From NCBI GenBank assembly GCA_026002855.1, contig BPGD01000001.1, positions 1,763,972 through 1,827,971 of the forward strand: a DNA stretch of 64,000 nucleotides, written 5' to 3'. The notes under the pieces were generated by a model. It was given only the letters and a program-made list of their open reading frames with translations. It searched no databases and was not told where the DNA came from. The position numbers were made by a program, and so were the translations under genes. Below, in pieces: positions 1-64,000 of the stretch (position 1 is its first letter; every line of letters starts with the position of its first letter). Source of the stretch: Bryobacteraceae bacterium (GTDB taxonomy: Bacteria; Acidobacteriota; Terriglobia; Bryobacterales; Bryobacteraceae).

Positions 1-2
1 TT

Positions 3-2288
3 GTGCGGGCGCAGTTGCCCAACATCAATGGCGTCCATGCGCTCGGCGGCCATGCCTATGACTATCGCCGCAACCGGATCTACGCCCAGGTGCCGGTGCT
101 CAACAACACGGCCACCACCGCGCCGCCGGTGCTGCATGTCATGGACACCGACAACCTGGCCGTCCGCGAGATCGTGAAGATCCCCAACCCGATCTCCGGC
201 CGGACCGTCTTCACCGCCGACCTCAACTACATGTTCGCGGTGGCCGAGAGCGGCGTGCTGGTGTTTCCGCTGGATGAACTGGACACCCTGCCGCGCATCC
301 AGGCGGAACGCGAGGACCTGCTGTTTGAGTCCAACTCCTGCGACAACCGCATCCAGAAGAAGACCATCCGTATCGTCGATCCCGCCGGCCGCGGCTCGGA
401 CTTCAGCCTGAAGCTGCCCAATGGAACACGCGGGATCCGTGTCTATCCTTCTACCGGCACCGCCCCGATGGATGTCACCGTGGAAGTCGACCCCGCCGCC
501 TTCCAGAACCAGCGTGGAACGGTTGCGGTGAATCTGGCCATCTCCTCCTCCACTGCCGTTAACGTTCCCATGCCGCTGCGAGTGCTGGTCAACACGCGCG
601 ACTTCGATCAGCGCGGCAAGATCGTCAACGTGCCGGGCAAACTCGTCGACATCCTCGCCGACCCCTACCGGCCGCGCTTCTACGTGCTGCGCCAGGACCG
701 CAACCTGGTTCTCGTCTTCGATTCGAACACTCTGGAACAGGTGGCGTCGTTGCGAACCGGCAACACGCCGGTGCAGATGGCCATCACGCTCGATGGCCGG
801 TATCTGCTGACCACGGCGGACAACAGCCAGCTGATCACCGTCCACAACCTCGACACGCTCGAGCAGTTGCCGCCGATTCTGACCGAACCCGGCCGCTACC
901 CGCGTTCGATCGTAGTCACCCAGCGCGACATCCTGGTCACGGCCCGGCTCGCCTTCACCAAGGACGCCTGCGGCGGCTCGGGCGGCTCGCATGAGCTGCT
1001 GCGCCTCGATTTCTTCAACCGCCTTGCCACTCCGTTGAGCCGGCTGGGCGTGTATGCCAACTGCATCAGCGAGAACAGCTCCCTGACGGCCAGCCCGTCT
1101 GCCTCCACCGCCGTGCTGGCCCAGCCCTCGGGTTCGCTGCTGCTGTACGAGGCCGCTTCCGGCACGTGGGTTGTGGGCCGCAAGGACTTCGAATCCTTGA
1201 GCGGCGTCGTCGGCGCCTTCAGCGACGAGGCCTACCTGGCCCAAAACATGCTTCTCGACATCGCGCTGTTCCCGGTTGCCGAGCTGCCCATGGAGGGCAC
1301 TCCCTCCGGCTTCGGCGTCGTTCCCGGCGGCTTCTATGTCCGCACCTCCGCCACCGCCCAGGGTCCGGGGCTGGTGCAGAAGATCGACCTCGCGAACTTC
1401 CCTGGAAACCGATTCTCGCGGCTCGCCGAGGCCCCGCTGATCCCCGTGGCCACAACGCCGGATTCGCTGATCGGCCAGACGATTCTCCCCTTCACCCGGA
1501 CCCTCGCCGTGGTTCCCAACCCCGGCAGGATCATCTCGGCCTCCACCTCCGGGCTCACGGTGCTCGGATACGACTTCGACGCCGCCGTGCCGATGCCCTC
1601 GATCACCTCCGTCGTCAACATCGCCGACAACACGCCTGCCGTCGGTCGCGGCAGCGTGGTTTTGATCCGCGGTACCGGCCTCGCCTCCTCCAGCGAGGCC
1701 GCCGACACGGTCTGGCCTGCTTCACTCGACCAGGCGTGCGTCCTGCTCAATGGAGCGCCGCTGCCCCTTGGAAGAGCCTCGAGCAGCGAGATTGTCGCCC
1801 ACATCCCCTTCACCGCTGCCAGCGGCCAGTTGGTGGTGCGTTCGCCCGGCGGCGTCAGCGCCGCATACCTGCTCAATGTGGAGCCGGCCGCGCCGGCCAT
1901 CTTCCGCGACGGCGCCGCTGGCCCGCTCACCGGCCTGGCCACGGTGCTCCGTCAGGCCAACAACCAGTTGGTCACATTCTCCAACCCCATCCAGCCCGGA
2001 GACCGGATCTCGATCTATCTGACGGGCATGGGCCAGGTGTTTCCGGATCCCGGCGCCGGCGTTCCGGCGCCCGCGGATCCCGCCTCCACCGTTGCCCTGA
2101 AACCCGCCGTGACGCTGGGCGACACGCCGCTCGTGGTGGACTTCGCCGGCCTTGAGCCGGGCCGGATTGGAGTCTACCGGATCGACGCAAGCGTCCCCTG
2201 GTGGGCCAGGACGGGCCAAGCTCTGCCTTTGACCATCCAGCAGGGCACGGCCCAGACTACCGTGAACGTGCGCGTCGTGCCACGATAA
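3..2288 (+). CDS. Beta-propeller protein with Solibacter C-terminal domain, 5'-truncated by window edge
   Basis: The frame is open at the left edge, so the true N-terminus is outside the window; 761 residues are visible. Roughly residues 200-290 carry YVTN/WD40-like blades (for example RNLVLVFDSNTLEQVASL, followed by a 'DGRYLLTTADNSQ' blade). Residues about 115-200 look like an Ig/BACON-type beta sandwich. Residues about 530-761 match the layout of the Solibacter C-terminal module (TIGR03437): an IPT-like opening with 'VVLIRGTGLA', then 'GDRISIYLTGMGQV' and a closing beta-rich segment. Such proteins are usually exported and of unknown role; adhesion or cell-surface binding is only a guess. 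The next gene starts 37 nt downstream on the same strand. Confidence 0.8.
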   Translation: MRAQLPNINGVHALGGHAYDYRRNRIYAQVPVLNNTATTAPPVLHVMDTDNLAVREIVKIPNPISGRTVFTADLNYMFAVAESGVLVFPLDELDTLPRIQAEREDLLFESNSCDNRIQKKTIRIVDPAGRGSDFSLKLPNGTRGIRVYPSTGTAPMDVTVEVDPAAFQNQRGTVAVNLAISSSTAVNVPMPLRVLVNTRDFDQRGKIVNVPGKLVDILADPYRPRFYVLRQDRNLVLVFDSNTLEQVASLRTGNTPVQMAITLDGRYLLTTADNSQLITVHNLDTLEQLPPILTEPGRYPRSIVVTQRDILVTARLAFTKDACGGSGGSHELLRLDFFNRLATPLSRLGVYANCISENSSLTASPSASTAVLAQPSGSLLLYEAASGTWVVGRKDFESLSGVVGAFSDEAYLAQNMLLDIALFPVAELPMEGTPSGFGVVPGGFYVRTSATAQGPGLVQKIDLANFPGNRFSRLAEAPLIPVATTPDSLIGQTILPFTRTLAVVPNPGRIISASTSGLTVLGYDFDAAVPMPSITSVVNIADNTPAVGRGSVVLIRGTGLASSSEAADTVWPASLDQACVLLNGAPLPLGRASSSEIVAHIPFTAASGQLVVRSPGGVSAAYLLNVEPAAPAIFRDGAAGPLTGLATVLRQANNQLVTFSNPIQPGDRISIYLTGMGQVFPDPGAGVPAPADPASTVALKPAVTLGDTPLVVDFAGLEPGRIGVYRIDASVPWWARTGQALPLTIQQGTAQTTVNVRVVPR

Positions 2289-2325
2289 AAGACGATACGG
2301 CGCTGGTTTCCGAAAGGATGACTTC

Positions 2326-2964
2326 ATGAGGATCCGAGCATTTCTTGCCGCTGCCTTCCTGGCAGCGCCCCTGATCGCCAACGCACAGTCTTATGAGGTG
2401 GGCGGCGCCGGCGGCTTCGCCGTACAGCGCGGCCTCCATGTCGAGTCCGGCAGCGTCAAGGGCACGGTCGGATTCAAGGAGGCCCCCGTGGCCGGCGCCT
2501 GGCTGGCCGAGACCGGCCCGCGATGGGGCGGCGAGGTCCGCTATCTGTACCGCTGGGGCGACGCGCGGGTGGAGGTCGGCGGCGAAAAAGCCGCTCTTTC
2601 GGCCCGGCAGCACATCATCACCGGCGATCTGATGCTCTTCCTCAAAGGCGGCAAGGACGCGCCGGTGCGGCCATTTATCATCTTCGGCGGGGGCGTCCGC
2701 CGCGTGGAGGGCACCGGCCCGCAACAGGCCTTCCACCCGGGCAGCCAGTACGCCGCCCTGGCGAACACGAGTGAGACCCTCCCCGTGGGCGACTTTGGCG
2801 TCGGCGTCCGCGTCCGCGCCGGACCCAGGGGAGTGTTCCGGCTCGAGGTGCGCGATTATCTCAGCCCGAAAACGGACAACGTGATCGCGGCCGCTCCCGG
2901 CTCGAAACTCACCGGGCTGATGCACGACGTGATCATTCTGGCCGGCCTCGGCTTCACCTTCTGA
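2326..2964 (+). CDS. Small outer-membrane beta-barrel protein
   Basis: 212 residues. A clear signal peptide (residues 1-20, cleavage after ANA before QSYE) precedes alternating hydrophobic/hydrophilic strands rich in Gly and aromatic residues. The protein ends in ...GLGFTF; a C-terminal Phe is the recognition signal for BAM-assembled barrels. The size fits an 8-stranded OmpA/OmpW-like barrel. The start ATG is preceded by 'gaaagga' 7 nt upstream. It lies just behind the beta-propeller gene on the same strand and converges on gyrB with 15 nt between the stops. Specific function is not recognisable. Confidence 0.75.
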   Translation: MRIRAFLAAAFLAAPLIANAQSYEVGGAGGFAVQRGLHVESGSVKGTVGFKEAPVAGAWLAETGPRWGGEVRYLYRWGDARVEVGGEKAALSARQHIITGDLMLFLKGGKDAPVRPFIIFGGGVRRVEGTGPQQAFHPGSQYAALANTSETLPVGDFGVGVRVRAGPRGVFRLEVRDYLSPKTDNVIAAAPGSKLTGLMHDVIILAGLGFTF

Positions 2965-2979
2965 GGCCCGCCCGCCGCT

Positions 2980-6560
<3,581 letters not shown>

Positions 6561-6659
6561 CGGTTGCGTCCTCTTTCCGATCAGCTCTCCGGACCTGCGC
6601 TCTACCGAGGTGCGAAGGTTTTTACCTCAGTGGGGCTTATGAACCGGATTCGTAGGGGC

Positions 6660-6668
6660 TGTGAAAAT
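6660..6668 (-). promoter_or_regulatory. DnaA-box-like 9-mer in dnaN-dnaA gap
   Basis: Minus strand reads ATTTTCACA, 8 of 9 to the TTWTNCACA DnaA-box consensus. It lies next to a short AT-rich stretch (about 6673-6699). It could serve autoregulation of dnaN/dnaA or form a secondary origin element. Confidence 0.4.
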
Positions 6669-6807
6669 GTGACTATCCTACCTAAATTATACAAAACTAG
6701 GCGCGTTGTCTGCGCAACGATCTGTGATTCGTCTGGGTTCTGCGGCCGAAAGCGGCCAACCTGGCGGCAGCTTCCACATCGAATCACGGCGTCTCCAGGA
6801 GGGGGTC

Positions 6808-6816
6808 TGTGGAAAA
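6808..6816 (-). promoter_or_regulatory. DnaA box in dnaN-dnaA gap
   Basis: Minus strand reads TTTTCCACA, a full 9/9 match to the TTWTNCACA consensus, and lies 12 nt past the dnaA stop codon. This is the best single consensus box I found around dnaA. The rest of the 267-nt gap holds the weaker box at 6660, an AT-rich patch and a small inverted repeat (CGTTG/CAACG, 6704-6719); no gene is seen there. Confidence 0.55.
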
Positions 6817-6827
6817 CGAAGCAAAGT

Positions 6828-8177
6828 CTATTGGAAGGAGTCGATTATGCTCTGAATGAGCCTGTTGATTTCCGGATCTGTCCGGCGCAGCTCCTCCACC
6901 TTTCGGATGGCGTGCAGGACGGTTGTGTGGTGTTTGCCCCCAAAATGGCGCCCGATTTCGGGCAGCGAGGCTGCCGTGAGTTCGCGGCAGAGGTACATGG
7001 CGATCTGCCGGGGGCGGGAGATCTCGTGGGCGTTCGTCTTCTGGCGAAGCTGGGCCGGCTGGAGTCCCGTGCGGTCGGCCACGGCGCGAATGACGGAGTC
7101 GATGGTGACGCGGCGCTCGGAAGTGTGCAACATGTGACGCAGGGCCTGGAGAGCCATCGCCGCGGTGATCGGGGCCCCGGTTACGGAGGAGTAGGCGATG
7201 AGCTTTGTCAGCGCGCCTTCGAGCTCGCGAACGCTGGAGCGTATGCGCGTGGCCAGCAGGATGCGCACGTCGTCGGGCAGGCGAAGATTCTCGGCCTCGG
7301 CCTTCTTGTCAAGAATGGCCATTTTTGTTTCGAGGTCAGGCGGCTGCACGTCAACGATGAGCCCGCATTCGAAACGCGTACGGAGCCGCTCCACAAGGCC
7401 CGGAATGTTCTTTGGGAGCTGGTCGCTGGAGATCACGATCTGTTTCTGGTGATCGTAGAGGCTGTTGAAGGTGTGGAAGAATTCTTCCTGCGTGCGCTCC
7501 TTGCCGCCGAGGATGTGAATGTCATCGATGAGCAGGGCGTCGGCCTTGCGGTAATGGTGCTGGAAGGAGAGCATCCGGCCCGCGCGCAGGCACTGGATCA
7601 TCTCATTCATGAACTGCTCGCCCGTGGTATAGACGACGCGCATGCCGGGGTGGTGATCCAGCAGCGCACGGCCCACCGCATGGAGCAGATGCGTCTTGCC
7701 CATGCCGCTGTTGCCGTAAATGAAAAGGGGGTTATAACGCGTGGCCGGCTGGCGGGCCACGGCGCAGGCGGCGGCGTGGGCGAACTGATTGCAGGAGCCA
7801 ACCACAAAGGTGTCGAAGGTGAACCTGGGGTTGAGCTGGCTTCCTGTGTCAGGGAAGGCGAAGCCCTCACGGTTTGAGGGCGAGGCGCCGTTGTAGGCGG
7901 GCTCGAGCGTGGCAGAGTCCGGCGGAGAGTTCAACACGTAACGGATCCTGATGTCGGAAAGGCCCAGCTGGCGCCGCGCCTGGTCCACGGCGGGGGCAAG
8001 CTCGCGTTCCAGCCAGATCCTGGAGTATTCGTCCGGAACGGCCACCTCGAGGCAGTCTTCGGTTTCGTGAACCAGCTCCGTGCGCGAGACCCAGTTCTGG
8101 TAGGCTTCCTCTGGCAAAACACGGGCCAGATGCTCCTTGATCACTTGCCAGTTGTTCTTTGCTGCTGTCAACACCAC
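6828..8177 (-). CDS. dnaA: Chromosomal replication initiator DnaA
   Basis: An open frame extends to 8318, but the extra N-terminus is Arg/Pro-rich and unlike DnaA. Starting at GTG 8177 (GTG 8174 or TTG 8171 also possible) gives 449 residues, the normal size. Domain I is recognisable (WQVIKEHL...YQNWV). The AAA+ core has Walker A GNSGMGKTH (~155-163) and Walker B LLIDDIH (~215-221). Domain IV has the DNA-contact HHTTVLHAIRKV (~416-427). It binds DnaA boxes and melts oriC in the ATP form. Its start codon overlaps an 11-bp-phased CCACA array, so initiator binding there would be expected to repress dnaA. Confidence 0.97.
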   Translation of the reverse strand: MVLTAAKNNWQVIKEHLARVLPEEAYQNWVSRTELVHETEDCLEVAVPDEYSRIWLERELAPAVDQARRQLGLSDIRIRYVLNSPPDSATLEPAYNGASPSNREGFAFPDTGSQLNPRFTFDTFVVGSCNQFAHAAACAVARQPATRYNPLFIYGNSGMGKTHLLHAVGRALLDHHPGMRVVYTTGEQFMNEMIQCLRAGRMLSFQHHYRKADALLIDDIHILGGKERTQEEFFHTFNSLYDHQKQIVISSDQLPKNIPGLVERLRTRFECGLIVDVQPPDLETKMAILDKKAEAENLRLPDDVRILLATRIRSSVRELEGALTKLIAYSSVTGAPITAAMALQALRHMLHTSERRVTIDSVIRAVADRTGLQPAQLRQKTNAHEISRPRQIAMYLCRELTAASLPEIGRHFGGKHHTTVLHAIRKVEELRRTDPEINRLIQSIIDSFQ

Positions 8178-8570
8178 AGTAACCCCACACGATCCCCACA
8201 GGATTTCCACAACTGGAAAATCCGGGGAGAAATTGCCCTGTCGGTGATCCGGTTGTGGCTCCTCACGACGCGGGGCTGCCCGACAGGAAGCGGCCTTCCC
8301 GGGCCCTCGCAGCCGCACCGGCGTTGTTCAGAATAGCACAGTTGGGGACGGGGGTCGGAGGTGTCGAAACAAATTTGTAACAAACTGAAAAACAATGAGT
8401 TACTACAAAACAAGAGGCGTTATGGCGCATTGTCATTTTCTCCCGTTTTTGTTCTGGCGGATGGGCAAATTTGTGAGCCGGAAAGTGGTTGGAGTAGCCG
8501 TGTGCGCGGGGCGCAGACGCGGGATTTGACAAGCCGGAGCGGCTGAGACAAAATGATGAATGGAACTCCC
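8160..8570. other. Probable replication origin (oriC)
   Basis: This 395-nt gene-free stretch between the dnaA start and tRNA-Gly has the classic bacterial origin setting: dnaA-dnaN-gyrB on one side, and parAB plus rsmG/mnmG on the other. It contains a phased CCACA array (8174-8211), an inverted repeat TTTCCA/TGGAAA (8205-8218), and a markedly AT-rich stretch at about 8366-8456 (8369-8412 is roughly three-quarters A+T in a GC-rich chromosome), suitable as the duplex-unwinding element. That stretch includes the palindrome ACAAATTTGT at 8369-8378. The middle part (about 8220-8340) is GC-rich without obvious motifs. No perfect TTATCCACA box is visible, so the assignment rests on context. Confidence 0.7.
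8174..8211. repeat. Four CCACA motifs at exact 11-bp spacing (putative DnaA-binding array)
   Basis: CCACA occurs at 8174-8178, 8185-8189, 8196-8200 and 8207-8211, each exactly 11 bp after the last, so all lie on one face of the helix. The corresponding 9-mers are AACACCACA, AACCCCACA, ATCCCCACA and ATTTCCACA. The last is 8/9 to the DnaA-box consensus; the others share the CCACA core only. The first overlaps the proposed dnaA GTG start. Confidence 0.6.
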
Positions 8571-8572
8571 GG

Positions 8573-8648
<76 letters not shown>

Positions 8649-8811
8649 TTCCGCTCGCCCGCCTCACCTCCCCTGAATGACCTCGCCCAGTCGGTGTCTC
8701 GCGCTTGGGGTGTGAGCGCGCGGTTTGCGCAGCAGCGGTAGTCGCACGGAGGGCGCGCGATGTTGTGCTGCGTGAACCCCGCAAGTTCGACGCCAGGGCA
8801 GACAGGCGGAC

Positions 8812-9723
8812 TCAATTGCGGACGATAACGTCGTAGATTCGCGCGAGGTCTTCCTGCGAGTAGTACTCGATCTCAATTCGGCCGCGGTTTTGGTCGCGGG
8901 CGACAATGCGGACGCGCGTTCCAAGCACGCGCTCGAGCTCCTCGACGGCGGCGCGGACGTTGGGGTCGGCCTCGAGCGGTTTCACGGGCGCGTGCGGCTC
9001 GGGAGGGGCCGTGGTGAGCTTCTGAACCATGCGCTCCACTTGGCGGACGGAAAGGGCGCCGTCGGCGGCCTTGTGGGCGAGCGCTACCTGTTGTTCAGCG
9101 GACTCGAGACCGAGCAGGGCGCGCGCGTGGCCCATAGATAGACGCTGGTCGGCGACAAGCTGCTGCACTTCAAGCGGCAGCCTCAACAGCCGGAGCATGT
9201 TGGTGACAGTGGAGCGGTCCTTGCCGGTTCGCTGGGCGATCTGTTCGTGCGAGAGGCGGAATTCGCGGTGGAGGCGCTCAAAGGCGTGGGCCACTTCGAT
9301 CGGGTTCAGGTCTTCGCGCTGGATGTTCTCGATCAGGGTGACCTCCATGAGCCGGTCGTCGGCGAATTCCTGGACGACCACCGGGACCTCATGAAGGCCT
9401 GCGAGCCGTGCCGCGCGGAGGCGGCGCTCGCCGGCGACCAGCTGGTAGGCATCGCCGTGACGGCGGACCACAAGGGGCTGAATGATGCCGTTTTCGCGGA
9501 TGGACTGGGCCAGCTCCTGGAGGCCCTCGGGAGAGAAAGACGAGCGGGGCTGGAGCGGGTTGGGGTGAATCGAGTCGATAGGGACGCGCAAAGGACCTGC
9601 GGATGCGGCCGGGGCCGGCGGCTGCGGTGGCGCGGCCGGTGCAGGCTGCGGGCGGCTGGTGGGGATCAGCGAAGAGAGGCCTCTGCCGAGAGCCTTACGC
9701 GACGGATCCTTGACGTTGGTCAT
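8812..9723 (-). CDS. parB: Chromosome partitioning protein ParB (Spo0J type)
   Basis: 303 residues. The N-terminus [12 protein letters not shown] is the usual ParA-stimulating peptide. The CTP-binding core is present (NPLQPRSSF, then [13 protein letters not shown], then [10 protein letters not shown]), followed by the helix-turn-helix '[20 protein letters not shown]' that reads parS, and a C-terminal dimerisation domain. ParB loads at parS as a CTP-dependent clamp and recruits ParA and SMC. Its start overlaps the end of parA by 29 nt, indicating co-transcription. Two parS sites lie upstream of parA. The 163 nt between its stop and tRNA-Gly show no gene. Confidence 0.96.
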
Positions 9724-10477
9724 GGGCGAGGATTTCCTTGGCGAGCTTGATGTAGGTTTCTGCGCCGCGGGAGCGCACGTCGTAACTCAGGATGGGCTTG
9801 CCGAAACTGGGGGCCTCGGCCAGGCGGATGCTGCGCGGGATGACGGTCTCAAAGACGTCGCCCTGGAAGAACTCCTTGAGATCGGCTGCCACCTGGCGGG
9901 TGAGGTTCGTGCGGTCGTCGTACATCGTCAGCAGGACGCCTTCGAGGCGGAGGTCGGGCTGGAAGGCGGCGCGGATGCGGTCGATGGTGTCAAGCAGCTG
10001 GCTGATGCCTTCGAGGGCGAAGAACTCGCACTGGATGGGGACGAGGACGGAGTCAGCCGCCACGAGAGCGTTGACGGTGAGCAGATCGAGGGCCGGCGGG
10101 CAGTCAATGAGGATGTAGTGGTACTGAGTGCGGACGGGTTCGAGGGCCTCGCGGAGACGGAATTCACGTCGAGGGACGTCGACCAGCTCCAGGTTGGCGG
10201 CGACGAGGTTTTTGTCGGCGGGAAGGATTTCGAGGCCGTCGAATTCGGTGTGCACGATGGCGCTTGATATGGGTGTTTCACCGACCAGAACCCTATATGT
10301 GGTGGGGAGGTTCTCTGACTTGGCGATGCCGACGCCGGTGGTGCAATTGCCTTGGGGATCCATGTCGACCAGGAGGATGCGGAGATCGTTAGCGGCGAGG
10401 GAGGCGGCGAGGTTGATGGCGGTGGTGGTCTTGCCGACACCACCTTTTTGATTGGCGATGGCGATGACTTTGCCCAT
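9695..10477 (-). CDS. parA: Chromosome partitioning ATPase ParA (Soj type)
   Basis: 260 residues. The deviant Walker [16 protein letters not shown] starts at residue 11, and VDMDPQGN follows (switch I/Walker A'). There is no N-terminal DNA-binding extension, as expected of the chromosomal Soj type. It forms ATP dimers on the nucleoid that move ParB-parS complexes. It overlaps parB by 29 nt. Upstream on the minus strand is a -10-like GATAAT without a clear -35, then two parS sites that could let ParB repress its own operon. Confidence 0.96.
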
Positions 10478-10581
10478 AGGGCGTGTCCCCGGTTCGGAGA
10501 GGGTGGGAAACGATTATCCTATCACGGTGGAATCTGCGGCGTCGATCATGGGGCGGAGAAGTCGCCAGGTTTGCGGGACAA

Positions 10582-10597
10582 TGTTTCACGTGGAACC
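10582..10597. promoter_or_regulatory. parS site 1
   Basis: TGTTTCACGTGGAACC is 14/16 to the classical parS TGTTTCACGTGAAACA. It is a hybrid of one GTTTCAC half and one GTGGAAC half. It lies about 105 nt upstream of the parA start. Confidence 0.85.
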
Positions 10598-10620
10598 GAA
10601 GCGGCCCGGCCCGCCAGGGA

Positions 10621-10636
10621 GGTTCCACGTGGAACC
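10621..10636. promoter_or_regulatory. parS site 2
   Basis: GGTTCCACGTGGAACC is a perfect 16-bp palindrome and matches the GTTCCACGTGGAAC core known from Pseudomonas-type parS sites. It starts 39 bp after parS site 1. The rest of the 311-nt parA-rsmG gap (10478-10788) shows no gene and no terminator. Confidence 0.85.
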
Positions 10637-10788
10637 TTGTCGCGACCTCATTCCCCCAACAACAACTCCGGCAGATCCCAGCGTCGCGTTCCTGGAGGCG
10701 CGGCAAATTACAAAACGAAGCGGGGATGCAATTGAAAACACAGTGCGTGCGTCTGCAACGCCTACATTCAGGCTGACCTGAGGTGGCC

Positions 10789-11350
10789 TCAGCCCCCCAG
10801 CGCGGCGCGCCAAAGAACGCCCCGTCCCCCAGGCAGAACGACAGACTCCCACACGAGATCCTTGCCCGAATCCGGCGGCTCCGTGCCCACCAGCATCACC
10901 CAACGCGCCGTCCTTCGCGCCAGCTCCACCACATCATCCGCCCTCACCGCGCGCGACAGAACGACATCAAACCGCGCCGCTACTTCGCGGCCTCGCGTCG
11001 CCACCACCCGCACATTCGGCGCCAGATCGGAAGCCTCACGGAGAAACGCCGCCTTCCGCTGATCCGACTCAATCAACGTGACCTGCAACTCCGGACGCGC
11101 CACCGCCACAACAAAACCGGGGAAACCGGCCCCGCTGCCCAGATCGGCGACAGAGCGCGTCTCCAGAGGCAACTGCGCCGCCACAAACAGCGACTCGACA
11201 TAGTGCACCCGAATCGCCTCCTCGAGCTCCACGACCCGCGTCAGATTCATCCGGGCGTTCCATCGCGCCAGCAGCTCGTAGTGACGCCACAGCGCCTCCA
11301 CCTGACCCCCGTTGAGGGGCAGAAACGGCGCTCCCTGCCGCAACCGCTCC

Positions 11351-11370
<20 letters not shown>
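10789..11370 (-). CDS. rsmG: 16S rRNA (guanine527-N7)-methyltransferase RsmG
   Basis: 193 residues. The SAM-binding motif [14 protein letters not shown] is followed by the acidic strand end [14 protein letters not shown], typical of GidB/RsmG. It methylates G527 of 16S rRNA; loss is known to give low-level streptomycin resistance. Its start overlaps the 3' end of mnmG by 20 nt, the usual gidA-gidB coupling. parA-parB follow after a gap carrying parS, giving the conserved gidA-gidB-parA-parB order. Confidence 0.95.
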
Positions 11371-13183
<1,813 letters not shown>

Positions 13184-13206
13184 TGTCAGCAGGGGAAAAT
13201 CCTCGG

Positions 13207-13222
13207 TATGCTATTGATTCTA
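13207..13222. promoter_or_regulatory. Divergent -10-like elements of purD and mnmG
   Basis: Plus strand TATGCT (13207-13212) is placed for purD. Minus strand TAGAAT (13222-13217) is placed for mnmG. The two are only 4 bp apart, so polymerase could hardly occupy both at once. No TTGACA-like -35 is evident for either. Confidence 0.35.
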
Positions 13223-13241
13223 CCGGTCAGGAGCCAACACC

Positions 13242-14519
13242 GTGAAAATCCTTGTCCTTGGCAGCGGCGGCCGCGAGCACGCCATCGCCTGGCGGCTGCG
13301 ACATTCTTCCTCCGTCTCCCGCGTTTTCGTTGCCCCCGGCAATCCCGGTTGCGCCCAAGTGGCGGAATGCATCCCCGTCTCAAGTCCTACTCCTGTAGGT
13401 TTTCTCGAGGCCGCCCGTGCCTGTCGCGCCGACCTCGTCCTGTCCGGGCCCGAAGCCCCGCTGGTCGATGGCGTCGCCGACCTGTTTGAGAAAGAGGGCG
13501 TTCCCTTCTTTGGCCCAAGCCAGGCGGCGGCCCGCCTCGAAGGCAGCAAGATCTTCGCCAAACAGTTCATGCAGCGGGCCGGCATCCCCACGGCCCGGTT
13601 CGCGGCCGCCGAATCGTTAGACGAAGCACGCACGGCGCTCGATCAATTTACGTATCCTGTAGTAGTCAAGGCGGACGGCCTGGCCGCGGGCAAGGGCGTG
13701 GTGATTTGCGAAGACCGCGCCACGGCGGAACATGTTCTGGCAGAAATGTTTGCCGGTCGGCTCGTCGGCCAGGCCGGCGCCCGTGTCGTGCTCGAGGAGC
13801 ATCTCAGCGGCGAGGAGGTGAGTTTCATCGGCGTGAGCGACGGCGAGCGCATCGTTTCGCTCGAGCCTTCTCAGGACCACAAGCGGATCCGCGACAACGA
13901 CGAAGGGCCGAACACCGGCGGCATGGGCGCCTATTCCGACTCGCGCATTCTCACGCCGGAAGAGCGCGCCCGGATCGAGCGCGGCATCATGCAGCGCACC
14001 ATCGACCGCATGCGCGATGAAGGTGCGCCTTTCCGCGGCTTCCTCTACGCCGGCCTGATGATGACCTCGCGCGGGCCGATGGTGCTTGAGTACAACGTCC
14101 GCCTGGGCGACCCCGAAACGCAGGCGCTGCTGCACCGCCTGGAAGGCGACTTCGCCTCGCTCATCGCGAGTGCGGCCGCCGGCCGGGTGGATCCGGCCGC
14201 GCTGCGCTTCCGGCCCGAGCCGAGCGTCTGCGTGGTCCTTGCCGCAGCCGGATATCCGGGCAAGCCCCGCCTGGGCGACCCGATTACCGGCATTGAGGAG
14301 GCCGAACGGCGCGGCGCCGTGGTCTTTCACGCCGGCACGCAGCTCGACAACGGCCGCCTGGTCACCGCCGGCGGCCGCGTGCTCGGGGTGACCCACAGCG
14401 GCGCCACGCTGGCCGAAGCGATCGCCAACGCCTACCGCGCCTGCGAGGCCATTCACTTCGAGGGGATGCAGTACCGCCGTGACATCGGCCGCAAAGGGCT
14501 GGCGCGCTGGCAGGCATGA
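13242..14519 (+). CDS. purD: Phosphoribosylamine-glycine ligase (GAR synthetase)
   Basis: 425 residues, the normal single-domain length. The N-terminal GSGGREHAIAW motif, ATP-grasp segments (GPSQAAARLEGSKIFAKQF; EEHLSGEEVSFIG) and metal/phosphate motifs (GMGAYSDSRIL; LGDPETQALL) are in order. It ligates glycine to phosphoribosylamine in de novo purine synthesis. Start is GTG with 'CAGGAG' 8 nt upstream. No other pur genes are nearby. It is divergent from mnmG and followed by tRNA-Arg 47 nt downstream. Confidence 0.96.
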   Translation: MKILVLGSGGREHAIAWRLRHSSSVSRVFVAPGNPGCAQVAECIPVSSPTPVGFLEAARACRADLVLSGPEAPLVDGVADLFEKEGVPFFGPSQAAARLEGSKIFAKQFMQRAGIPTARFAAAESLDEARTALDQFTYPVVVKADGLAAGKGVVICEDRATAEHVLAEMFAGRLVGQAGARVVLEEHLSGEEVSFIGVSDGERIVSLEPSQDHKRIRDNDEGPNTGGMGAYSDSRILTPEERARIERGIMQRTIDRMRDEGAPFRGFLYAGLMMTSRGPMVLEYNVRLGDPETQALLHRLEGDFASLIASAAAGRVDPAALRFRPEPSVCVVLAAAGYPGKPRLGDPITGIEEAERRGAVVFHAGTQLDNGRLVTAGGRVLGVTHSGATLAEAIANAYRACEAIHFEGMQYRRDIGRKGLARWQA

Positions 14520-14550
14520 GCACCGTGCGCGATGTGCGCGGCGCCGGCGG

Positions 14551-14556
14551 TACAAT
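14551..14556 (+). promoter_or_regulatory. -10-like element of tRNA-Arg/dnaE
   Basis: TACAAT lies 10 nt before the first base of tRNA-Arg; no -35 match is apparent. It could drive a joint tRNA-dnaE transcript. Confidence 0.35.
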
Positions 14557-14566
14557 ACAAGAGCGT

Positions 14567-14643
14567 GGGGAAGTAGCTCAGCAGGATAGAGCGTCCGCCT
14601 CCTAAGCGGAAGGTCGGCAGTTCGAATCTGCCCTTCCCTACCA
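14567..14643 (+). tRNA. tRNA-Arg (CCT)
   Basis: 77 nt. The acceptor GGGGAAG pairs with CTTCCCT (one G-T wobble at the end), the anticodon loop CTCCTAA carries CCT at 14601-14603, and the T-arm is GGCAG-TTCGAAT-CTGCC. CCA is encoded at 14641-14643. The dnaE start codon follows 13 nt later, so the two are probably on one transcript. Confidence 0.95.
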
Positions 14644-14656
14644 CCCGCGCATCCCC

Positions 14657-18127
<3,471 letters not shown>

Positions 18128-18142
18128 GAGAGGTGTACCGCC

Positions 18143-19090
18143 ATGAACGGGCCGTCCCCGGACCGAATCGCCGAAATTGAGCGCGAGATCGCCAGCCTCC
18201 AGATGAAATCCACCGGCGACCAGGCGCGGCTGGCCGAGCTTCAGCAGGAGCTACGGCAGCTTCGCGGCGAGCAGGGCATCAACCTGGCCTGGCAGCGCGT
18301 GCAGCTCGCCCGTCACCCGCGCCGCCCCCACTCGCTCGACTATATCCAGCGCATCATGCCCGACTTCACCGAAGTTCACGGCGACCGCTGCTACGGCGAC
18401 GATCCGGCCATTGTGGCCGGCTTCGGCACGCTGGTGGGCGGCACGCGGGCGGTGATCATCGGCCAGCAGAAGGGGCGCGACACGAAGCAAAAGCTGTACC
18501 GCAACTTCGGCATGCCGAAGCCGGAGGGCTATCGGAAGGCGATCCGCGTGATGGAGCTCGCCTCGAAATTCCGTCGCCCGATCATCACGCTACTGGACAC
18601 GCCGGGCGCCTACCCGGGCATCGACGCCGAAGAGCGCGGGCAGGCCGAGGCGATCGCCTGGAACCTGCGCGAAATGTCGAGGCTGGAGTCGCCGGTCGTG
18701 GTGGTGGTCATTGGCGAGGGAGGCTCGGGCGGGGCGCTGGCGCTGGGCATCGGCAACCGCGTGCTGATGCTCGAAAACTCGATCTACAGCGTGATCAGCC
18801 CGGAAAGCTGCGCGGCCATCATTTACCGGGACTCGAGCAAGGGCGAGCGCGCGGCCGCGGCGCTGAAGCTGACCGCGCCGGACCTGCTGCGGCTGGGTCT
18901 GATCGACGGCATCATCCCGGAGCCGGGCGAGGGCGCGCATGAGGACTACGACCGCGCCGCGCAGTTCCTGCTTCAGGCGGTGAACGCGTCCATCGCCGAG
19001 CTGAGCGCGATGAGCCCGGCCGAGCTCATCGCCCACCGCGTGGAGAAGTTCCGCCGGATGGGCAATTTCTTCACCGAGGCCGGCGGATGA
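18143..19090 (+). CDS. accA: Acetyl-CoA carboxylase carboxyltransferase subunit alpha
   Basis: 315 residues. The N-terminal coiled segment ([12 protein letters not shown]) and the crotonase-fold core with [15 protein letters not shown] and the following '[12 protein letters not shown]' block are characteristic. With AccD it transfers carboxyl from biotin-BCCP to acetyl-CoA to form malonyl-CoA for fatty acid synthesis. A good ribosome-binding site (TAGGAGAGGTG) precedes the ATG. It is coupled by a 4-nt ATGA overlap to the next small gene. The dnaE-accA order is common in bacteria. Confidence 0.96.
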
Positions 19091-19365
19091 AGCGCGAGCG
19101 GCTCGTGCTAATTGCAGTGGCGGGCTTCGCCGCGCTGGCGGCGCTGATGACCTGGATGATGCTGGGCGCGCGACGCTACCGCGTGGAGGTCTGCATGGAG
19201 TTTGGCGGACGGACGGCGTGCCGCACGGCCTCCGGGCCGACCCGCGAAGAGGCGGTGCGAACGGCCGCCGACAACGCCTGCGGATTGCTGGCTTCCGGGA
19301 TGACCGAATCCATGCGGTGCAGCCACAGCCAGCCGAAGAGCGTGCGGGTGCTTTCGGCCCCTTAG
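19087..19365 (+). CDS. Small single-span membrane protein, unknown function
   Basis: 92 residues. After a basic start (MKRER) comes one hydrophobic helix (about residues 6-27), then a soluble part with four cysteines (C35, C45, C65, C78 by count) that would be periplasmic and could form two disulfides. The start codon overlaps the accA stop (ATGA), so it is translationally coupled, but I see no link to lipid synthesis in its sequence. No family recognised. Confidence 0.65.
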
Positions 19366-19385
19366 CCGGACAACGAAAAGAGAAA

Positions 19386-19406
19386 GCCCCGCCACCCGGG
19401 CGGGGC
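19386..19406 (-). terminator. Intrinsic terminator of hsp20
   Basis: A perfect 8-bp stem GCCCCGCC/GGCGGGGC encloses a 5-nt loop. On the minus strand it is followed by TTTCTCTTTTC, so it fits the end of hsp20. It may also stop the rightward accA transcript, although no T-tract follows on that strand. Confidence 0.75.
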
Positions 19407-19480
19407 GCGAGCGGCGGCCGCCGCGCGGCCGGTGCCCAGCGGGAACACGACGCGCAGCGGCCAGGCCGGCCACGCACGAG

Positions 19481-19930
19481 TTACTTCTTCACCGCGATCT
19501 TCACCGTCTTCGGCTTCGCCACTTCCTTCTTCGGCAGGACCACCTTCAGCACACCGTCCTCATAGGTGGCTTCGATCTTGTCGGTGTCCACCGTGTCAGG
19601 AAGCGTGAAGGCCCGATGGAAGGAGCCATAGCTCCGCTCGATCCGGTGATAGCCGCCCTCTTTCTCCTCTTTCTTGAACTCGCGGCTGCCGCTGATCGTC
19701 AGCGTGCCGTTCTCGATCTTCAGCTCGATGTCCTCCATCTTCACGCCGGGAATGTCGGCGGTGAGGACAATCTCATTCTCGTTCTCCGCGATATCCACGG
19801 CGGGATACCACGGACGGGCCGAGACCGGCTCGCTGAAGAAGCGGTTCACCATGTCCTCGAACAGAGCCAGAGGGCTGGAGAAGAACGGATCCAGTTTCGC
19901 CAGATCGGAACGACGGGTGATGTTCGCCAT
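19481..19930 (-). CDS. hsp20: Small heat shock protein (Hsp20/alpha-crystallin)
   Basis: An open frame reaches 20002, but it would start inside the promoter. ATG 19930 gives 149 residues, the usual size. The alpha-crystallin domain runs from about residue 42 (VDIAENENEIVLTADIPGV) to the conserved G-V-L motif (ATYEDGVLKVVLPK), ending with an IAVKK tail. It holds unfolding proteins in an ATP-independent way, in the cytoplasm. The promoter is a near-perfect vegetative type; a hairpin covering the ribosome-binding site suggests temperature control at translation. No CIRCE element is visible. Confidence 0.93.
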   Translation of the reverse strand: MANITRRSDLAKLDPFFSSPLALFEDMVNRFFSEPVSARPWYPAVDIAENENEIVLTADIPGVKMEDIELKIENGTLTISGSREFKKEEKEGGYHRIERSYGSFHRAFTLPDTVDTDKIEATYEDGVLKVVLPKKEVAKPKTVKIAVKK

Positions 19931-19943
19931 ACTGTCTCTTACA

Positions 19944-19956
19944 CCTCCTTTGGAAG
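19944..19956 (-). promoter_or_regulatory. Hairpin sequestering the hsp20 Shine-Dalgarno (possible RNA thermometer)
   Basis: In the hsp20 leader CUUCC-AAA-GGAGG can form a 5-bp stem with a triloop (one U-G pair), burying the AGGAGGU ribosome-binding site. An alternative pairing of the same CUUCC with an upstream GGAG (about 19962-19965) would free it. The layout resembles short RNA thermometers of small heat shock genes, but folding energy was not computed. Confidence 0.4.
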
Positions 19957-19973
19957 ATCTCTCCACGATTTCC

Positions 19974-20002
19974 ACTATACAAGATGCACAAATGCCTGTC
20001 AA
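19974..20002 (-). promoter_or_regulatory. hsp20 promoter
   Basis: TTGACA (20002-19997), exactly 17 nt, then TATAGT (19979-19974): a consensus-grade housekeeping promoter, the strongest in the window. Transcription would start near 19967, giving a leader of about 37 nt. The remaining bases up to 20190 are AT-richer than average but hold no gene. Confidence 0.7.
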
Positions 20003-20190
20003 GGTTTCTTAGTATATGTGGCTCAACTTTTATCACTGCAATCTGAACAAGAAGCGGAGTGTGCGGCTCAACCGGGGCGGAAGACGATAGTATCCGATTC
20101 TTTTTCAGCAACTTGCTGTCAACATCCAAGATATGAGACCGGACGGGGCTCAGCCGGATTTTGTGGCAGGCCGAGCCGCGCCAGCCCGAT

Positions 20191-21357
20191 TCAGGCGGGA
20201 ATCGGGAGCTGGATTTCCAGCTCGGAACCGCGGGCCGGGTGGGAGTGGAGTACGAGATCCCCTTCGAGCGCGCGGACGCGCCGCAGGATGCTCTGCGGGC
20301 CGAGCCGAAGCAATTCGAGTTCTTCCAGGGTGAACCGGCCGGCGAAGGGGAAGCCCGTACCGTCGTCGTCGATGCGGAGGAGGATGTGGCTGTTGTCACG
20401 GTCGAGCGTGACGGCGGCGCGGGAGGCGGCCGAGTGTTTGCGGATGTTGTTGAGGGCTTCGCGGACGATCTGGACGATTTCGGGGCGGGCTTCCAGGTCG
20501 TCGTGCATGGCCGAGGGAGCTGCCTTGAACGACGTGGGGATGCCTGAGTCTTTCTGAAAATGCGCGGCGGTGGCGCGGAGCGTGGCGGCCAGACCGGCGC
20601 CGTCGACTTCGACAGGCCGCATACCGCGGATGAAGGTGCGCACTTCGGTCACCTGCCGCGCGCAGACTTCCTGAAGCTGGCGCAGCTCGTCCATGCCCGC
20701 CTGGAAGTTGCGTTCGAGCATCTTGCGGAGGATCTCGAGGCGCATCTGGACGGAGATAAAGGTTTGCAGCGGGCCGTCGTGGAGGTCGGCGGCGATGCGT
20801 TCGCGCTCCTCCTCGCGGGCCTTCAGCGACTCCATCCGGTAAAGCACCGCCTGGCGGGAGGCCGACGAGAGCCTTTCGAGCAGGCTCTGCCGCTGGAGAG
20901 CGACGACGCAGCCAAACATGCCGAGCAGGAGGAGGACAGGCTGGAGCCGTTCGATGCCCGGAAGCGTCAGGCTGTTGACGAAGGCGAGCGTCAGGACGGT
21001 GGTCAGCAGCACGTCGCGCCATTCGAGCAGCGTGGAGGCGGCAAGGAAGAGATACAGGGCGGCGAAGGCCTGGATCCAGAAGTTCTCCGGGCCAGCCAGC
21101 ACGACGCAGAGGAGGAACGCGGTGACGTCGAGGGCGGTGTTAAGAATGCCGCCGTGGTCGATGCGCTCGGCCCAGCGCCAGAAGATGGAGACGAGGCTGT
21201 AGACGGTGACGACGGACAGGATAAAGATCCATGTGGCCGCTTCCAGGCCGCGCCCCGCCAACAGGATGCCGAGGCAGGCCCCGGTGACCAGGGCCCGCAG
21301 GACGCTCAGATAGCGCCGCCACAGGTAGGGCAGCACCATCTGGTCGGCGTGGATCAT
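20191..21357 (-). CDS. Membrane histidine kinase, NarL/HisKA_3 family
   Basis: 388 residues. About five to six hydrophobic helices fill residues 15-155, without a large extracytoplasmic loop. A linker leads to the HisKA_3 phosphoacceptor ERERIAADLHDGPLQTF with H193. The HATPase_c domain has the N-box ALNNIRKH (~301-308), G1 DDDGTGF (330-336) and a G2-like GPQSILRRV. It would autophosphorylate and pass phosphate to a LuxR-type regulator, but no such regulator adjoins it. It is 7 nt downstream of the methyltransferase-like gene on the same strand. Confidence 0.88.
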   Translation of the reverse strand: MIHADQMVLPYLWRRYLSVLRALVTGACLGILLAGRGLEAATWIFILSVVTVYSLVSIFWRWAERIDHGGILNTALDVTAFLLCVVLAGPENFWIQAFAALYLFLAASTLLEWRDVLLTTVLTLAFVNSLTLPGIERLQPVLLLLGMFGCVVALQRQSLLERLSSASRQAVLYRMESLKAREEERERIAADLHDGPLQTFISVQMRLEILRKMLERNFQAGMDELRQLQEVCARQVTEVRTFIRGMRPVEVDGAGLAATLRATAAHFQKDSGIPTSFKAAPSAMHDDLEARPEIVQIVREALNNIRKHSAASRAAVTLDRDNSHILLRIDDDGTGFPFAGRFTLEELELLRLGPQSILRRVRALEGDLVLHSHPARGSELEIQLPIPA

Positions 21358-21363
21358 GCCCGC

Positions 21364-21903
21364 CTACCTCACATACAGATAGAGCGTGTGGGCCCGGCCT
21401 TCGCCGTCGTCTTCGATGTGCTCTTCCTTGACGGGGATCCAGCCGGGAACGCCGAAATCGTGCGCCACCACGCGGGCGCCCTTGCGAAGCTGTTTTTCGA
21501 GCAACGGGCGCACCTTCTCCACCGCGGAAGGCAGCAGGTAGATGGTGATCAGGTCGGCGTCGGAATAGTCCTGCTGGAGGAGATCGCCGTGGATGATGCG
21601 GGCGCGTTTTTCGAGCCCGAGGGCGCGGATGCGGGCGGTGGACTGCTTCACCAGGTCCTCGTCGAATTCCACCCCCACGGCGTTGGCCTTGAAGCGGTCT
21701 GCCGCCATGATGACGATGCGGCCATCCCCGGAGCCGAGGTCATACATCTTTTCGCCCGGCTTCAGACCGCCGAGTTTGAGCATGTGCTCGACCACGGTCT
21801 CCGGCGTCGGATAGTAGGGCGCCAGTTTTTCGCCCTTGTCCTGCGCGGGTGCGGAGGCAGCAAGCAGCAGGCCGGCGAGCCCCAGCCTCAAGATGATCCT
21901 CAT
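21364..21903 (-). CDS. SAM-dependent methyltransferase-like protein with signal peptide
   Basis: 179 residues. The N-terminus (residues 1-20, ...LLLAASAPAQ) is a textbook signal peptide, followed by a class I methyltransferase fold with motif I YDLGSGDGR (54-62) and the acidic residue E79 (VGVEFDED). SAM is not expected in the periplasm, so the protein may be retained inside, tethered, or use the fold differently. It sits between the histidine kinase and the BNR/Solibacter-domain gene, all on the minus strand with short gaps (6 and 19 nt). Substrate unknown. Confidence 0.75.
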   Translation of the reverse strand: MRIILRLGLAGLLLAASAPAQDKGEKLAPYYPTPETVVEHMLKLGGLKPGEKMYDLGSGDGRIVIMAADRFKANAVGVEFDEDLVKQSTARIRALGLEKRARIIHGDLLQQDYSDADLITIYLLPSAVEKVRPLLEKQLRKGARVVAHDFGVPGWIPVKEEHIEDDGEGRAHTLYLYVR

Positions 21904-21922
21904 GATGCAATCGACTCCTTCT

Positions 21923-23794
21923 TCATGGAACGGCGTAGATGCGGACGGGGTTGCTGCGAATGCCCCCGGCCTCGACTGCCAGCTCGTGAATGCCCTCGTC
22001 GAGCAGCGCCGGCAGCTCTACCTGAACGAGGTAGAAGCCCGTGTAGCCGGGGGCGAGGGTCGCCTGCCGGACGGTGAGTTCGATGCCGCCGAGCCAGGCG
22101 CGGACGGGGGCAGCGACGGCAGGGGGATTTTCGAGCGGAGCGGGCAGGCCAGCGGGCCAGTCCGGGGTGACGCGTCCAAGGCCGCTCATGAGAATGTCGA
22201 GCGTCATGCCGCCGCGGGCCGGGTTCATGAGTTCGATGGGGGCGCCGGAGTCGGCGTCAAGCACCATTGCCGTGCCGTCCCGGTCCACGAGAATCGAGGG
22301 AGCTGTGGCCGCGACGGGGAGCCCGAAGCTCAGACGTCCCTGTTCGGCCTCGACCTCGACGCGGACAGAAGGGCCGCTCAGGCTGTAGGGAAGCTGGATC
22401 TGAGATTCTCCATCCGCGGCGGCAAGCACGGGAGCGGGTGCAGTGCCGGCGGTGGCCGAGGAGACGCGGGCGCCGAGCACGGTCATCAGCGCGCCAGGCG
22501 CGCCGGGCCGTTCGGCCAGGTCGGCGCTGTGGACGAGCCGCGGGGCGCGGCGCCGGTGTGGCGCAGGCGTGGCGTAAACGCCGTAACCCTCGACAGCCGC
22601 CAGCAGGGTGTTGCCGCCATCATCCAGCCGCACGTCGCGCACGGGGGCCGGGGGCAGGCCGGCCGTCAGGCGAGTCCAGGGAGTGGCGGGAGCGGGCGCG
22701 CGCAGATCGGCAAAAGTAGCATACAGGCCCTCCGACGTGGCGGCGTAGAGCGCGCCGGTTTCGCGGTCGGCGGCAATTCCAAAGACAGAGCCGCGCGGGA
22801 GGTTGGCCGTGAGGTCGTCCCAATACCCGCCGCCATTCAGCGTGCGCAGCAGGCGGGGTGCATCGGCGGCGCCCTGAGCCAGCGCCGCGAGGGCGAAGCT
22901 GCGATCCGCCGGGTCAACCCAGATCCGTTGCACAGCGCCGGCGCCCGCAGGCTGGAAAGACCGCCAGGTGCGGCCGTCATCGAAGCTGGCCAGCAGCCGG
23001 CCGGTGTCGTCGCCAAGATACAGGGCGCCCGGGACCTCGGCTGCCGCGGAGAATTTTGCCCCCAGCTCGGCGCTCCAGCGCGCCCGCAGGCGTTCCTCCC
23101 GGATCAGACCCTCTCCTGAAGCAGGGAACCAGCCCAGCCGCTGGCCTGGCAGCCATTCGAACTCCTGGAGCCGCCCTTCGCGTTCCACCGCAATACGCAC
23201 GCCACGGCTGCCCGACGGCGCCGAGACGATGCGGCGGACAGCAAGAGCGGGCAGACCTTCATTCATTCCGGCCCAGGAACGGCCGCCATCGGCCGAGACC
23301 CAGACGCCGGCCGAGGTGGCGGCGGCGACCCGCTCCGGATTGGAAGGATCGACGGCGAGATCGAGCACTCGTCCGCCGAGGATGGACGCGCCGCGATAAG
23401 CGGTGAGGTTGCGCCAGCTCAAGCCCTGATCATCCGATCGCCACACATGGGCGCCGCCGGCATAACTGACCGAGCCAAGAGAACGGACCACCGCGCCGGT
23501 TTCCGGCGGCGGGACGGCACTGGCGGGACCTGGAGGAACTGGAGCCTCGGCACGCTTCCAGGAGCCGCCGTTGCGGCTCGAGAGAACGGTGCCGCCCGGC
23601 AGCCGGACCCAAAGCGTGCCGTCGGGAGAAAACCAGACGCGCTCCACCGGGCCGCTGGCGGGCGAAGAAAGTCCGGTGACCAGTGCGGTGTTTCCAATCT
23701 GCCGCCAGCCGGAGATCTGCGCGAAGGAGGTGGCGCCAGCGGCGGCCAGGAGGAGAACGGCGGCTGTGGCTCTTTGACTCACGCCTGCGTCCAT
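21923..23794 (-). CDS. Exported BNR/sortilin-type propeller with Solibacter C-terminal domain
   Basis: ATG 23794 is preferred over the longer frame to 23839 because it opens directly into a signal peptide (MDAGVSQRATAAVLLLAAAG, cleaved near SFAQ); 623 residues. Residues ~25-420 contain BNR/Asp-box-like blades (for example SDDQGLSWRNL, SADGGRSWAGM, SFDDGRTWRSF), as in sortilin, sialidase-like and HCF136-like propellers. Residues ~430-623 match the Solibacter C-terminal module. Likely cell-surface or secreted; role unknown. Genes on its right start divergently after 129 nt. Confidence 0.8.
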   Translation of the reverse strand: MDAGVSQRATAAVLLLAAAGATSFAQISGWRQIGNTALVTGLSSPASGPVERVWFSPDGTLWVRLPGGTVLSSRNGGSWKRAEAPVPPGPASAVPPPETGAVVRSLGSVSYAGGAHVWRSDDQGLSWRNLTAYRGASILGGRVLDLAVDPSNPERVAAATSAGVWVSADGGRSWAGMNEGLPALAVRRIVSAPSGSRGVRIAVEREGRLQEFEWLPGQRLGWFPASGEGLIREERLRARWSAELGAKFSAAAEVPGALYLGDDTGRLLASFDDGRTWRSFQPAGAGAVQRIWVDPADRSFALAALAQGAADAPRLLRTLNGGGYWDDLTANLPRGSVFGIAADRETGALYAATSEGLYATFADLRAPAPATPWTRLTAGLPPAPVRDVRLDDGGNTLLAAVEGYGVYATPAPHRRRAPRLVHSADLAERPGAPGALMTVLGARVSSATAGTAPAPVLAAADGESQIQLPYSLSGPSVRVEVEAEQGRLSFGLPVAATAPSILVDRDGTAMVLDADSGAPIELMNPARGGMTLDILMSGLGRVTPDWPAGLPAPLENPPAVAAPVRAWLGGIELTVRQATLAPGYTGFYLVQVELPALLDEGIHELAVEAGGIRSNPVRIYAVP

Positions 23795-23923
23795 TCTACC
23801 CTGAGTGAATCGACTGAGAAACGCGGGAACTTCACCCATGGCGTTGAGAAATCAGGAAAATCCGGGCCCGGACCTCTTTTTGCAAAGCACGTTTGGTGGT
23901 ACATTAGAGCTTTCGAGGTCCCG

Positions 23924-24724
23924 ATGTTGAGGACCGGCAGCCCCAGGAGTCTCTTCTGGCTGGCCGCGGCCCTGTGGGCCTTGGCCTGCGCGCCCCCGGT
24001 GTCTGCCCAGTTCTGGAACAGCACAACGAGCTCGGCGGCGGCCACGGTCATTCATGTGCAGGGCAGTGTCAGCCTCCTGCGCGACTCCTATCTCTGGGCG
24101 GTGAACGCGGGCGACCGCATCCTGCCGCAGCAGATCATCGTGACCGGGCCAGACGGCTACGCGGTATTTCGTGTGGCCGACGGCAGCACGTTTGAAGTGT
24201 TTCCGAACTCGCGGGTGACCTTCCGGGCCAACAGCGGCAACTGGCGCGACCTGGTGGACGTCTGGCTGGGGCGGATCCGGGTTCAGATCCAGAAATTCGG
24301 AGGCGCACCCAATCCGAACCGCGTGCACACGCCAACAGCGGTGATTTCGGTGCGTGGAACGGTGTTTGACGTGAGCGTCGACGCCGACGACGAGACCACG
24401 CACATCGTGGTGGAAGAGGGCGAAGTGGCGGTTGAGCACCGGCTGATGCCGCGGGACGGCGACCCGAAGATTCTGCGTGCGGGCGAGGAGCTGGTTGTTT
24501 ACCGCAACAGCCCGCTGTCGGCGATGCGCCGGCTGGATCGCGGGCGCGTGCTGCAATTCATGGCGGATGTCGTCTGGCAGATTCTGGTCCGGACACCCCG
24601 GCTCCCGGGAGGCGGGGGCGGCGCCCCAGGCGGCGTCCCCGCACCACCTCCGCCGACGGGCGGCGGACTGCCGGGAGACACGGGCGCAACGCCTCCACCT
24701 CCGCCACCGCCGCCGGGGAACTGA
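23924..24724 (+). CDS. Exported FecR-domain protein with Pro/Gly-rich tail
   Basis: 266 residues from ATG 23924 ('CGAGG' just upstream); a longer open frame exists but lacks coding character. Signal peptide about 1-28 (cleavage near VSAQ). The FecR fold covers roughly 40-180, with the usual 'GDRILPQQIIVTG' and 'VRGTVFDVSVDADDETT' blocks. The last ~50 residues are low-complexity Gly/Pro, possibly spanning or binding the wall or envelope. Classical FecR senses iron-siderophore uptake with FecI and TonB receptors; none is here, so iron signalling should not be assumed. Confidence 0.8.
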   Translation: MLRTGSPRSLFWLAAALWALACAPPVSAQFWNSTTSSAAATVIHVQGSVSLLRDSYLWAVNAGDRILPQQIIVTGPDGYAVFRVADGSTFEVFPNSRVTFRANSGNWRDLVDVWLGRIRVQIQKFGGAPNPNRVHTPTAVISVRGTVFDVSVDADDETTHIVVEEGEVAVEHRLMPRDGDPKILRAGEELVVYRNSPLSAMRRLDRGRVLQFMADVVWQILVRTPRLPGGGGGAPGGVPAPPPPTGGGLPGDTGATPPPPPPPPGN

Positions 24725-24785
24725 TCTTCCCCAGAGCCGCGGCAAAGGCCCGGCGCCGCAGCGCATCGCCGGCCCCGGTTGCAGG

Positions 24786-24791
24786 TACACT
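24786..24791 (+). promoter_or_regulatory. -10-like hexamer close to a start codon
   Basis: TACACT ends 9 nt before GTG 24801 and no Shine-Dalgarno lies between, a leaderless arrangement. Confidence 0.3.
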
Positions 24792-24800
24792 GGCTACAGA

Positions 24801-25346
24801 GTGTTCGCTCATCTGATGATTCTTTCCGCGGTGTTGCCGCTGGCGGCGCAGAATCCAGGGCCCGCTGCCGACGGCGGGCTATTACCAGACTGGGAACTGA
24901 AGCCCCGCGTGCAGAAGCTTGTGCAGGGGCTGGAGCGCGTGCGGCCGCTGCTTGAAAGGCTCCAGCCGGAGCGTTGGACCGCGGCAGGGGCGCCCAGGCA
25001 GTACGAGCAGCAGTACCGGGATTGCCTCCAGACGCTCGGCCATGTTCAGAACGCGGCCGCGCGACTGGCGGAGAGGCCGAACCGGCTGACGCTGGCTGTG
25101 GAGACGCTGGTCCGGCTGGAGACGTTCATCGATCTGACGACGTCGTTGAGCCAGGCCATCCGGCGGTATCAGAACCCGGCCGTGGCCGATCTGGTGGAGA
25201 GCGAACTGGCTGCCGCGAGCGACCGCGAGTGGCTCCGCCGCCATGTGCTGGAACTGTCCGCGGTGCGCGAGCGGGAGTGGGAGACTGCCGAACAGGAGGC
25301 GCAACGGTGCCGGGAACGGACCCTCAGGCAAAGCCCCCGCAAGTGA
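24801..25346 (+). CDS. Exported helical protein of unknown function
   Basis: 181 residues from GTG 24801 (ATG 24816 is an alternative). A short hydrophobic start, MILSAVLPLAAQ, acts as the signal peptide. The mature part is almost entirely predicted helix, rich in Leu, Arg and Glu (for example RLAERPNRLTLAVETLVRLE), without cysteines beyond C54 and C173 or so. No family recognised. Its 3' end overlaps the next gene by 40 nt in another frame, so the pair is probably co-translated, with the PIG-L deacetylase as third gene. Confidence 0.6.
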   Translation: MFAHLMILSAVLPLAAQNPGPAADGGLLPDWELKPRVQKLVQGLERVRPLLERLQPERWTAAGAPRQYEQQYRDCLQTLGHVQNAAARLAERPNRLTLAVETLVRLETFIDLTTSLSQAIRRYQNPAVADLVESELAAASDREWLRRHVLELSAVREREWETAEQEAQRCRERTLRQSPRK

Positions 25347-25510
25347 CCCCGCCGGTGTTTGTCTGTAGCATCTGCGGCGAGCCCAGCACGCGGATCTGCG
25401 TGTGGTGCACGAAGGACGCCTGCGACAATCATCTCTGCACCCGCTGCCGCCGTTGCAGCGACTGCTGCGAATGCGAGCTGGTGCGCGTGTCCGCTGAACA
25501 TAGGTCATGA
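25307..25510 (+). CDS. Cys-rich mini-protein, probable zinc-binding
   Basis: 67 residues. GTG 25307 is chosen because AGGAGG (25294-25299) lies 7 nt upstream. Eleven cysteines and one histidine are packed in residues 20-56: C20-x2-C23, C31-x2-C34, C39, H42, C44-x2-C47-x2-C50-x2-C53, C54, C56. The paired CxxC spacing suggests two or three zinc sites, like a small B-box or zinc-ribbon. It overlaps the previous gene by 40 nt and the next by 4 nt (ATGA). Not recognised as a named family. Confidence 0.7.
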   Translation: MPGTDPQAKPPQVTPPVFVCSICGEPSTRICVWCTKDACDNHLCTRCRRCSDCCECELVRVSAEHRS

Positions 25511-26271
25511 GAATCATCTGCATTCACGCCCATCCCGATGACGCTGAGATTCTGGCCGGAGGCACGCTGGCCCTGCTGACGATGGCGGGCCACAAGGTGA
25601 TCATCCTGACGATGACCTCCGGCGATTGCGGCAGCACGGAGCGCGGCCCCGAGGAGATTGCCGACATCCGCCGCCTGGAGGCGCAACGCGCGGCGGCGCT
25701 GATCGGGGCCGAGCATCACACGCTGGGGTTCAAGGATCTGAGCATCTTTGAGGATGACCCATCGAGGCGGCGCGTCACCGCGGCGCTGCGGCGGTTCCGG
25801 CCGGACATCGTGCTCACCGCCTCCCCCCGTGACTATCACTGCGACCATGAGACGACGTCGAAGCTGGTCACCGACGCCTGCTTCGGGGCGTCCGCGCCGA
25901 ACTACCACACGCAGGCCTACGACCAGGCGCCGGCGTTGCCGGCCATTCCGCACCTGTACTACATGGATCCGGCCGAAGGCATCGACCGTGAAGGCAATAC
26001 CGTGTCCGCGCACTTCTACATAGACGTGGGCATGGTGATGGAGCTGAAGCGGAAGATGCTGGCCGCGCATGAAAGCCAGCGAGCCTGGCTGAAGAAGCAG
26101 CACGGGATGGACGATTTCCTGGAGACGATGGAAGAATGGACACGCAGCCGCGGGCGGCTGTGCGGGGTGGAATACGCGGAAGGCTTTCGCCAGTACGCCG
26201 GGCATGCCTATCCGCGCACGCCGCGGTTGCAGGAGCTCCTGGCGCCCTATCTCCGCCAGCCGCTCGCCTGA
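25507..26271 (+). CDS. PIG-L family N-acetyl-sugar deacetylase
   Basis: 254 residues. The zinc motif HAHPDD (7-12) opens the LmbE fold, and a later 'YHCDHETTS' supplies the other histidines. Members remove N-acetyl from GlcNAc-type glycolipids, from GlcNAc-malate in bacillithiol synthesis, or from mycothiol precursors. No thiol-synthesis partner genes are nearby, so the substrate is open. It is translationally coupled (ATGA) to the Cys-rich mini-gene. Its end overlaps the end of the convergent MFS gene by 25 nt. Confidence 0.88.
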   Translation: MRIICIHAHPDDAEILAGGTLALLTMAGHKVIILTMTSGDCGSTERGPEEIADIRRLEAQRAAALIGAEHHTLGFKDLSIFEDDPSRRRVTAALRRFRPDIVLTASPRDYHCDHETTSKLVTDACFGASAPNYHTQAYDQAPALPAIPHLYYMDPAEGIDREGNTVSAHFYIDVGMVMELKRKMLAAHESQRAWLKKQHGMDDFLETMEEWTRSRGRLCGVEYAEGFRQYAGHAYPRTPRLQELLAPYLRQPLA

Positions 26272-27482
26272 CCGGCGCCTCGATTGAGCCAGAACCAGAG
26301 CATGAAGCCCGCCACGGGGATGGCGGCTGCCAGGGCAAACGCGGCGTCCCAGGCGCGGAGATCCATGAGACGCCCGAACACCGGCATGGTGAGGGCGACG
26401 AACGCCGACCAGGAGCCGGCGCCGAGGCCGGCCAGCAGCCCGGCGTGCGATGGGGAGACAACACGCGTGGCATAGCCGAGACTGACGATCACGTTGCCAC
26501 CGGCGATGAACATCGCCCAGAACAGCAGCGCGAGCAGTGCCGAGAAGCCGCCGATCCGTGCGCCGAAGGCCAGCGGCAGCGTACCGGCCAGGGCAGCCAG
26601 GGCCAGCGCGCGGAAGACGGGGACGGGATCCTGACGGCCGCGGGTGAGACGATCGGCCAGCCAACCCCAGAAAAAATAGCCGCATTCCCAGCCGAGCGGC
26701 GGGATCCAGAGCACGTGGCCGATCTCAGCCTGCGTCTTGCCGAGGGCCCGGCTGAAATAGAGCGGCGACTGGTACATGACGAACGCCAGCGGCAGGCAAC
26801 CGAGCGCGTAAGAGGCGACGAAGGCCCAGAGCCGCGCGTCGCGCCATTCGAGGCGGGAGACGCCGGGCGCGGCGTGCAAATGGGGCGCCCGCAACTCCGG
26901 CTGCCGGCTCACCCAGGCCCAGAGCAGCAGCCAGAGCAGGCCAATCAGGCCGGTGAAGACAAACGCGCCGCGCCAGCCGAAGGCCAGAAAGACGGGCGTG
27001 AGAATCAGTGGCGTGAGCACCGCGCCGAGGGAGCCGCCGCTGTAAGCCAGCGCCGCGCCGCGGCTGCGGAGGCCTTCGGGGAGCGTCTGCACCACCGTGC
27101 GCAGGCCGCCGGGAAACGTGGCGCCCTCGCCGAAGCCGAGCACCGCGCGGGCGGCGGCGAAAGAGAAAAATCCGGACAGAAGAGCGTGAGCGGCCGATGC
27201 GGCTGTCCAGAGTGCGACGGCGAGCGTCATGCCGCGGCGGACGCCGGAGCGGTCCAGCCAGCGGCCCCAAAGCGGGTTGCCCAGCATGTAGGCGAGCGAA
27301 AATGCGGAAAGGATCCAGCCATACTGTTCGGCCGTGAGCCGGCAATCCGAGAGAATCGTGGGGGCGAGCAGGGCCAGCGCATTGCGGTCGATGTAGCTGA
27401 TGAGCGAGCACAGCAGCATCGCCGCGGCGGGAGTCCACAGGCGCACGGCGTGGCGCAGTCCGCCCCGGCCCGGGTCCGTCAC
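26247..27482 (-). CDS. MFS transporter, anion:cation symporter (ExuT-like) type
   Basis: 411 residues with twelve predicted membrane helices. The N-terminal half has 'SYIDRNALALLAP' and the loop 2-3 motif GRWLDRSGVRRG, seen in ACS-family sugar-acid and hexuronate carriers. It probably imports an organic anion such as a uronate, but the substrate cannot be read from sequence. Its start overlaps the stop of the upstream NodB-type gene by 4 nt, so the two are an operon. Its 3' end overlaps the PIG-L gene. Confidence 0.85.
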   Translation of the reverse strand: MTDPGRGGLRHAVRLWTPAAAMLLCSLISYIDRNALALLAPTILSDCRLTAEQYGWILSAFSLAYMLGNPLWGRWLDRSGVRRGMTLAVALWTAASAAHALLSGFFSFAAARAVLGFGEGATFPGGLRTVVQTLPEGLRSRGAALAYSGGSLGAVLTPLILTPVFLAFGWRGAFVFTGLIGLLWLLLWAWVSRQPELRAPHLHAAPGVSRLEWRDARLWAFVASYALGCLPLAFVMYQSPLYFSRALGKTQAEIGHVLWIPPLGWECGYFFWGWLADRLTRGRQDPVPVFRALALAALAGTLPLAFGARIGGFSALLALLFWAMFIAGGNVIVSLGYATRVVSPSHAGLLAGLGAGSWSAFVALTMPVFGRLMDLRAWDAAFALAAAIPVAGFMLWFWLNRGAGQASGWRR

Positions 27483-28195
27483 GGCCCGTGCGCGCCTCCC
27501 GTCAGGCCGGCGAGTTCGCTCACGGTGAGGAACTCGTAGCCTTCCTCGATCCAGCGGGGCAACAGCCGCTCGAGCGCAGCCAGCGTGGCGGAGATGTCCG
27601 GATGATGACGGAGCTCGCGGCCGTCGTGAAAACAGAGGATGGCGCCGGCGCGGACGCGCGGCGCTACATGGGCGACGATGCCATCGGCATCGAGCGCATA
27701 ATCTCGCGCCAGCACCGTCCAGGCGACGTGCGTGAGTCCAAGCTCGCCCAGCACGCCTCGCATGCCGAACCAGCGCACGCCATAGGGGGCACGGAACAGG
27801 CGCGGAGGCGTGCCGGCCAGGGTGGCGAGGGTCTGCTGGGCGCGTTCGATTTCCTCGCGGATGAACTGCGGGCCGCGCAGCCAGAAACCGAGGTGGCGGT
27901 CCGAGTGGTTGCCGATCTCGTGGCCCTCCTCCACGCAGCGGCGCACCAGGCGCGGCAGCCGTCGAGCGTGGTGTCCGAGCTGGAAGAAGGTGGCGCGAAC
28001 GCCGTAAGTGTGAAGGAGGCTGAGCAGATCGAGCGTGGACTCGCTGGGCCCGTCGTCAAAGGTGAGCGCCAGGGCGCGGCGGCGGGCGGGCCCGCGCCAG
28101 ATGGAGCGGCAGAACAGTTGCGCGGAGCGGCCGCGCGCGCCCCAGGCGAGCGCGCCCGCGCCAGCCAGCAGGATTCCGGCCGTTTCCGCGATCAT
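27479..28195 (-). CDS. Polysaccharide deacetylase (NodB/CE4)
   Basis: 238 residues. One N-terminal hydrophobic helix (about 4-20) anchors or exports it. The NodB core has TFDDGPSE (D47/D48 by count) and the metal motif HSDRH (H97, H101), so the zinc triad looks complete. A later 'RAPYG' and 'ILCFHDG' box match motifs 3 and 5. It likely removes acetyl groups from GlcNAc polymers in the envelope. It is coupled to the MFS gene by an ATGA overlap. Confidence 0.88.
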   Translation of the reverse strand: MIAETAGILLAGAGALAWGARGRSAQLFCRSIWRGPARRRALALTFDDGPSESTLDLLSLLHTYGVRATFFQLGHHARRLPRLVRRCVEEGHEIGNHSDRHLGFWLRGPQFIREEIERAQQTLATLAGTPPRLFRAPYGVRWFGMRGVLGELGLTHVAWTVLARDYALDADGIVAHVAPRVRAGAILCFHDGRELRHHPDISATLAALERLLPRWIEEGYEFLTVSELAGLTGGAHGP

Positions 28196-28235
28196 CGCCG
28201 CGAGTCTACCATGAGGCCGCCCGGCCGGAGATGCG

Positions 28236-28273
28236 GAAAGCCCCGCGCAGCCCGGAGGCCGCGCGGGGCTTTC
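28236..28273. terminator. Intrinsic terminator of gap (bidirectional look)
   Basis: A 13-bp perfect stem GAAAGCCCCGCGC / GCGCGGGGCTTTC encloses a 12-nt loop. On the minus strand it lies 30 nt past the gap stop. The A/T-bearing base makes it symmetrical, so it could work in both directions. Confidence 0.7.
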
Positions 28274-28302
28274 TGCCGGTCAGCCAGGAAGGAGAAGCGG
28301 CC

Positions 28303-29310
<1,008 letters not shown>

Positions 29311-29376
29311 TCAGGAGTGTCCTCTCTGGATTAGAATGAAGGGCTCCCTATCAGGATATCAAAGGGAAGGATGGCC

Positions 29377-30186
29377 ATGACCCGGATCTTCATGACGTTG
29401 CTGTTTCCCCTGCTGCTGGCCGGCCAGGCGCAGCCGCCCTTCAGCAGGCAGTACCTGGAACCGAAGCCCTTCGACGCAGCCGAAAACGAACGGCTGCTGA
29501 AACTGTTCGACGGTTTGCGCGTGGCCGACGTCAACGACGGACTGGACATTGCGGGCCTGCCCGACGTGATGACGATGAGCCCGGACATTTTGCCGCTGTG
29601 GCGGGACGAGAAGGACTTCCGCCACCGGATCATCGGCTTTGCGGTGACGCTGCGCATTGTGCCGGCGCAGGCGCGGACGCCGGACTTTGCCAGCGAGGAG
29701 GAGTTCGCCAAATGGGAAGGGCGGTGGTACAGCCAGTTGACGCCCGAGGAGTTCGCGCGCTGGCTGAGCCCCGGGGCGGTGCTGGTGATCGACGCGCAGG
29801 GCACGCGCGATGCGGGCTTCTGCGGCTCCAACAACGCGCTGAACTGGTTTTCGCGCGGCATGCGCGGCATTGTCACGAGCGGCGGCTGCCGGGACGCGGA
29901 CGAAAACATTCTCCAGCGCATTCCCATCTACCAGCGCCAGCACACCCGCGGGATCAATCCCGGCCGTGTGCAGATTGAAAGCTACAACCGGCCGGTGGTT
30001 GTCGGAAGCGTGCTGGTGATGCCGGGCGACATCATCGTGGCCGATTCCGACGGGGTGGTGGTGGTGCCGCGGGCGAAGGCGGAAGCGGTGGCCGCCTCGG
30101 CGCGGCGGATTCTGGAGGGCGACAAGAAGGCGCGCCGCCGCCTGTACGAGAAGACGGGACGGCCGCTGGACCCGACGGTGAAGTGA
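29377..30186 (+). CDS. Exported RraA-like (HMG/CHA aldolase fold) protein 1
   Basis: ATG 29377 is preferred over ATG 29371, because GGAAGG (29365-29370) touches the first but stands 6 nt from the second; 269 residues. A signal peptide covers about 1-18 (LLFPLLLAGQAQ). The RraA-type fold follows, with the catalytic Arg-Asp pair of class II pyruvate aldolases retained in GGCRDADE (R172-D173) and the usual 'MPGDIIVADSDGVVVVP' box. RraA itself lacks this catalysis; the R-D pair favours aldolase or decarboxylase chemistry. A periplasmic location is unusual for this family. TAGAAT at 29332-29337 may be its -10. Confidence 0.75.
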   Translation: MTRIFMTLLFPLLLAGQAQPPFSRQYLEPKPFDAAENERLLKLFDGLRVADVNDGLDIAGLPDVMTMSPDILPLWRDEKDFRHRIIGFAVTLRIVPAQARTPDFASEEEFAKWEGRWYSQLTPEEFARWLSPGAVLVIDAQGTRDAGFCGSNNALNWFSRGMRGIVTSGGCRDADENILQRIPIYQRQHTRGINPGRVQIESYNRPVVVGSVLVMPGDIIVADSDGVVVVPRAKAEAVAASARRILEGDKKARRRLYEKTGRPLDPTVK

Positions 30187-30205
30187 AGAGTGCGGCGCGG
30201 CCGGC

Positions 30206-31168
30206 TCAGGCGTTCCGCGCCACGTCCACCAGATCGGCGAAGACGCCGTAGGCGGTCTGTTCGAGGCCCGGTTGCAGGCTGAAGACGCCGAGTTCGCCCA
30301 TCAGGTCCGTTTGGAGGACGAGCAGATTGGACGTACCCGAGACCTGCGCCAGCAGATCTGTGCGCGGCAGCACCTCAGCGCGGACGCGGAGGGAGACGCC
30401 CTGCGGCGTGCGCCGGCCGCGGCTGACGAGCGCAATCCGTTTGCCGCTGCGCTCGGCCTCGGCCACCTTTTCCGGCGTCAGCCGTCCGATGCCGCGCCGG
30501 TTCACGGCCGCCGGCGTGGTGCGGGCGTCCATGAGCACGTTGGCCAGCGCAGCCGCCTTGCAGGCGCTGTCCCAGCCGTCGATGTCGAACCAGGGATCGG
30601 CCTCGGTGACGCCGAGGCGGCGGGCCTCGTCGATCCCCTCTTCGAGCGAGGCGTCGCGGCGCATGCAATCAAGGATCACCTGCGTGGTGGAGTTCAGCAC
30701 GCCGGCAAAGCCGTGGATGCGCACGCCGGGCAGGCACTGCCGCACCAGGTTGAACACGGGCGCGCCGTCCATCACCGACGATTCGAAGCGGAACTCGACG
30801 CCTGCGCGGCGGGCCTCCTCAGCAAGCTCCGCATAACGGCAGGCGATGGGCCCCTTGTTGGCCGTAACCACGTGCATGCCGCGGGCGAAGGCGGCGCGGA
30901 TGTGGCTTGCGGCCGGCTCGCCGTCCTGCGGGTTCATGGTGGTGAGTTCGACCAGAATTTCGGCGCGGGCACGGTCCAGGAACTCCTCCGCGCCGGCGGC
31001 CGGCGGGCCGAAGGCGGGCTCTTCCGGCAGCCCGTGCAGGTCATACGCGGTACCGTGGCGCAGCGTGTGCGCGGCCACGATGCGGAACGGATAGACGTGC
31101 CGCTCGCGTGCGATCAGGCGCGCCAGCGCGCGCGCCACTCTGCCATAGCCGAGGATTGCGACTCTCAA
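30206..31168 (-). CDS. hom: Homoserine dehydrogenase
   Basis: 320 residues, shorter than the usual 430 because the C-terminal ACT regulatory domain is absent, so feedback inhibition by threonine through ACT is not expected. The Rossmann start ILGYGRVARALARLI and the catalytic-domain signature GWDSACKAAALAN are present. It reduces aspartate semialdehyde to homoserine for Thr/Met synthesis. Its first codon overlaps the last of the upstream DUF4139 gene by 4 nt. The Cys/Met PLP enzyme at 60755 could use a homoserine ester downstream. Confidence 0.85.
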   Translation of the reverse strand: MRVAILGYGRVARALARLIARERHVYPFRIVAAHTLRHGTAYDLHGLPEEPAFGPPAAGAEEFLDRARAEILVELTTMNPQDGEPAASHIRAAFARGMHVVTANKGPIACRYAELAEEARRAGVEFRFESSVMDGAPVFNLVRQCLPGVRIHGFAGVLNSTTQVILDCMRRDASLEEGIDEARRLGVTEADPWFDIDGWDSACKAAALANVLMDARTTPAAVNRRGIGRLTPEKVAEAERSGKRIALVSRGRRTPQGVSLRVRAEVLPRTDLLAQVSGTSNLLVLQTDLMGELGVFSLQPGLEQTAYGVFADLVDVARNA

Positions 31169-33159
31169 AATTCGATCTTCTCAATCAGGGCGTTCAGTTC
31201 ATTTTCCAGCGCAGCCTTGCGGCGGCGCAGCTGGTTCAGGCGTTCACGGAGCTCGACGATGCGCGCGTCGCCTTTGGCCAGCTCGGCGGCGTAGCGGTTC
31301 ACCTGCTCCTGCTGTCCGGCGAGGTTGCGCAGCGTGCCGATGTTCTGCCGCAGCCGGTCCTGCTCGCTGCTGATGTCGCGGATCTCGGCCTCGGTCTGGC
31401 GGAGCTCGCTGTCGGTCTGGGCGATCTCGCGCTTCTTTGCGGCCAGCGTCTCCAGCTGCTGGCGGGCGGCCGGTTTGAGGGCGCGGTTCTGAAGATATTC
31501 GGCCAGCACGTCGGGAGTCAGGGAAGAGATGGTCGTCGAGCTTTCCAGTTCGCGCTCCTCGGTGACGGCCAGCTTCGCCGCGCCCTGCGGCGGCAGCCTC
31601 AGCGTGAAGCGCCAGCCGTCGGGCGTGGTCTCTTCGGCTTTCGGGCTCAAGAGCTTCCAGCCCTGCGCCGCCGGGTGTTCCACCATGAGCAGTTTGTCTT
31701 TCGGCTCGGTGTTGATGGCCGTGTAGACGGTAGTGCGCCGGGCCGCAGTGCGGGTGATGAGCACGCCGCGGCGCGCCTGATAGCCGCGGAGGATGCCTTC
31801 TTCGGAGTCGAATTTCGTTGTCACGCGCACGGACTGATCGATGGCGTAGCTGATGAAACGCTTCTCGCCGTTCTTAAGTTCCTCCATCAAGGCCTCGCCC
31901 GAGTAGCCGGAGGGATGGTAGACGGTGACGGTGCCGCCATCGAGGGTCTTGCCGGTGATGTTGGTGATCTCGGCGGCGAGGCGTGGGTTGGGTTGCGAGC
32001 GGTCCGCGAAGAAAAGGAGCCTGCGGGCGGCGATTCTGCCCTGGAAAAAGGGCAGAAGGAGGGACTCGCCGGCGCGGGCGTTCACAGGAGTCGAGAAGTT
32101 GTATTCGAACAGTTCGCCAGCTTCGCGTCCCTCAGCCACCGGCTCCACGGTGCTCAGCTCGAGCGGGGCGGGGGAGGCGGCTTTCCCTTCGGCGGTTGCG
32201 TCGGCGGGGACGGCCATGCGGAGCGGCCGCTGGGGGCTTCGGGCCGCAGGCTGTTCCTGGGCGGGAAGCGCGCCCAGCATTCCGCCGGCAACGGCACCGG
32301 GGTGGATGAGCGGGGCCACGGCGGCGATGCCCGGCAGGTCCACTTCGCGGCGCTCGACGTAGCGCGCCGGCAGCAGCCGGGTGATGAAGGAAACGGGCCG
32401 GCCGCTGACGACGCTGAGCGAGACCTGGTTCCAGTCCTCGCCGGTGGCGTTTTCGACGATGGCCCAGCCTTCCAGCGACGCCTCGCCCGAGTCCGGCAGC
32501 AGGAGCCTGTAGGTGGATTTCCAGACGGGTGCGGGGGCGAGGTAGCGGATGGCGAGCTGGCGCTCGCCGGCCCCCGTGAGGTCGATGTAGAGGGTGCGGC
32601 GGTCCGGGCTGAGCTCCTGGGCCACGGCGGCCAGAGCGTCGGCCAGTTGCCGCTGGAGGCGCGGCTCGGAGAAGCGCAGGCCGCTGGCGGCGTCGAGATC
32701 GACGATGGCGAGCGCGCCGGAGTCGAGCATCAACGTCAGCTCCTGCTTTTCGCCGCCGTTTGGCGTTGGGGCCACGCGGCCGGAGACGATCAGGCCGGCC
32801 AGCGGCTGTCCCCGGTAGGTCATTTCGATACGAGCCCCACGCCACTGGTCCAGCAGGCGCGCCAGCGGCAGGCCGGCGGCGCCGCGCATGCGCTGCGAGA
32901 CCTGGCTCTGCACGCGCAGCGGGTCAAAAAATTCATAACGGATGCGCGCAACGCCGCCCGGGGCCTCGATGAGAAGCGACTTGAGCGCGTCGTCGACTTC
33001 ATTGGAGCGAAGGTCCAGAGAGACGGGCTCGCCCGCCTTCACCACGCCGCTGCGTTCATAGAAAGCGACGCCGTTCTTGTAGACCACGACGCGGCGGACC
33101 GGCAGCGTGGCCGCCTGGGCCAGGGCCGCAGCGAGAAGGGCGGCGAAGAGGGATTTCAT
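31165..33159 (-). CDS. DUF4139 (MuiA-like) envelope protein
   Basis: 664 residues. A signal peptide (1-16, ...AALAQA) precedes a DUF4140-like N-terminal domain (about 17-110, 'VVVYKNGVAFYERSG'), a DUF4139 beta-rich body (~170-545), and a long C-terminal coiled coil (~550-664, 'AKKREIAQTDSELRQTEAE'). In the usual MuiA layout the coil lies between the two domains; here it is at the end. Function of the family is unclear (mucoidy inhibition was proposed in Rhizobium). It is coupled to hom by a 4-nt overlap, which is probably only compact packing. Confidence 0.8.
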   Translation of the reverse strand: MKSLFAALLAAALAQAATLPVRRVVVYKNGVAFYERSGVVKAGEPVSLDLRSNEVDDALKSLLIEAPGGVARIRYEFFDPLRVQSQVSQRMRGAAGLPLARLLDQWRGARIEMTYRGQPLAGLIVSGRVAPTPNGGEKQELTLMLDSGALAIVDLDAASGLRFSEPRLQRQLADALAAVAQELSPDRRTLYIDLTGAGERQLAIRYLAPAPVWKSTYRLLLPDSGEASLEGWAIVENATGEDWNQVSLSVVSGRPVSFITRLLPARYVERREVDLPGIAAVAPLIHPGAVAGGMLGALPAQEQPAARSPQRPLRMAVPADATAEGKAASPAPLELSTVEPVAEGREAGELFEYNFSTPVNARAGESLLLPFFQGRIAARRLLFFADRSQPNPRLAAEITNITGKTLDGGTVTVYHPSGYSGEALMEELKNGEKRFISYAIDQSVRVTTKFDSEEGILRGYQARRGVLITRTAARRTTVYTAINTEPKDKLLMVEHPAAQGWKLLSPKAEETTPDGWRFTLRLPPQGAAKLAVTEERELESSTTISSLTPDVLAEYLQNRALKPAARQQLETLAAKKREIAQTDSELRQTEAEIRDISSEQDRLRQNIGTLRNLAGQQEQVNRYAAELAKGDARIVELRERLNQLRRRKAALENELNALIEKIEF

Positions 33160-33207
33160 GAATTTCCTCCTCAGGCCATGATAAGGTCAGAAGACGCCGG
33201 AGTGACG

Positions 33208-33588
33208 ATGAACATTCTGCTTGTCGACGACGAACGGCCGCTGCTGGCGCTGCTGGCGCGGTATCTGGAGCGCTCCGGCCATCAGGTGGACTCCTGCGAA
33301 ACCGGGCGGGACGCGCTCGCCAGGTGCCGCGCCGCGCCGTGCCCGTACTCGGTCGTGGTGCTGGATCTGAAGCTGCCGGATATCTCCGGCCAGGAGCTGC
33401 TGCCGCAACTGCTGGAAGCCGCTCCCCAGGTGCGCGTGATTGTTTCGAGCGGCACGCCGTATAGCCCGGCGGCGCTTCCGGCGGCATACCGGCCGCGGGT
33501 GGAAGCGCTGCTGAAGCCGTTCCTGCCGAAGGAGCTGCTGGATGCCATTGAGCGGCTGGCGCCGCGGGCGCGCGGGGCGTCAGTCTAG
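33208..33588 (+). CDS. Stand-alone receiver-domain response regulator
   Basis: 126 residues, one CheY-like domain and no output domain. Acidic pocket D7-D8, phosphoacceptor D53 (VVVLDLKLPD), S80/S81 and K103 (LLKPF) are all in place, so it should be phosphorylatable. GTG 33202 is an alternative start. It is not next to a kinase; the histidine kinase at 20191 is of the type that usually pairs with LuxR-type regulators. The last 9 nt overlap the convergent gene. Confidence 0.85.
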   Translation: MNILLVDDERPLLALLARYLERSGHQVDSCETGRDALARCRAAPCPYSVVVLDLKLPDISGQELLPQLLEAAPQVRVIVSSGTPYSPAALPAAYRPRVEALLKPFLPKELLDAIERLAPRARGASV

Positions 33589-34134
33589 CAGCGCCTTGAG
33601 CCGCTCGGCGAAATTCTCCTCGTCCTCTGACCAGAGCAGGCGGCGTTCGGCGACGAGTTCGTTTTCGAGGTCCTGCGCCAGGTGGAGCAGGCTGCGGATG
33701 TTGGCCTGGACAGGGCGCAGGTTGTCGCTCTTCTCTTCGGGCAGGTAGAGCCGCTGCGGGCCGAGGTCGATGCGGACGTGCTCACCGCGGGGCGTGTCGA
33801 ACTCGGGGCCGAAGATTTCCAGGTAGACGGTGGAGGGCTTCAGCTCCCAGTCGCCGGTCCACTGGTAGAGGTCCCAGCGGAGCTGCACCTGGAAGCAGAC
33901 GTCGTCGTTCAGGTGAAGCTGCGCGCGTTCGGCGGCGGCCTGCGGGTCGAGCGCGCCATCGAAGTATTCTTCGTGCAGAGGCGCCTCCTGAAAGCTGAGC
34001 GGATAGATGCGGAGAACGCCGCCGGGCAGCAGCTTCGATTGCGGGAAGACCGCGGCGGCCTTCTTCAGATAAAGCGGCATGGCGATGGCCGAGTAGTGCT
34101 TCAGCCAGAAGGACAGAAAGAGCGGATCGTGCAT
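33580..34134 (-). CDS. Unknown protein co-encoded with glgB
   Basis: 184 residues from ATG 34134; the longer frame to 34236 runs into glgB and is less likely. No signal peptide; aromatic-rich, mixed alpha/beta, with a helical, acidic C-terminus ending in KALLD. I do not recognise a family. It follows the glgB stop by only 5 nt on the same strand, so a shared message and a glycogen link are plausible. Confidence 0.65.
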   Translation of the reverse strand: MHDPLFLSFWLKHYSAIAMPLYLKKAAAVFPQSKLLPGGVLRIYPLSFQEAPLHEEYFDGALDPQAAAERAQLHLNDDVCFQVQLRWDLYQWTGDWELKPSTVYLEIFGPEFDTPRGEHVRIDLGPQRLYLPEEKSDNLRPVQANIRSLLHLAQDLENELVAERRLLWSEDEENFAERLKALLD

Positions 34135-34139
34135 CGCTT

Positions 34140-36308
34140 TCAGCCTCCCACACGGCGGTAGACGGCGACGGCCAGCGGCGGCAGGGTGAGCGAAAGGCTC
34201 TGCCGGCGGCCGTGCATCTCCACGCGGTCCGTCCACAGTTCTCCGTCGTTGACCACGCCGCTGCCGCCGAAATGCTTCCGGTCGCTGTTGAAGACCTCGC
34301 GGTAGAGGCCGGGCTCGGGGACGCCGATGCGGTAATTGTGCCGCACGACAGGGGTGAAATTGCAGACCCAGACGGTGAAATCACGGCCGTTTTTGGCGCG
34401 GCGGATGAAGCTGATGACGCTCGAATCAACGTCCTGAAAATCGATCCATTCGAAGCCGTTCCAGTGGAAATCGACCTCGTACAGGGTCGGTTCTGAGACG
34501 TAAAAATGGTTCAGTTCGCGGACGTATTCCTGAAGCGAGCGGTGGAAATCGTACTGCAACAGATCCCAACGGAGCTGCGCCTGCCAGTTCCATTCCTCGT
34601 ATTGGCCGAGCTCGCAGCCCATGAACAGGAGCTTCTTGCCCGGGTGGCCGTACATGTAGCCGAGGAAGGCGCGCACGTTGGCGAAGCGCTGCCATTCGTC
34701 GCCCGGCATCTTGGCGATGAGGGACGCCTTGCCGTGGACGACCTCGTCGTGGGAGACGGGCAGCAGGAAGTTCTCGGTGAAGGCGTAGATCAGGCTGAAG
34801 GTGATCTGGTTGTGGCGGAACTTGCGGAACAGCGGGTCGGTGCGGAAGTAGGCGAACATGTCGTGCATCCAGCCCATGTTCCACTTGAAGGTGAAGCCGA
34901 GGCCGCCGGCGTAGACCGGGTGCGAGACGCCGGCAAAGGAGGTGGATTCCTCGGCGATGGTCACCGCGCCGGGCACCTTGTGCGCCTCCTCATTGAATTT
35001 GCGCAGGAAGGCGATGGCCTCAAGGTTCTCGTTACCGCCGTAAATATTGGGCACCCATTCGCCTTCCTTGCGGCCGTAATCGCGGTAGAGCATGGAGGCG
35101 ACGGCGTCCACGCGCAGGCCGTCGATATGGTACTCCTTCAGCCAGAAAAGCGCGTTGGAAATGAGGAAATTCTTGACTTCATTCCGCGCGTAATTGAACA
35201 CGAGCGTGCCCCATTCCCGGTGTTCGCCGAGGCGCGGGTCCTCGTATTCATAGCAGGCGGTGCCATCAAAGCGGGCCAGGCCGTGGGCGTCCTTCGGAAA
35301 ATGGCCCGGCACCCAGTCGGCGATGACGCCGATGCCGGCGCGGTGGCAGGAGTCGATGAAAAACCTGAAGTCATCCGGCGTGCCGAAGCGTGCGGTGGGG
35401 GCGTAGTAGCCGGTCACCTGGTAGCCCCAACTTCCGGCGTAGGGGTGCTCCATGACGGGCATCAGCTCGATGTGCGTGTAGCCGAGCCGCCGGACGTAAG
35501 GAACCAGATGCGCAGCCAGTTCGCGGTAGCTGAGCGGTTCGCCTTCGGGAGTCTTCATCCAGGACTCGAGATGGACTTCGTAGCAGCTCACCGGCTGTTC
35601 GAGCCAGTTGGTGCGGGCGCGGCGCTCCATCCACTCCTGGTCGCCCCATTCGTAGGAATCGAGCTTCCAGACCATCGAGGCGGTGCGCGGCGGCGTTTCG
35701 CTGGCGAAGGCATAAGGATCGCACTTCATTTCGGAAACGCCGAAGATTTTCGACCGGACGAAATACTTATAAATGTCGCCCTGGCGGACGCCGGGGAGAA
35801 AGATTTCCCAGATGCCGCCCTCGCGGCGGCGCATCGGGTGGCGGTAGGCGTCCCACTGGTTGAAGCTGCCGGCGACGCAGACCGCCTCGGCGTTCGGCGC
35901 CCAGACGGCGAAGCGGCAGCCGTGCACGCCGTCGATTTCCATCAGATGGGCGCCCATGGTGCGCCAGGCTTCGTAATGGGTGCCTTCGGCGTGGAGCCAG
36001 ACGTCGAAGTCGGACAGCAGCAGGCCGAAGCGGTAGGGATCTTCGATGATTTCCGAGCCGCCGCGATAGAGGACGATTTCGATGACATAGCGGCCGGGGT
36101 CGCGCGCGAGCTGCGCGCCATAGATGCCGCCGGGATGCAGCCGGGCCATGGGCACGCGCCCGCCGCCTTCCAGCAGGAGCGCGGCTTCGGCGGCGTGCGG
36201 CAAAAAGGCGCGCACCACCCAGCCATCTTCGACACGGTGAGGGCCGAGGACGGAGAACGGATCGCCGTGATAACCTCCGACAATTGCCTCAAAATCACCG
36301 GGGTTCAT
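34140..36308 (-). CDS. glgB: 1,4-alpha-glucan branching enzyme (GH13)
   Basis: ATG 36308 gives 722 residues, the normal GlgB size; the longer frame to 36422 adds an unrelated N-terminus. An N-terminal GlgB domain and CBM48 (~105-215) precede the GH13 barrel with nucleophile D401 (GLRVDAV), acid/base in AEEST (E453/E454) and the SHDEVVHG box. It cuts alpha-1,4 glucan and re-attaches it by alpha-1,6 links in glycogen. No glgA or glgC is adjacent. It is divergent from the deaminase gene, whose ATG lies 19 nt away, so their promoters must overlap coding sequence. Confidence 0.95.
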   Translation of the reverse strand: MNPGDFEAIVGGYHGDPFSVLGPHRVEDGWVVRAFLPHAAEAALLLEGGGRVPMARLHPGGIYGAQLARDPGRYVIEIVLYRGGSEIIEDPYRFGLLLSDFDVWLHAEGTHYEAWRTMGAHLMEIDGVHGCRFAVWAPNAEAVCVAGSFNQWDAYRHPMRRREGGIWEIFLPGVRQGDIYKYFVRSKIFGVSEMKCDPYAFASETPPRTASMVWKLDSYEWGDQEWMERRARTNWLEQPVSCYEVHLESWMKTPEGEPLSYRELAAHLVPYVRRLGYTHIELMPVMEHPYAGSWGYQVTGYYAPTARFGTPDDFRFFIDSCHRAGIGVIADWVPGHFPKDAHGLARFDGTACYEYEDPRLGEHREWGTLVFNYARNEVKNFLISNALFWLKEYHIDGLRVDAVASMLYRDYGRKEGEWVPNIYGGNENLEAIAFLRKFNEEAHKVPGAVTIAEESTSFAGVSHPVYAGGLGFTFKWNMGWMHDMFAYFRTDPLFRKFRHNQITFSLIYAFTENFLLPVSHDEVVHGKASLIAKMPGDEWQRFANVRAFLGYMYGHPGKKLLFMGCELGQYEEWNWQAQLRWDLLQYDFHRSLQEYVRELNHFYVSEPTLYEVDFHWNGFEWIDFQDVDSSVISFIRRAKNGRDFTVWVCNFTPVVRHNYRIGVPEPGLYREVFNSDRKHFGGSGVVNDGELWTDRVEMHGRRQSLSLTLPPLAVAVYRRVGG

Positions 36309-36313
36309 GCGGC

Positions 36314-36319
36314 TATTAT
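36314..36319 (+). promoter_or_regulatory. -10-like hexamer before the deaminase gene
   Basis: TATTAT ends 8 nt before ATG 36328 with no Shine-Dalgarno between, suggesting a leaderless message. It lies within 10 bp of the glgB start codon on the other strand. Confidence 0.35.
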
Positions 36320-36327
36320 GGCAATTC

Positions 36328-37251
36328 ATGGACCTGAGGTCATTGCCCAAGGCCGAGCTGCACCTGCATCTGGAGGGCGCGGCGGAACCGGAGACGCTGT
36401 GCCGCATCGTGGCCGGACTCACCGTGGAGGAGGCGCGGGCGCGGATGCGATTCCGGGACTTTGGGGAATTTCTTCAGGCGTTCAAGTGGGTGCATGGTTG
36501 CCTTCGGCGGCCGGAACATTTCGCGCTGGTGATGCGGACACTGGCCGAGCGGCTGGCGGAGCAGGGCGTGCGCCAGGCGGAGATCAACGTGAGCGCCGGG
36601 GTGCTGCTGTGGCGGGGGCTGCCGCTGGATGAATTCTTCCCGGCGATCGTCGAGGCCGCCGCCCAAGGCCCCGTGCCGGTGCGGTTCATCTTCGATGCCG
36701 TGCGGCAGTTCGGGCTTGACCATGTGCGGGCCACGGCCGAGGCGGCGGTGCGATGGAGGGAGCGTGGAGTTGTGGGCTTCGGCATCGGCGGCGACGAGGC
36801 GCGCGGCCCGGCGCGGGCCTACCGCGAGGTGTTCGAATTCGTCCGCCGCCACGGTCTGGCGGCGGTGCCGCACGGCGGCGAGACGACGGGGCCGGAAAGC
36901 GTCTGGGAGGCGCTGGAGTGCGGGGCGCGGCGGATCGGGCACGGCATCCGCGCCATTGAGGATCCGGCGCTGCTGGAGGAGCTGCGGCGGCGCGATGTGC
37001 CGCTCGAGATCTGCATCACGAGCAACGTCTGCACCGGCGCCGTGCCGAGGCTCGAAGACCACCCGGTGCGGCGGCTGTTCGAGGCGGGCGTCCCGATTGT
37101 GCTGAACACCGACGATCCGGCGCTGTTCGGCACGACGCTTGTGCGCGAGTATGAGCTGGCGCGGGACGTGTTCGGCTTCACCGACGACGAACTGCGGCAG
37201 TTGGCGGAAAACAGTTTCCGTTACGCGCTGGCCACGTCTCCCCTGTCCTGA
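36328..37251 (+). CDS. Adenosine deaminase family protein
   Basis: 307 residues from ATG 36328; an upstream in-frame ATG at 36307 would overlap the glgB start. The metal motif ELHLHLEG (H12, H14), the PHGGE segment, RIGHGIR and [11 protein letters not shown] follow in the order of the adenosine/AMP deaminase superfamily, so all zinc ligands appear present. Substrate could be adenosine, adenine or aminodeoxyfutalosine (menaquinone route); sequence alone does not decide, and no mqn genes are near. It overlaps cysE tail-to-tail by 31 nt. Confidence 0.85.
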
Positions 37252-37898
37252 GTCGACGCGGCCAGCCGTTCGGACAGTTCGCGGACCATGCGTTCGAGCT
37301 GCTCGACGCGTTGCGTAAGAAGCTCGATGGCCTGGCCTTCGGGATCCGGGAGCTTGGCGTGCTCAAGCACCTCTTCGTTGTCGAGCCGCGTGCGCACGAT
37401 GCGGCCCGGCACGCCGACCACGGTGGAATGATCCGGCACGGACTTGAGCACCACCGAGCCCGCCCCGATGCGCACATGGTTGCCGATGGTGATGTTGCCG
37501 AGCACCTTGGCGCCGCTGCCGACGACGACGTGGTTGCCAAGCGTCGGGTGACGCTTGCCGCGCTCCTTGCCGGTGCCGCCGAGCGTGACGCCCTGGTAGA
37601 GCAGGCAGTCGTCGCCGATGATCGCCGTCTCACCGATGACGACGCCCATGCCGTGATCGATGAAGAAACGGCGGCCGATCTGCGCGCCAGGATGGATCTC
37701 AATGCCGGTGAGGAAACGCGCCGTCTGGCTGATCATGCGCGCCAGCGTCGTAAATCCGGCGCGGTAGAGCCGGTGGGCGAGGCGATGAAAGAGAATCGCA
37801 TGGAAGCCCGGGTAACAGAAGAGGATCTCGATCACGCTCTTGGCGGCGGGATCCTCACGGAAAATCGTGTCGATCTGCTCCCGGATGGTGCGAAACAT
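37221..37898 (-). CDS. cysE: Serine O-acetyltransferase
   Basis: 225 residues. A helical N-terminus ([13 protein letters not shown]) precedes a left-handed beta-helix of hexapeptide repeats ([39 protein letters not shown]). The catalytic His-Asp (IDHGMGVV) is intact. It makes O-acetylserine from serine and acetyl-CoA, the first step of cysteine synthesis. The last ~30 residues look like a short amphipathic helix. The upstream minus strand has a CATAAT element 11 nt before the ATG and no clear ribosome-binding site. Confidence 0.94.
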
Positions 37899-37926
37899 GT
37901 CTTATCCCAATTATGCGCCTGCGGGG

Positions 37927-38502
37927 TCAGGGGCGTGCCCACCATTTTCCAGCGTCCGGGTGGACATGGCGTTCCATCGCATCGAGCAGCGTTCCCACAT
38001 CGGCGCCCGCAAGGATCATGTTCCGGTGAGCCGGGTGGAGAAAGCCCTCGGCAGCGGCGCGGTCGCAGAAGCGCAGCAGGTCGTCAAAGTAGCCTTCCAC
38101 GTTGAGAAGTGCGACGGGCTTGCGGTGCAGGCCGAGCTGCGCCCAGGTGAGCGTCTCGAACAGCTCGTCGAGCGTGCCCAGCCCGCCGGGCAGCGCCAGA
38201 AAGGCGTCGGCGAGCTCGCTCATCAGCGCCTTGCGGTCATGCATGGATTCGACCACATGCTGTTCGGTGAGCCGTGAATGGGCGACTTCGCGCTCGACCA
38301 GCGCCTGCGGGATCACGCCCACGACTTCGATGCCGGCTTCGAGCGCCGCATCGGCCAGCGCGCCCATGAGTCCGACGCCGGCGCCCCCGTAGACGAGCCG
38401 GAGGCCCCGGCGGGCGATCTCGCGGCCCGTGCGGCGCGCGGCCTCCAGATAGACCTCCCTCGCGCGGGAGCTGGAACCGCAGAAAACACAAATCGAGCGC
38501 AT
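37927..38502 (-). CDS. LOG family protein (TIGR00730, nucleotide 5'-monophosphate phosphoribohydrolase)
   Basis: 191 residues from ATG 38502; a long upstream open frame is antisense to the permease and is dropped. The Rossmann start VFCGSSS, the YGGAGVGLMG loop and the catalytic signature PGGLGTLDE are all present. Family members split cytokinin-riboside or purine monophosphates to base and ribose phosphate. It is 28 nt upstream of cysE on the same strand and divergent from the permease. Confidence 0.9.
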   Translation of the reverse strand: MRSICVFCGSSSRAREVYLEAARRTGREIARRGLRLVYGGAGVGLMGALADAALEAGIEVVGVIPQALVEREVAHSRLTEQHVVESMHDRKALMSELADAFLALPGGLGTLDELFETLTWAQLGLHRKPVALLNVEGYFDDLLRFCDRAAAEGFLHPAHRNMILAGADVGTLLDAMERHVHPDAGKWWARP

Positions 38503-38545
38503 CCTGTTTCCAGCGTGGCACAGCGGCGGGCGGCAAGGATTCGTT

Positions 38546-38554
38546 TGATATGAT
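38546..38554 (+). promoter_or_regulatory. Extended -10 element of the lactate-permease gene
   Basis: TGA-TATGAT (extended -10 pattern TGn plus hexamer), 26 nt before the ATG; no -35 seen. Confidence 0.4.
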
Positions 38555-38580
38555 GATGCCGCTCCGCGGAAAGGCCTTCG

Positions 38581-40227
38581 ATGCAGCCCTGGACACAGAA
38601 CTACAATCCGCTTGGCAACGCCGCGCTTTCCACTCTGGCGGCGGCGATCCCGGTGACGGTGCTGTTCTATCTGCTGGCGGTGCGCCGGACCGCTGCGCAC
38701 CTGGCGGCGCTGTATGCGCTGGCGGCCAGCATGCTGGTGGCGGCGCTCGTGTTCCGCATGCCGGCGCCGATGGTGCTGGCGGCGGCCGCGCACGGCAGCG
38801 TGTATGCGGCGTTGTGGATCGCCTGGGTGGTGGTGGGCGCGGTGTTCGTATACGACCTGACGGTGGAGAGCGGGCACTTCGAGACGATCAAGGGCTCGAT
38901 CGGCGCGATCACCGACGACCGCCGCGTGCAGATGCTGCTCATCGCCTACTGTTTCGGTTCCGTGCTGGAGGGCGCCGGCGGCGGCGGCGCGCCGGTGGCG
39001 GTGACGGCGGCGATGATGATCGGGCTGGGGTTCCGGCCGTTTGAGACGGCGGTGGTGTGCCTGATGGCGAACACGGCGCCGGTGGCGTGGGGCGGCATGG
39101 GGAATCCGGTGCGCGCGCTGAGCGCGGTGACGGGGCTGCCGGAAAGCGACCTGAGCGCCACGATGGGCCGGATTCTGCCGCCCATCGCGGCCATTCTGCC
39201 GTTCTGGCTGGTGCGCTCGATGGTCGGCTGGAGAGAGACCTTGCAGGTGTGGCCCGCGTGTGTGGTGGCGGGTTTCAGCTTCGCCGGGATCCAGTTCTTC
39301 TGGTCGAATTACGTGGATCCCAACCTCGTTGACATCATGAGCGGCATGGGCACGCTGCTCGTTTCGGCCGTCTTCTTCAAGTACTGGAAGCCGGGCACCG
39401 AGTTTCACTTTGCGGAAGAGGCCGGCCGGGCGCGGCCCGCACGCAGGCATTACACGGCGCGCGAGGTGATTCACGCCTGGTCGCCGTTCGCGCTCATCGC
39501 GCTGTTCGTCATCCTGTGGGGGATCCCGTCGGTGAAGGCGGCGATCGGAAAGACCTCCTACAAGGCACCGGTGCCCGGGCTGCATCAGATGGTGATCCGC
39601 ACGGCGCCGGTGGTGGAGAAGGACGTGGTCGAATCGGCGATCTTCAGCTTTGACTGGCTGGCAAGCGTTGGCACGGCGACGGTGCTGGCGGGGTTTGTGG
39701 CTGGTCCGGTGCTGGGACTCTCAGTGGGTGCGACGCTGCGCGTGTTCCGCCGCGCGCTGTACCGGATGCGCTACAGCTTTCTCGCCATCCTTTGCATGAT
39801 CTGCATGGCGTATGTGATCCGCTACTGCGGCATGGACGCGGTGATGGGCCTGGCGATGACGCACACGGGCGCGCTGTATCCGGTTTTCGGCACCTTCATC
39901 GGCTGGCTGGGGGTGGCGCTGAGCGGCACGGATGCGGGGTCGAACGCGCTGTTCGGCAACCTTCAGGTGGTGACGGCCACAAAGCTGGGGCTCGATCCGG
40001 TGCTGATGGCGGCGGCGAATTCCACCGGCGGGGTGATGGGCAAGATGGTGGCGGCGCAGTCGCTGATCATCGCCTGTGTGGCGGCGGGGATCGAAGGAAA
40101 GGAAGGCGACCTCTTCCGTGCCGTCGCCAAGCACGGGCTGGCGCTGGCGCTCGTGATCGGGCTGCTGGTGACGCTGTACGCGTATGTGTTCCCGGATGTG
40201 GTGGCCCACAATCACCGCTTCTGGTAG
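38581..40227 (+). CDS. L-lactate permease family transporter
   Basis: 548 residues with about 13 hydrophobic helices. The pattern 'EGAGGGGAPVAVTAAM', 'NTAPVAWGGMGNPV' and 'GTDAGSNALFGNLQ' is characteristic of LctP/LldP proton symporters for lactate and glycolate. A weak 'GGAAAGG' lies 8 nt before the ATG. The next genes on the same strand encode an exported aldolase-like and an exported dehydratase-like protein, so a short 2-hydroxy acid made outside the cytoplasm could be its substrate (inference). Confidence 0.88.
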   Translation: MQPWTQNYNPLGNAALSTLAAAIPVTVLFYLLAVRRTAAHLAALYALAASMLVAALVFRMPAPMVLAAAAHGSVYAALWIAWVVVGAVFVYDLTVESGHFETIKGSIGAITDDRRVQMLLIAYCFGSVLEGAGGGGAPVAVTAAMMIGLGFRPFETAVVCLMANTAPVAWGGMGNPVRALSAVTGLPESDLSATMGRILPPIAAILPFWLVRSMVGWRETLQVWPACVVAGFSFAGIQFFWSNYVDPNLVDIMSGMGTLLVSAVFFKYWKPGTEFHFAEEAGRARPARRHYTAREVIHAWSPFALIALFVILWGIPSVKAAIGKTSYKAPVPGLHQMVIRTAPVVEKDVVESAIFSFDWLASVGTATVLAGFVAGPVLGLSVGATLRVFRRALYRMRYSFLAILCMICMAYVIRYCGMDAVMGLAMTHTGALYPVFGTFIGWLGVALSGTDAGSNALFGNLQVVTATKLGLDPVLMAAANSTGGVMGKMVAAQSLIIACVAAGIEGKEGDLFRAVAKHGLALALVIGLLVTLYAYVFPDVVAHNHRFW

Positions 40228-40362
40228 CGGCCGGGCCGGATGCAGGCTTCTTCATTTGAAAGCCGCGCCGCGGTTTGAAAGAATACGCGCATCCGGACCC
40301 GCGGGCCGGGTTTGCCCGAGGTTTCGGTCTGGATCCACGCGTTTCCGAGGAGGGTGACTGCG

Positions 40363-41283
40363 ATGAGATGGAAGTGCACCGTTGGCGGGCTGGTGCTGGT
40401 GGCGATGGCGGCGCCGCAGGCGGGCGCGCAGCTTGGCCTGTTCAACAACGAGATGCGAATCGCGCTGACGCGCGAATGGAAGGGCGAGCGGTTTCCGGAC
40501 GGACGTCCGAAGGTGCCCGATGAAGTGCTCGACCGCCTGAAGCTGACCACGGCCGAGGAAGCCTGGGGCACGCTGCGGCGGCTCGGCTATCACAATCAGT
40601 TCGAAGGCAACTGGAAGACGGTGAACGTGAAGGACCCGGCCGGCGACCGTCTGGTGGGACGCGCGGTGACGGCCGTGTTCATGCCGCGGCGGCCGGACGT
40701 CGACAGCTTCGTGATGGACATGGGCAGGAAGGAGAACCGCGTCGGGCGCGGGCAGAACTCCTGGGTGATCGACACGCTGGTCAAGCGCGACGTGATGGTG
40801 GTGGATCTGTTCGGCAAGATCAAGGACGGCACCATCATTGGCGACAACCTGGGCACGTCGATCTGGACCAAGACCGGCACGGGCCTGGTGGTGGACGGTG
40901 CGGTGCGCGACGTGAGCGGACTGATGGAGATCGAGGGGTTCAAGATCTTCTGCCGGGGTTTTGATCCGAGCGCCATTGCCGAGGTCACGCTCATGGGCAT
41001 CAATGTCCCGATCCGCATCGGGCAGGCGACCGTGCTGCCGGGAGACGTGGTGCTGAGCGACCCCGAGGGCGTCGTCTTCATTCCGGCGCACCTGGCCGAG
41101 AAGGTCGCCGATGAGAGCGAACTGACGCGCCTGCGCGACGAGTGGGGCCATCAGATGCTGCGGGAGCAGAAGTATACGCCTGGCCAGATCGACGCACAGT
41201 GGACGCCGCAGATGATCGATGAGTTCAACCGGTGGGCCGAGTCGAAGGGCTCAAAGGTGCGCATGCCGAAGCGCGAAAAGTGA
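40363..41283 (+). CDS. Exported RraA-like (HMG/CHA aldolase fold) protein 2
   Basis: 306 residues from ATG 40363 with GAGGAGGG upstream. Signal peptide about 1-23 (LVAMAAPQAGAQ). The RraA fold has GDNLG (160-164), the catalytic pair in DGAVRDVSG (R182-D183) and 'LPGDVVLSDPEGVVFIP'. Class II pyruvate aldolases of this type use the Arg and a metal-bound Asp to split 4-hydroxy-2-keto acids. It is 16 nt upstream of the Tat-exported dehydratase-like gene, clearly one operon. The C-terminal ~50 residues are an added, charged tail. Confidence 0.8.
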   Translation: MRWKCTVGGLVLVAMAAPQAGAQLGLFNNEMRIALTREWKGERFPDGRPKVPDEVLDRLKLTTAEEAWGTLRRLGYHNQFEGNWKTVNVKDPAGDRLVGRAVTAVFMPRRPDVDSFVMDMGRKENRVGRGQNSWVIDTLVKRDVMVVDLFGKIKDGTIIGDNLGTSIWTKTGTGLVVDGAVRDVSGLMEIEGFKIFCRGFDPSAIAEVTLMGINVPIRIGQATVLPGDVVLSDPEGVVFIPAHLAEKVADESELTRLRDEWGHQMLREQKYTPGQIDAQWTPQMIDEFNRWAESKGSKVRMPKREK

Positions 41284-41298
41284 GCGAGGGAGGAAGCG

Positions 41299-42678
41299 AT
41301 GGAGAAAGCGACGAGGAAGTGGTGGCAGAACCGGCGCCGCGGAGCGAGCCGGCGCGGATTCCTGAAGACGGCCGCGGGCGTCGCCGCAGCCGGCTTCTGG
41401 GCGGAAGAGACGATCCAGGCCTATCAGAACCACGTCAACACGAACTCGAAGCCCTCGGCGCTGCGGATCACCGACCTGAGGTTCGCGCACATCATCGATG
41501 CGCCCATGCGCTGCCCGATCATCCGCATTGACACCAACCAGGGCATCAGCGGCTACGGCGAGGTGCGCGATGGGGCGAGCGTCACCTACGCGCTGATGCT
41601 GAAATCGCGCATTCTCGGCGAAAATCCCTGCAACGTGGACAAGGTTTTTCGCAAGATCAAGCAGTTTGGTTTCCACGCGCGGCAGGCGGGCGGCGTCTGC
41701 GGCATCGAGATGGCGCTTTGGGATCTGGCGGGCAAGGCCTACAACGTGCCCGCGTATCAGCTTCTGGGCGGCAAGTTCCGGGACCGGATCCGGCTGTATG
41801 CGGACACCACCGAATCGCATGATCCCAAGGTCTACGGCGAGCGGCTGAAGAAGCGCCGCGATGAAGGGTTCACGTGGCTGAAGATGGACCTCGGCATCGA
41901 CCTGGTGGAAAAAGTCCCCGGAGCGGTGACCGCGCCCGCGGGCGTCACGCAGCGCACGTCCACCTGGACGAAGCACATGTTCACCGGGATGGAACTGACC
42001 GAGAAGGGCATCGGGCTGATGTGCGATTACGTGGCACAGATCCGCGAAATGGTCGGCTGGGACATCCCGCTGGCCGCAGACCACTTCGGCCACATTGGGG
42101 TGAATTCCTGCATCCGGCTCGGCAAGGCGCTGGAAAAATATAACCTGGCGTGGCTCGAAGACATGATTCCCTGGACGGAGACCGAGCTGTGGAAACAGAT
42201 CACGCTGGCGGTGGACATCCCGACGCTGACGGGCGAAGACATCTATCTGAAAGAGCCGTTCATCGAACTGGCCCGCCAGCACGCCGTGGACATCTTTCAC
42301 CCGGACCTGGCGACGGCGGGCGGGCTGCTGGAGACGAAGAAAATCGGCGACGCGGTGATGGAATACGGCCATGCAATGGCGATGCACTTCGCCGGGACGC
42401 CGATTTCGTTCATGGCCAACGTTCACTGTGCGGCGGCCACGGAGAATTTTCTCGTGCTGGAGCACCACTCGGTGGACGTGCCGTGGTGGTCGAACCTGGT
42501 CACCGGCAACGAGCAGCCGATTTACGAGAAGGGCTTCGCGGTGGTGCCGGACAAGCCGGGGCTGGGCGTGGAGCCCAACCCCGACGAGGTGAAGAAGCAT
42601 CTGGCTCCGGGCACCGGTTACTTCGAGCCGACCGAGAACTGGAACAACGAGCGGAGCTGGGACCGGCTATATAGCTGA
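41299..42678 (+). CDS. Tat-exported enolase-superfamily (MR/MLE) dehydratase-like protein
   Basis: 459 residues. The N-terminus holds a twin-arginine signal, SRRGFLK (17-23) with a hydrophobic stretch after it. The barrel keeps the superfamily residues: K195-x-D197 on strand 2, metal ligands D261, E287 and E313, and H334 (IFHPDLATAGG). It should therefore be a working acid-sugar dehydratase or epimerase; the substrate is unknown. A folded, metal-bound enzyme exported by Tat makes sense. RraA-like 2 is directly upstream (16 nt); DUF1080 converges 6 nt downstream. Confidence 0.85.
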   Translation: MEKATRKWWQNRRRGASRRGFLKTAAGVAAAGFWAEETIQAYQNHVNTNSKPSALRITDLRFAHIIDAPMRCPIIRIDTNQGISGYGEVRDGASVTYALMLKSRILGENPCNVDKVFRKIKQFGFHARQAGGVCGIEMALWDLAGKAYNVPAYQLLGGKFRDRIRLYADTTESHDPKVYGERLKKRRDEGFTWLKMDLGIDLVEKVPGAVTAPAGVTQRTSTWTKHMFTGMELTEKGIGLMCDYVAQIREMVGWDIPLAADHFGHIGVNSCIRLGKALEKYNLAWLEDMIPWTETELWKQITLAVDIPTLTGEDIYLKEPFIELARQHAVDIFHPDLATAGGLLETKKIGDAVMEYGHAMAMHFAGTPISFMANVHCAAATENFLVLEHHSVDVPWWSNLVTGNEQPIYEKGFAVVPDKPGLGVEPNPDEVKKHLAPGTGYFEPTENWNNERSWDRLYS

Positions 42679-42684
42679 CGCCGG

Positions 42685-43323
42685 CTAAAGCGGGCGGATG
42701 CGGAGGTTGCGGAAAGCAATTTCGAAGCCTTCGGCCTCGAGCCCGATGTATCCTTTCCGCAGTGCGACGCCTTTCATGACGCTGGTCACCGCGCCATTGA
42801 CGGAGAGGGTGATGGTGTCGCCCTCGGCGCGGATCTCATAGCGGTTCCACTCGCCCGCCGGTTTGACGCGGTTTTCCGTCATCTGATCGCGAAGGTTGAC
42901 GCGCACGAGCTCGCCATTGACGAAGTTCATGCCAAACAGCCAGCCGCCGGCCAGGCCCGTCTGCGCCTGCGTCCAGAGCTCGCCATAACGGGACAGGCGC
43001 ACGCCGATGCCGCTGTTGTATTTCGTTTCGCCTTCGCGAGGCGTGAAGCGCCATTCGACCTCGAGCACGAAATCGCCAAACGGCTTCTCATACATCAGCC
43101 ACTCATGGCCGCCCTGGCCGGTGCAGAGAATGGTCTTCGAGGCGGCGTCCACTCGCCATTGCGGCGCAGAGTTGACCGGCCCGACCGGAGGGATGGGAAC
43201 GCGTGTCCAGCCAGGGATTTCCCTGCCGAGCGGCGTGTCCGGCGGCGTCAGGTCGATCCAGTCCGACGCGCCGAAGGCGGAAAGCGCGATCCAGCAGAGC
43301 AGAGACAGTCGAAACAGCATCAC
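42685..43323 (-). CDS. Exported DUF1080 (3-keto-disaccharide hydrolase) family protein
   Basis: 212 residues. A signal peptide (1-19, ...IALSAFGA) precedes a LamG-like jelly roll with the usual DUF1080 phrases 'FVLEVEWRF', 'YNSGIGVRL', 'NRYEIRAEGDTITLSVNG' and the C-terminal 'GYIGLEAEG'. Members act on 3-keto-glycosides made by a separate GFO/IDH oxidoreductase; none is seen in this window. Upstream (43324-43524) there is no gene; the MFS gene follows on the same strand further right. Confidence 0.85.
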   Translation of the reverse strand: MMLFRLSLLCWIALSAFGASDWIDLTPPDTPLGREIPGWTRVPIPPVGPVNSAPQWRVDAASKTILCTGQGGHEWLMYEKPFGDFVLEVEWRFTPREGETKYNSGIGVRLSRYGELWTQAQTGLAGGWLFGMNFVNGELVRVNLRDQMTENRVKPAGEWNRYEIRAEGDTITLSVNGAVTSVMKGVALRKGYIGLEAEGFEIAFRNLRIRPL

Positions 43324-43524
43324 GGGGGCAATCTATCACAACAGCACGAATCGCGAAGGGAAACTCAACCGAGCCGCTACAACGAGCGGCCGCGGCACAG
43401 CGTGAACGCGCGCTGCGGGCCGCCAACCGGTCCCTGTCCTGACGCGCTCGCTCCAGTCGCGGCTCAGAAGAGATGGGGCGAAACGATCGCGGCGTGGTTT
43501 GTAGCCGAAGCAGACGCGCTTCGT

Positions 43525-44853
43525 TCAGTCGATGCCCAGGCGGTGCTGCATTTCTTCCAGTGTGTGCCCCTTCGTTTCGGGGAAGAACAGCAGCACCACG
43601 AAGAACTGCACCGCCATCATGGCGGCGAACAGCACGAACGGCGCCGCGCCGGACTCGGCGGCAATCACCGGGAAGATGCCGCTGATCAGGGCGTTCATCG
43701 CCCAGTGCGTGAAGCTGCCCAGGCTCTGGCCTTTCGCGCGGACCCGCGTGGGGAAGATCTCGCTCAGGTAGACCCAGATGACCGCGCCCTGGGAGAAGGC
43801 GAAAAAGGCGATGAAGGCGACCAGCAGCCACACGAGCAGATGCTGGTGAGCCTGGGTGGAGAAGATCCAGGCGACGCCGGCGAGGCTGGCGGCGCAGCCG
43901 ACGCTGCCCACCAGAAGCATGCTCCTGCGGCCGATTCTGTCAATCACGCTCATCGCGATGATCGTCGACACGAGGTTCGTAAAGCCGACGGCGACGGCCT
44001 GAAGATCGCCTGAGACCTTGTCAAAGCCGGCGCGGGCGAAGATGTCGTTCAGGTAATAGAGAATCGCGTTGATGCCGCTCAACTGGTTGAACATGCCGAT
44101 GGCGATGGCGATCAGCACCAGCTTCAGGTACTTGCGCTGGAACAGCGGCTCATCGGCGTGACCATGTTCAGCATCCAGCGAAGCGACAATTTCGTCGAGC
44201 GCCTTCTGCCAGTCCGGCTCGCCGTTCAGCCGCAGGACCTCGCCCGCTTCGGCCACGCGCTGTTTCTTGGCCAGCCAGCGGGGCGTTTCCGGGATCGTAT
44301 AAAGCATCAGCAGAAAGAGCGCGGCCGGGGCGGCGGCGACGCCCAGCTTCCAGCGCCATTCCGCATCGCCGAAGCCGGCCAGCCCGACCAGGTAATTCGA
44401 GAAGTAGGCCAGCAGAATCCCGAAGACGATGTTGAACTGGAAAAAGCCCACCAGACGGCCGCGCCACCGCGCCGGCGCGATCTCGGCGATGTACATCGGA
44501 CCGAGGACCGACGAGCCGCCGATGGCCAGTCCACAGAGGAAGCGCGAAGCGACAAACGATGCCCAGTTCCACGCCAAAGCGCAGCCGAGCGCGCTCACCA
44601 GGTACAACACCGCGAGCACGCGCAGGCTGGCGCGGCGGCCCCAGCGGTCGCCCGGGACGCCGGCAAACATCGCGCCCAGGATCGTGCCGTAGAGGGCGCT
44701 GGCCACGGTGAGGCCCAGCATCGCGGGCGACAGTGCGAAGAGGCGCTGAAGGGCGCTGGTGGCGCCGGCGATGACGGCGGTATCAAATCCGAACAGGAGC
44801 CCGCCGAGAGCGGCCACCACGGTGGACTTGACGAGCGTGGCGTTGAGTCGCAT
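43525..44853 (-). CDS. Sugar porter family MFS transporter
   Basis: 442 residues, twelve membrane helices. Sugar-porter motifs are all there: GDRWGRR after helix 2, PETPRWL after helix 6 and PETKG after helix 12, so this is a XylE/GLUT-like monosaccharide carrier. The central loop (~210-240) is short and acidic. It lies between DUF1080 and the alpha-fucosidase on the same strand and could import the released sugar (L-fucose or glucose; inference). Confidence 0.9.
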   Translation of the reverse strand: MRLNATLVKSTVVAALGGLLFGFDTAVIAGATSALQRLFALSPAMLGLTVASALYGTILGAMFAGVPGDRWGRRASLRVLAVLYLVSALGCALAWNWASFVASRFLCGLAIGGSSVLGPMYIAEIAPARWRGRLVGFFQFNIVFGILLAYFSNYLVGLAGFGDAEWRWKLGVAAAPAALFLLMLYTIPETPRWLAKKQRVAEAGEVLRLNGEPDWQKALDEIVASLDAEHGHADEPLFQRKYLKLVLIAIAIGMFNQLSGINAILYYLNDIFARAGFDKVSGDLQAVAVGFTNLVSTIIAMSVIDRIGRRSMLLVGSVGCAASLAGVAWIFSTQAHQHLLVWLLVAFIAFFAFSQGAVIWVYLSEIFPTRVRAKGQSLGSFTHWAMNALISGIFPVIAAESGAAPFVLFAAMMAVQFFVVLLFFPETKGHTLEEMQHRLGID

Positions 44854-44958
44854 GCGTGAGAAGAGGGGTCAGGAGGCGACTCTATCATTGCGCGCTGCGG
44901 CAGGACAAGTGCTGCGGGGGACCGCCCTCCGGAGGCATGGATGCGGCCGCGCGCTGCA

Positions 44959-46263
44959 TCAGGGCTCGCGGCGCGGACGCTGAGTGCGCACGAAGTCCAT
45001 GTCCTGCCGCGGCACGCCGTCGCATTCGATGGCGATCGTCGTGAGGGGCCGGTCCGGCGGCGTTTCCGGCAGACCGGTGAAGCGGACGCGGAAGTCGTCC
45101 TGTTCAAACTTCACCGGCGTGCCGGTGGCGAGCAGGCGCGCGGAGATGACCCTGTTGCGCAGTCCGCCCAGCGTCACCGTGCTGCCCGGCCAGTAGTGGA
45201 CGTGCGCATAGAGCGTGTTGCCGATGCGCGTGAAGTTCATGTAGTTGGAGCGCGACACCTGGCAGGGCTCCGCCGTGTAGACGGAGGCGCCGTTGCGGGC
45301 CAGCCACTGGCCCATTTCGGTGAGAATGCGGACGCTTTCGGGCGGCACGCTGCCGTCGGGCATGGGGCCGATGTTGAGCAGGTAGTTGCCGCCGAGACGG
45401 GCGCAGGTGATGAGATTGCGCAGGCACTGGCGCGGCGATTTCCAGTTATCGTCGGCGCGGTGATAGCCCCAACTGTCGTTCATCGTCATGCAGGACTCCC
45501 AGTCGCGCGCCTTCGAGGCCTCGATGCGCTGCTCGGGCGTGTCGAAGTCCTCCGGCACGCGGCTGCGGTTGTTGATGATGATGTCCGGCTGGAGCTGGCG
45601 GACCATCCGGTTCATCTTCAGGCTCTCCCATCCTTCGGCGTCGAGCGGCCAGGCGACGTCATACCACAGGATGTCCACCTTGCCGTAATTGGTCATCAGT
45701 TCACGGACATGCGTGTGGATGTAGTCGACGAAGCGGCGCCGGGCGGCGTCGTCTTCGCGGCAGCGGGCGCCGTCGGGGTGATGCCAGTCCATCAGCGAGT
45801 AGTAGAAGCCGACGCGCAGGCCTTCAGCGCGGGCGGCGTCCACAAACTCCTTCACCAGGTCCCGGCGGGCGGCCTGTTTGGGCGCGCAGTACGAAGTAGT
45901 GGACGTGTTGAACAGACAGAACCCCTCATGGTGCTTGGTGGTCATCACCATGTACTTCATCCCGGCCTTTTTGGCCAGCGCGGCCCATTCGCGCGCAGGC
46001 CAGGGCTTCGGGCGGAACTGCCGGGCGAGCTGTTCGTATTCGGCCACGGGGATTCCCTCGTTTTCCATCACCCACTCGTGGCGTCCGAGCACGCTGTAGA
46101 GGCCCCAGTGGATGAACATGCCGAAACGCGCCTGCCGCCACCACTTCATGCGGCGCTCGCGGTCTTCCTCGGTGCTGGTCTGAAGGGCGGCCGCGGCGGG
46201 AACGGCGGAGACGACGCGGAGGTATTCGCGACGGGAGATTCCTCTGGGCAGCATGGCGATCAT
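44959..46263 (-). CDS. Exported alpha-L-fucosidase (GH29)
   Basis: 434 residues from ATG 46263 (ATG 46254 is equally possible; the upstream part of the open frame has no coding character). A Tat-like start SRREYLRVVSAV precedes the GH29 barrel: 'WWRQARFGMFIHWGLYS', 'MTTKHHEGFCLF', and nucleophile D202 in DILWYD. The block GGNYLLNIGPMPDG closes the barrel, followed by a beta-sandwich. It should release alpha-L-fucose or a related sugar outside the cytoplasm. It is divergent from the VOC/GH-A fusion gene. Confidence 0.9.
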   Translation of the reverse strand: MIAMLPRGISRREYLRVVSAVPAAAALQTSTEEDRERRMKWWRQARFGMFIHWGLYSVLGRHEWVMENEGIPVAEYEQLARQFRPKPWPAREWAALAKKAGMKYMVMTTKHHEGFCLFNTSTTSYCAPKQAARRDLVKEFVDAARAEGLRVGFYYSLMDWHHPDGARCREDDAARRRFVDYIHTHVRELMTNYGKVDILWYDVAWPLDAEGWESLKMNRMVRQLQPDIIINNRSRVPEDFDTPEQRIEASKARDWESCMTMNDSWGYHRADDNWKSPRQCLRNLITCARLGGNYLLNIGPMPDGSVPPESVRILTEMGQWLARNGASVYTAEPCQVSRSNYMNFTRIGNTLYAHVHYWPGSTVTLGGLRNRVISARLLATGTPVKFEQDDFRVRFTGLPETPPDRPLTTIAIECDGVPRQDMDFVRTQRPRREP

Positions 46264-46316
46264 GCTATCACCCAGGGCCGGCGCGTTTTGCGGGTCCACA
46301 CGCGAGGATCCGCTGG

Positions 46317-46322
46317 TACAAT
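46317..46322 (+). promoter_or_regulatory. -10-like element of the VOC/GH-A fusion gene
   Basis: TACAAT, 26 nt before the ATG, followed by a good ribosome-binding site (AAGGAGGG). No -35 match. Confidence 0.35.
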
Positions 46323-46348
46323 GTCTGCGGTTCCAGCAAGGAGGGCCC

Positions 46349-49162
46349 ATGCAGCGGCTGATGTTCGCCCTGCTGCTGACGGTTTCAGCAGCGGCCCAGA
46401 TGCCAGAGCCTTACCGGCGCGTGGCGCGGCTCATCTGGGTCGTGCCGGATGCCGAAGGCACGGCGGAAGCCTGGCGCAGAATTGGAATCCCCGTGGACGA
46501 GCCGGCAGCGGCGGAGTTCCGGCCGACGGGCGGCGCGCCGCACGGCGGGCTGGCCGCCAGTGGTTACTTTGCCAATCTCCGCGCCGACTGGGTGCAGCCG
46601 GCGGCGGGAGCAGGCCCGCTGGCGCGTTTCCTCCGCCAGCGCGGCGCTGGGGTCTTCGCGCTCGCCTATGAGATGCCGGACCGGGAAACGTGGCGACGGG
46701 AGATTGAACGGTTCCAAAGCGCCGGCGTCGCGGTGATCGAACAGGGGGAACTGACCCTTGGCGGAGAGACCACCGCCTACGCGTTCCTGGACACGGCCCG
46801 CGAAGGCAAGTTCGTCCTGGCGTTGATGACTCGCGGGAGGAACTCCGGCGGCCCGGCGGGCTCGATGCGCGTGTCGCAGTTGGCCTTTGTCGTGCGCGAC
46901 CCGGAGCCGGTGTCGGCGTTCTGGGCGCGGCTCGGCTTTCCGCCATTCACTTTCACGCATCCGGATCTCGGTGACAAGACGTACCGGCGGCGGCCGGCGG
47001 ATTTCGACATGCGGCTGGGATGGCAGCGGCACGCGCAGATGCCGTTCGAATGGATCCAGCCGCTGCGCGGGCCGAACGTCTACGAGGACCATCTGGCAAA
47101 GCACGGCGAGGGGTTCCACCACCTGGCGTTTGACGTGCCTGACATGGATGCGGCGATCCGCCGGTGGGAGTCGCTCGGCTATCCGGTGACGATGTCCGGC
47201 TCGTGGGGCGAGACAGGGAAGGCAGGCAGCGGGCGGTTTGCTTACGTGGATGCGCACGCCATCGGGGGCGCCGACATCGAGCTGCTGTGGAACTATCGCG
47301 CGCCGGCGCCACCGCCCGCCGAGGGGCCTTTCGTCCTGAAATTCCCCGCAGGCGAGCGGCTTCCAGAGCACCGGATCGCCGTGCCGCGCCTGCGCTGGCC
47401 TTCGGACTGGCGCCCCTGGCGCGGCCTCACGTTCGAGTTTGTCGCGTCCACGCTCGAACCTTTCGCGTTCGGCTTTTCCGACGGGCAGACAGTCAAGAGC
47501 CTGATCATGGAACCGCTGCCGGGATTGCGGATCCGCGCCTTCATTCCCTTTGAGGCTTTCTGGCAGACACGCACCATGACGCCGTTGTTGCCGCTCGGCT
47601 ACAAGGCGTGGCCGGAGCGGCTGTTCACCTTCGAGCGCGTGGAAGAGATCGTCATCCGCATGAAATACCCGGCCGCTGATTCCACGCTGACGCTCTCAAG
47701 GCTCGCGCTCTCCGCCGAAGACGTGCCAGACGACATTCTGGACCGGAAGCCCGTCATTGACGCCTTCGGGCAGTGGATCGGCGAGGATTGGCCGGGCAAG
47801 GCGCACTCACTGGAGGAGCTCGGGAAACTGTGGGCGGAAGACCGCCTGCCGCGCGCCGAATATCCCGACTACTGCCCGCTGGGAGGCTACCGCCGACAGA
47901 CCGCCAACCCGGCGAACGCGACGGGCCGGGCTGGCTTCTTCCGGGTGGCGCAGATCGAAGGGCGCTGGTTCCTCCTGGACCCGCACGGTCACCCGTTCTT
48001 TTCAACGGGCATGGATCTGGTGGGATGGAAGCAGGGCTCGTTTGCGACGCGCGTGACCGGGCGCGAGTTTCTCTTCGAGAAGCTGCCTCCGGCGGGGCCG
48101 GCCTGGCTCACGCCCGGCAGGGACGTCTCCTTCCATGTGGCCAACATCATGCGGCGATATGGGGAGAACTGGCAGGAAGAGTGGAAGAAATCCGTCCTTG
48201 CGCGGCTGAAAAACTGGGGATTTAATACGATCGGCAACTGGAGCGACCCCGACATCGCCACTACCGCCGGCATGGCGTATGTCCTCCCGTTGAGCGGGTG
48301 GACGACGAAAAAGACGTTTCCTTTCCCGTGGGACTTTCCGGACGTGTTCAGCGAAGAATTCGAGCGCAATGTCGATGAGGCGGCGAGAAAGCAGTGCGCT
48401 CCGCTGCGGGACGACCCGAATCTCATCGGCTGGTTCATTGGCAACGAGCCGCACTGGGCGCGCGAGTTCGGCTCACTGAAGCCCTGGGCGGAGATGTTAT
48501 TGGAAGATCCCGAGCCGTCTGCGACGAAGGCCGAGCTGCTGCGCCGGCTGAAAGAGAATCCGGAAAAAGCGGAGGAGATCCGGCGCGGATGGACCTACGT
48601 CTGCGGCCGGAAATATTTCGAGACGATCATTGCGGCCATCCGGCGGCATGACCCCAACCATTTGATTCTTGGCATCCGTTTTGCTGGAAATCCGGCGGAT
48701 GAATGGGTGGAAATGTCGTCGCTTTTTGACGTCTTTTCGATTAATATTTATACCGAGGATTTTCGCCCGGACCCGGCGCGGCTGGACCGCTATGCCAGAC
48801 TCTCCGGCCGGCCGGTGCTCATTGGCGAGTTCACCGCCTGCGCACCGGGCCGCGGCCTCCAGGGCCTGTTTTACTGGACGCACAAGGTGAAAGACCAGAC
48901 GCAGCGGGGCATCGCCTACCGCTACTACGTGGAGAACGCGGCGGCGCATCCGGCGCTGATCGGGACTCACTGGTTCCAGCTCGTTGACGACCTGCCGACA
49001 GGCCGCCCGTCGGATCTGGAGAGGCTGAATTACGGCTTTCTGAACGTGCTCGACCTGCCTTATCGGCCGCTGGTCGAGTACGCGCGCGAGGCGCACCGGC
49101 GTATCTACGCGGTCAAATTCGGCAAGGCCGCTCCCTACGACCGCAGGCCGCTGGTCTTCTGA
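46349..49162 (+). CDS. Exported fusion of two VOC modules and a clan GH-A (agarase-like) glycoside hydrolase
   Basis: 937 residues from ATG 46349. Signal peptide 1-17 (LLLTVSAAAQ). Residues ~20-150 and ~165-320 are two VOC (glyoxalase-fold) modules. The second keeps H258 (GFHHLAFDVPD) and E311 (DIELLW) but has no His at the first metal position (QLAFVV). Residues ~325-465 look like a carbohydrate-binding beta sandwich. Residues ~500-937 form a GH-A barrel with acid/base E700 in GNEPHW and nucleophile E827 in VLIGEFT. The end, 'GTHWFQLVDDLPTGR' and 'LNYGFLNVLDLPY', resembles GH50/GH86 beta-agarases. Substrate unknown. I saw no frameshift; the modules are continuous. Confidence 0.8.
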   Translation: MQRLMFALLLTVSAAAQMPEPYRRVARLIWVVPDAEGTAEAWRRIGIPVDEPAAAEFRPTGGAPHGGLAASGYFANLRADWVQPAAGAGPLARFLRQRGAGVFALAYEMPDRETWRREIERFQSAGVAVIEQGELTLGGETTAYAFLDTAREGKFVLALMTRGRNSGGPAGSMRVSQLAFVVRDPEPVSAFWARLGFPPFTFTHPDLGDKTYRRRPADFDMRLGWQRHAQMPFEWIQPLRGPNVYEDHLAKHGEGFHHLAFDVPDMDAAIRRWESLGYPVTMSGSWGETGKAGSGRFAYVDAHAIGGADIELLWNYRAPAPPPAEGPFVLKFPAGERLPEHRIAVPRLRWPSDWRPWRGLTFEFVASTLEPFAFGFSDGQTVKSLIMEPLPGLRIRAFIPFEAFWQTRTMTPLLPLGYKAWPERLFTFERVEEIVIRMKYPAADSTLTLSRLALSAEDVPDDILDRKPVIDAFGQWIGEDWPGKAHSLEELGKLWAEDRLPRAEYPDYCPLGGYRRQTANPANATGRAGFFRVAQIEGRWFLLDPHGHPFFSTGMDLVGWKQGSFATRVTGREFLFEKLPPAGPAWLTPGRDVSFHVANIMRRYGENWQEEWKKSVLARLKNWGFNTIGNWSDPDIATTAGMAYVLPLSGWTTKKTFPFPWDFPDVFSEEFERNVDEAARKQCAPLRDDPNLIGWFIGNEPHWAREFGSLKPWAEMLLEDPEPSATKAELLRRLKENPEKAEEIRRGWTYVCGRKYFETIIAAIRRHDPNHLILGIRFAGNPADEWVEMSSLFDVFSINIYTEDFRPDPARLDRYARLSGRPVLIGEFTACAPGRGLQGLFYWTHKVKDQTQRGIAYRYYVENAAAHPALIGTHWFQLVDDLPTGRPSDLERLNYGFLNVLDLPYRPLVEYAREAHRRIYAVKFGKAAPYDRRPLVF

Positions 49163-49176
49163 CCGCGCCCGGCCAC

Positions 49177-51123
49177 TCAGGTGCGATGGGCGTCTTCGAG
49201 ATACGTGTAACCGTAGAGGCCGTCTTCGTAAAACTTGAGCAGGCGTCCGCTCTCTTCGTAGCCGATCTTGCCCTCCATCACCGCTTCCTCGACGTCGCGG
49301 CGGAACTGTTCGAGCAGTTGCGAGGAGCTGAACTGCACGTAGGCCAGCACCTCTTTCACGCTGTCGCCGCGGATGACGGCCTCGAGCACCGGCTTGTTCT
49401 GCTCGTTGACGCGCACGTGCACGGCGTGCGTGTCGCCGAAGAGGTTGTGCAGGTCGCCGAGGATCTCCTGATAGGCGCCGACGAGGAAGGCGCCCAGGTA
49501 ATAGGGCTCGCCGTTGAACGAATGCAGGGGAAGCGTCTTCTTGACGTCGCGGCGGTCGATGAACTGGTCCACCTTGCCGTCGCTGTCGCAACTGATGTCG
49601 CCGAGGACGGCGTGGCGCGTGGGCCGCTCGCCGAGGCGATGGATGGGCATGATGGGGAAGAGCTGTTTCACCGCCCAGCTGTCCGGCATGCTCTGGAACA
49701 GCGAGAAGTTGCAGAAGTAGGTGTCGGAGAGCATGCTTTCCAGGCCCTCCAGCTCTTCCGGGAACACGTCCATCTGCCTGGCCATGGAGTAGACGCGGCG
49801 GCAGATGAGCCAGTAGAGGTTTTCAGCGAGGCAGCGCTGTTTGAGCGGAAGGTAGCCGAGGCTGAAGAGGTTGAGCGCGGAGTCGAGAGCCTGCTGGGCG
49901 TCGTGGAAGCTCTCGAGCAGGTTCTTCATGCTGAGGTTGCGGTAGGTCTCGAGCAGATCCACCAGGGGCTGTTCGGCATCGTCGGGCAGGGTGTCCGGCA
50001 CCTGCTCCTCGCCGAAGCCGCTCACGCCGAGCACATTGAACACGAGCACGCTGTGATAGGCGGCGATGGCGCGGCCGCTCTCGCTCATGATCGTCGGATG
50101 AGGGACCTCGGCCTCGTCGCAGATGTTCTGCACGTGATAGACGATGTCGTTGGCGTATTCCTGAAGCGTGTAGTTCACGCTCGATTCAAAGTCCGTCTGC
50201 GAGCCGTCGTAATCGATGCCGAGCCCGCCGCCGACGTCGAGGATCTCCAGGCCCGCGCCCTGCTTTTTCAGTTCCACGTAGACGCGCGCCGCCTCGATGA
50301 CGGCGGCCTTGATGTGGCGGATGTTGGTGATCTGGCTGCCGAGGTGGAAATGGAGGAGCCTGAGGCAGTCCTCCATCCCGAACTCCCTGAGCGTTTCCAG
50401 CGCGCGCATCGCCTCGGTGACGGTGAGGCCGAATTTCGAGCGGTAGCCGCCGGAGGACTTCCACCGCCCGGCGCCGCGGCTGGCGAGCTTGATGCGGAGG
50501 CCGATGGAAGGACGGACGCCGAGCTTTTCTGCCTTTTGCAGGATCAGGTCAAGCTCGGTGAACTTCTCCACCACCGGCGTGATGTTGCGGCCGACCTTGC
50601 GGGCCAGCATGCAGAGCTCGATGTATTCATCGTCCTTGAAGCCGTTGCAGATGATCGGCGTCGAGTTGTCGGCGATGGCCATCACTGCCAGCAGCTCGGG
50701 CTTCGAGCCCGCCTCGAGGCCGAACCCATACTGACGGCCGAGCTGGTAGATCTCCTCCACGACCTGCCGCTGCTGATTCACCTTGATGGGGTAGATGCAG
50801 CGATAGGCGCCTTTATAGTCGTGGTCGCGGATGGCGGCGTCGAAGACCTCCCACATTTCGCGCAATTGCTGGCCCAGGATCTGGGGAAAGCGCAGCAGCA
50901 GCGGCGGGTCGATGCCGCGGAGGACGAGCGTGTCGACGAGTTCCTTCAGATCCACGTAACGGCGCGGATCCTTGGTGGGATGGACGAGGACGTGGCCGGA
51001 CTCGCTGATCGAGAAGTAGCCTTTGCCCCAGCGGTCGATGTCGTAAAGGTCCCGTGCATCCGCCACCGTCCATCGCTCGGACGGCTCCCGCACGGGCAGT
51101 GCCTCGGGCAGCTTGAGGTTCAA
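49177..51123 (-). CDS. speA: Biosynthetic arginine decarboxylase
   Basis: 648 residues, full length for the fold-III PLP enzyme. 'YRCIYPIKVNQQ' holds the PLP lysine (K114); 'GGGLGIDYDGSQ' and the later 'SESGRAIAAYHSVL' are family hallmarks. It converts arginine to agmatine, the first step of one polyamine route; no speB is adjacent. The start appears to be TTG 51123 with GGAGG rather far upstream (14 nt), so it is not certain. Confidence 0.93.
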   Translation of the reverse strand: MNLKLPEALPVREPSERWTVADARDLYDIDRWGKGYFSISESGHVLVHPTKDPRRYVDLKELVDTLVLRGIDPPLLLRFPQILGQQLREMWEVFDAAIRDHDYKGAYRCIYPIKVNQQRQVVEEIYQLGRQYGFGLEAGSKPELLAVMAIADNSTPIICNGFKDDEYIELCMLARKVGRNITPVVEKFTELDLILQKAEKLGVRPSIGLRIKLASRGAGRWKSSGGYRSKFGLTVTEAMRALETLREFGMEDCLRLLHFHLGSQITNIRHIKAAVIEAARVYVELKKQGAGLEILDVGGGLGIDYDGSQTDFESSVNYTLQEYANDIVYHVQNICDEAEVPHPTIMSESGRAIAAYHSVLVFNVLGVSGFGEEQVPDTLPDDAEQPLVDLLETYRNLSMKNLLESFHDAQQALDSALNLFSLGYLPLKQRCLAENLYWLICRRVYSMARQMDVFPEELEGLESMLSDTYFCNFSLFQSMPDSWAVKQLFPIMPIHRLGERPTRHAVLGDISCDSDGKVDQFIDRRDVKKTLPLHSFNGEPYYLGAFLVGAYQEILGDLHNLFGDTHAVHVRVNEQNKPVLEAVIRGDSVKEVLAYVQFSSSQLLEQFRRDVEEAVMEGKIGYEESGRLLKFYEDGLYGYTYLEDAHRT

Positions 51124-51153
51124 TTCGGGTTCAGATGCCTCCGTCTACCAAGT

Positions 51154-51570
51154 GTGAATAAGATTGGGGCTGGGGAGCAAGTACTCCTGGCCCTGACACG
51201 CAGATTTTTTCTGGTTCTTCTCGGCTGCGGGGCGGCGTCGGTGGCGCAGCCGGTGCTCGTGCCGTGCGTCGCCTCGGCGCGCGAGCGTGGAAGTCTGCGT
51301 CTGGTGTTCCGCTCGCCGCGCGGGCAAGGGGCCGGAAAGCGGCGGGCGGTGCTGCTGCTGCATCTGCGGGGGAGCGCGCCGGAGCACGTGCGGGTGAACG
51401 GGCGCGAGGCCGGGCTTGTGTCCCGCGCGCTGGGCTGGGCGGCGCTGGCGCTACCGCAGGGCGTGCGATGGGAGCGATTGACGCTCGAGCCTGGCGGTCC
51501 CTTCGACGGCTGCAATGACGCTGCCACTGCTCCGTATGTGGTCCTCGAGCCGGACGCGGCGCAGAAGTAG
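51154..51570 (+). CDS. Small exported protein, unknown function
   Basis: 138 residues if GTG 51154 is used. A basic/hydrophobic stretch (LTRRFFLVLLGCGAASVAQ) is a signal peptide or lipoprotein-like sequence, though a lipobox is not clear. The rest is beta-rich with three further cysteines or so and very high GC at third codon positions, arguing for a real gene. No family recognised. It ends 10 nt before the SDR gene. Confidence 0.5.
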   Translation: MNKIGAGEQVLLALTRRFFLVLLGCGAASVAQPVLVPCVASARERGSLRLVFRSPRGQGAGKRRAVLLLHLRGSAPEHVRVNGREAGLVSRALGWAALALPQGVRWERLTLEPGGPFDGCNDAATAPYVVLEPDAAQK

Positions 51571-51573
51571 AAT
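51568..51573 (+). promoter_or_regulatory. -10-like hexamer before the SDR gene
   Basis: TAGAAT ends 7 nt before ATG 51581 and no Shine-Dalgarno lies between: a leaderless arrangement. It overlaps the stop codon of the previous gene. Confidence 0.35.
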
Positions 51574-51580
51574 CGACTGC

Positions 51581-52354
51581 ATGCCGGAGCTGCCACTGGA
51601 AGGAAAAACCGCCCTTGTCACCGGCGCCAGCAAGGGCGTGGGCAAAGGGATCGCCCTGGAGCTGGCGCGCCAGGGCGCCGACGTTGCGGTGAACTACAAC
51701 ACGGACGCCGCCGGGGCCGAAGCCGCCGCGGCGGAGATCCGCGCGCTCGGACGCCGGGCCTTCCCCGTCCAGGCCGATGTCTCAATCAGCGCGCAGGTGG
51801 ATGCGATGTTCGAGCGCGTGCTTGCCGCCTTTGGCCGGCTCGACATCCTGGTCAACAACGCCGGCATCCAGACCTGGAAGCCGTTGCTTGAGCTGAGCGA
51901 AGAAGAATGGGACCGCGTGCTGGACGTCAACCTGAAAGGCTGTTTCCTGTGCACCCAGCGGGCGGCGCGGGCGATGAAGGACTCGGGCGGCGGCGCCATC
52001 ATCAACATTGGTTCCGGGTGCAACAAGTGGCCGTTCCCGAAACTGGTGAACTACACCGCCTCCAAGGGCGGCATCGAACAGTTCACCAAGGTGGCGGCGG
52101 TAGAGCTGGGCCCGTACCGCATCCGGGTGAACTGTGTGGCGCCGGGCGCGATCGAGATTGAACGGACCCGCCAGGAAGCGGGCGACTACGCGGGCACGTG
52201 GTCGCGGCTGACGCCGCTTGGCCGCATCGGGCTGCCGGCGGACGTGGGCGCGGCGGTGGCGTTTCTCTGCGAAGACCGAGCCGCTTTCATCACCGGGCAG
52301 ACGCTCTGGGTGGACGGCGGGCTGTTCACGCGGCCCGTTTGGCCTTACGAGTGA
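51581..52354 (+). CDS. Short-chain dehydrogenase/reductase
   Basis: 257 residues, classical SDR. TGASKGVG (14-21), NNAG (92-95), catalytic S145, Y158 and K162 are all in place. N39 and the lack of a basic residue after strand 2 leave NAD/NADP preference open. Closest in layout to glucose 1-dehydrogenase or 3-oxoacyl-ACP reductase type enzymes; the true substrate is unknown. It converges on the next gene with a gap of 1 nt. Confidence 0.88.
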   Translation: MPELPLEGKTALVTGASKGVGKGIALELARQGADVAVNYNTDAAGAEAAAAEIRALGRRAFPVQADVSISAQVDAMFERVLAAFGRLDILVNNAGIQTWKPLLELSEEEWDRVLDVNLKGCFLCTQRAARAMKDSGGGAIINIGSGCNKWPFPKLVNYTASKGGIEQFTKVAAVELGPYRIRVNCVAPGAIEIERTRQEAGDYAGTWSRLTPLGRIGLPADVGAAVAFLCEDRAAFITGQTLWVDGGLFTRPVWPYE

Positions 52355-52355
52355 G

Positions 52356-53723
52356 TCAGCGGCGCAGCCGTGCGGGCTTGAGCGTCCACGCCTGGAGCCG
52401 GGCCATCTCGAGCAGACTCTCCGGCGCGAAGCCCCTGGGGTGGATGACCCAGTTGTAGAGGCGCGCGGCGTCTGTCCCGATGCGCTTCTCGAAATCCGTG
52501 CGGCCGCGGCGCACCGGGACGGGGCCGGAGCCGGCGACGCCGGCGAGCGTTGCGGCGAAGTCTTCGAGTGACAGACGCTGGCTGCCGAGCCAAACCTCGT
52601 CCGGAAGACGGCCATGAGTGCGAACGAAGTCCGCCGCATCGCGCTTCGCTCTTTCCAAGGCCGGACGGGGGATGGAAGGCTCCGTCCAGGTGGTCGTGGA
52701 ACGGCGCAGCGGCCCCTCGACGTGCTGAGGCTCAAGGCCGAGCAGGCTGAGCAGCAGATCGGCGGCGGAGAAGCCCTCATGGGCATCCAGGCTTTCGGCA
52801 AGCCGCCGTGCCAGGCCTGCCGGCGGCGCAGCGTCGCGCGGCTCGAACAGCGCCGGCGCCTCGCGCGCGGTTACGATGCGCAGGCCGGGCGTGCGGCGCA
52901 CGTGATCGACCCATTCGAAGAAGATCCGGTAGGCCTGCTCGCGCGCCTCCGGCGTTCGCAGCCGCGGCCTTTTCCACTCACTGCGCTCCGGGCTGGCGCC
53001 GTGGGAAAAGTTGACACCGTCCCAGAATTCCGTGGTCACCCACTCGGTGGGGTGATAGTAGGTTTGAATCACGCCGCCGCCCCGGCGGCGGACGGATTCG
53101 GCGGCGGCATCGAACCGCCGCTTTGCCTCTTCGAGGCGCGCCGGGTTGTTCAGGTCGACGCGTACGGTGTGCCGGCCGAGGTTGAAGATGTAGAGCAGGC
53201 CGCCGTACCAGAAAGGCTGTTCGTCGAAGCCCACCTGGCCGGCGTCGTCCATGTAGACGCGTACGCCCCAGGCGCGCAACGCGAGGTTCACCTGCGGGGC
53301 CCAGGAGTTGCCCGGCTGGCCGTAACAGCTCGGCGGGACTCCGAAGAGCTTTTCGAGCAGCAGGAAGCCGCCGCGTTCGCGGCGCGAGAATTCGGCCGCG
53401 CCATCGAGCAGCCCCATGCCGGCAAGATATTCGGCCGGGGCGGGATGGACGCTGTGGAATTCCGTGTGGTAGCCGATGTCATGAGCGGCCAGCGCGCGCA
53501 GCACGTCGGTGCGGCCGCGTTGCACCAGCACGCGGGCCTTTTCGCCGACGATCTTGAATGTGGCGCGCACGCCGCGCTCGCGCAGGCCTTCGGCGAGGCG
53601 CAGGGCGGCGTCGTCGGAGGAGGGCTCGATGTAGTCTTCGGTGTCGAACCACAGGAGCCAGTAGACCGGCGGCTGCGCGGCGGCAACGCCGCACAGCAGC
53701 AGGGAGAGCAAAAGCGGCCGCAT
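52356..53723 (-). CDS. Exported NodB-fold polysaccharide deacetylase-like protein
   Basis: 455 residues. Signal peptide 1-16 (LLLCGVAAAQ). 'WLLWFDTEDY' supplies the first acidic pair and 'GYHTEFHSVHP' the histidines of a NodB-like site; 'SCYGQPGNSW' stands where the usual RxPxG would be. The C-terminal ~120 residues are helical. Activity is likely on a sugar N-acetyl group but the deviation in motif 3 makes this uncertain. It lies 3 nt downstream of the P1 peptidase gene. Confidence 0.7.
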   Translation of the reverse strand: MRPLLLSLLLCGVAAAQPPVYWLLWFDTEDYIEPSSDDAALRLAEGLRERGVRATFKIVGEKARVLVQRGRTDVLRALAAHDIGYHTEFHSVHPAPAEYLAGMGLLDGAAEFSRRERGGFLLLEKLFGVPPSCYGQPGNSWAPQVNLALRAWGVRVYMDDAGQVGFDEQPFWYGGLLYIFNLGRHTVRVDLNNPARLEEAKRRFDAAAESVRRRGGGVIQTYYHPTEWVTTEFWDGVNFSHGASPERSEWKRPRLRTPEAREQAYRIFFEWVDHVRRTPGLRIVTAREAPALFEPRDAAPPAGLARRLAESLDAHEGFSAADLLLSLLGLEPQHVEGPLRRSTTTWTEPSIPRPALERAKRDAADFVRTHGRLPDEVWLGSQRLSLEDFAATLAGVAGSGPVPVRRGRTDFEKRIGTDAARLYNWVIHPRGFAPESLLEMARLQAWTLKPARLRR

Positions 53724-53726
53724 GGG

Positions 53727-54677
53727 TCACCCCGCCAGGCCGGGCACGCCGCCCATTGTCTTCGCCGTGCGGACGGCGCGCAGCACCGCCTGCGCCACCG
53801 CCTCGGCCGCAGCGACGCCCAGCGAGTCCGGATTCGCCTCCAGCGCGCCGGCCGAAAGCCCGATGCAGAGGTCGCCGTCGAGCGACGTATGCACCGGCGA
53901 GATGGTGCGCACCAGGCCCTGCTGGCCCATCTGCGCCAGCTTCGCTGCCTGCACCTTCGTCAGACGCGCGTTGGTCGCCACCAAGGCAAGCGTCGTGTTC
54001 CTGCCGGGGATGCCCGCGGCCGGGCGCGTCTTCATCAGCTCGGCCGAGCCGGCGAATTCGCGCGAGCCGGGCGCGCGGCGCGTGCCGGCGATGATGCGCC
54101 CGGTGTGCGGATCGACCACATCCCCCCAGGCGTTGACGGCGACCAGCGCGGCAACCTTGACGCCGCCGCCGAGCTCCACGGTGAACGTGCCAATGCCGCT
54201 CTTCATGGCATGCGCCATGCCAAGCGCCTTGCCGACGGTGGCGCCCGTGCCCGCGCCGACGGCGCCCTCCGCCACGGGCGCGTCCGTGGCGGCCGCCGCG
54301 GCGGCCTCGCCCATCTCGCGCGTGGGCCGGACGTTGGCCTTGCCGATGGCCAGATCGTAGAGAATGGCGCAGGGCACAATGGGCACCACCGCCGCGCCGG
54401 TCTGGAAACCGATGCCCTTCTGTTCGAGGAAACGCCGCACGCCGCTGGCCGCCTCCAGGCCGAAAGCGCTGCCGCCCGAGAAGACCACCGCGTGGACCTG
54501 CGGCGTGATGTGGAACGGGCTCATCACGTCCATCTCCTCGGTGCCGGTAGCGCCGCCGCGGATATCGACGCCCGCCACCGCGCCCTTCTCGCAGACGATC
54601 ACGGTGCAGCCGGTGAGGGCCTCATAGTCGGAGGCGTGACCGACGCGGATGCCGGCGATGTCAGTAAGTCCTTTCAT
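53727..54677 (-). CDS. P1/DmpA family (S58) peptidase
   Basis: 316 residues, no signal peptide. 'ITDIAGIRVGHASD'-like start, 'FSGGSAFGLEAASGV' and GRNTTLALVATNA are hallmarks; the last includes the Asn-Thr where the precursor cleaves itself to free the N-terminal nucleophile. Members are aminopeptidases with D-Ala-amide or beta-peptide activity. It is divergent from the mla operon. Confidence 0.88.
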   Translation of the reverse strand: MKGLTDIAGIRVGHASDYEALTGCTVIVCEKGAVAGVDIRGGATGTEEMDVMSPFHITPQVHAVVFSGGSAFGLEAASGVRRFLEQKGIGFQTGAAVVPIVPCAILYDLAIGKANVRPTREMGEAAAAAATDAPVAEGAVGAGTGATVGKALGMAHAMKSGIGTFTVELGGGVKVAALVAVNAWGDVVDPHTGRIIAGTRRAPGSREFAGSAELMKTRPAAGIPGRNTTLALVATNARLTKVQAAKLAQMGQQGLVRTISPVHTSLDGDLCIGLSAGALEANPDSLGVAAAEAVAQAVLRAVRTAKTMGGVPGLAG

Positions 54678-54715
54678 CTGAGCCGAACAGCGCAGGGCGA
54701 GAGCGCTGCAACCGC

Positions 54716-54721
54716 TATGCT
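54716..54721 (+). promoter_or_regulatory. -10-like element of the mla operon
   Basis: TATGCT, 30 nt before the TTG start of mlaE; same hexamer as at purD. No -35 seen. Confidence 0.3.
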
Positions 54722-54751
54722 AGCATCAAGTCAGCGAGAGGAACCGCGCGC

Positions 54752-55510
54752 TTGCTGGACATCCTAAAACGCCCTGTCTACACGTTTCAGGAGTTCGTCC
54801 TGCTCTCCATCGCCGCCATCCGGGGCGTCTTCCGCAAGCCGGCCTACTGGGGCGACACGGTGATCCAGATGGACCTGATCGGCGTGGGAAGCCTGCCGGT
54901 GGTCAGCCTGACGGGCTTTTTCAGCGGCGCGGTGATGGCGCTCCAGATGGCGCGCGCGCTCCAGACCTACGGAGCCACGTCGCAGGTGGGCAAGATCGTC
55001 GCCATCACGATGGTGCGCGAGATGGGGCCGGTGTTGACGGCGTTGATGGTGGCCGGGCGCAACTCTTCCGGCATGGCCAGCGAGCTTGGGTCAATGAAAG
55101 TGACCGAGCAGATCGACGCGATGCGCGCCCTGGGCACGGATCCGGTGCTCAAACTCGTCAAGCCGCGCCTGATCGCCACCGCCATCGTGCTGCCGCTGCT
55201 GACGATTCTGGCTGACTTTCTTGGCCTTGTCGGCGGCTGGATCGTGGCGTGCGTGCTGCTGCAACTGACGCCCGGCGCGCAGTACTGGGACACGGCCTGG
55301 CGCGCCATTGAATACAACGACATCGCGCAGGGGTTGATCAAGCCGTTCTGCTTCGCCATCGTGCTCTCGCTGGTCGGCTGCTACTACGGGCTTCAGACCA
55401 CCGGGGGCACGCAGGGCGTGGGGCGCTCGACCACGCAGGCGGTGGTGGTGGCCAGCGTCTGGGTGGTGATCCTCACCTTCATCATCGGGCGCATCTTCAC
55501 CAAGCTCTGA
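54752..55510 (+). CDS. mlaE: MlaE-type ABC permease for phospholipid transport
   Basis: 252 residues, start TTG 54752 with a weak GAGAGG upstream. Five to six membrane helices; the family core 'VREMGPVLTALMVAGR' and 'EQIDAMRALGTDP' is intact. It forms the inner-membrane channel that works with MlaF and MlaD to move phospholipid between the membranes. The next gene follows in 6 nt. No STAS partner (mlaB) or periplasmic carrier (mlaC) is encoded in the window. Confidence 0.94.
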   Translation: MLDILKRPVYTFQEFVLLSIAAIRGVFRKPAYWGDTVIQMDLIGVGSLPVVSLTGFFSGAVMALQMARALQTYGATSQVGKIVAITMVREMGPVLTALMVAGRNSSGMASELGSMKVTEQIDAMRALGTDPVLKLVKPRLIATAIVLPLLTILADFLGLVGGWIVACVLLQLTPGAQYWDTAWRAIEYNDIAQGLIKPFCFAIVLSLVGCYYGLQTTGGTQGVGRSTTQAVVVASVWVVILTFIIGRIFTKL

Positions 55511-55516
55511 TCCGCC

Positions 55517-56323
55517 ATGACGGCCGCGCCGGACATCGTGCTCGAGTTCGACAATGTCTGCCTGAGTTTCGGCGAAGAGTGCGTTCTGAACGAGGTCAGC
55601 TTCCGGGTGGACCGCGGCGAGACGCTGGTGATCCAGGGCGCGGCGGCCAGCGGCAAGACGCTGATCCTCAAGCTGTCCCTCGGCCTGCTGCGGCCCACGC
55701 GCGGTCGCATCCGCCTCTTCGGCGAGGACGTGACCCACTACGGGGACTCGCAGTGGAACGACGTCCGCGCCCGCATCGGCGTGCTGTTTCAGGAAGGCGG
55801 CCTGTTCGATTCGCTTACCGTGGAAGAGAACGTCGCCTATCCGCTGCTGAACCAGAAGCGTGCGCCCATGAGTGAGCAAGAAGTGCGGCGCCGCGTGCAG
55901 GAGTCGCTGGACTTCGTCGAGCTCGGCCACACGCTCGAAAAGTACCCGAGCGAGCTGAGCGGAGGAATGCGGCGCCGCGTGGGCATCGCGCGCGCCATCG
56001 TCACCCAGCCCGAGCTGCTGCTGTACGACTCGCCCACGGCGGGCCTCGACCCGATCACCGCGACCACGATCATGGCCCTGATCGTCAAGGGGCGCGACGT
56101 CCATCACGCCACCACGGTGATGGTGACGCACCGCCATCAGGACGGAGAGCTCCTGGCCCGGTACCGCTACGACGCGGCTTCGGGCCGGCTCACGCCGGCC
56201 GAACCGGAAACCACGCGAACCCGCTACATGGTGCTGCGCGAAGGCCGCATTGTCTTTCTGGGCACGCCGGCCGAATTCGACGCCTGTGAGGACCCGTATG
56301 TCCGGAAATTCTCGAGCCGCTGA
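55517..56323 (+). CDS. mlaF: MlaF-type ABC ATPase
   Basis: 268 residues. Walker A GAAASGKT (41-48), Q-loop Q92, signature LSGGM (147-151) and H-loop H205 are intact. Walker B reads LLLYDSPTAGLDP: the residue after D171 is S172 instead of the catalytic glutamate found in most ABC ATPases. The base codon is TCG, so not a simple one-base misread of GAG. The C-terminal ~50 residues hold an MlaF-like extension (RYMVLREGRIVFLGT). It is second in mlaE-mlaF-mlaD. Confidence 0.93.
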   Translation: MTAAPDIVLEFDNVCLSFGEECVLNEVSFRVDRGETLVIQGAAASGKTLILKLSLGLLRPTRGRIRLFGEDVTHYGDSQWNDVRARIGVLFQEGGLFDSLTVEENVAYPLLNQKRAPMSEQEVRRRVQESLDFVELGHTLEKYPSELSGGMRRRVGIARAIVTQPELLLYDSPTAGLDPITATTIMALIVKGRDVHHATTVMVTHRHQDGELLARYRYDAASGRLTPAEPETTRTRYMVLREGRIVFLGTPAEFDACEDPYVRKFSSR

Positions 56324-56372
56324 GGTTCGCCACACGTTTGCCCCGGTCGTGGGAAGCTAGGAGGAGAGAGCC

Positions 56373-57446
56373 ATGCCCTCACCGCAGAAGGTCGCCTGGT
56401 CCCAGCTTCGTGTCGGCATCATGGCCATCGTGGCGCTGTCGCTGCTGGCCGTGCTGATCTTCCTGATGACGGGTTCGGAGAACCCGTTTGAGGAGAAGGC
56501 GACTCTCTACACCTACATGATGGATTCGGCGGCGATGACGACCGGCTCCGCCGTCCGCCTCAACGGGATTCTCATCGGAAAGGTGAAGAAGATCGAGATC
56601 ACCGGCGATCCCGACAACAGCCGCGCCATCCGTATGACGCTTGCGGTGGACCGTTCGGCGCTGCCGCTGATCCCGGAAGATTCCATCGTCGGCTTCAGCG
56701 CCGAAAACGTGCTGGGCACGAAGTTCCTCAACATCCGCCGCGGCACCAGCCCGCGGCCCATTCAGAACGGCGGCACCCTGCGGGCGCGCGACGACAAGGA
56801 TTTTCTCGAAGTGGTGCAGTCCGCCATGCCGCTGCTCGATTCGTTGCAGACGATCCTGCGGCGCGTCGATGGCCTGATCGGGCACATCGAATCCGGACGG
56901 GGGAACCTGGGGAAGCTGATCAAGGACGAGACCCTGTACAACCGGATCAACACGACGCTGGCCGATGTGCAGGCAGTGACCAGCGCAGTGCGGGAAGGCA
57001 AGGGCACCATCGGCCACCTGGTGTATGACGAAGGCCTCTACCGGGACCTGCGGCAGACGCTGGCGCGTTTCGACAGCCTCGCCGCCGGGCTCGAACGCGG
57101 CGAAGGCACGGCCGGGAAGCTGCTGAAAGACCCCGCCCTCTATGATGAGCTGCGCGCCACGTCGAAGGAGCTGCACACGCTGATCGAGAATCTGAACCGG
57201 GGCGAAGGCACGGCCGGCAAGCTGCTGCGCGATGAGGCGCTGCATAACCGTCTGGTCGCCACGCTGGACCGGATCAATTCGACCATCGATCGGATCAACG
57301 CGGGTCAGGGCACCATCGGGCAGTTGATGGTAAACCCGGCGCTGTACGAGAACCTAACGGCGACGTCGGCCCAGGTGTCGGCCCTGATGCGCGACTTCCG
57401 CGCGAATCCCAAGAAGTTCCTCACCATCCAGCTCAAGCTCTTCTGA
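56373..57446 (+). CDS. mlaD: MlaD/MCE lipid-transfer protein with five 34-residue repeats
   Basis: 357 residues. One N-terminal membrane helix (14-33), an MCE domain (~42-125, 'MTTGSAVRLNGILIGKV'), then a long helical part. In it five copies of the pattern G-x-G-T-x-G-x-L-xx-[DN]-xx-L-Y start at G175, G209, G243, G277 and G311, exactly 34 residues apart. The MCE ring binds lipid; the repeats probably build a helical tube toward the outer membrane. Ribosome-binding site AGGAGAGAG. The stop overlaps the start of the next gene by 1 nt. Confidence 0.92.
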   Translation: MPSPQKVAWSQLRVGIMAIVALSLLAVLIFLMTGSENPFEEKATLYTYMMDSAAMTTGSAVRLNGILIGKVKKIEITGDPDNSRAIRMTLAVDRSALPLIPEDSIVGFSAENVLGTKFLNIRRGTSPRPIQNGGTLRARDDKDFLEVVQSAMPLLDSLQTILRRVDGLIGHIESGRGNLGKLIKDETLYNRINTTLADVQAVTSAVREGKGTIGHLVYDEGLYRDLRQTLARFDSLAAGLERGEGTAGKLLKDPALYDELRATSKELHTLIENLNRGEGTAGKLLRDEALHNRLVATLDRINSTIDRINAGQGTIGQLMVNPALYENLTATSAQVSALMRDFRANPKKFLTIQLKLF

Positions 57447-58291
57447 TGGCGGCGCGCATCCTCACGGTCAACGCCGACGACTTCGGCTTCACGCGCGGCG
57501 TCAACCGCGGCATTGTCGACTGCCACCTGCGTGGCATCCTCACGGCCACCACGCTGATGGCCAACGGGGAGGCGTTCGAGGATGCAGTCCGGCTGGCGCG
57601 CGAGACCCCGACGCTCGACATCGGCGCGCACCTCGTGCTGGTGCAGGGGCGCAGCGTACGCACCGGGAGGCCGCTGCCGGCCACCGTGGCCGCGCTCGTG
57701 CGTGCGCTGGCGCTCGCACGACTGGACCCATACGAAGAGCTAAAAGCGCAGCTTGAAAAGATCCTGGCGGCTGGAGTCCGCATCACCCATCTCGACACCC
57801 ACAAGCACACGCATCTGCTGCCGCCCGTGCTGGACGCGGTGCTGCGTCTGGCGCAGGAGTATGGCGTGAGGTGGGTCCGCCGCCCGTTCGATCTGCCGCT
57901 GCCCGCCAGCCGCCGCGGCGTGCCCGCCGGCGTGCGTCTGGCGAGGCGGGCCATGCGCGCCATGGAGCAGCGGATGACGGAACGGATCCGGCGTGCCGGC
58001 TGCCAAACCACCGACCACTTCGCCGGCTTTCAGTGGACGGGCCGGTTCGAGAGTGAAGATGTGGTGTCTTTACTAAAAGCGCTGCCGGAAGGCGTGACCG
58101 AATTCATGACGCATCCCGGCTATTGCGATGACGAGCTGCGGCGTGCGAGAACGCGGCTCCGGGAGAGCCGCGAAGCCGAGCTGCGCGCGCTCACCGATCC
58201 GCGGGTGCGGGAGGCGTTGCGCGAAGCCGGCATCCGGCTGGCTTCCTACGCTGAGCTCGACGCCACGGGAAACGGCGCTCAGCGGCCGTAG
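57446..58291 (+). CDS. ChbG/HpnK (YdjC) family deacetylase
   Basis: 281 residues. NADDFGFTRGVNRGI at the N-terminus and HLDTHKHTH (~116-124) give the metal-binding Asp and His residues of the family; 'EFMTHPGY' supplies a third site. HpnK acts in hopanoid synthesis and ChbG on chito-oligosaccharides. No hopanoid genes are present, but TGATG coupling to mlaD suggests an envelope-lipid context (inference). Converges on the ferredoxin gene with a 13-nt overlap. Confidence 0.87.
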   Translation: MAARILTVNADDFGFTRGVNRGIVDCHLRGILTATTLMANGEAFEDAVRLARETPTLDIGAHLVLVQGRSVRTGRPLPATVAALVRALALARLDPYEELKAQLEKILAAGVRITHLDTHKHTHLLPPVLDAVLRLAQEYGVRWVRRPFDLPLPASRRGVPAGVRLARRAMRAMEQRMTERIRRAGCQTTDHFAGFQWTGRFESEDVVSLLKALPEGVTEFMTHPGYCDDELRRARTRLRESREAELRALTDPRVREALREAGIRLASYAELDATGNGAQRP

Positions 58292-58539
58292 TAGGCCGCG
58301 TTTTTCTGCGCGTATTCTTGCCACTTTTCGGGCAGGTCATCGAGCGCGAAGATGGCGCTGACCGGACAGACGGGCACGCAGGCGCCGCAATCGATGCACT
58401 CCACCGGGTCGATGTAGAGCATCTCCACCTTTTCGTAGTCCGGTTCGTCCTTGCGCGGGTGAATGCAGTCGACCGGGCAGGCGTCGACGCAGGCGGTGTC
58501 CTTCGTCCCGATGCACGGTTCAGCGATGACGTAGGCCAT
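58279..58539 (-). CDS. Ferredoxin with two Fe-S cluster motifs (FdxA type)
   Basis: 86 residues. Cysteines 9, 17, 21 and 25 (C-x7-C-x3-C-x3-C) and 48, 51, 54 and 58 (C-x2-C-x2-C-x3-C) are arranged as in bacterial 7Fe/8Fe ferredoxins; all eight are present. The C-terminal helix ends in YYGR. A low-potential electron carrier in the cytoplasm; partner unknown. 194 nt to the galU start hold no gene. Confidence 0.93.
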   Translation of the reverse strand: MAYVIAEPCIGTKDTACVDACPVDCIHPRKDEPDYEKVEMLYIDPVECIDCGACVPVCPVSAIFALDDLPEKWQEYAQKNAAYYGR

Positions 58540-58720
58540 GATGCGATCCCCTCTACCAGTTTCTGGTTGATGCCCAGTTGGCTTACTTCCGAGGCTACCA
58601 CACCGTAAAGATTGGAGACAATTTCCTGTTGCGTTCTGTGATCCGAACCCGCCTTGAGATCATGCGATTTTCCAGGGCGAATCATGTCAACCCATGATGG
58701 GCGGGCAGGGGTCGATTGTC

Positions 58721-58726
58721 TACAAT
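58721..58726 (+). promoter_or_regulatory. -10-like hexamer of galU
   Basis: TACAAT ends 7 nt before ATG 58734, with no Shine-Dalgarno and no -35 match, so the transcript may begin at the start codon. Confidence 0.4.
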
Positions 58727-58733
58727 GGGCGTG

Positions 58734-59621
58734 ATGATTCTGCCCGTCCGCAAGGCCGTTTTCCCCGCCGCCGGGCTTGGCACACGTTTCCTGCCGGCCA
58801 CCAAGGCAATGCCCAAAGAGATGCTGCCGCTGGTGGACAAGCCGCTCATCCAGTACGGCATTGAGGAGGCGAACGCCTCGGGCATCCACCATATCGTGAT
58901 CGTCACCGGGCGCGGCAAGACGGCGATTGAGGACCACTTCGACGTGTCCTTTGAGCTGGAGCACCTGCTCGAGTCTCGCGGAAAGACGGAGCTGCTGGCC
59001 GCGGTGCGCTCGATCTCGGAGATGATTGACGTGGCCTATGTCCGGCAGAAAGAGGCGCTCGGGCTGGGCCATGCGGTGCTGCGGGCGAAGGAGCTGGTGG
59101 GCGGGGAGCCGTTCGCGGTGGTGCTTTCTGACGATGTGATTGATGCGCCCGTGCCGTGCCTGCGGCAACTGCTGTCCGTCTATGAGTTCTACGGGGCGCC
59201 GGTGCTGGCGCTGATGGAGGTGGAGCGGAGCCAGATCAGCGCCTACGGCGTGGTGGCGGCCGAACCGCTCTCCCACGAGGGGATGGACGGACGGGTGTTC
59301 CGGATCCACGACCTCGTGGAGAAGCCTTCGCCGGACGATGCTCCCTCGAATCTCGCCATCATCGGGCGCTATATCCTGACGCCGGAAATCTTTTCTGCGA
59401 TCGAGGCCACGCCGCCGGGGCGACATAACGAAATCCAGCTCACCGACGCGCTGCGCCATCTGCTGAAAGAGCGGCCGCTTTATGGAGTGAAGTTCGCGGG
59501 CAAGCGTTTTGATGCGGGCGACAAGCTGGGCTTCTTGCAGGCCACGGTCGAGTTCGCGCTCAAGCGCGACGATCTGGGCGGACCATTCCGGGCCTGGCTC
59601 GCGTCGCTCAGGCTGTGCTGA
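58734..59621 (+). CDS. galU: UTP-glucose-1-phosphate uridylyltransferase
   Basis: ATG 58734 gives 295 residues; in-frame TTG 58716 and ATG 58725 lie in or before the -10-like element. The nucleotidyltransferase signature GLGTRFLPATKAMPKEM, later 'QKEALGLGHAVL' and 'VVLSDDV' are complete. It makes UDP-glucose for glycan synthesis. Alone on its strand; the 30-codon small gene on the other strand overlaps its last 14 nt. Confidence 0.95.
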   Translation: MILPVRKAVFPAAGLGTRFLPATKAMPKEMLPLVDKPLIQYGIEEANASGIHHIVIVTGRGKTAIEDHFDVSFELEHLLESRGKTELLAAVRSISEMIDVAYVRQKEALGLGHAVLRAKELVGGEPFAVVLSDDVIDAPVPCLRQLLSVYEFYGAPVLALMEVERSQISAYGVVAAEPLSHEGMDGRVFRIHDLVEKPSPDDAPSNLAIIGRYILTPEIFSAIEATPPGRHNEIQLTDALRHLLKERPLYGVKFAGKRFDAGDKLGFLQATVEFALKRDDLGGPFRAWLASLRLC

Positions 59622-59700
59622 GCCGGCCGGTGACAGGGACGGCGAGGATCAGCGCGAGGACCAGCGCGGCCACCACCGCCACGAAGATCCGGATCGCCAT
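59608..59700 (-). CDS. 30-residue single-span membrane peptide
   Basis: MAIRIFVAVVAALVLALILA begins the peptide; after it come VPVTGRLSTA, so it is one membrane helix with short ends. GGGAGG stands about 8 nt before the ATG. The frame stays open further upstream, but only this part has both start site and hydrophobic pattern. It overlaps the 3' end of galU. Unknown function; might be a chance ORF. Confidence 0.4.
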   Translation of the reverse strand: MAIRIFVAVVAALVLALILAVPVTGRLSTA

Positions 59701-59744
59701 GGGGGATTCCTCCCTGCTGATTCTTTCGCCGCGGCGCGCCCGTG

Positions 59745-60239
59745 TCAACTCTCCGGGGCGTCCACGTAGGGCATCGGCGGAACCTTGCCCCGGAGGCGGG
59801 TATAGACGGTGAGCGCGCCCCGGTGGTGCGCAGTGTGGTCGCGGATGGCGCCAAGGATGGCGAAGCGCGGCGCGCCGCCCATGATGGGGCCGTCCGGGAG
59901 GGCCGCCTCCCATTCGGCGCTGCCGTGAGCGGCGATGGCGGCCTCGCCGAGGGCGAATGCGCGGGCCAGCCACTGGCGCGCCTCGGCGAGCGACTTTGTG
60001 GCGCGCACCTCCCGCTCCATGCCCTCCCAGTCCATGGAAAAGCCCTCCGGGCGGAAGGCGCCTTCAAAGAACCACTCGACGGTCTGGGCCACATGCGCAA
60101 CCTGCTGCGCGGCAGTAAACATGCCGGGCGCGGGCGCAAACTCCGAATCCTCTTCCGTGAGGTTGCGGGTGGAACGCTCAAAGCACTCCCGGATATTGCG
60201 GAGATCCGCAGTGAGATCGGCCACAATCTGTTCTTTCAT
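59745..60239 (-). CDS. DinB family protein
   Basis: 164 residues from ATG 60239 (GGAGGGG 8 nt upstream); the longer frame to 60296 lacks a ribosome-binding site. Four-helix DinB/YfiT fold with likely metal histidines in QQVAHVAQTVEW and RDHTAHHRGAL. Family members are thiol- or metal-dependent transferases of varied role, often stress-linked. Alone; the 118 nt before the next gene hold nothing recognisable. Confidence 0.85.
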   Translation of the reverse strand: MKEQIVADLTADLRNIRECFERSTRNLTEEDSEFAPAPGMFTAAQQVAHVAQTVEWFFEGAFRPEGFSMDWEGMEREVRATKSLAEARQWLARAFALGEAAIAAHGSAEWEAALPDGPIMGGAPRFAILGAIRDHTAHHRGALTVYTRLRGKVPPMPYVDAPES

Positions 60240-60357
60240 GCCCTGCGCCCCTCCAGGCGCTTTCTCAAGTGTGGCGCAGACAGCGGGCGCGGGCAAGAGA
60301 CCGAATGGAAGGATTGTCGCCCGTCAGCATGGACCCGCCCGGCGAAGCCCTCGCAGG

Positions 60358-60582
60358 CTACCGCGCCGTGACGCACGCGCCGGAGACGCGCCGGGAAGCC
60401 AGCAGACGCAGCACCACGAGATCAGATGGCTGGTAGTAAATCCGCGGCAGATTGGCGAGGTCCTCGTCATTCTCCAGAATGTGGGCGCGCACGAGCGCGC
60501 GGAATTCATCGAGTGTGACCCCCAGCGCCTGCGCGGCTTCCGTTTCGTTGTAATACCCTTTCGGCGGGCGTGCGATGCTCAT
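60358..60582 (-). CDS. Small MerR/excisionase-like helix-turn-helix protein
   Basis: 74 residues from ATG 60582. 'YYNETEAAQALGVTLDEFRAL' (first 20: a winged-HTH start as in MerR or excisionase) is followed by 'YQPSDLVVLRLLA', the wing. No effector domain. -10-like TACAAT on the minus strand lies at 60607-60602. It is divergent from the PLP enzyme gene (172 nt), so it could regulate it, though there is no direct evidence. No integrase is nearby. Confidence 0.6.
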   Translation of the reverse strand: MSIARPPKGYYNETEAAQALGVTLDEFRALVRAHILENDEDLANLPRIYYQPSDLVVLRLLASRRVSGACVTAR

Positions 60583-60727
60583 GCCGATTCCGTCCACCCC
60601 GATTGTATCCGTTCGCCTCCGGCCGGCTGAATCGGCAAATTGTCTGAGATGGCCCAATCTGGGGACAGACCTGCCGGGCGCCTCCCCCAACTTCCGTACT
60701 AAGGTTCCCCCGGCAATTCTGAGACGG

Positions 60728-60733
60728 TACACT
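60728..60733 (+). promoter_or_regulatory. -10-like element of the Cys/Met PLP enzyme gene
   Basis: TACACT, 21 nt before the ATG, with GGAGG between. The 172-nt intergenic stretch to the HTH gene shows no SAM-riboswitch-like structure. Confidence 0.3.
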
Positions 60734-60754
60734 GATTCGCGGAGGCAAACCCGC

Positions 60755-62023
60755 ATGGCCCACCGCAACCTGCATGGTGCGCACCCTTCGACGGCCGTCC
60801 TGACCCGCGGCTTCGACCCGCGTCTGAGCGTTGGCAGCGCCCGACCTGCCGTGTTCCGCAGCTCCACCTATGTCTTTTCGAGCCCCGAAGCCGCCGAGCG
60901 CGCCTTCGCGCTGCTTGTCGGCAAGGCGGAGCCCGAGCCGGGCGAGCAGCCGGAGCTGATCTATTCGCGCTTCAACCACCCGAACGCGGAAATCCTGGAA
61001 GACCAGATCGTGCCGCTCGAAGAAGGCGCCGAATGGGCGATCGTGTTCAACTCGGGCATGGCCGCGATCATGACGACGCTGCTCGCGCTGCTCAGGCCCG
61101 GCGACGCGATGGTCTACACCGTCCCGCTGTATGGCGGCACGCAGCATCTGATCCACGAGTTTCTGGAGCCGCTGGGCATCCGCTGCGTGCCGGTGATCGC
61201 GGGCCATTCGGCCGAAATCGACGAGGCCATCCGCACCACGCCGAACCTGAAAATGGTCTTCATCGAGACGCCCGCCAACCCGACGATGGTGATGACTGAT
61301 ATCAAGCGGGCGGCGCTGACGGCGGCCTCGCTGGATCCGAAGCCCGCCGTGCTGGTCGACAACACCTTCCTCGGCCCGGCCTTTCAGCACCCGCTGACGC
61401 TGGGCGCTGACCTGGTAGTGTATTCGGCCACCAAGTACCTGGGCGGGTTTTCTGATCTGCTGGCCGGCGTGGTGCTGGGCGCCGACCGGCGTTTCGACAA
61501 GCCGATCCGCTCGAAGCGCAGCCTGTTTGGCAACATCCTTCAGCCCGACGAATGCTGGATCCTCGACGGGCGGTTGCCCACGGTGAGCCTGCGGATGAAC
61601 CGGCAGTCGAAGAACGCGCAGCGCATCGCCGAGAGCCTGGTGAAGCGGCCCGAGATCCGCCGCGTGTACTATCCGACGCTGTTCGACGATCCCGAGCAGA
61701 TCCGCATCCGGCTCTCGCAGTGCGACTATCCCGGAGCGATGATCGCGCTGGACCTGCACGGCGGCAAACCGGCGGCGTTCGAATTCCTGCGCAGCCTCCG
61801 GCTGGCGCACAACGCCGTCTCGCTGGGCGGCATGGAGACGCTTGTGTGTCATCCGGCCACCACGACGCACGCCGGTTGCACGGAAGAGGAGCGCCGCATC
61901 GCCGGTATTACCGAGGGCATGGTGCGCATCTCGGTGGGCGTGGAGGACTGGCGCGACCTGCTGGCTGACTTTACACAGGCGCTCGATCGCGTGGCCGCGC
62001 TGCTGGCCGCGCAGACCCGCTAG
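60755..62023 (+). CDS. Cys/Met metabolism PLP-dependent enzyme (cystathionine gamma-synthase/lyase family)
   Basis: 422 residues from ATG 60755 with GGAGG upstream. 'YSRFNHPNAEILED', the PLP lysine in YSATKYLGG (K227) and a C-terminal 'SLGGMETLVCHPATTTH' block fit the family. Members include cystathionine gamma-synthase, O-acetylhomoserine sulfhydrylase and methionine gamma-lyase; sequence reading alone cannot separate them. Homoserine dehydrogenase (30206) could supply the precursor. It converges on the CPBP gene. Confidence 0.9.
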   Translation: MAHRNLHGAHPSTAVLTRGFDPRLSVGSARPAVFRSSTYVFSSPEAAERAFALLVGKAEPEPGEQPELIYSRFNHPNAEILEDQIVPLEEGAEWAIVFNSGMAAIMTTLLALLRPGDAMVYTVPLYGGTQHLIHEFLEPLGIRCVPVIAGHSAEIDEAIRTTPNLKMVFIETPANPTMVMTDIKRAALTAASLDPKPAVLVDNTFLGPAFQHPLTLGADLVVYSATKYLGGFSDLLAGVVLGADRRFDKPIRSKRSLFGNILQPDECWILDGRLPTVSLRMNRQSKNAQRIAESLVKRPEIRRVYYPTLFDDPEQIRIRLSQCDYPGAMIALDLHGGKPAAFEFLRSLRLAHNAVSLGGMETLVCHPATTTHAGCTEEERRIAGITEGMVRISVGVEDWRDLLADFTQALDRVAALLAAQTR

Positions 62024-62029
62024 CCTGCC

Positions 62030-62893
62030 TCAGCGGAAAAAGGTGCGCCATGCGGTCACCGTGAGGGCGTGCGTGACCATCGACGCCCGGATGCCTCTCC
62101 CGGCCCGGTAAGCGAGCCCGTAGAAGACGCCCGCCGCGGCGGCGACGACGGCGAACCGCCAGTTGGGGAACTCGCGGAAGCCGAGGTGCGCCAGCCCGAA
62201 CAGCGCCGAAGCCGGCCAGAGGCCGATGCGCGGCTGAAGCAGGCCGCGGAAGAAGAACTCCTCGCTCAGGGCGACCACCCAGAGAATGCCGAAAAAGACA
62301 GCCGCGGCTCTGGCGGCCGTCCAGGCCCACGGCCCCTCCGGCAGCGCCGGCCGCGCGAAGCCGGTGACCCAGGCGAGCGCCAGCGCCACCGGGATCAACA
62401 AAACAAAATAGAGAAATCCTGTTTTCCACTCGCGTGCCTGGGGCCAGAACCCGAAGTGGACTCCCTCCGGCTCCAGGTCCCGCAGCACGGTGATCACCGT
62501 CGTGCGAACCCACATGAGCTGGCCGAGAAATTCCATCCGCAACTCTCCGGCGGGCGGATAGAACAGGCGGAACGTCTTCAGCAGGATGGGCGCCGCGGCC
62601 AGCGCGGTCACCCAGATCCATCCGTGCCGCCGGCGCGACAGAGGCGGGCTGAGGCCGACAAATACGGCGGCCATGGCGCCCAGCCCCAGCACGCTCTTCA
62701 GGCTGCTCACCGGAAGGGCAACATGATAGAGCGCGCAGGACAGCGGGGCCGCCACCACCAGCATGCGGCGCTGCCACCGCCGGCGCCAGCTCTCGCGCGC
62801 CATCGATGCGTACATGGCGGCTTCCACGAGCACGGCAACCGCCACCCATGTGAGCAGCGCCGGATCGCCGCCGAGCCTGTCGAGCCACGGCAT
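62030..62893 (-). CDS. CPBP family intramembrane metalloprotease
   Basis: 287 residues with about eight membrane helices. Motif 1 'SEEFFFRGLLQ' (EExxxR), motif 2 'FGLAHLGF' and motif 3 'SMVTHALTV' are present, so the glutamates and histidines needed for catalysis are there. Related enzymes cleave prenylated or membrane peptides, or act in immunity and export. It is alone on its strand; next gene starts divergently 107 nt away. Confidence 0.9.
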   Translation of the reverse strand: MPWLDRLGGDPALLTWVAVAVLVEAAMYASMARESWRRRWQRRMLVVAAPLSCALYHVALPVSSLKSVLGLGAMAAVFVGLSPPLSRRRHGWIWVTALAAAPILLKTFRLFYPPAGELRMEFLGQLMWVRTTVITVLRDLEPEGVHFGFWPQAREWKTGFLYFVLLIPVALALAWVTGFARPALPEGPWAWTAARAAAVFFGILWVVALSEEFFFRGLLQPRIGLWPASALFGLAHLGFREFPNWRFAVVAAAAGVFYGLAYRAGRGIRASMVTHALTVTAWRTFFR

Positions 62894-62999
62894 TTCCTTT
62901 CAGACTATCAGGCAGCCGCCCGACGCCGGGATCCTGCGGCCGCCGCGGCGAGGTGTAGAATCAGTGCAAGCCCGTAAGGGCCGGAAGGAACCACACGCC

Positions 63000-63890
63000 A
63001 TGAACCGCCGCGATTTTCTTGCCGGTACCGTTGCTGGCGCGGCTGCTGCGCAGACCGCCCAGGCTCGGCTCCCCATCCGCAAAGGCATTTACTGGAGCAT
63101 GCTCCCCTCGAAGCTCTCCGTGGAGGAACGCTTCGCGCTGGCCAAAGAGTGCGGCTTCCAGTCCATCGAGCTTCCCACGATGGACGAGCCTTCCCAGGTG
63201 GAAGAGGCGCTGGCCGCCAGCCGCAAGACCGGCGTGCCCATCCACTCGGTGATGAACCGCGACCACTGGAAGTTCCCGCTATCGAGCCCGGATCCGGCCG
63301 TGGTGGAAAAGTGCGTGCACGGCATCGAAACCAGCATCCGGAACGCGAAGGCATGGGGCGCGGAGACGGTGCTGCTGGTGCCCGCCGTCGTGAATCCGGA
63401 GACCAGTTACCGCGAAGCCTGGGACCGCTCGACGGCGCAGATCCGCAAGCTGCTGCCAATGGCGCGCGAGAACCGGGTGATCATCGGCATTGAAGAAGTC
63501 TGGAACAAGTTCCTGCTCAGCCCGCTCGAAATGGCGCAGTATGTGGACCAGTTCCAGAGCCCCTGGGTGCGCGCCTACTGCGACGTTGGCAACATGGTGC
63601 TTTACGGATATCCGCAGGACTGGATCCGGACGCTCGGCAAACGTATCGTCAAGGTGCACCTGAAAGACTTCGCCTGGAGGACCTACACGATTCCCGGCGA
63701 CCCGCCGCAGCGAAAGCGCGTGCCCGAGTTCGTGGATCTGCGGGAAGGCGAGATCGACTGGAAGGCCGTCTACAGGGCGCTCCACGAAGTCGGCTACCGG
63801 GGAGACGCCACGGTGGAGCTGCGAGGCGGCGACGCCGAGTATCTGAAAGACGTAAGCCGCCGCGTGGATCTGATTCTGGAAGGCGCCTGA
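63000..63890 (+). CDS. Tat-exported sugar phosphate isomerase/epimerase-like protein (AP endonuclease 2 barrel)
   Basis: 296 residues from ATG 63000 (GGAAGGA upstream). Tat start MNRRDFLAGTVAGAAAA. The barrel has 'GFQSIELP', 'ETVLLVPAVV', 'IIGIEEVWNKF' (metal Glu), 'YCDVGNMV' and 'KVHLKDF', giving the E/D/H/E metal site of xylose-isomerase-like enzymes. Related proteins include 3-keto-glycoside eliminases, so a link with DUF1080 is possible but not shown. Probable -10 TAGAAT at about 62956. Confidence 0.85.
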   Translation: MNRRDFLAGTVAGAAAAQTAQARLPIRKGIYWSMLPSKLSVEERFALAKECGFQSIELPTMDEPSQVEEALAASRKTGVPIHSVMNRDHWKFPLSSPDPAVVEKCVHGIETSIRNAKAWGAETVLLVPAVVNPETSYREAWDRSTAQIRKLLPMARENRVIIGIEEVWNKFLLSPLEMAQYVDQFQSPWVRAYCDVGNMVLYGYPQDWIRTLGKRIVKVHLKDFAWRTYTIPGDPPQRKRVPEFVDLREGEIDWKAVYRALHEVGYRGDATVELRGGDAEYLKDVSRRVDLILEGA

Positions 63891-63933
63891 GGCAGCGCGC
63901 GCCGGCGCACGGGCGCGGGGGAGAGCCGAAATC

Positions 63934-64000
63934 ATGAAGAAATTCCTGCTGGGAGTGCTGGCCGGATTCCTTATCGCCGGCGTGACCGCGGTGGTGCTCG
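63934..64000 (+). CDS. Membrane-anchored or exported protein, 3'-truncated by window edge
   Basis: Only 22 codons are visible: MKKFLLGVLAGFLIAGVTAV and two more. This is a signal peptide or N-terminal anchor; the ATG is preceded by GGGGGAGAG. Product cannot be told from this fragment. Confidence 0.55.
   Translation, partial: MKKFLLGVLAGFLIAGVTAVVL

Follow-up and report, generated by a model that had tools for sequence, protein, structure and literature searches.

A Conserved Fusion of Two VOC Modules to a GH50 Glycoside Hydrolase in Bryobacteraceae and Its Possible Sugar-Converting Role

A 937-residue protein, predicted to be exported, joins two VOC (glyoxalase-fold) modules to a GH50 hydrolase in a Bryobacteraceae bacterium, and this joint is genuine and conserved. 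The gene lies in a window of 64,000 nucleotides (the whole stretch that was analyzed; assembly GCA_026002855.1, contig BPGD01000001.1, positions 1,763,972–1,827,971). The second VOC module (VOC2) keeps an intact putative metal site and is strongly constrained, and the double-VOC unit probably modifies a sugar enzymatically instead of serving as a mere binding tag. The features discussed are collected in Table 1.

Table 1. Features of the fusion gene and of its surroundings (window coordinates).
Feature	Position	Strand	Basis
L-lactate permease family (LctP)	38581..40227	+	Domain match; homologue adjoins stand-alone double VOC in G282
RraA-like aldolase family protein	40312..41283	+	Domain match
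Enolase-superfamily (MR_MLE) sugar-acid dehydratase-like	41299..42678	+	Domain match
DUF1080/3-keto-disaccharide hydrolase-like, exported	42685..43323	-	PF06439, E 2e-24
MFS sugar porter	43525..44853	-	Domain match
Divergent alpha-L-fucosidase (GH29), likely true start near 46263	44959..46350	-	PF01120, E 2e-90
VOC-VOC-GH50 fusion gene, 937 aa, exported (predicted)	46349..49162	+	Single open frame; same architecture in G468, G483, G513, G525, G580, G881
N-terminal signal peptide (MQRLMFALLLTVSAAA/Q)	46349..46396	+	Sequence inspection; comparable N-termini in fused and stand-alone relatives
VOC1, residues 22-165, without metal ligands (R27, D80, A104, L157)	46412..46843	+	Glyoxalase_3; model; ligand columns
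VOC2, residues 172-318, intact putative metal site	46862..47302	+	Glyoxalase_4, E 3e-17; 3gm5 by sequence and fold; low dN/dS
Q177, putative metal ligand 1 (Gln or His family-wide)	46877..46879	+	Alignment columns; Gln also in 3gm5
E234, putative metal ligand 2	47048..47050	+	Alignment columns; 3gm5 match
H258, putative metal ligand 3 (GEGFHHLAF)	47120..47122	+	Alignment columns; 3gm5 match
E311, putative metal ligand 4 (DIELLWN)	47279..47281	+	Alignment columns; 3gm5 match
Pro/Ala-rich linker (RAPAPPPA)	47303..47338	+	Conserved in genus
Beta-sandwich, residues ~331-465	47339..47743	+	Partial alignment to 4bq2; position relative to barrel
GH50 (GH-A) barrel, residues ~466-925	47744..49123	+	Match to solved GH50 beta-agarases
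E700, acid/base (Aga50D E534)	48446..48448	+	Alignment; residue roles from PMC11079163
E827, nucleophile (Aga50D E695)	48827..48829	+	Alignment; residue roles from PMC11079163

Architecture and Authenticity of the Fusion

The gene is a single open frame without internal stop, and its product carries VOC1, VOC2, a beta-sandwich and a GH-A barrel in this order. An exported single-chain fusion had been proposed in a first-pass annotation made from the letters of this DNA; the single chain is confirmed by the open frame and by the same architecture in other genomes, and export stands as a prediction, based on a Sec-type signal peptide ending at about AAAQ that was judged by eye. The intact fusion was found in seven species genomes from three Bryobacteraceae genera, including all five members of the window's own genus that were examined (the window, L022/G525, L058/G513, L023/G468 and L024/G483), with further copies in L025/G580 and L083/G881. 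Because the same uninterrupted frame is present in other species and in genomes from other projects, the fusion is not an assembly error; an assembly or frameshift artefact is ruled out by its repetition in the seven genomes, and the case that the annotation had named against itself, two genes merged by a local misassembly, fails on the same ground. An eighth fused copy (G860, L097 6247-7170) has a decayed VOC2 without the HGEGFHH segment, and lies in a draft genome on a contig that ends just after it. Genes at related loci were called by a simple script instead of a trained gene finder.

The VOC Modules and the Putative Metal Site of VOC2

Two VOC modules at about residues 20-320, as first annotated, were recovered by Pfam, structure prediction and fold comparison alike. 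Pfam matched Glyoxalase_3 at 29-195 (E 1e-7) and Glyoxalase_4 at 177-299 (E 3e-17), both exceeding the curated cut-offs, and the predicted model of residues 1-328 (pLDDT 76, pTM 0.76) contained the repeated beta-alpha-beta-beta-beta units of two VOC modules; the AlphaFold model of the full-length chain, built from a six-row alignment, had a pLDDT of 48. With Foldseek against the PDB, hydroxymandelate synthase and HPPD were the top matches over both modules (TM ~0.6), and VOC2 alone matched 3gm5 (target TM 0.81, rmsd 1.9 A, 30% identity). The same structure matched VOC2 in a profile search (E 5e-15), with Gln/Glu/His/Glu at the same four positions. The viral fold library gave nothing useful.

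Alignment of 28 double-VOC proteins shows Gln or His (mostly Gln) at position 177 of VOC2, Glu at 234, His at 258 and Glu at 311 in all rows complete there, so that the strand-end ligands of the VOC superfamily (His/Gln, Glu/Gln, His, Glu) are present in VOC2 and absent from VOC1, whose ligand set is lost in Bryobacteraceae. In another family of the class, several members retain Q-E-H-E in VOC1 as well as in VOC2. Strand-end His/His/Glu ligands are known from human methylmalonyl-CoA epimerase (PMC6525113). The annotation had placed H258 and E311 correctly and had noted that the first His is missing, from which it concluded that VOC2 may bind rather than convert. The His is indeed absent (Gln, Q177), but the conclusion drawn from it fails because Gln is the family norm at this position; a lost metal site in VOC2 is rejected for the same reason, and the retention of all four positions together with strong purifying selection speaks against a binding-only module. 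As judged from the aligned residues, the putative site of VOC2 is intact and VOC1 is the ligand-free module. Pairwise dN/dS against the window, taken as ratios of pairwise dN and dS with dS near saturation in the more distant pairs, was ~0.02-0.1 for VOC2, ~0.18-0.46 for VOC1 and 0.06-0.12 for the barrel. VOC2 is thus strongly constrained, to a degree comparable with the catalytic barrel. Elsewhere in the same genome (G000 C1:1052793-1053326, L004), an exported single VOC protein with Gln/Glu/His/Glu-type motifs is ~31% identical to VOC2.

The GH50 Half

The C-terminal half had no Pfam GH match above cut-off, and phmmer against the PDB retrieved the GH50 beta-agarases 4bq2 (Aga50D, E 5e-50, three aligned stretches over the barrel), 6xj9, 5z6p (AgWH50C) and 5t3b. 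The active-site residues of Aga50D, N533, E534, E695, F742, R752 and E757 (PMC11079163), correspond to N699, E700, E827, F876, R886 and E891, and none of the six varies among the six fused proteins that were compared (the window and five others). By these matches the barrel belongs to GH50, and the beta-sandwich takes the position that the CBM-like domain has at the N-terminus of Aga50D. The annotated GH-A barrel with E700 and E827 is therefore upheld, both residues aligning to the catalytic pair of Aga50D, and its label of agarase-like can be sharpened to family GH50. The family also includes the beta-1,3-glucanases Fsa16295Glu and PaBglu50A and the beta-galactosidase VadG925 (PMC11079163), therefore agarase activity does not follow from membership. 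A second GH50 gene of the genome, outside the window (G000 C1:4189601-4191091, L002/L003), encodes ~690 aa with a Tat-like start and ~35% identity, without a VOC part.

Gene Neighbourhood of the Fusion

The divergent neighbour, annotated as a fucosidase, proved to be of the GH29 alpha-L-fucosidase type. It is also divergent to the fusion in G525, G513 and G468 (82-90% identical), and was not found beside the fusion in G483. On its far side in the window, the permease, the RraA-like aldolase and the MR_MLE dehydratase are co-directional (38581-42678) and resemble a sugar-acid pathway. A conserved operon was rejected, as only the fucosidase stays beside the fusion in sister species. The genome (4.4 Mb) yields 19 matches to the DUF1080 domain, of which a single one is near the fusion, and given this number the adjacency of DUF1080 is too weak a proof of a 3-keto pathway. 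A single-copy gene for an exported polysaccharide-deacetylase-like protein (window 52356-53723) lies within 3.5 kb of the VOC gene; such a gene is also found at most 3.5 kb from the VOC gene in the distant G156 (L074 12046-13560), and is located elsewhere in G525 and G513.

Stand-Alone Double VOCs and the History of the Fusion

The VOC unit was found in 30 of the 237 family members searched, mostly as free proteins. Outside the fusions the halves are separate genes, for an exported double-VOC protein of ~320-400 aa and for a GH50 of 600-700 aa; free GH50 relatives (59-65%) are present in other families, and most Bryobacteraceae with the VOC gene have more distant GH50 genes elsewhere in the genome. 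The two were never adjacent separate genes among the loci examined. The plasmid search returned GH50-only and VOC-only matches, and no record covered 80% of the query. Since the one scan of a genome collection relied on short exact peptide patterns and the other genome searches were made within the phylum, the architecture could exist elsewhere.

In six genomes, which belong to four genera, a fucose-isomerase-like gene lies in the same 20 kb as the free double VOC; it is divergent at a distance of ~120 bp in G528 and directly upstream in G548, G705 and G861. Its product contains the C-terminal domain of L-fucose isomerase and has weak similarity to sulfoquinovose isomerase, with no match in the PDB by sequence. 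It forms a conserved family linked to free double-VOC genes (L065 7746-9155, L066 10351-11760, L099 8410-9816, L061 7676-9079, L062 17837-19243 and L063 743-2140). In G554 and G736, a GH42 gene is found in the same region and a LacI regulator adjoins the free VOC gene. Other loci have sodium-solute (sugar) symporters, sulfatases, galactonate-dehydratase-like genes, DUF1080 and LctP. Quite apart from the fusion, these sugar genes link the double-VOC family to sugar use.

The VOC tree places the free proteins of G548, G705 and G861 within the fused ones. A single clade of fused VOC halves is rejected (p-AU 0.011), and a single clade of fused GH50 halves is compatible with the data (p-AU 0.54); a close GH50 half is absent from G548 and G705. 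One fusion followed by a later split would be the simplest account of the trees, two fusions being also possible. The VOC tree implies that in one branch the VOC half outlived the GH50 half with its putative metal site intact, which would give it a job of its own.

Discussion

The combined evidence suggests an exported enzyme of two activities, in which GH50 would release a sugar and VOC2 would carry out a metal-dependent proton transfer on it, a reading to which we give about an even chance. The GH50 barrel would cleave a beta-linked glycan, probably galactose- or glucose-containing, by a retaining mechanism with E700 as acid/base and E827 as nucleophile, which is strongly indicated by family and residues, and the GH29 enzyme of the divergent gene may trim side groups. 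VOC2 would hold a divalent metal through Q177, E234, H258 and E311, with VOC1 as a structural partner that has lost its site, and this metal may chelate vicinal oxygens of the released sugar or of an oxidised sugar. Proton transfer beside a carbonyl could then result in epimerisation, aldose-ketose isomerisation or beta-elimination of a 3-keto sugar, a step suggested by the ligand set, the constraint and the context. The fusion would keep the second activity where the sugar is released, and uptake and catabolism may use the nearby sugar porter, sugar-acid dehydratase, aldolase and lactate genes. By analogy, the metal chemistry of methylmalonyl-CoA epimerase and of 3-keto-glycoside eliminases, which stabilise an enolate with a metal in a different fold (PMC10628242), makes such VOC2 chemistry plausible. 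Several observations count against the two-activity enzyme. The fused VOC2 of G860 lacks HGEGFHH, so that this genome can do without its chemistry; the isomerase-like neighbours appear to be cytoplasmic proteins, whereas the VOC protein is exported; and the dehydratase, aldolase and permease block is not kept beside the fusion in sister species. The decayed VOC2 of G860 and the existence of free VOC proteins show that the coupling of the two activities is not obligatory.

The same decayed copy, in which the fused VOC part is nevertheless kept, would suit a VOC pair acting as a non-catalytic, metal-assisted carbohydrate-binding module that targets GH50 to its substrate, as would the absence of ligands from VOC1 and the location of the pair between signal peptide and catalytic domain, a position occupied by a CBM in the GH50 agarases that have been characterised (PMC11079163). 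That position is already taken by the beta-sandwich, however, and the free double VOCs stand without an attached hydrolase beside regulators, symporters and isomerase-like genes; an enzyme fits such exported pairs in sugar-catabolic loci better than a CBM-like accessory. Four fully conserved chelating residues and a low dN/dS point in the same direction, to chemistry, and we regard a binding module as rather unlikely. Similarly unlikely, in our judgement, is a neutral accident that joined two functionally unrelated halves, both kept as each is useful. The branch of G548, G705 and G861, where the VOC half is free again and the close GH50 half is gone (as checked in G548 and G705), is what such an accident might leave behind, and it would agree with the distant GH50 genes at other sites in most Bryobacteraceae with the VOC gene and with the lack of neighbouring separate VOC and GH50 genes at the loci examined. 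Against it, the fusion has persisted in three genera and in all five genus members examined with its linker conserved, and both halves come from glycan or sugar contexts.

A different chemistry, that of an HPPD or extradiol-type dioxygenase on a cell-wall aromatic such as ferulate or a lignin-linked phenol, is suggested by the two-module fold, which is nearest to hydroxymandelate synthase and HPPD (TM 0.6). These enzymes likewise have two VOC modules per chain, one active and one ligand-free. The best local match is 3gm5 and not HPPD, the invariant Glu at position 2 and the Gln prevailing at position 1 do not make a two-His-one-carboxylate set, and the neighbours are sugar genes, not aromatic ones. 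The VOC2 ligand set thus disfavours a dioxygenase, which we consider highly improbable, and assignment to HPPD or hydroxymandelate synthase was rejected (13.1 bits against the TIGR01263 cut-off of 277; Q-E-H-E in place of the two-His-one-Glu triad), the fusion also being without aromatic-pathway context.

For the preferred sugar-modifying enzyme, the closest solved relative of VOC2 is 3gm5 from Thermoanaerobacter tengcongensis, deposited as a putative methylmalonyl-CoA epimerase. It is a single module pair, whereas the exported 937-residue protein is doubled and joined to a GH, and is found in a sugar rather than a CoA context; methylmalonyl-CoA epimerase itself was rejected (26.8 bits against the TIGR03081 cut-off of 114.95). 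VOC2 also has a weak sequence match (E 2e-4) to 6bu2, deposited as "Glyoxalase", which we take to be a CetB-type 2-epi-5-epi-valiolone epimerase. CetB-type epimerases are VOC enzymes that act on a sugar-like cyclitol; 6bu2 is a single module pair of intracellular secondary metabolism. The usual partners of hydrolases in multi-catalytic glycan enzymes are esterases, lyases or binding modules, and in the open literature searched no pairing of a hydrolase with a VOC metalloenzyme was found. The GH50 beta-agarases (Aga50D 4BQ2-5, AgWH50C 5Z6P, 6XJ9 and the Bacteroides GH50 5T3B) share the CBM-like sandwich, the GH-A barrel and the six active-site residues; the 937-residue protein differs from them in its distant sequence and its extra N-terminal VOC-VOC unit. 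The 3-keto-glycoside beta-eliminases AtOGE and CGE share the metal/enolate sugar chemistry as a chemical analogy only, being TIM-barrel Mn enzymes and not of the VOC fold (PMC10628242), and DUF1080 and TIM-barrel isomerase-like genes are neighbours at some VOC loci.

To our knowledge, no biochemistry has been described for the double-VOC group, and the free exported proteins matched no curated reaction in this analysis. The fusion offers a handle on this family, which is recurrent in sugar loci of Acidobacteria; candidate VOC substrates can be narrowed down from the GH50 product and from the isomerase-like neighbours, and as GH50 is broader than agarases, the natural substrate in this lineage may not be of agar type. 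We propose, tentatively and with more doubt than confidence, that exported double VOCs, fused or free, form a new secreted family of metal-dependent sugar isomerases, epimerases or eliminases. If this is true, the GH50 fusion would combine a glycoside hydrolase with its own sugar-converting VOC enzyme in one chain.
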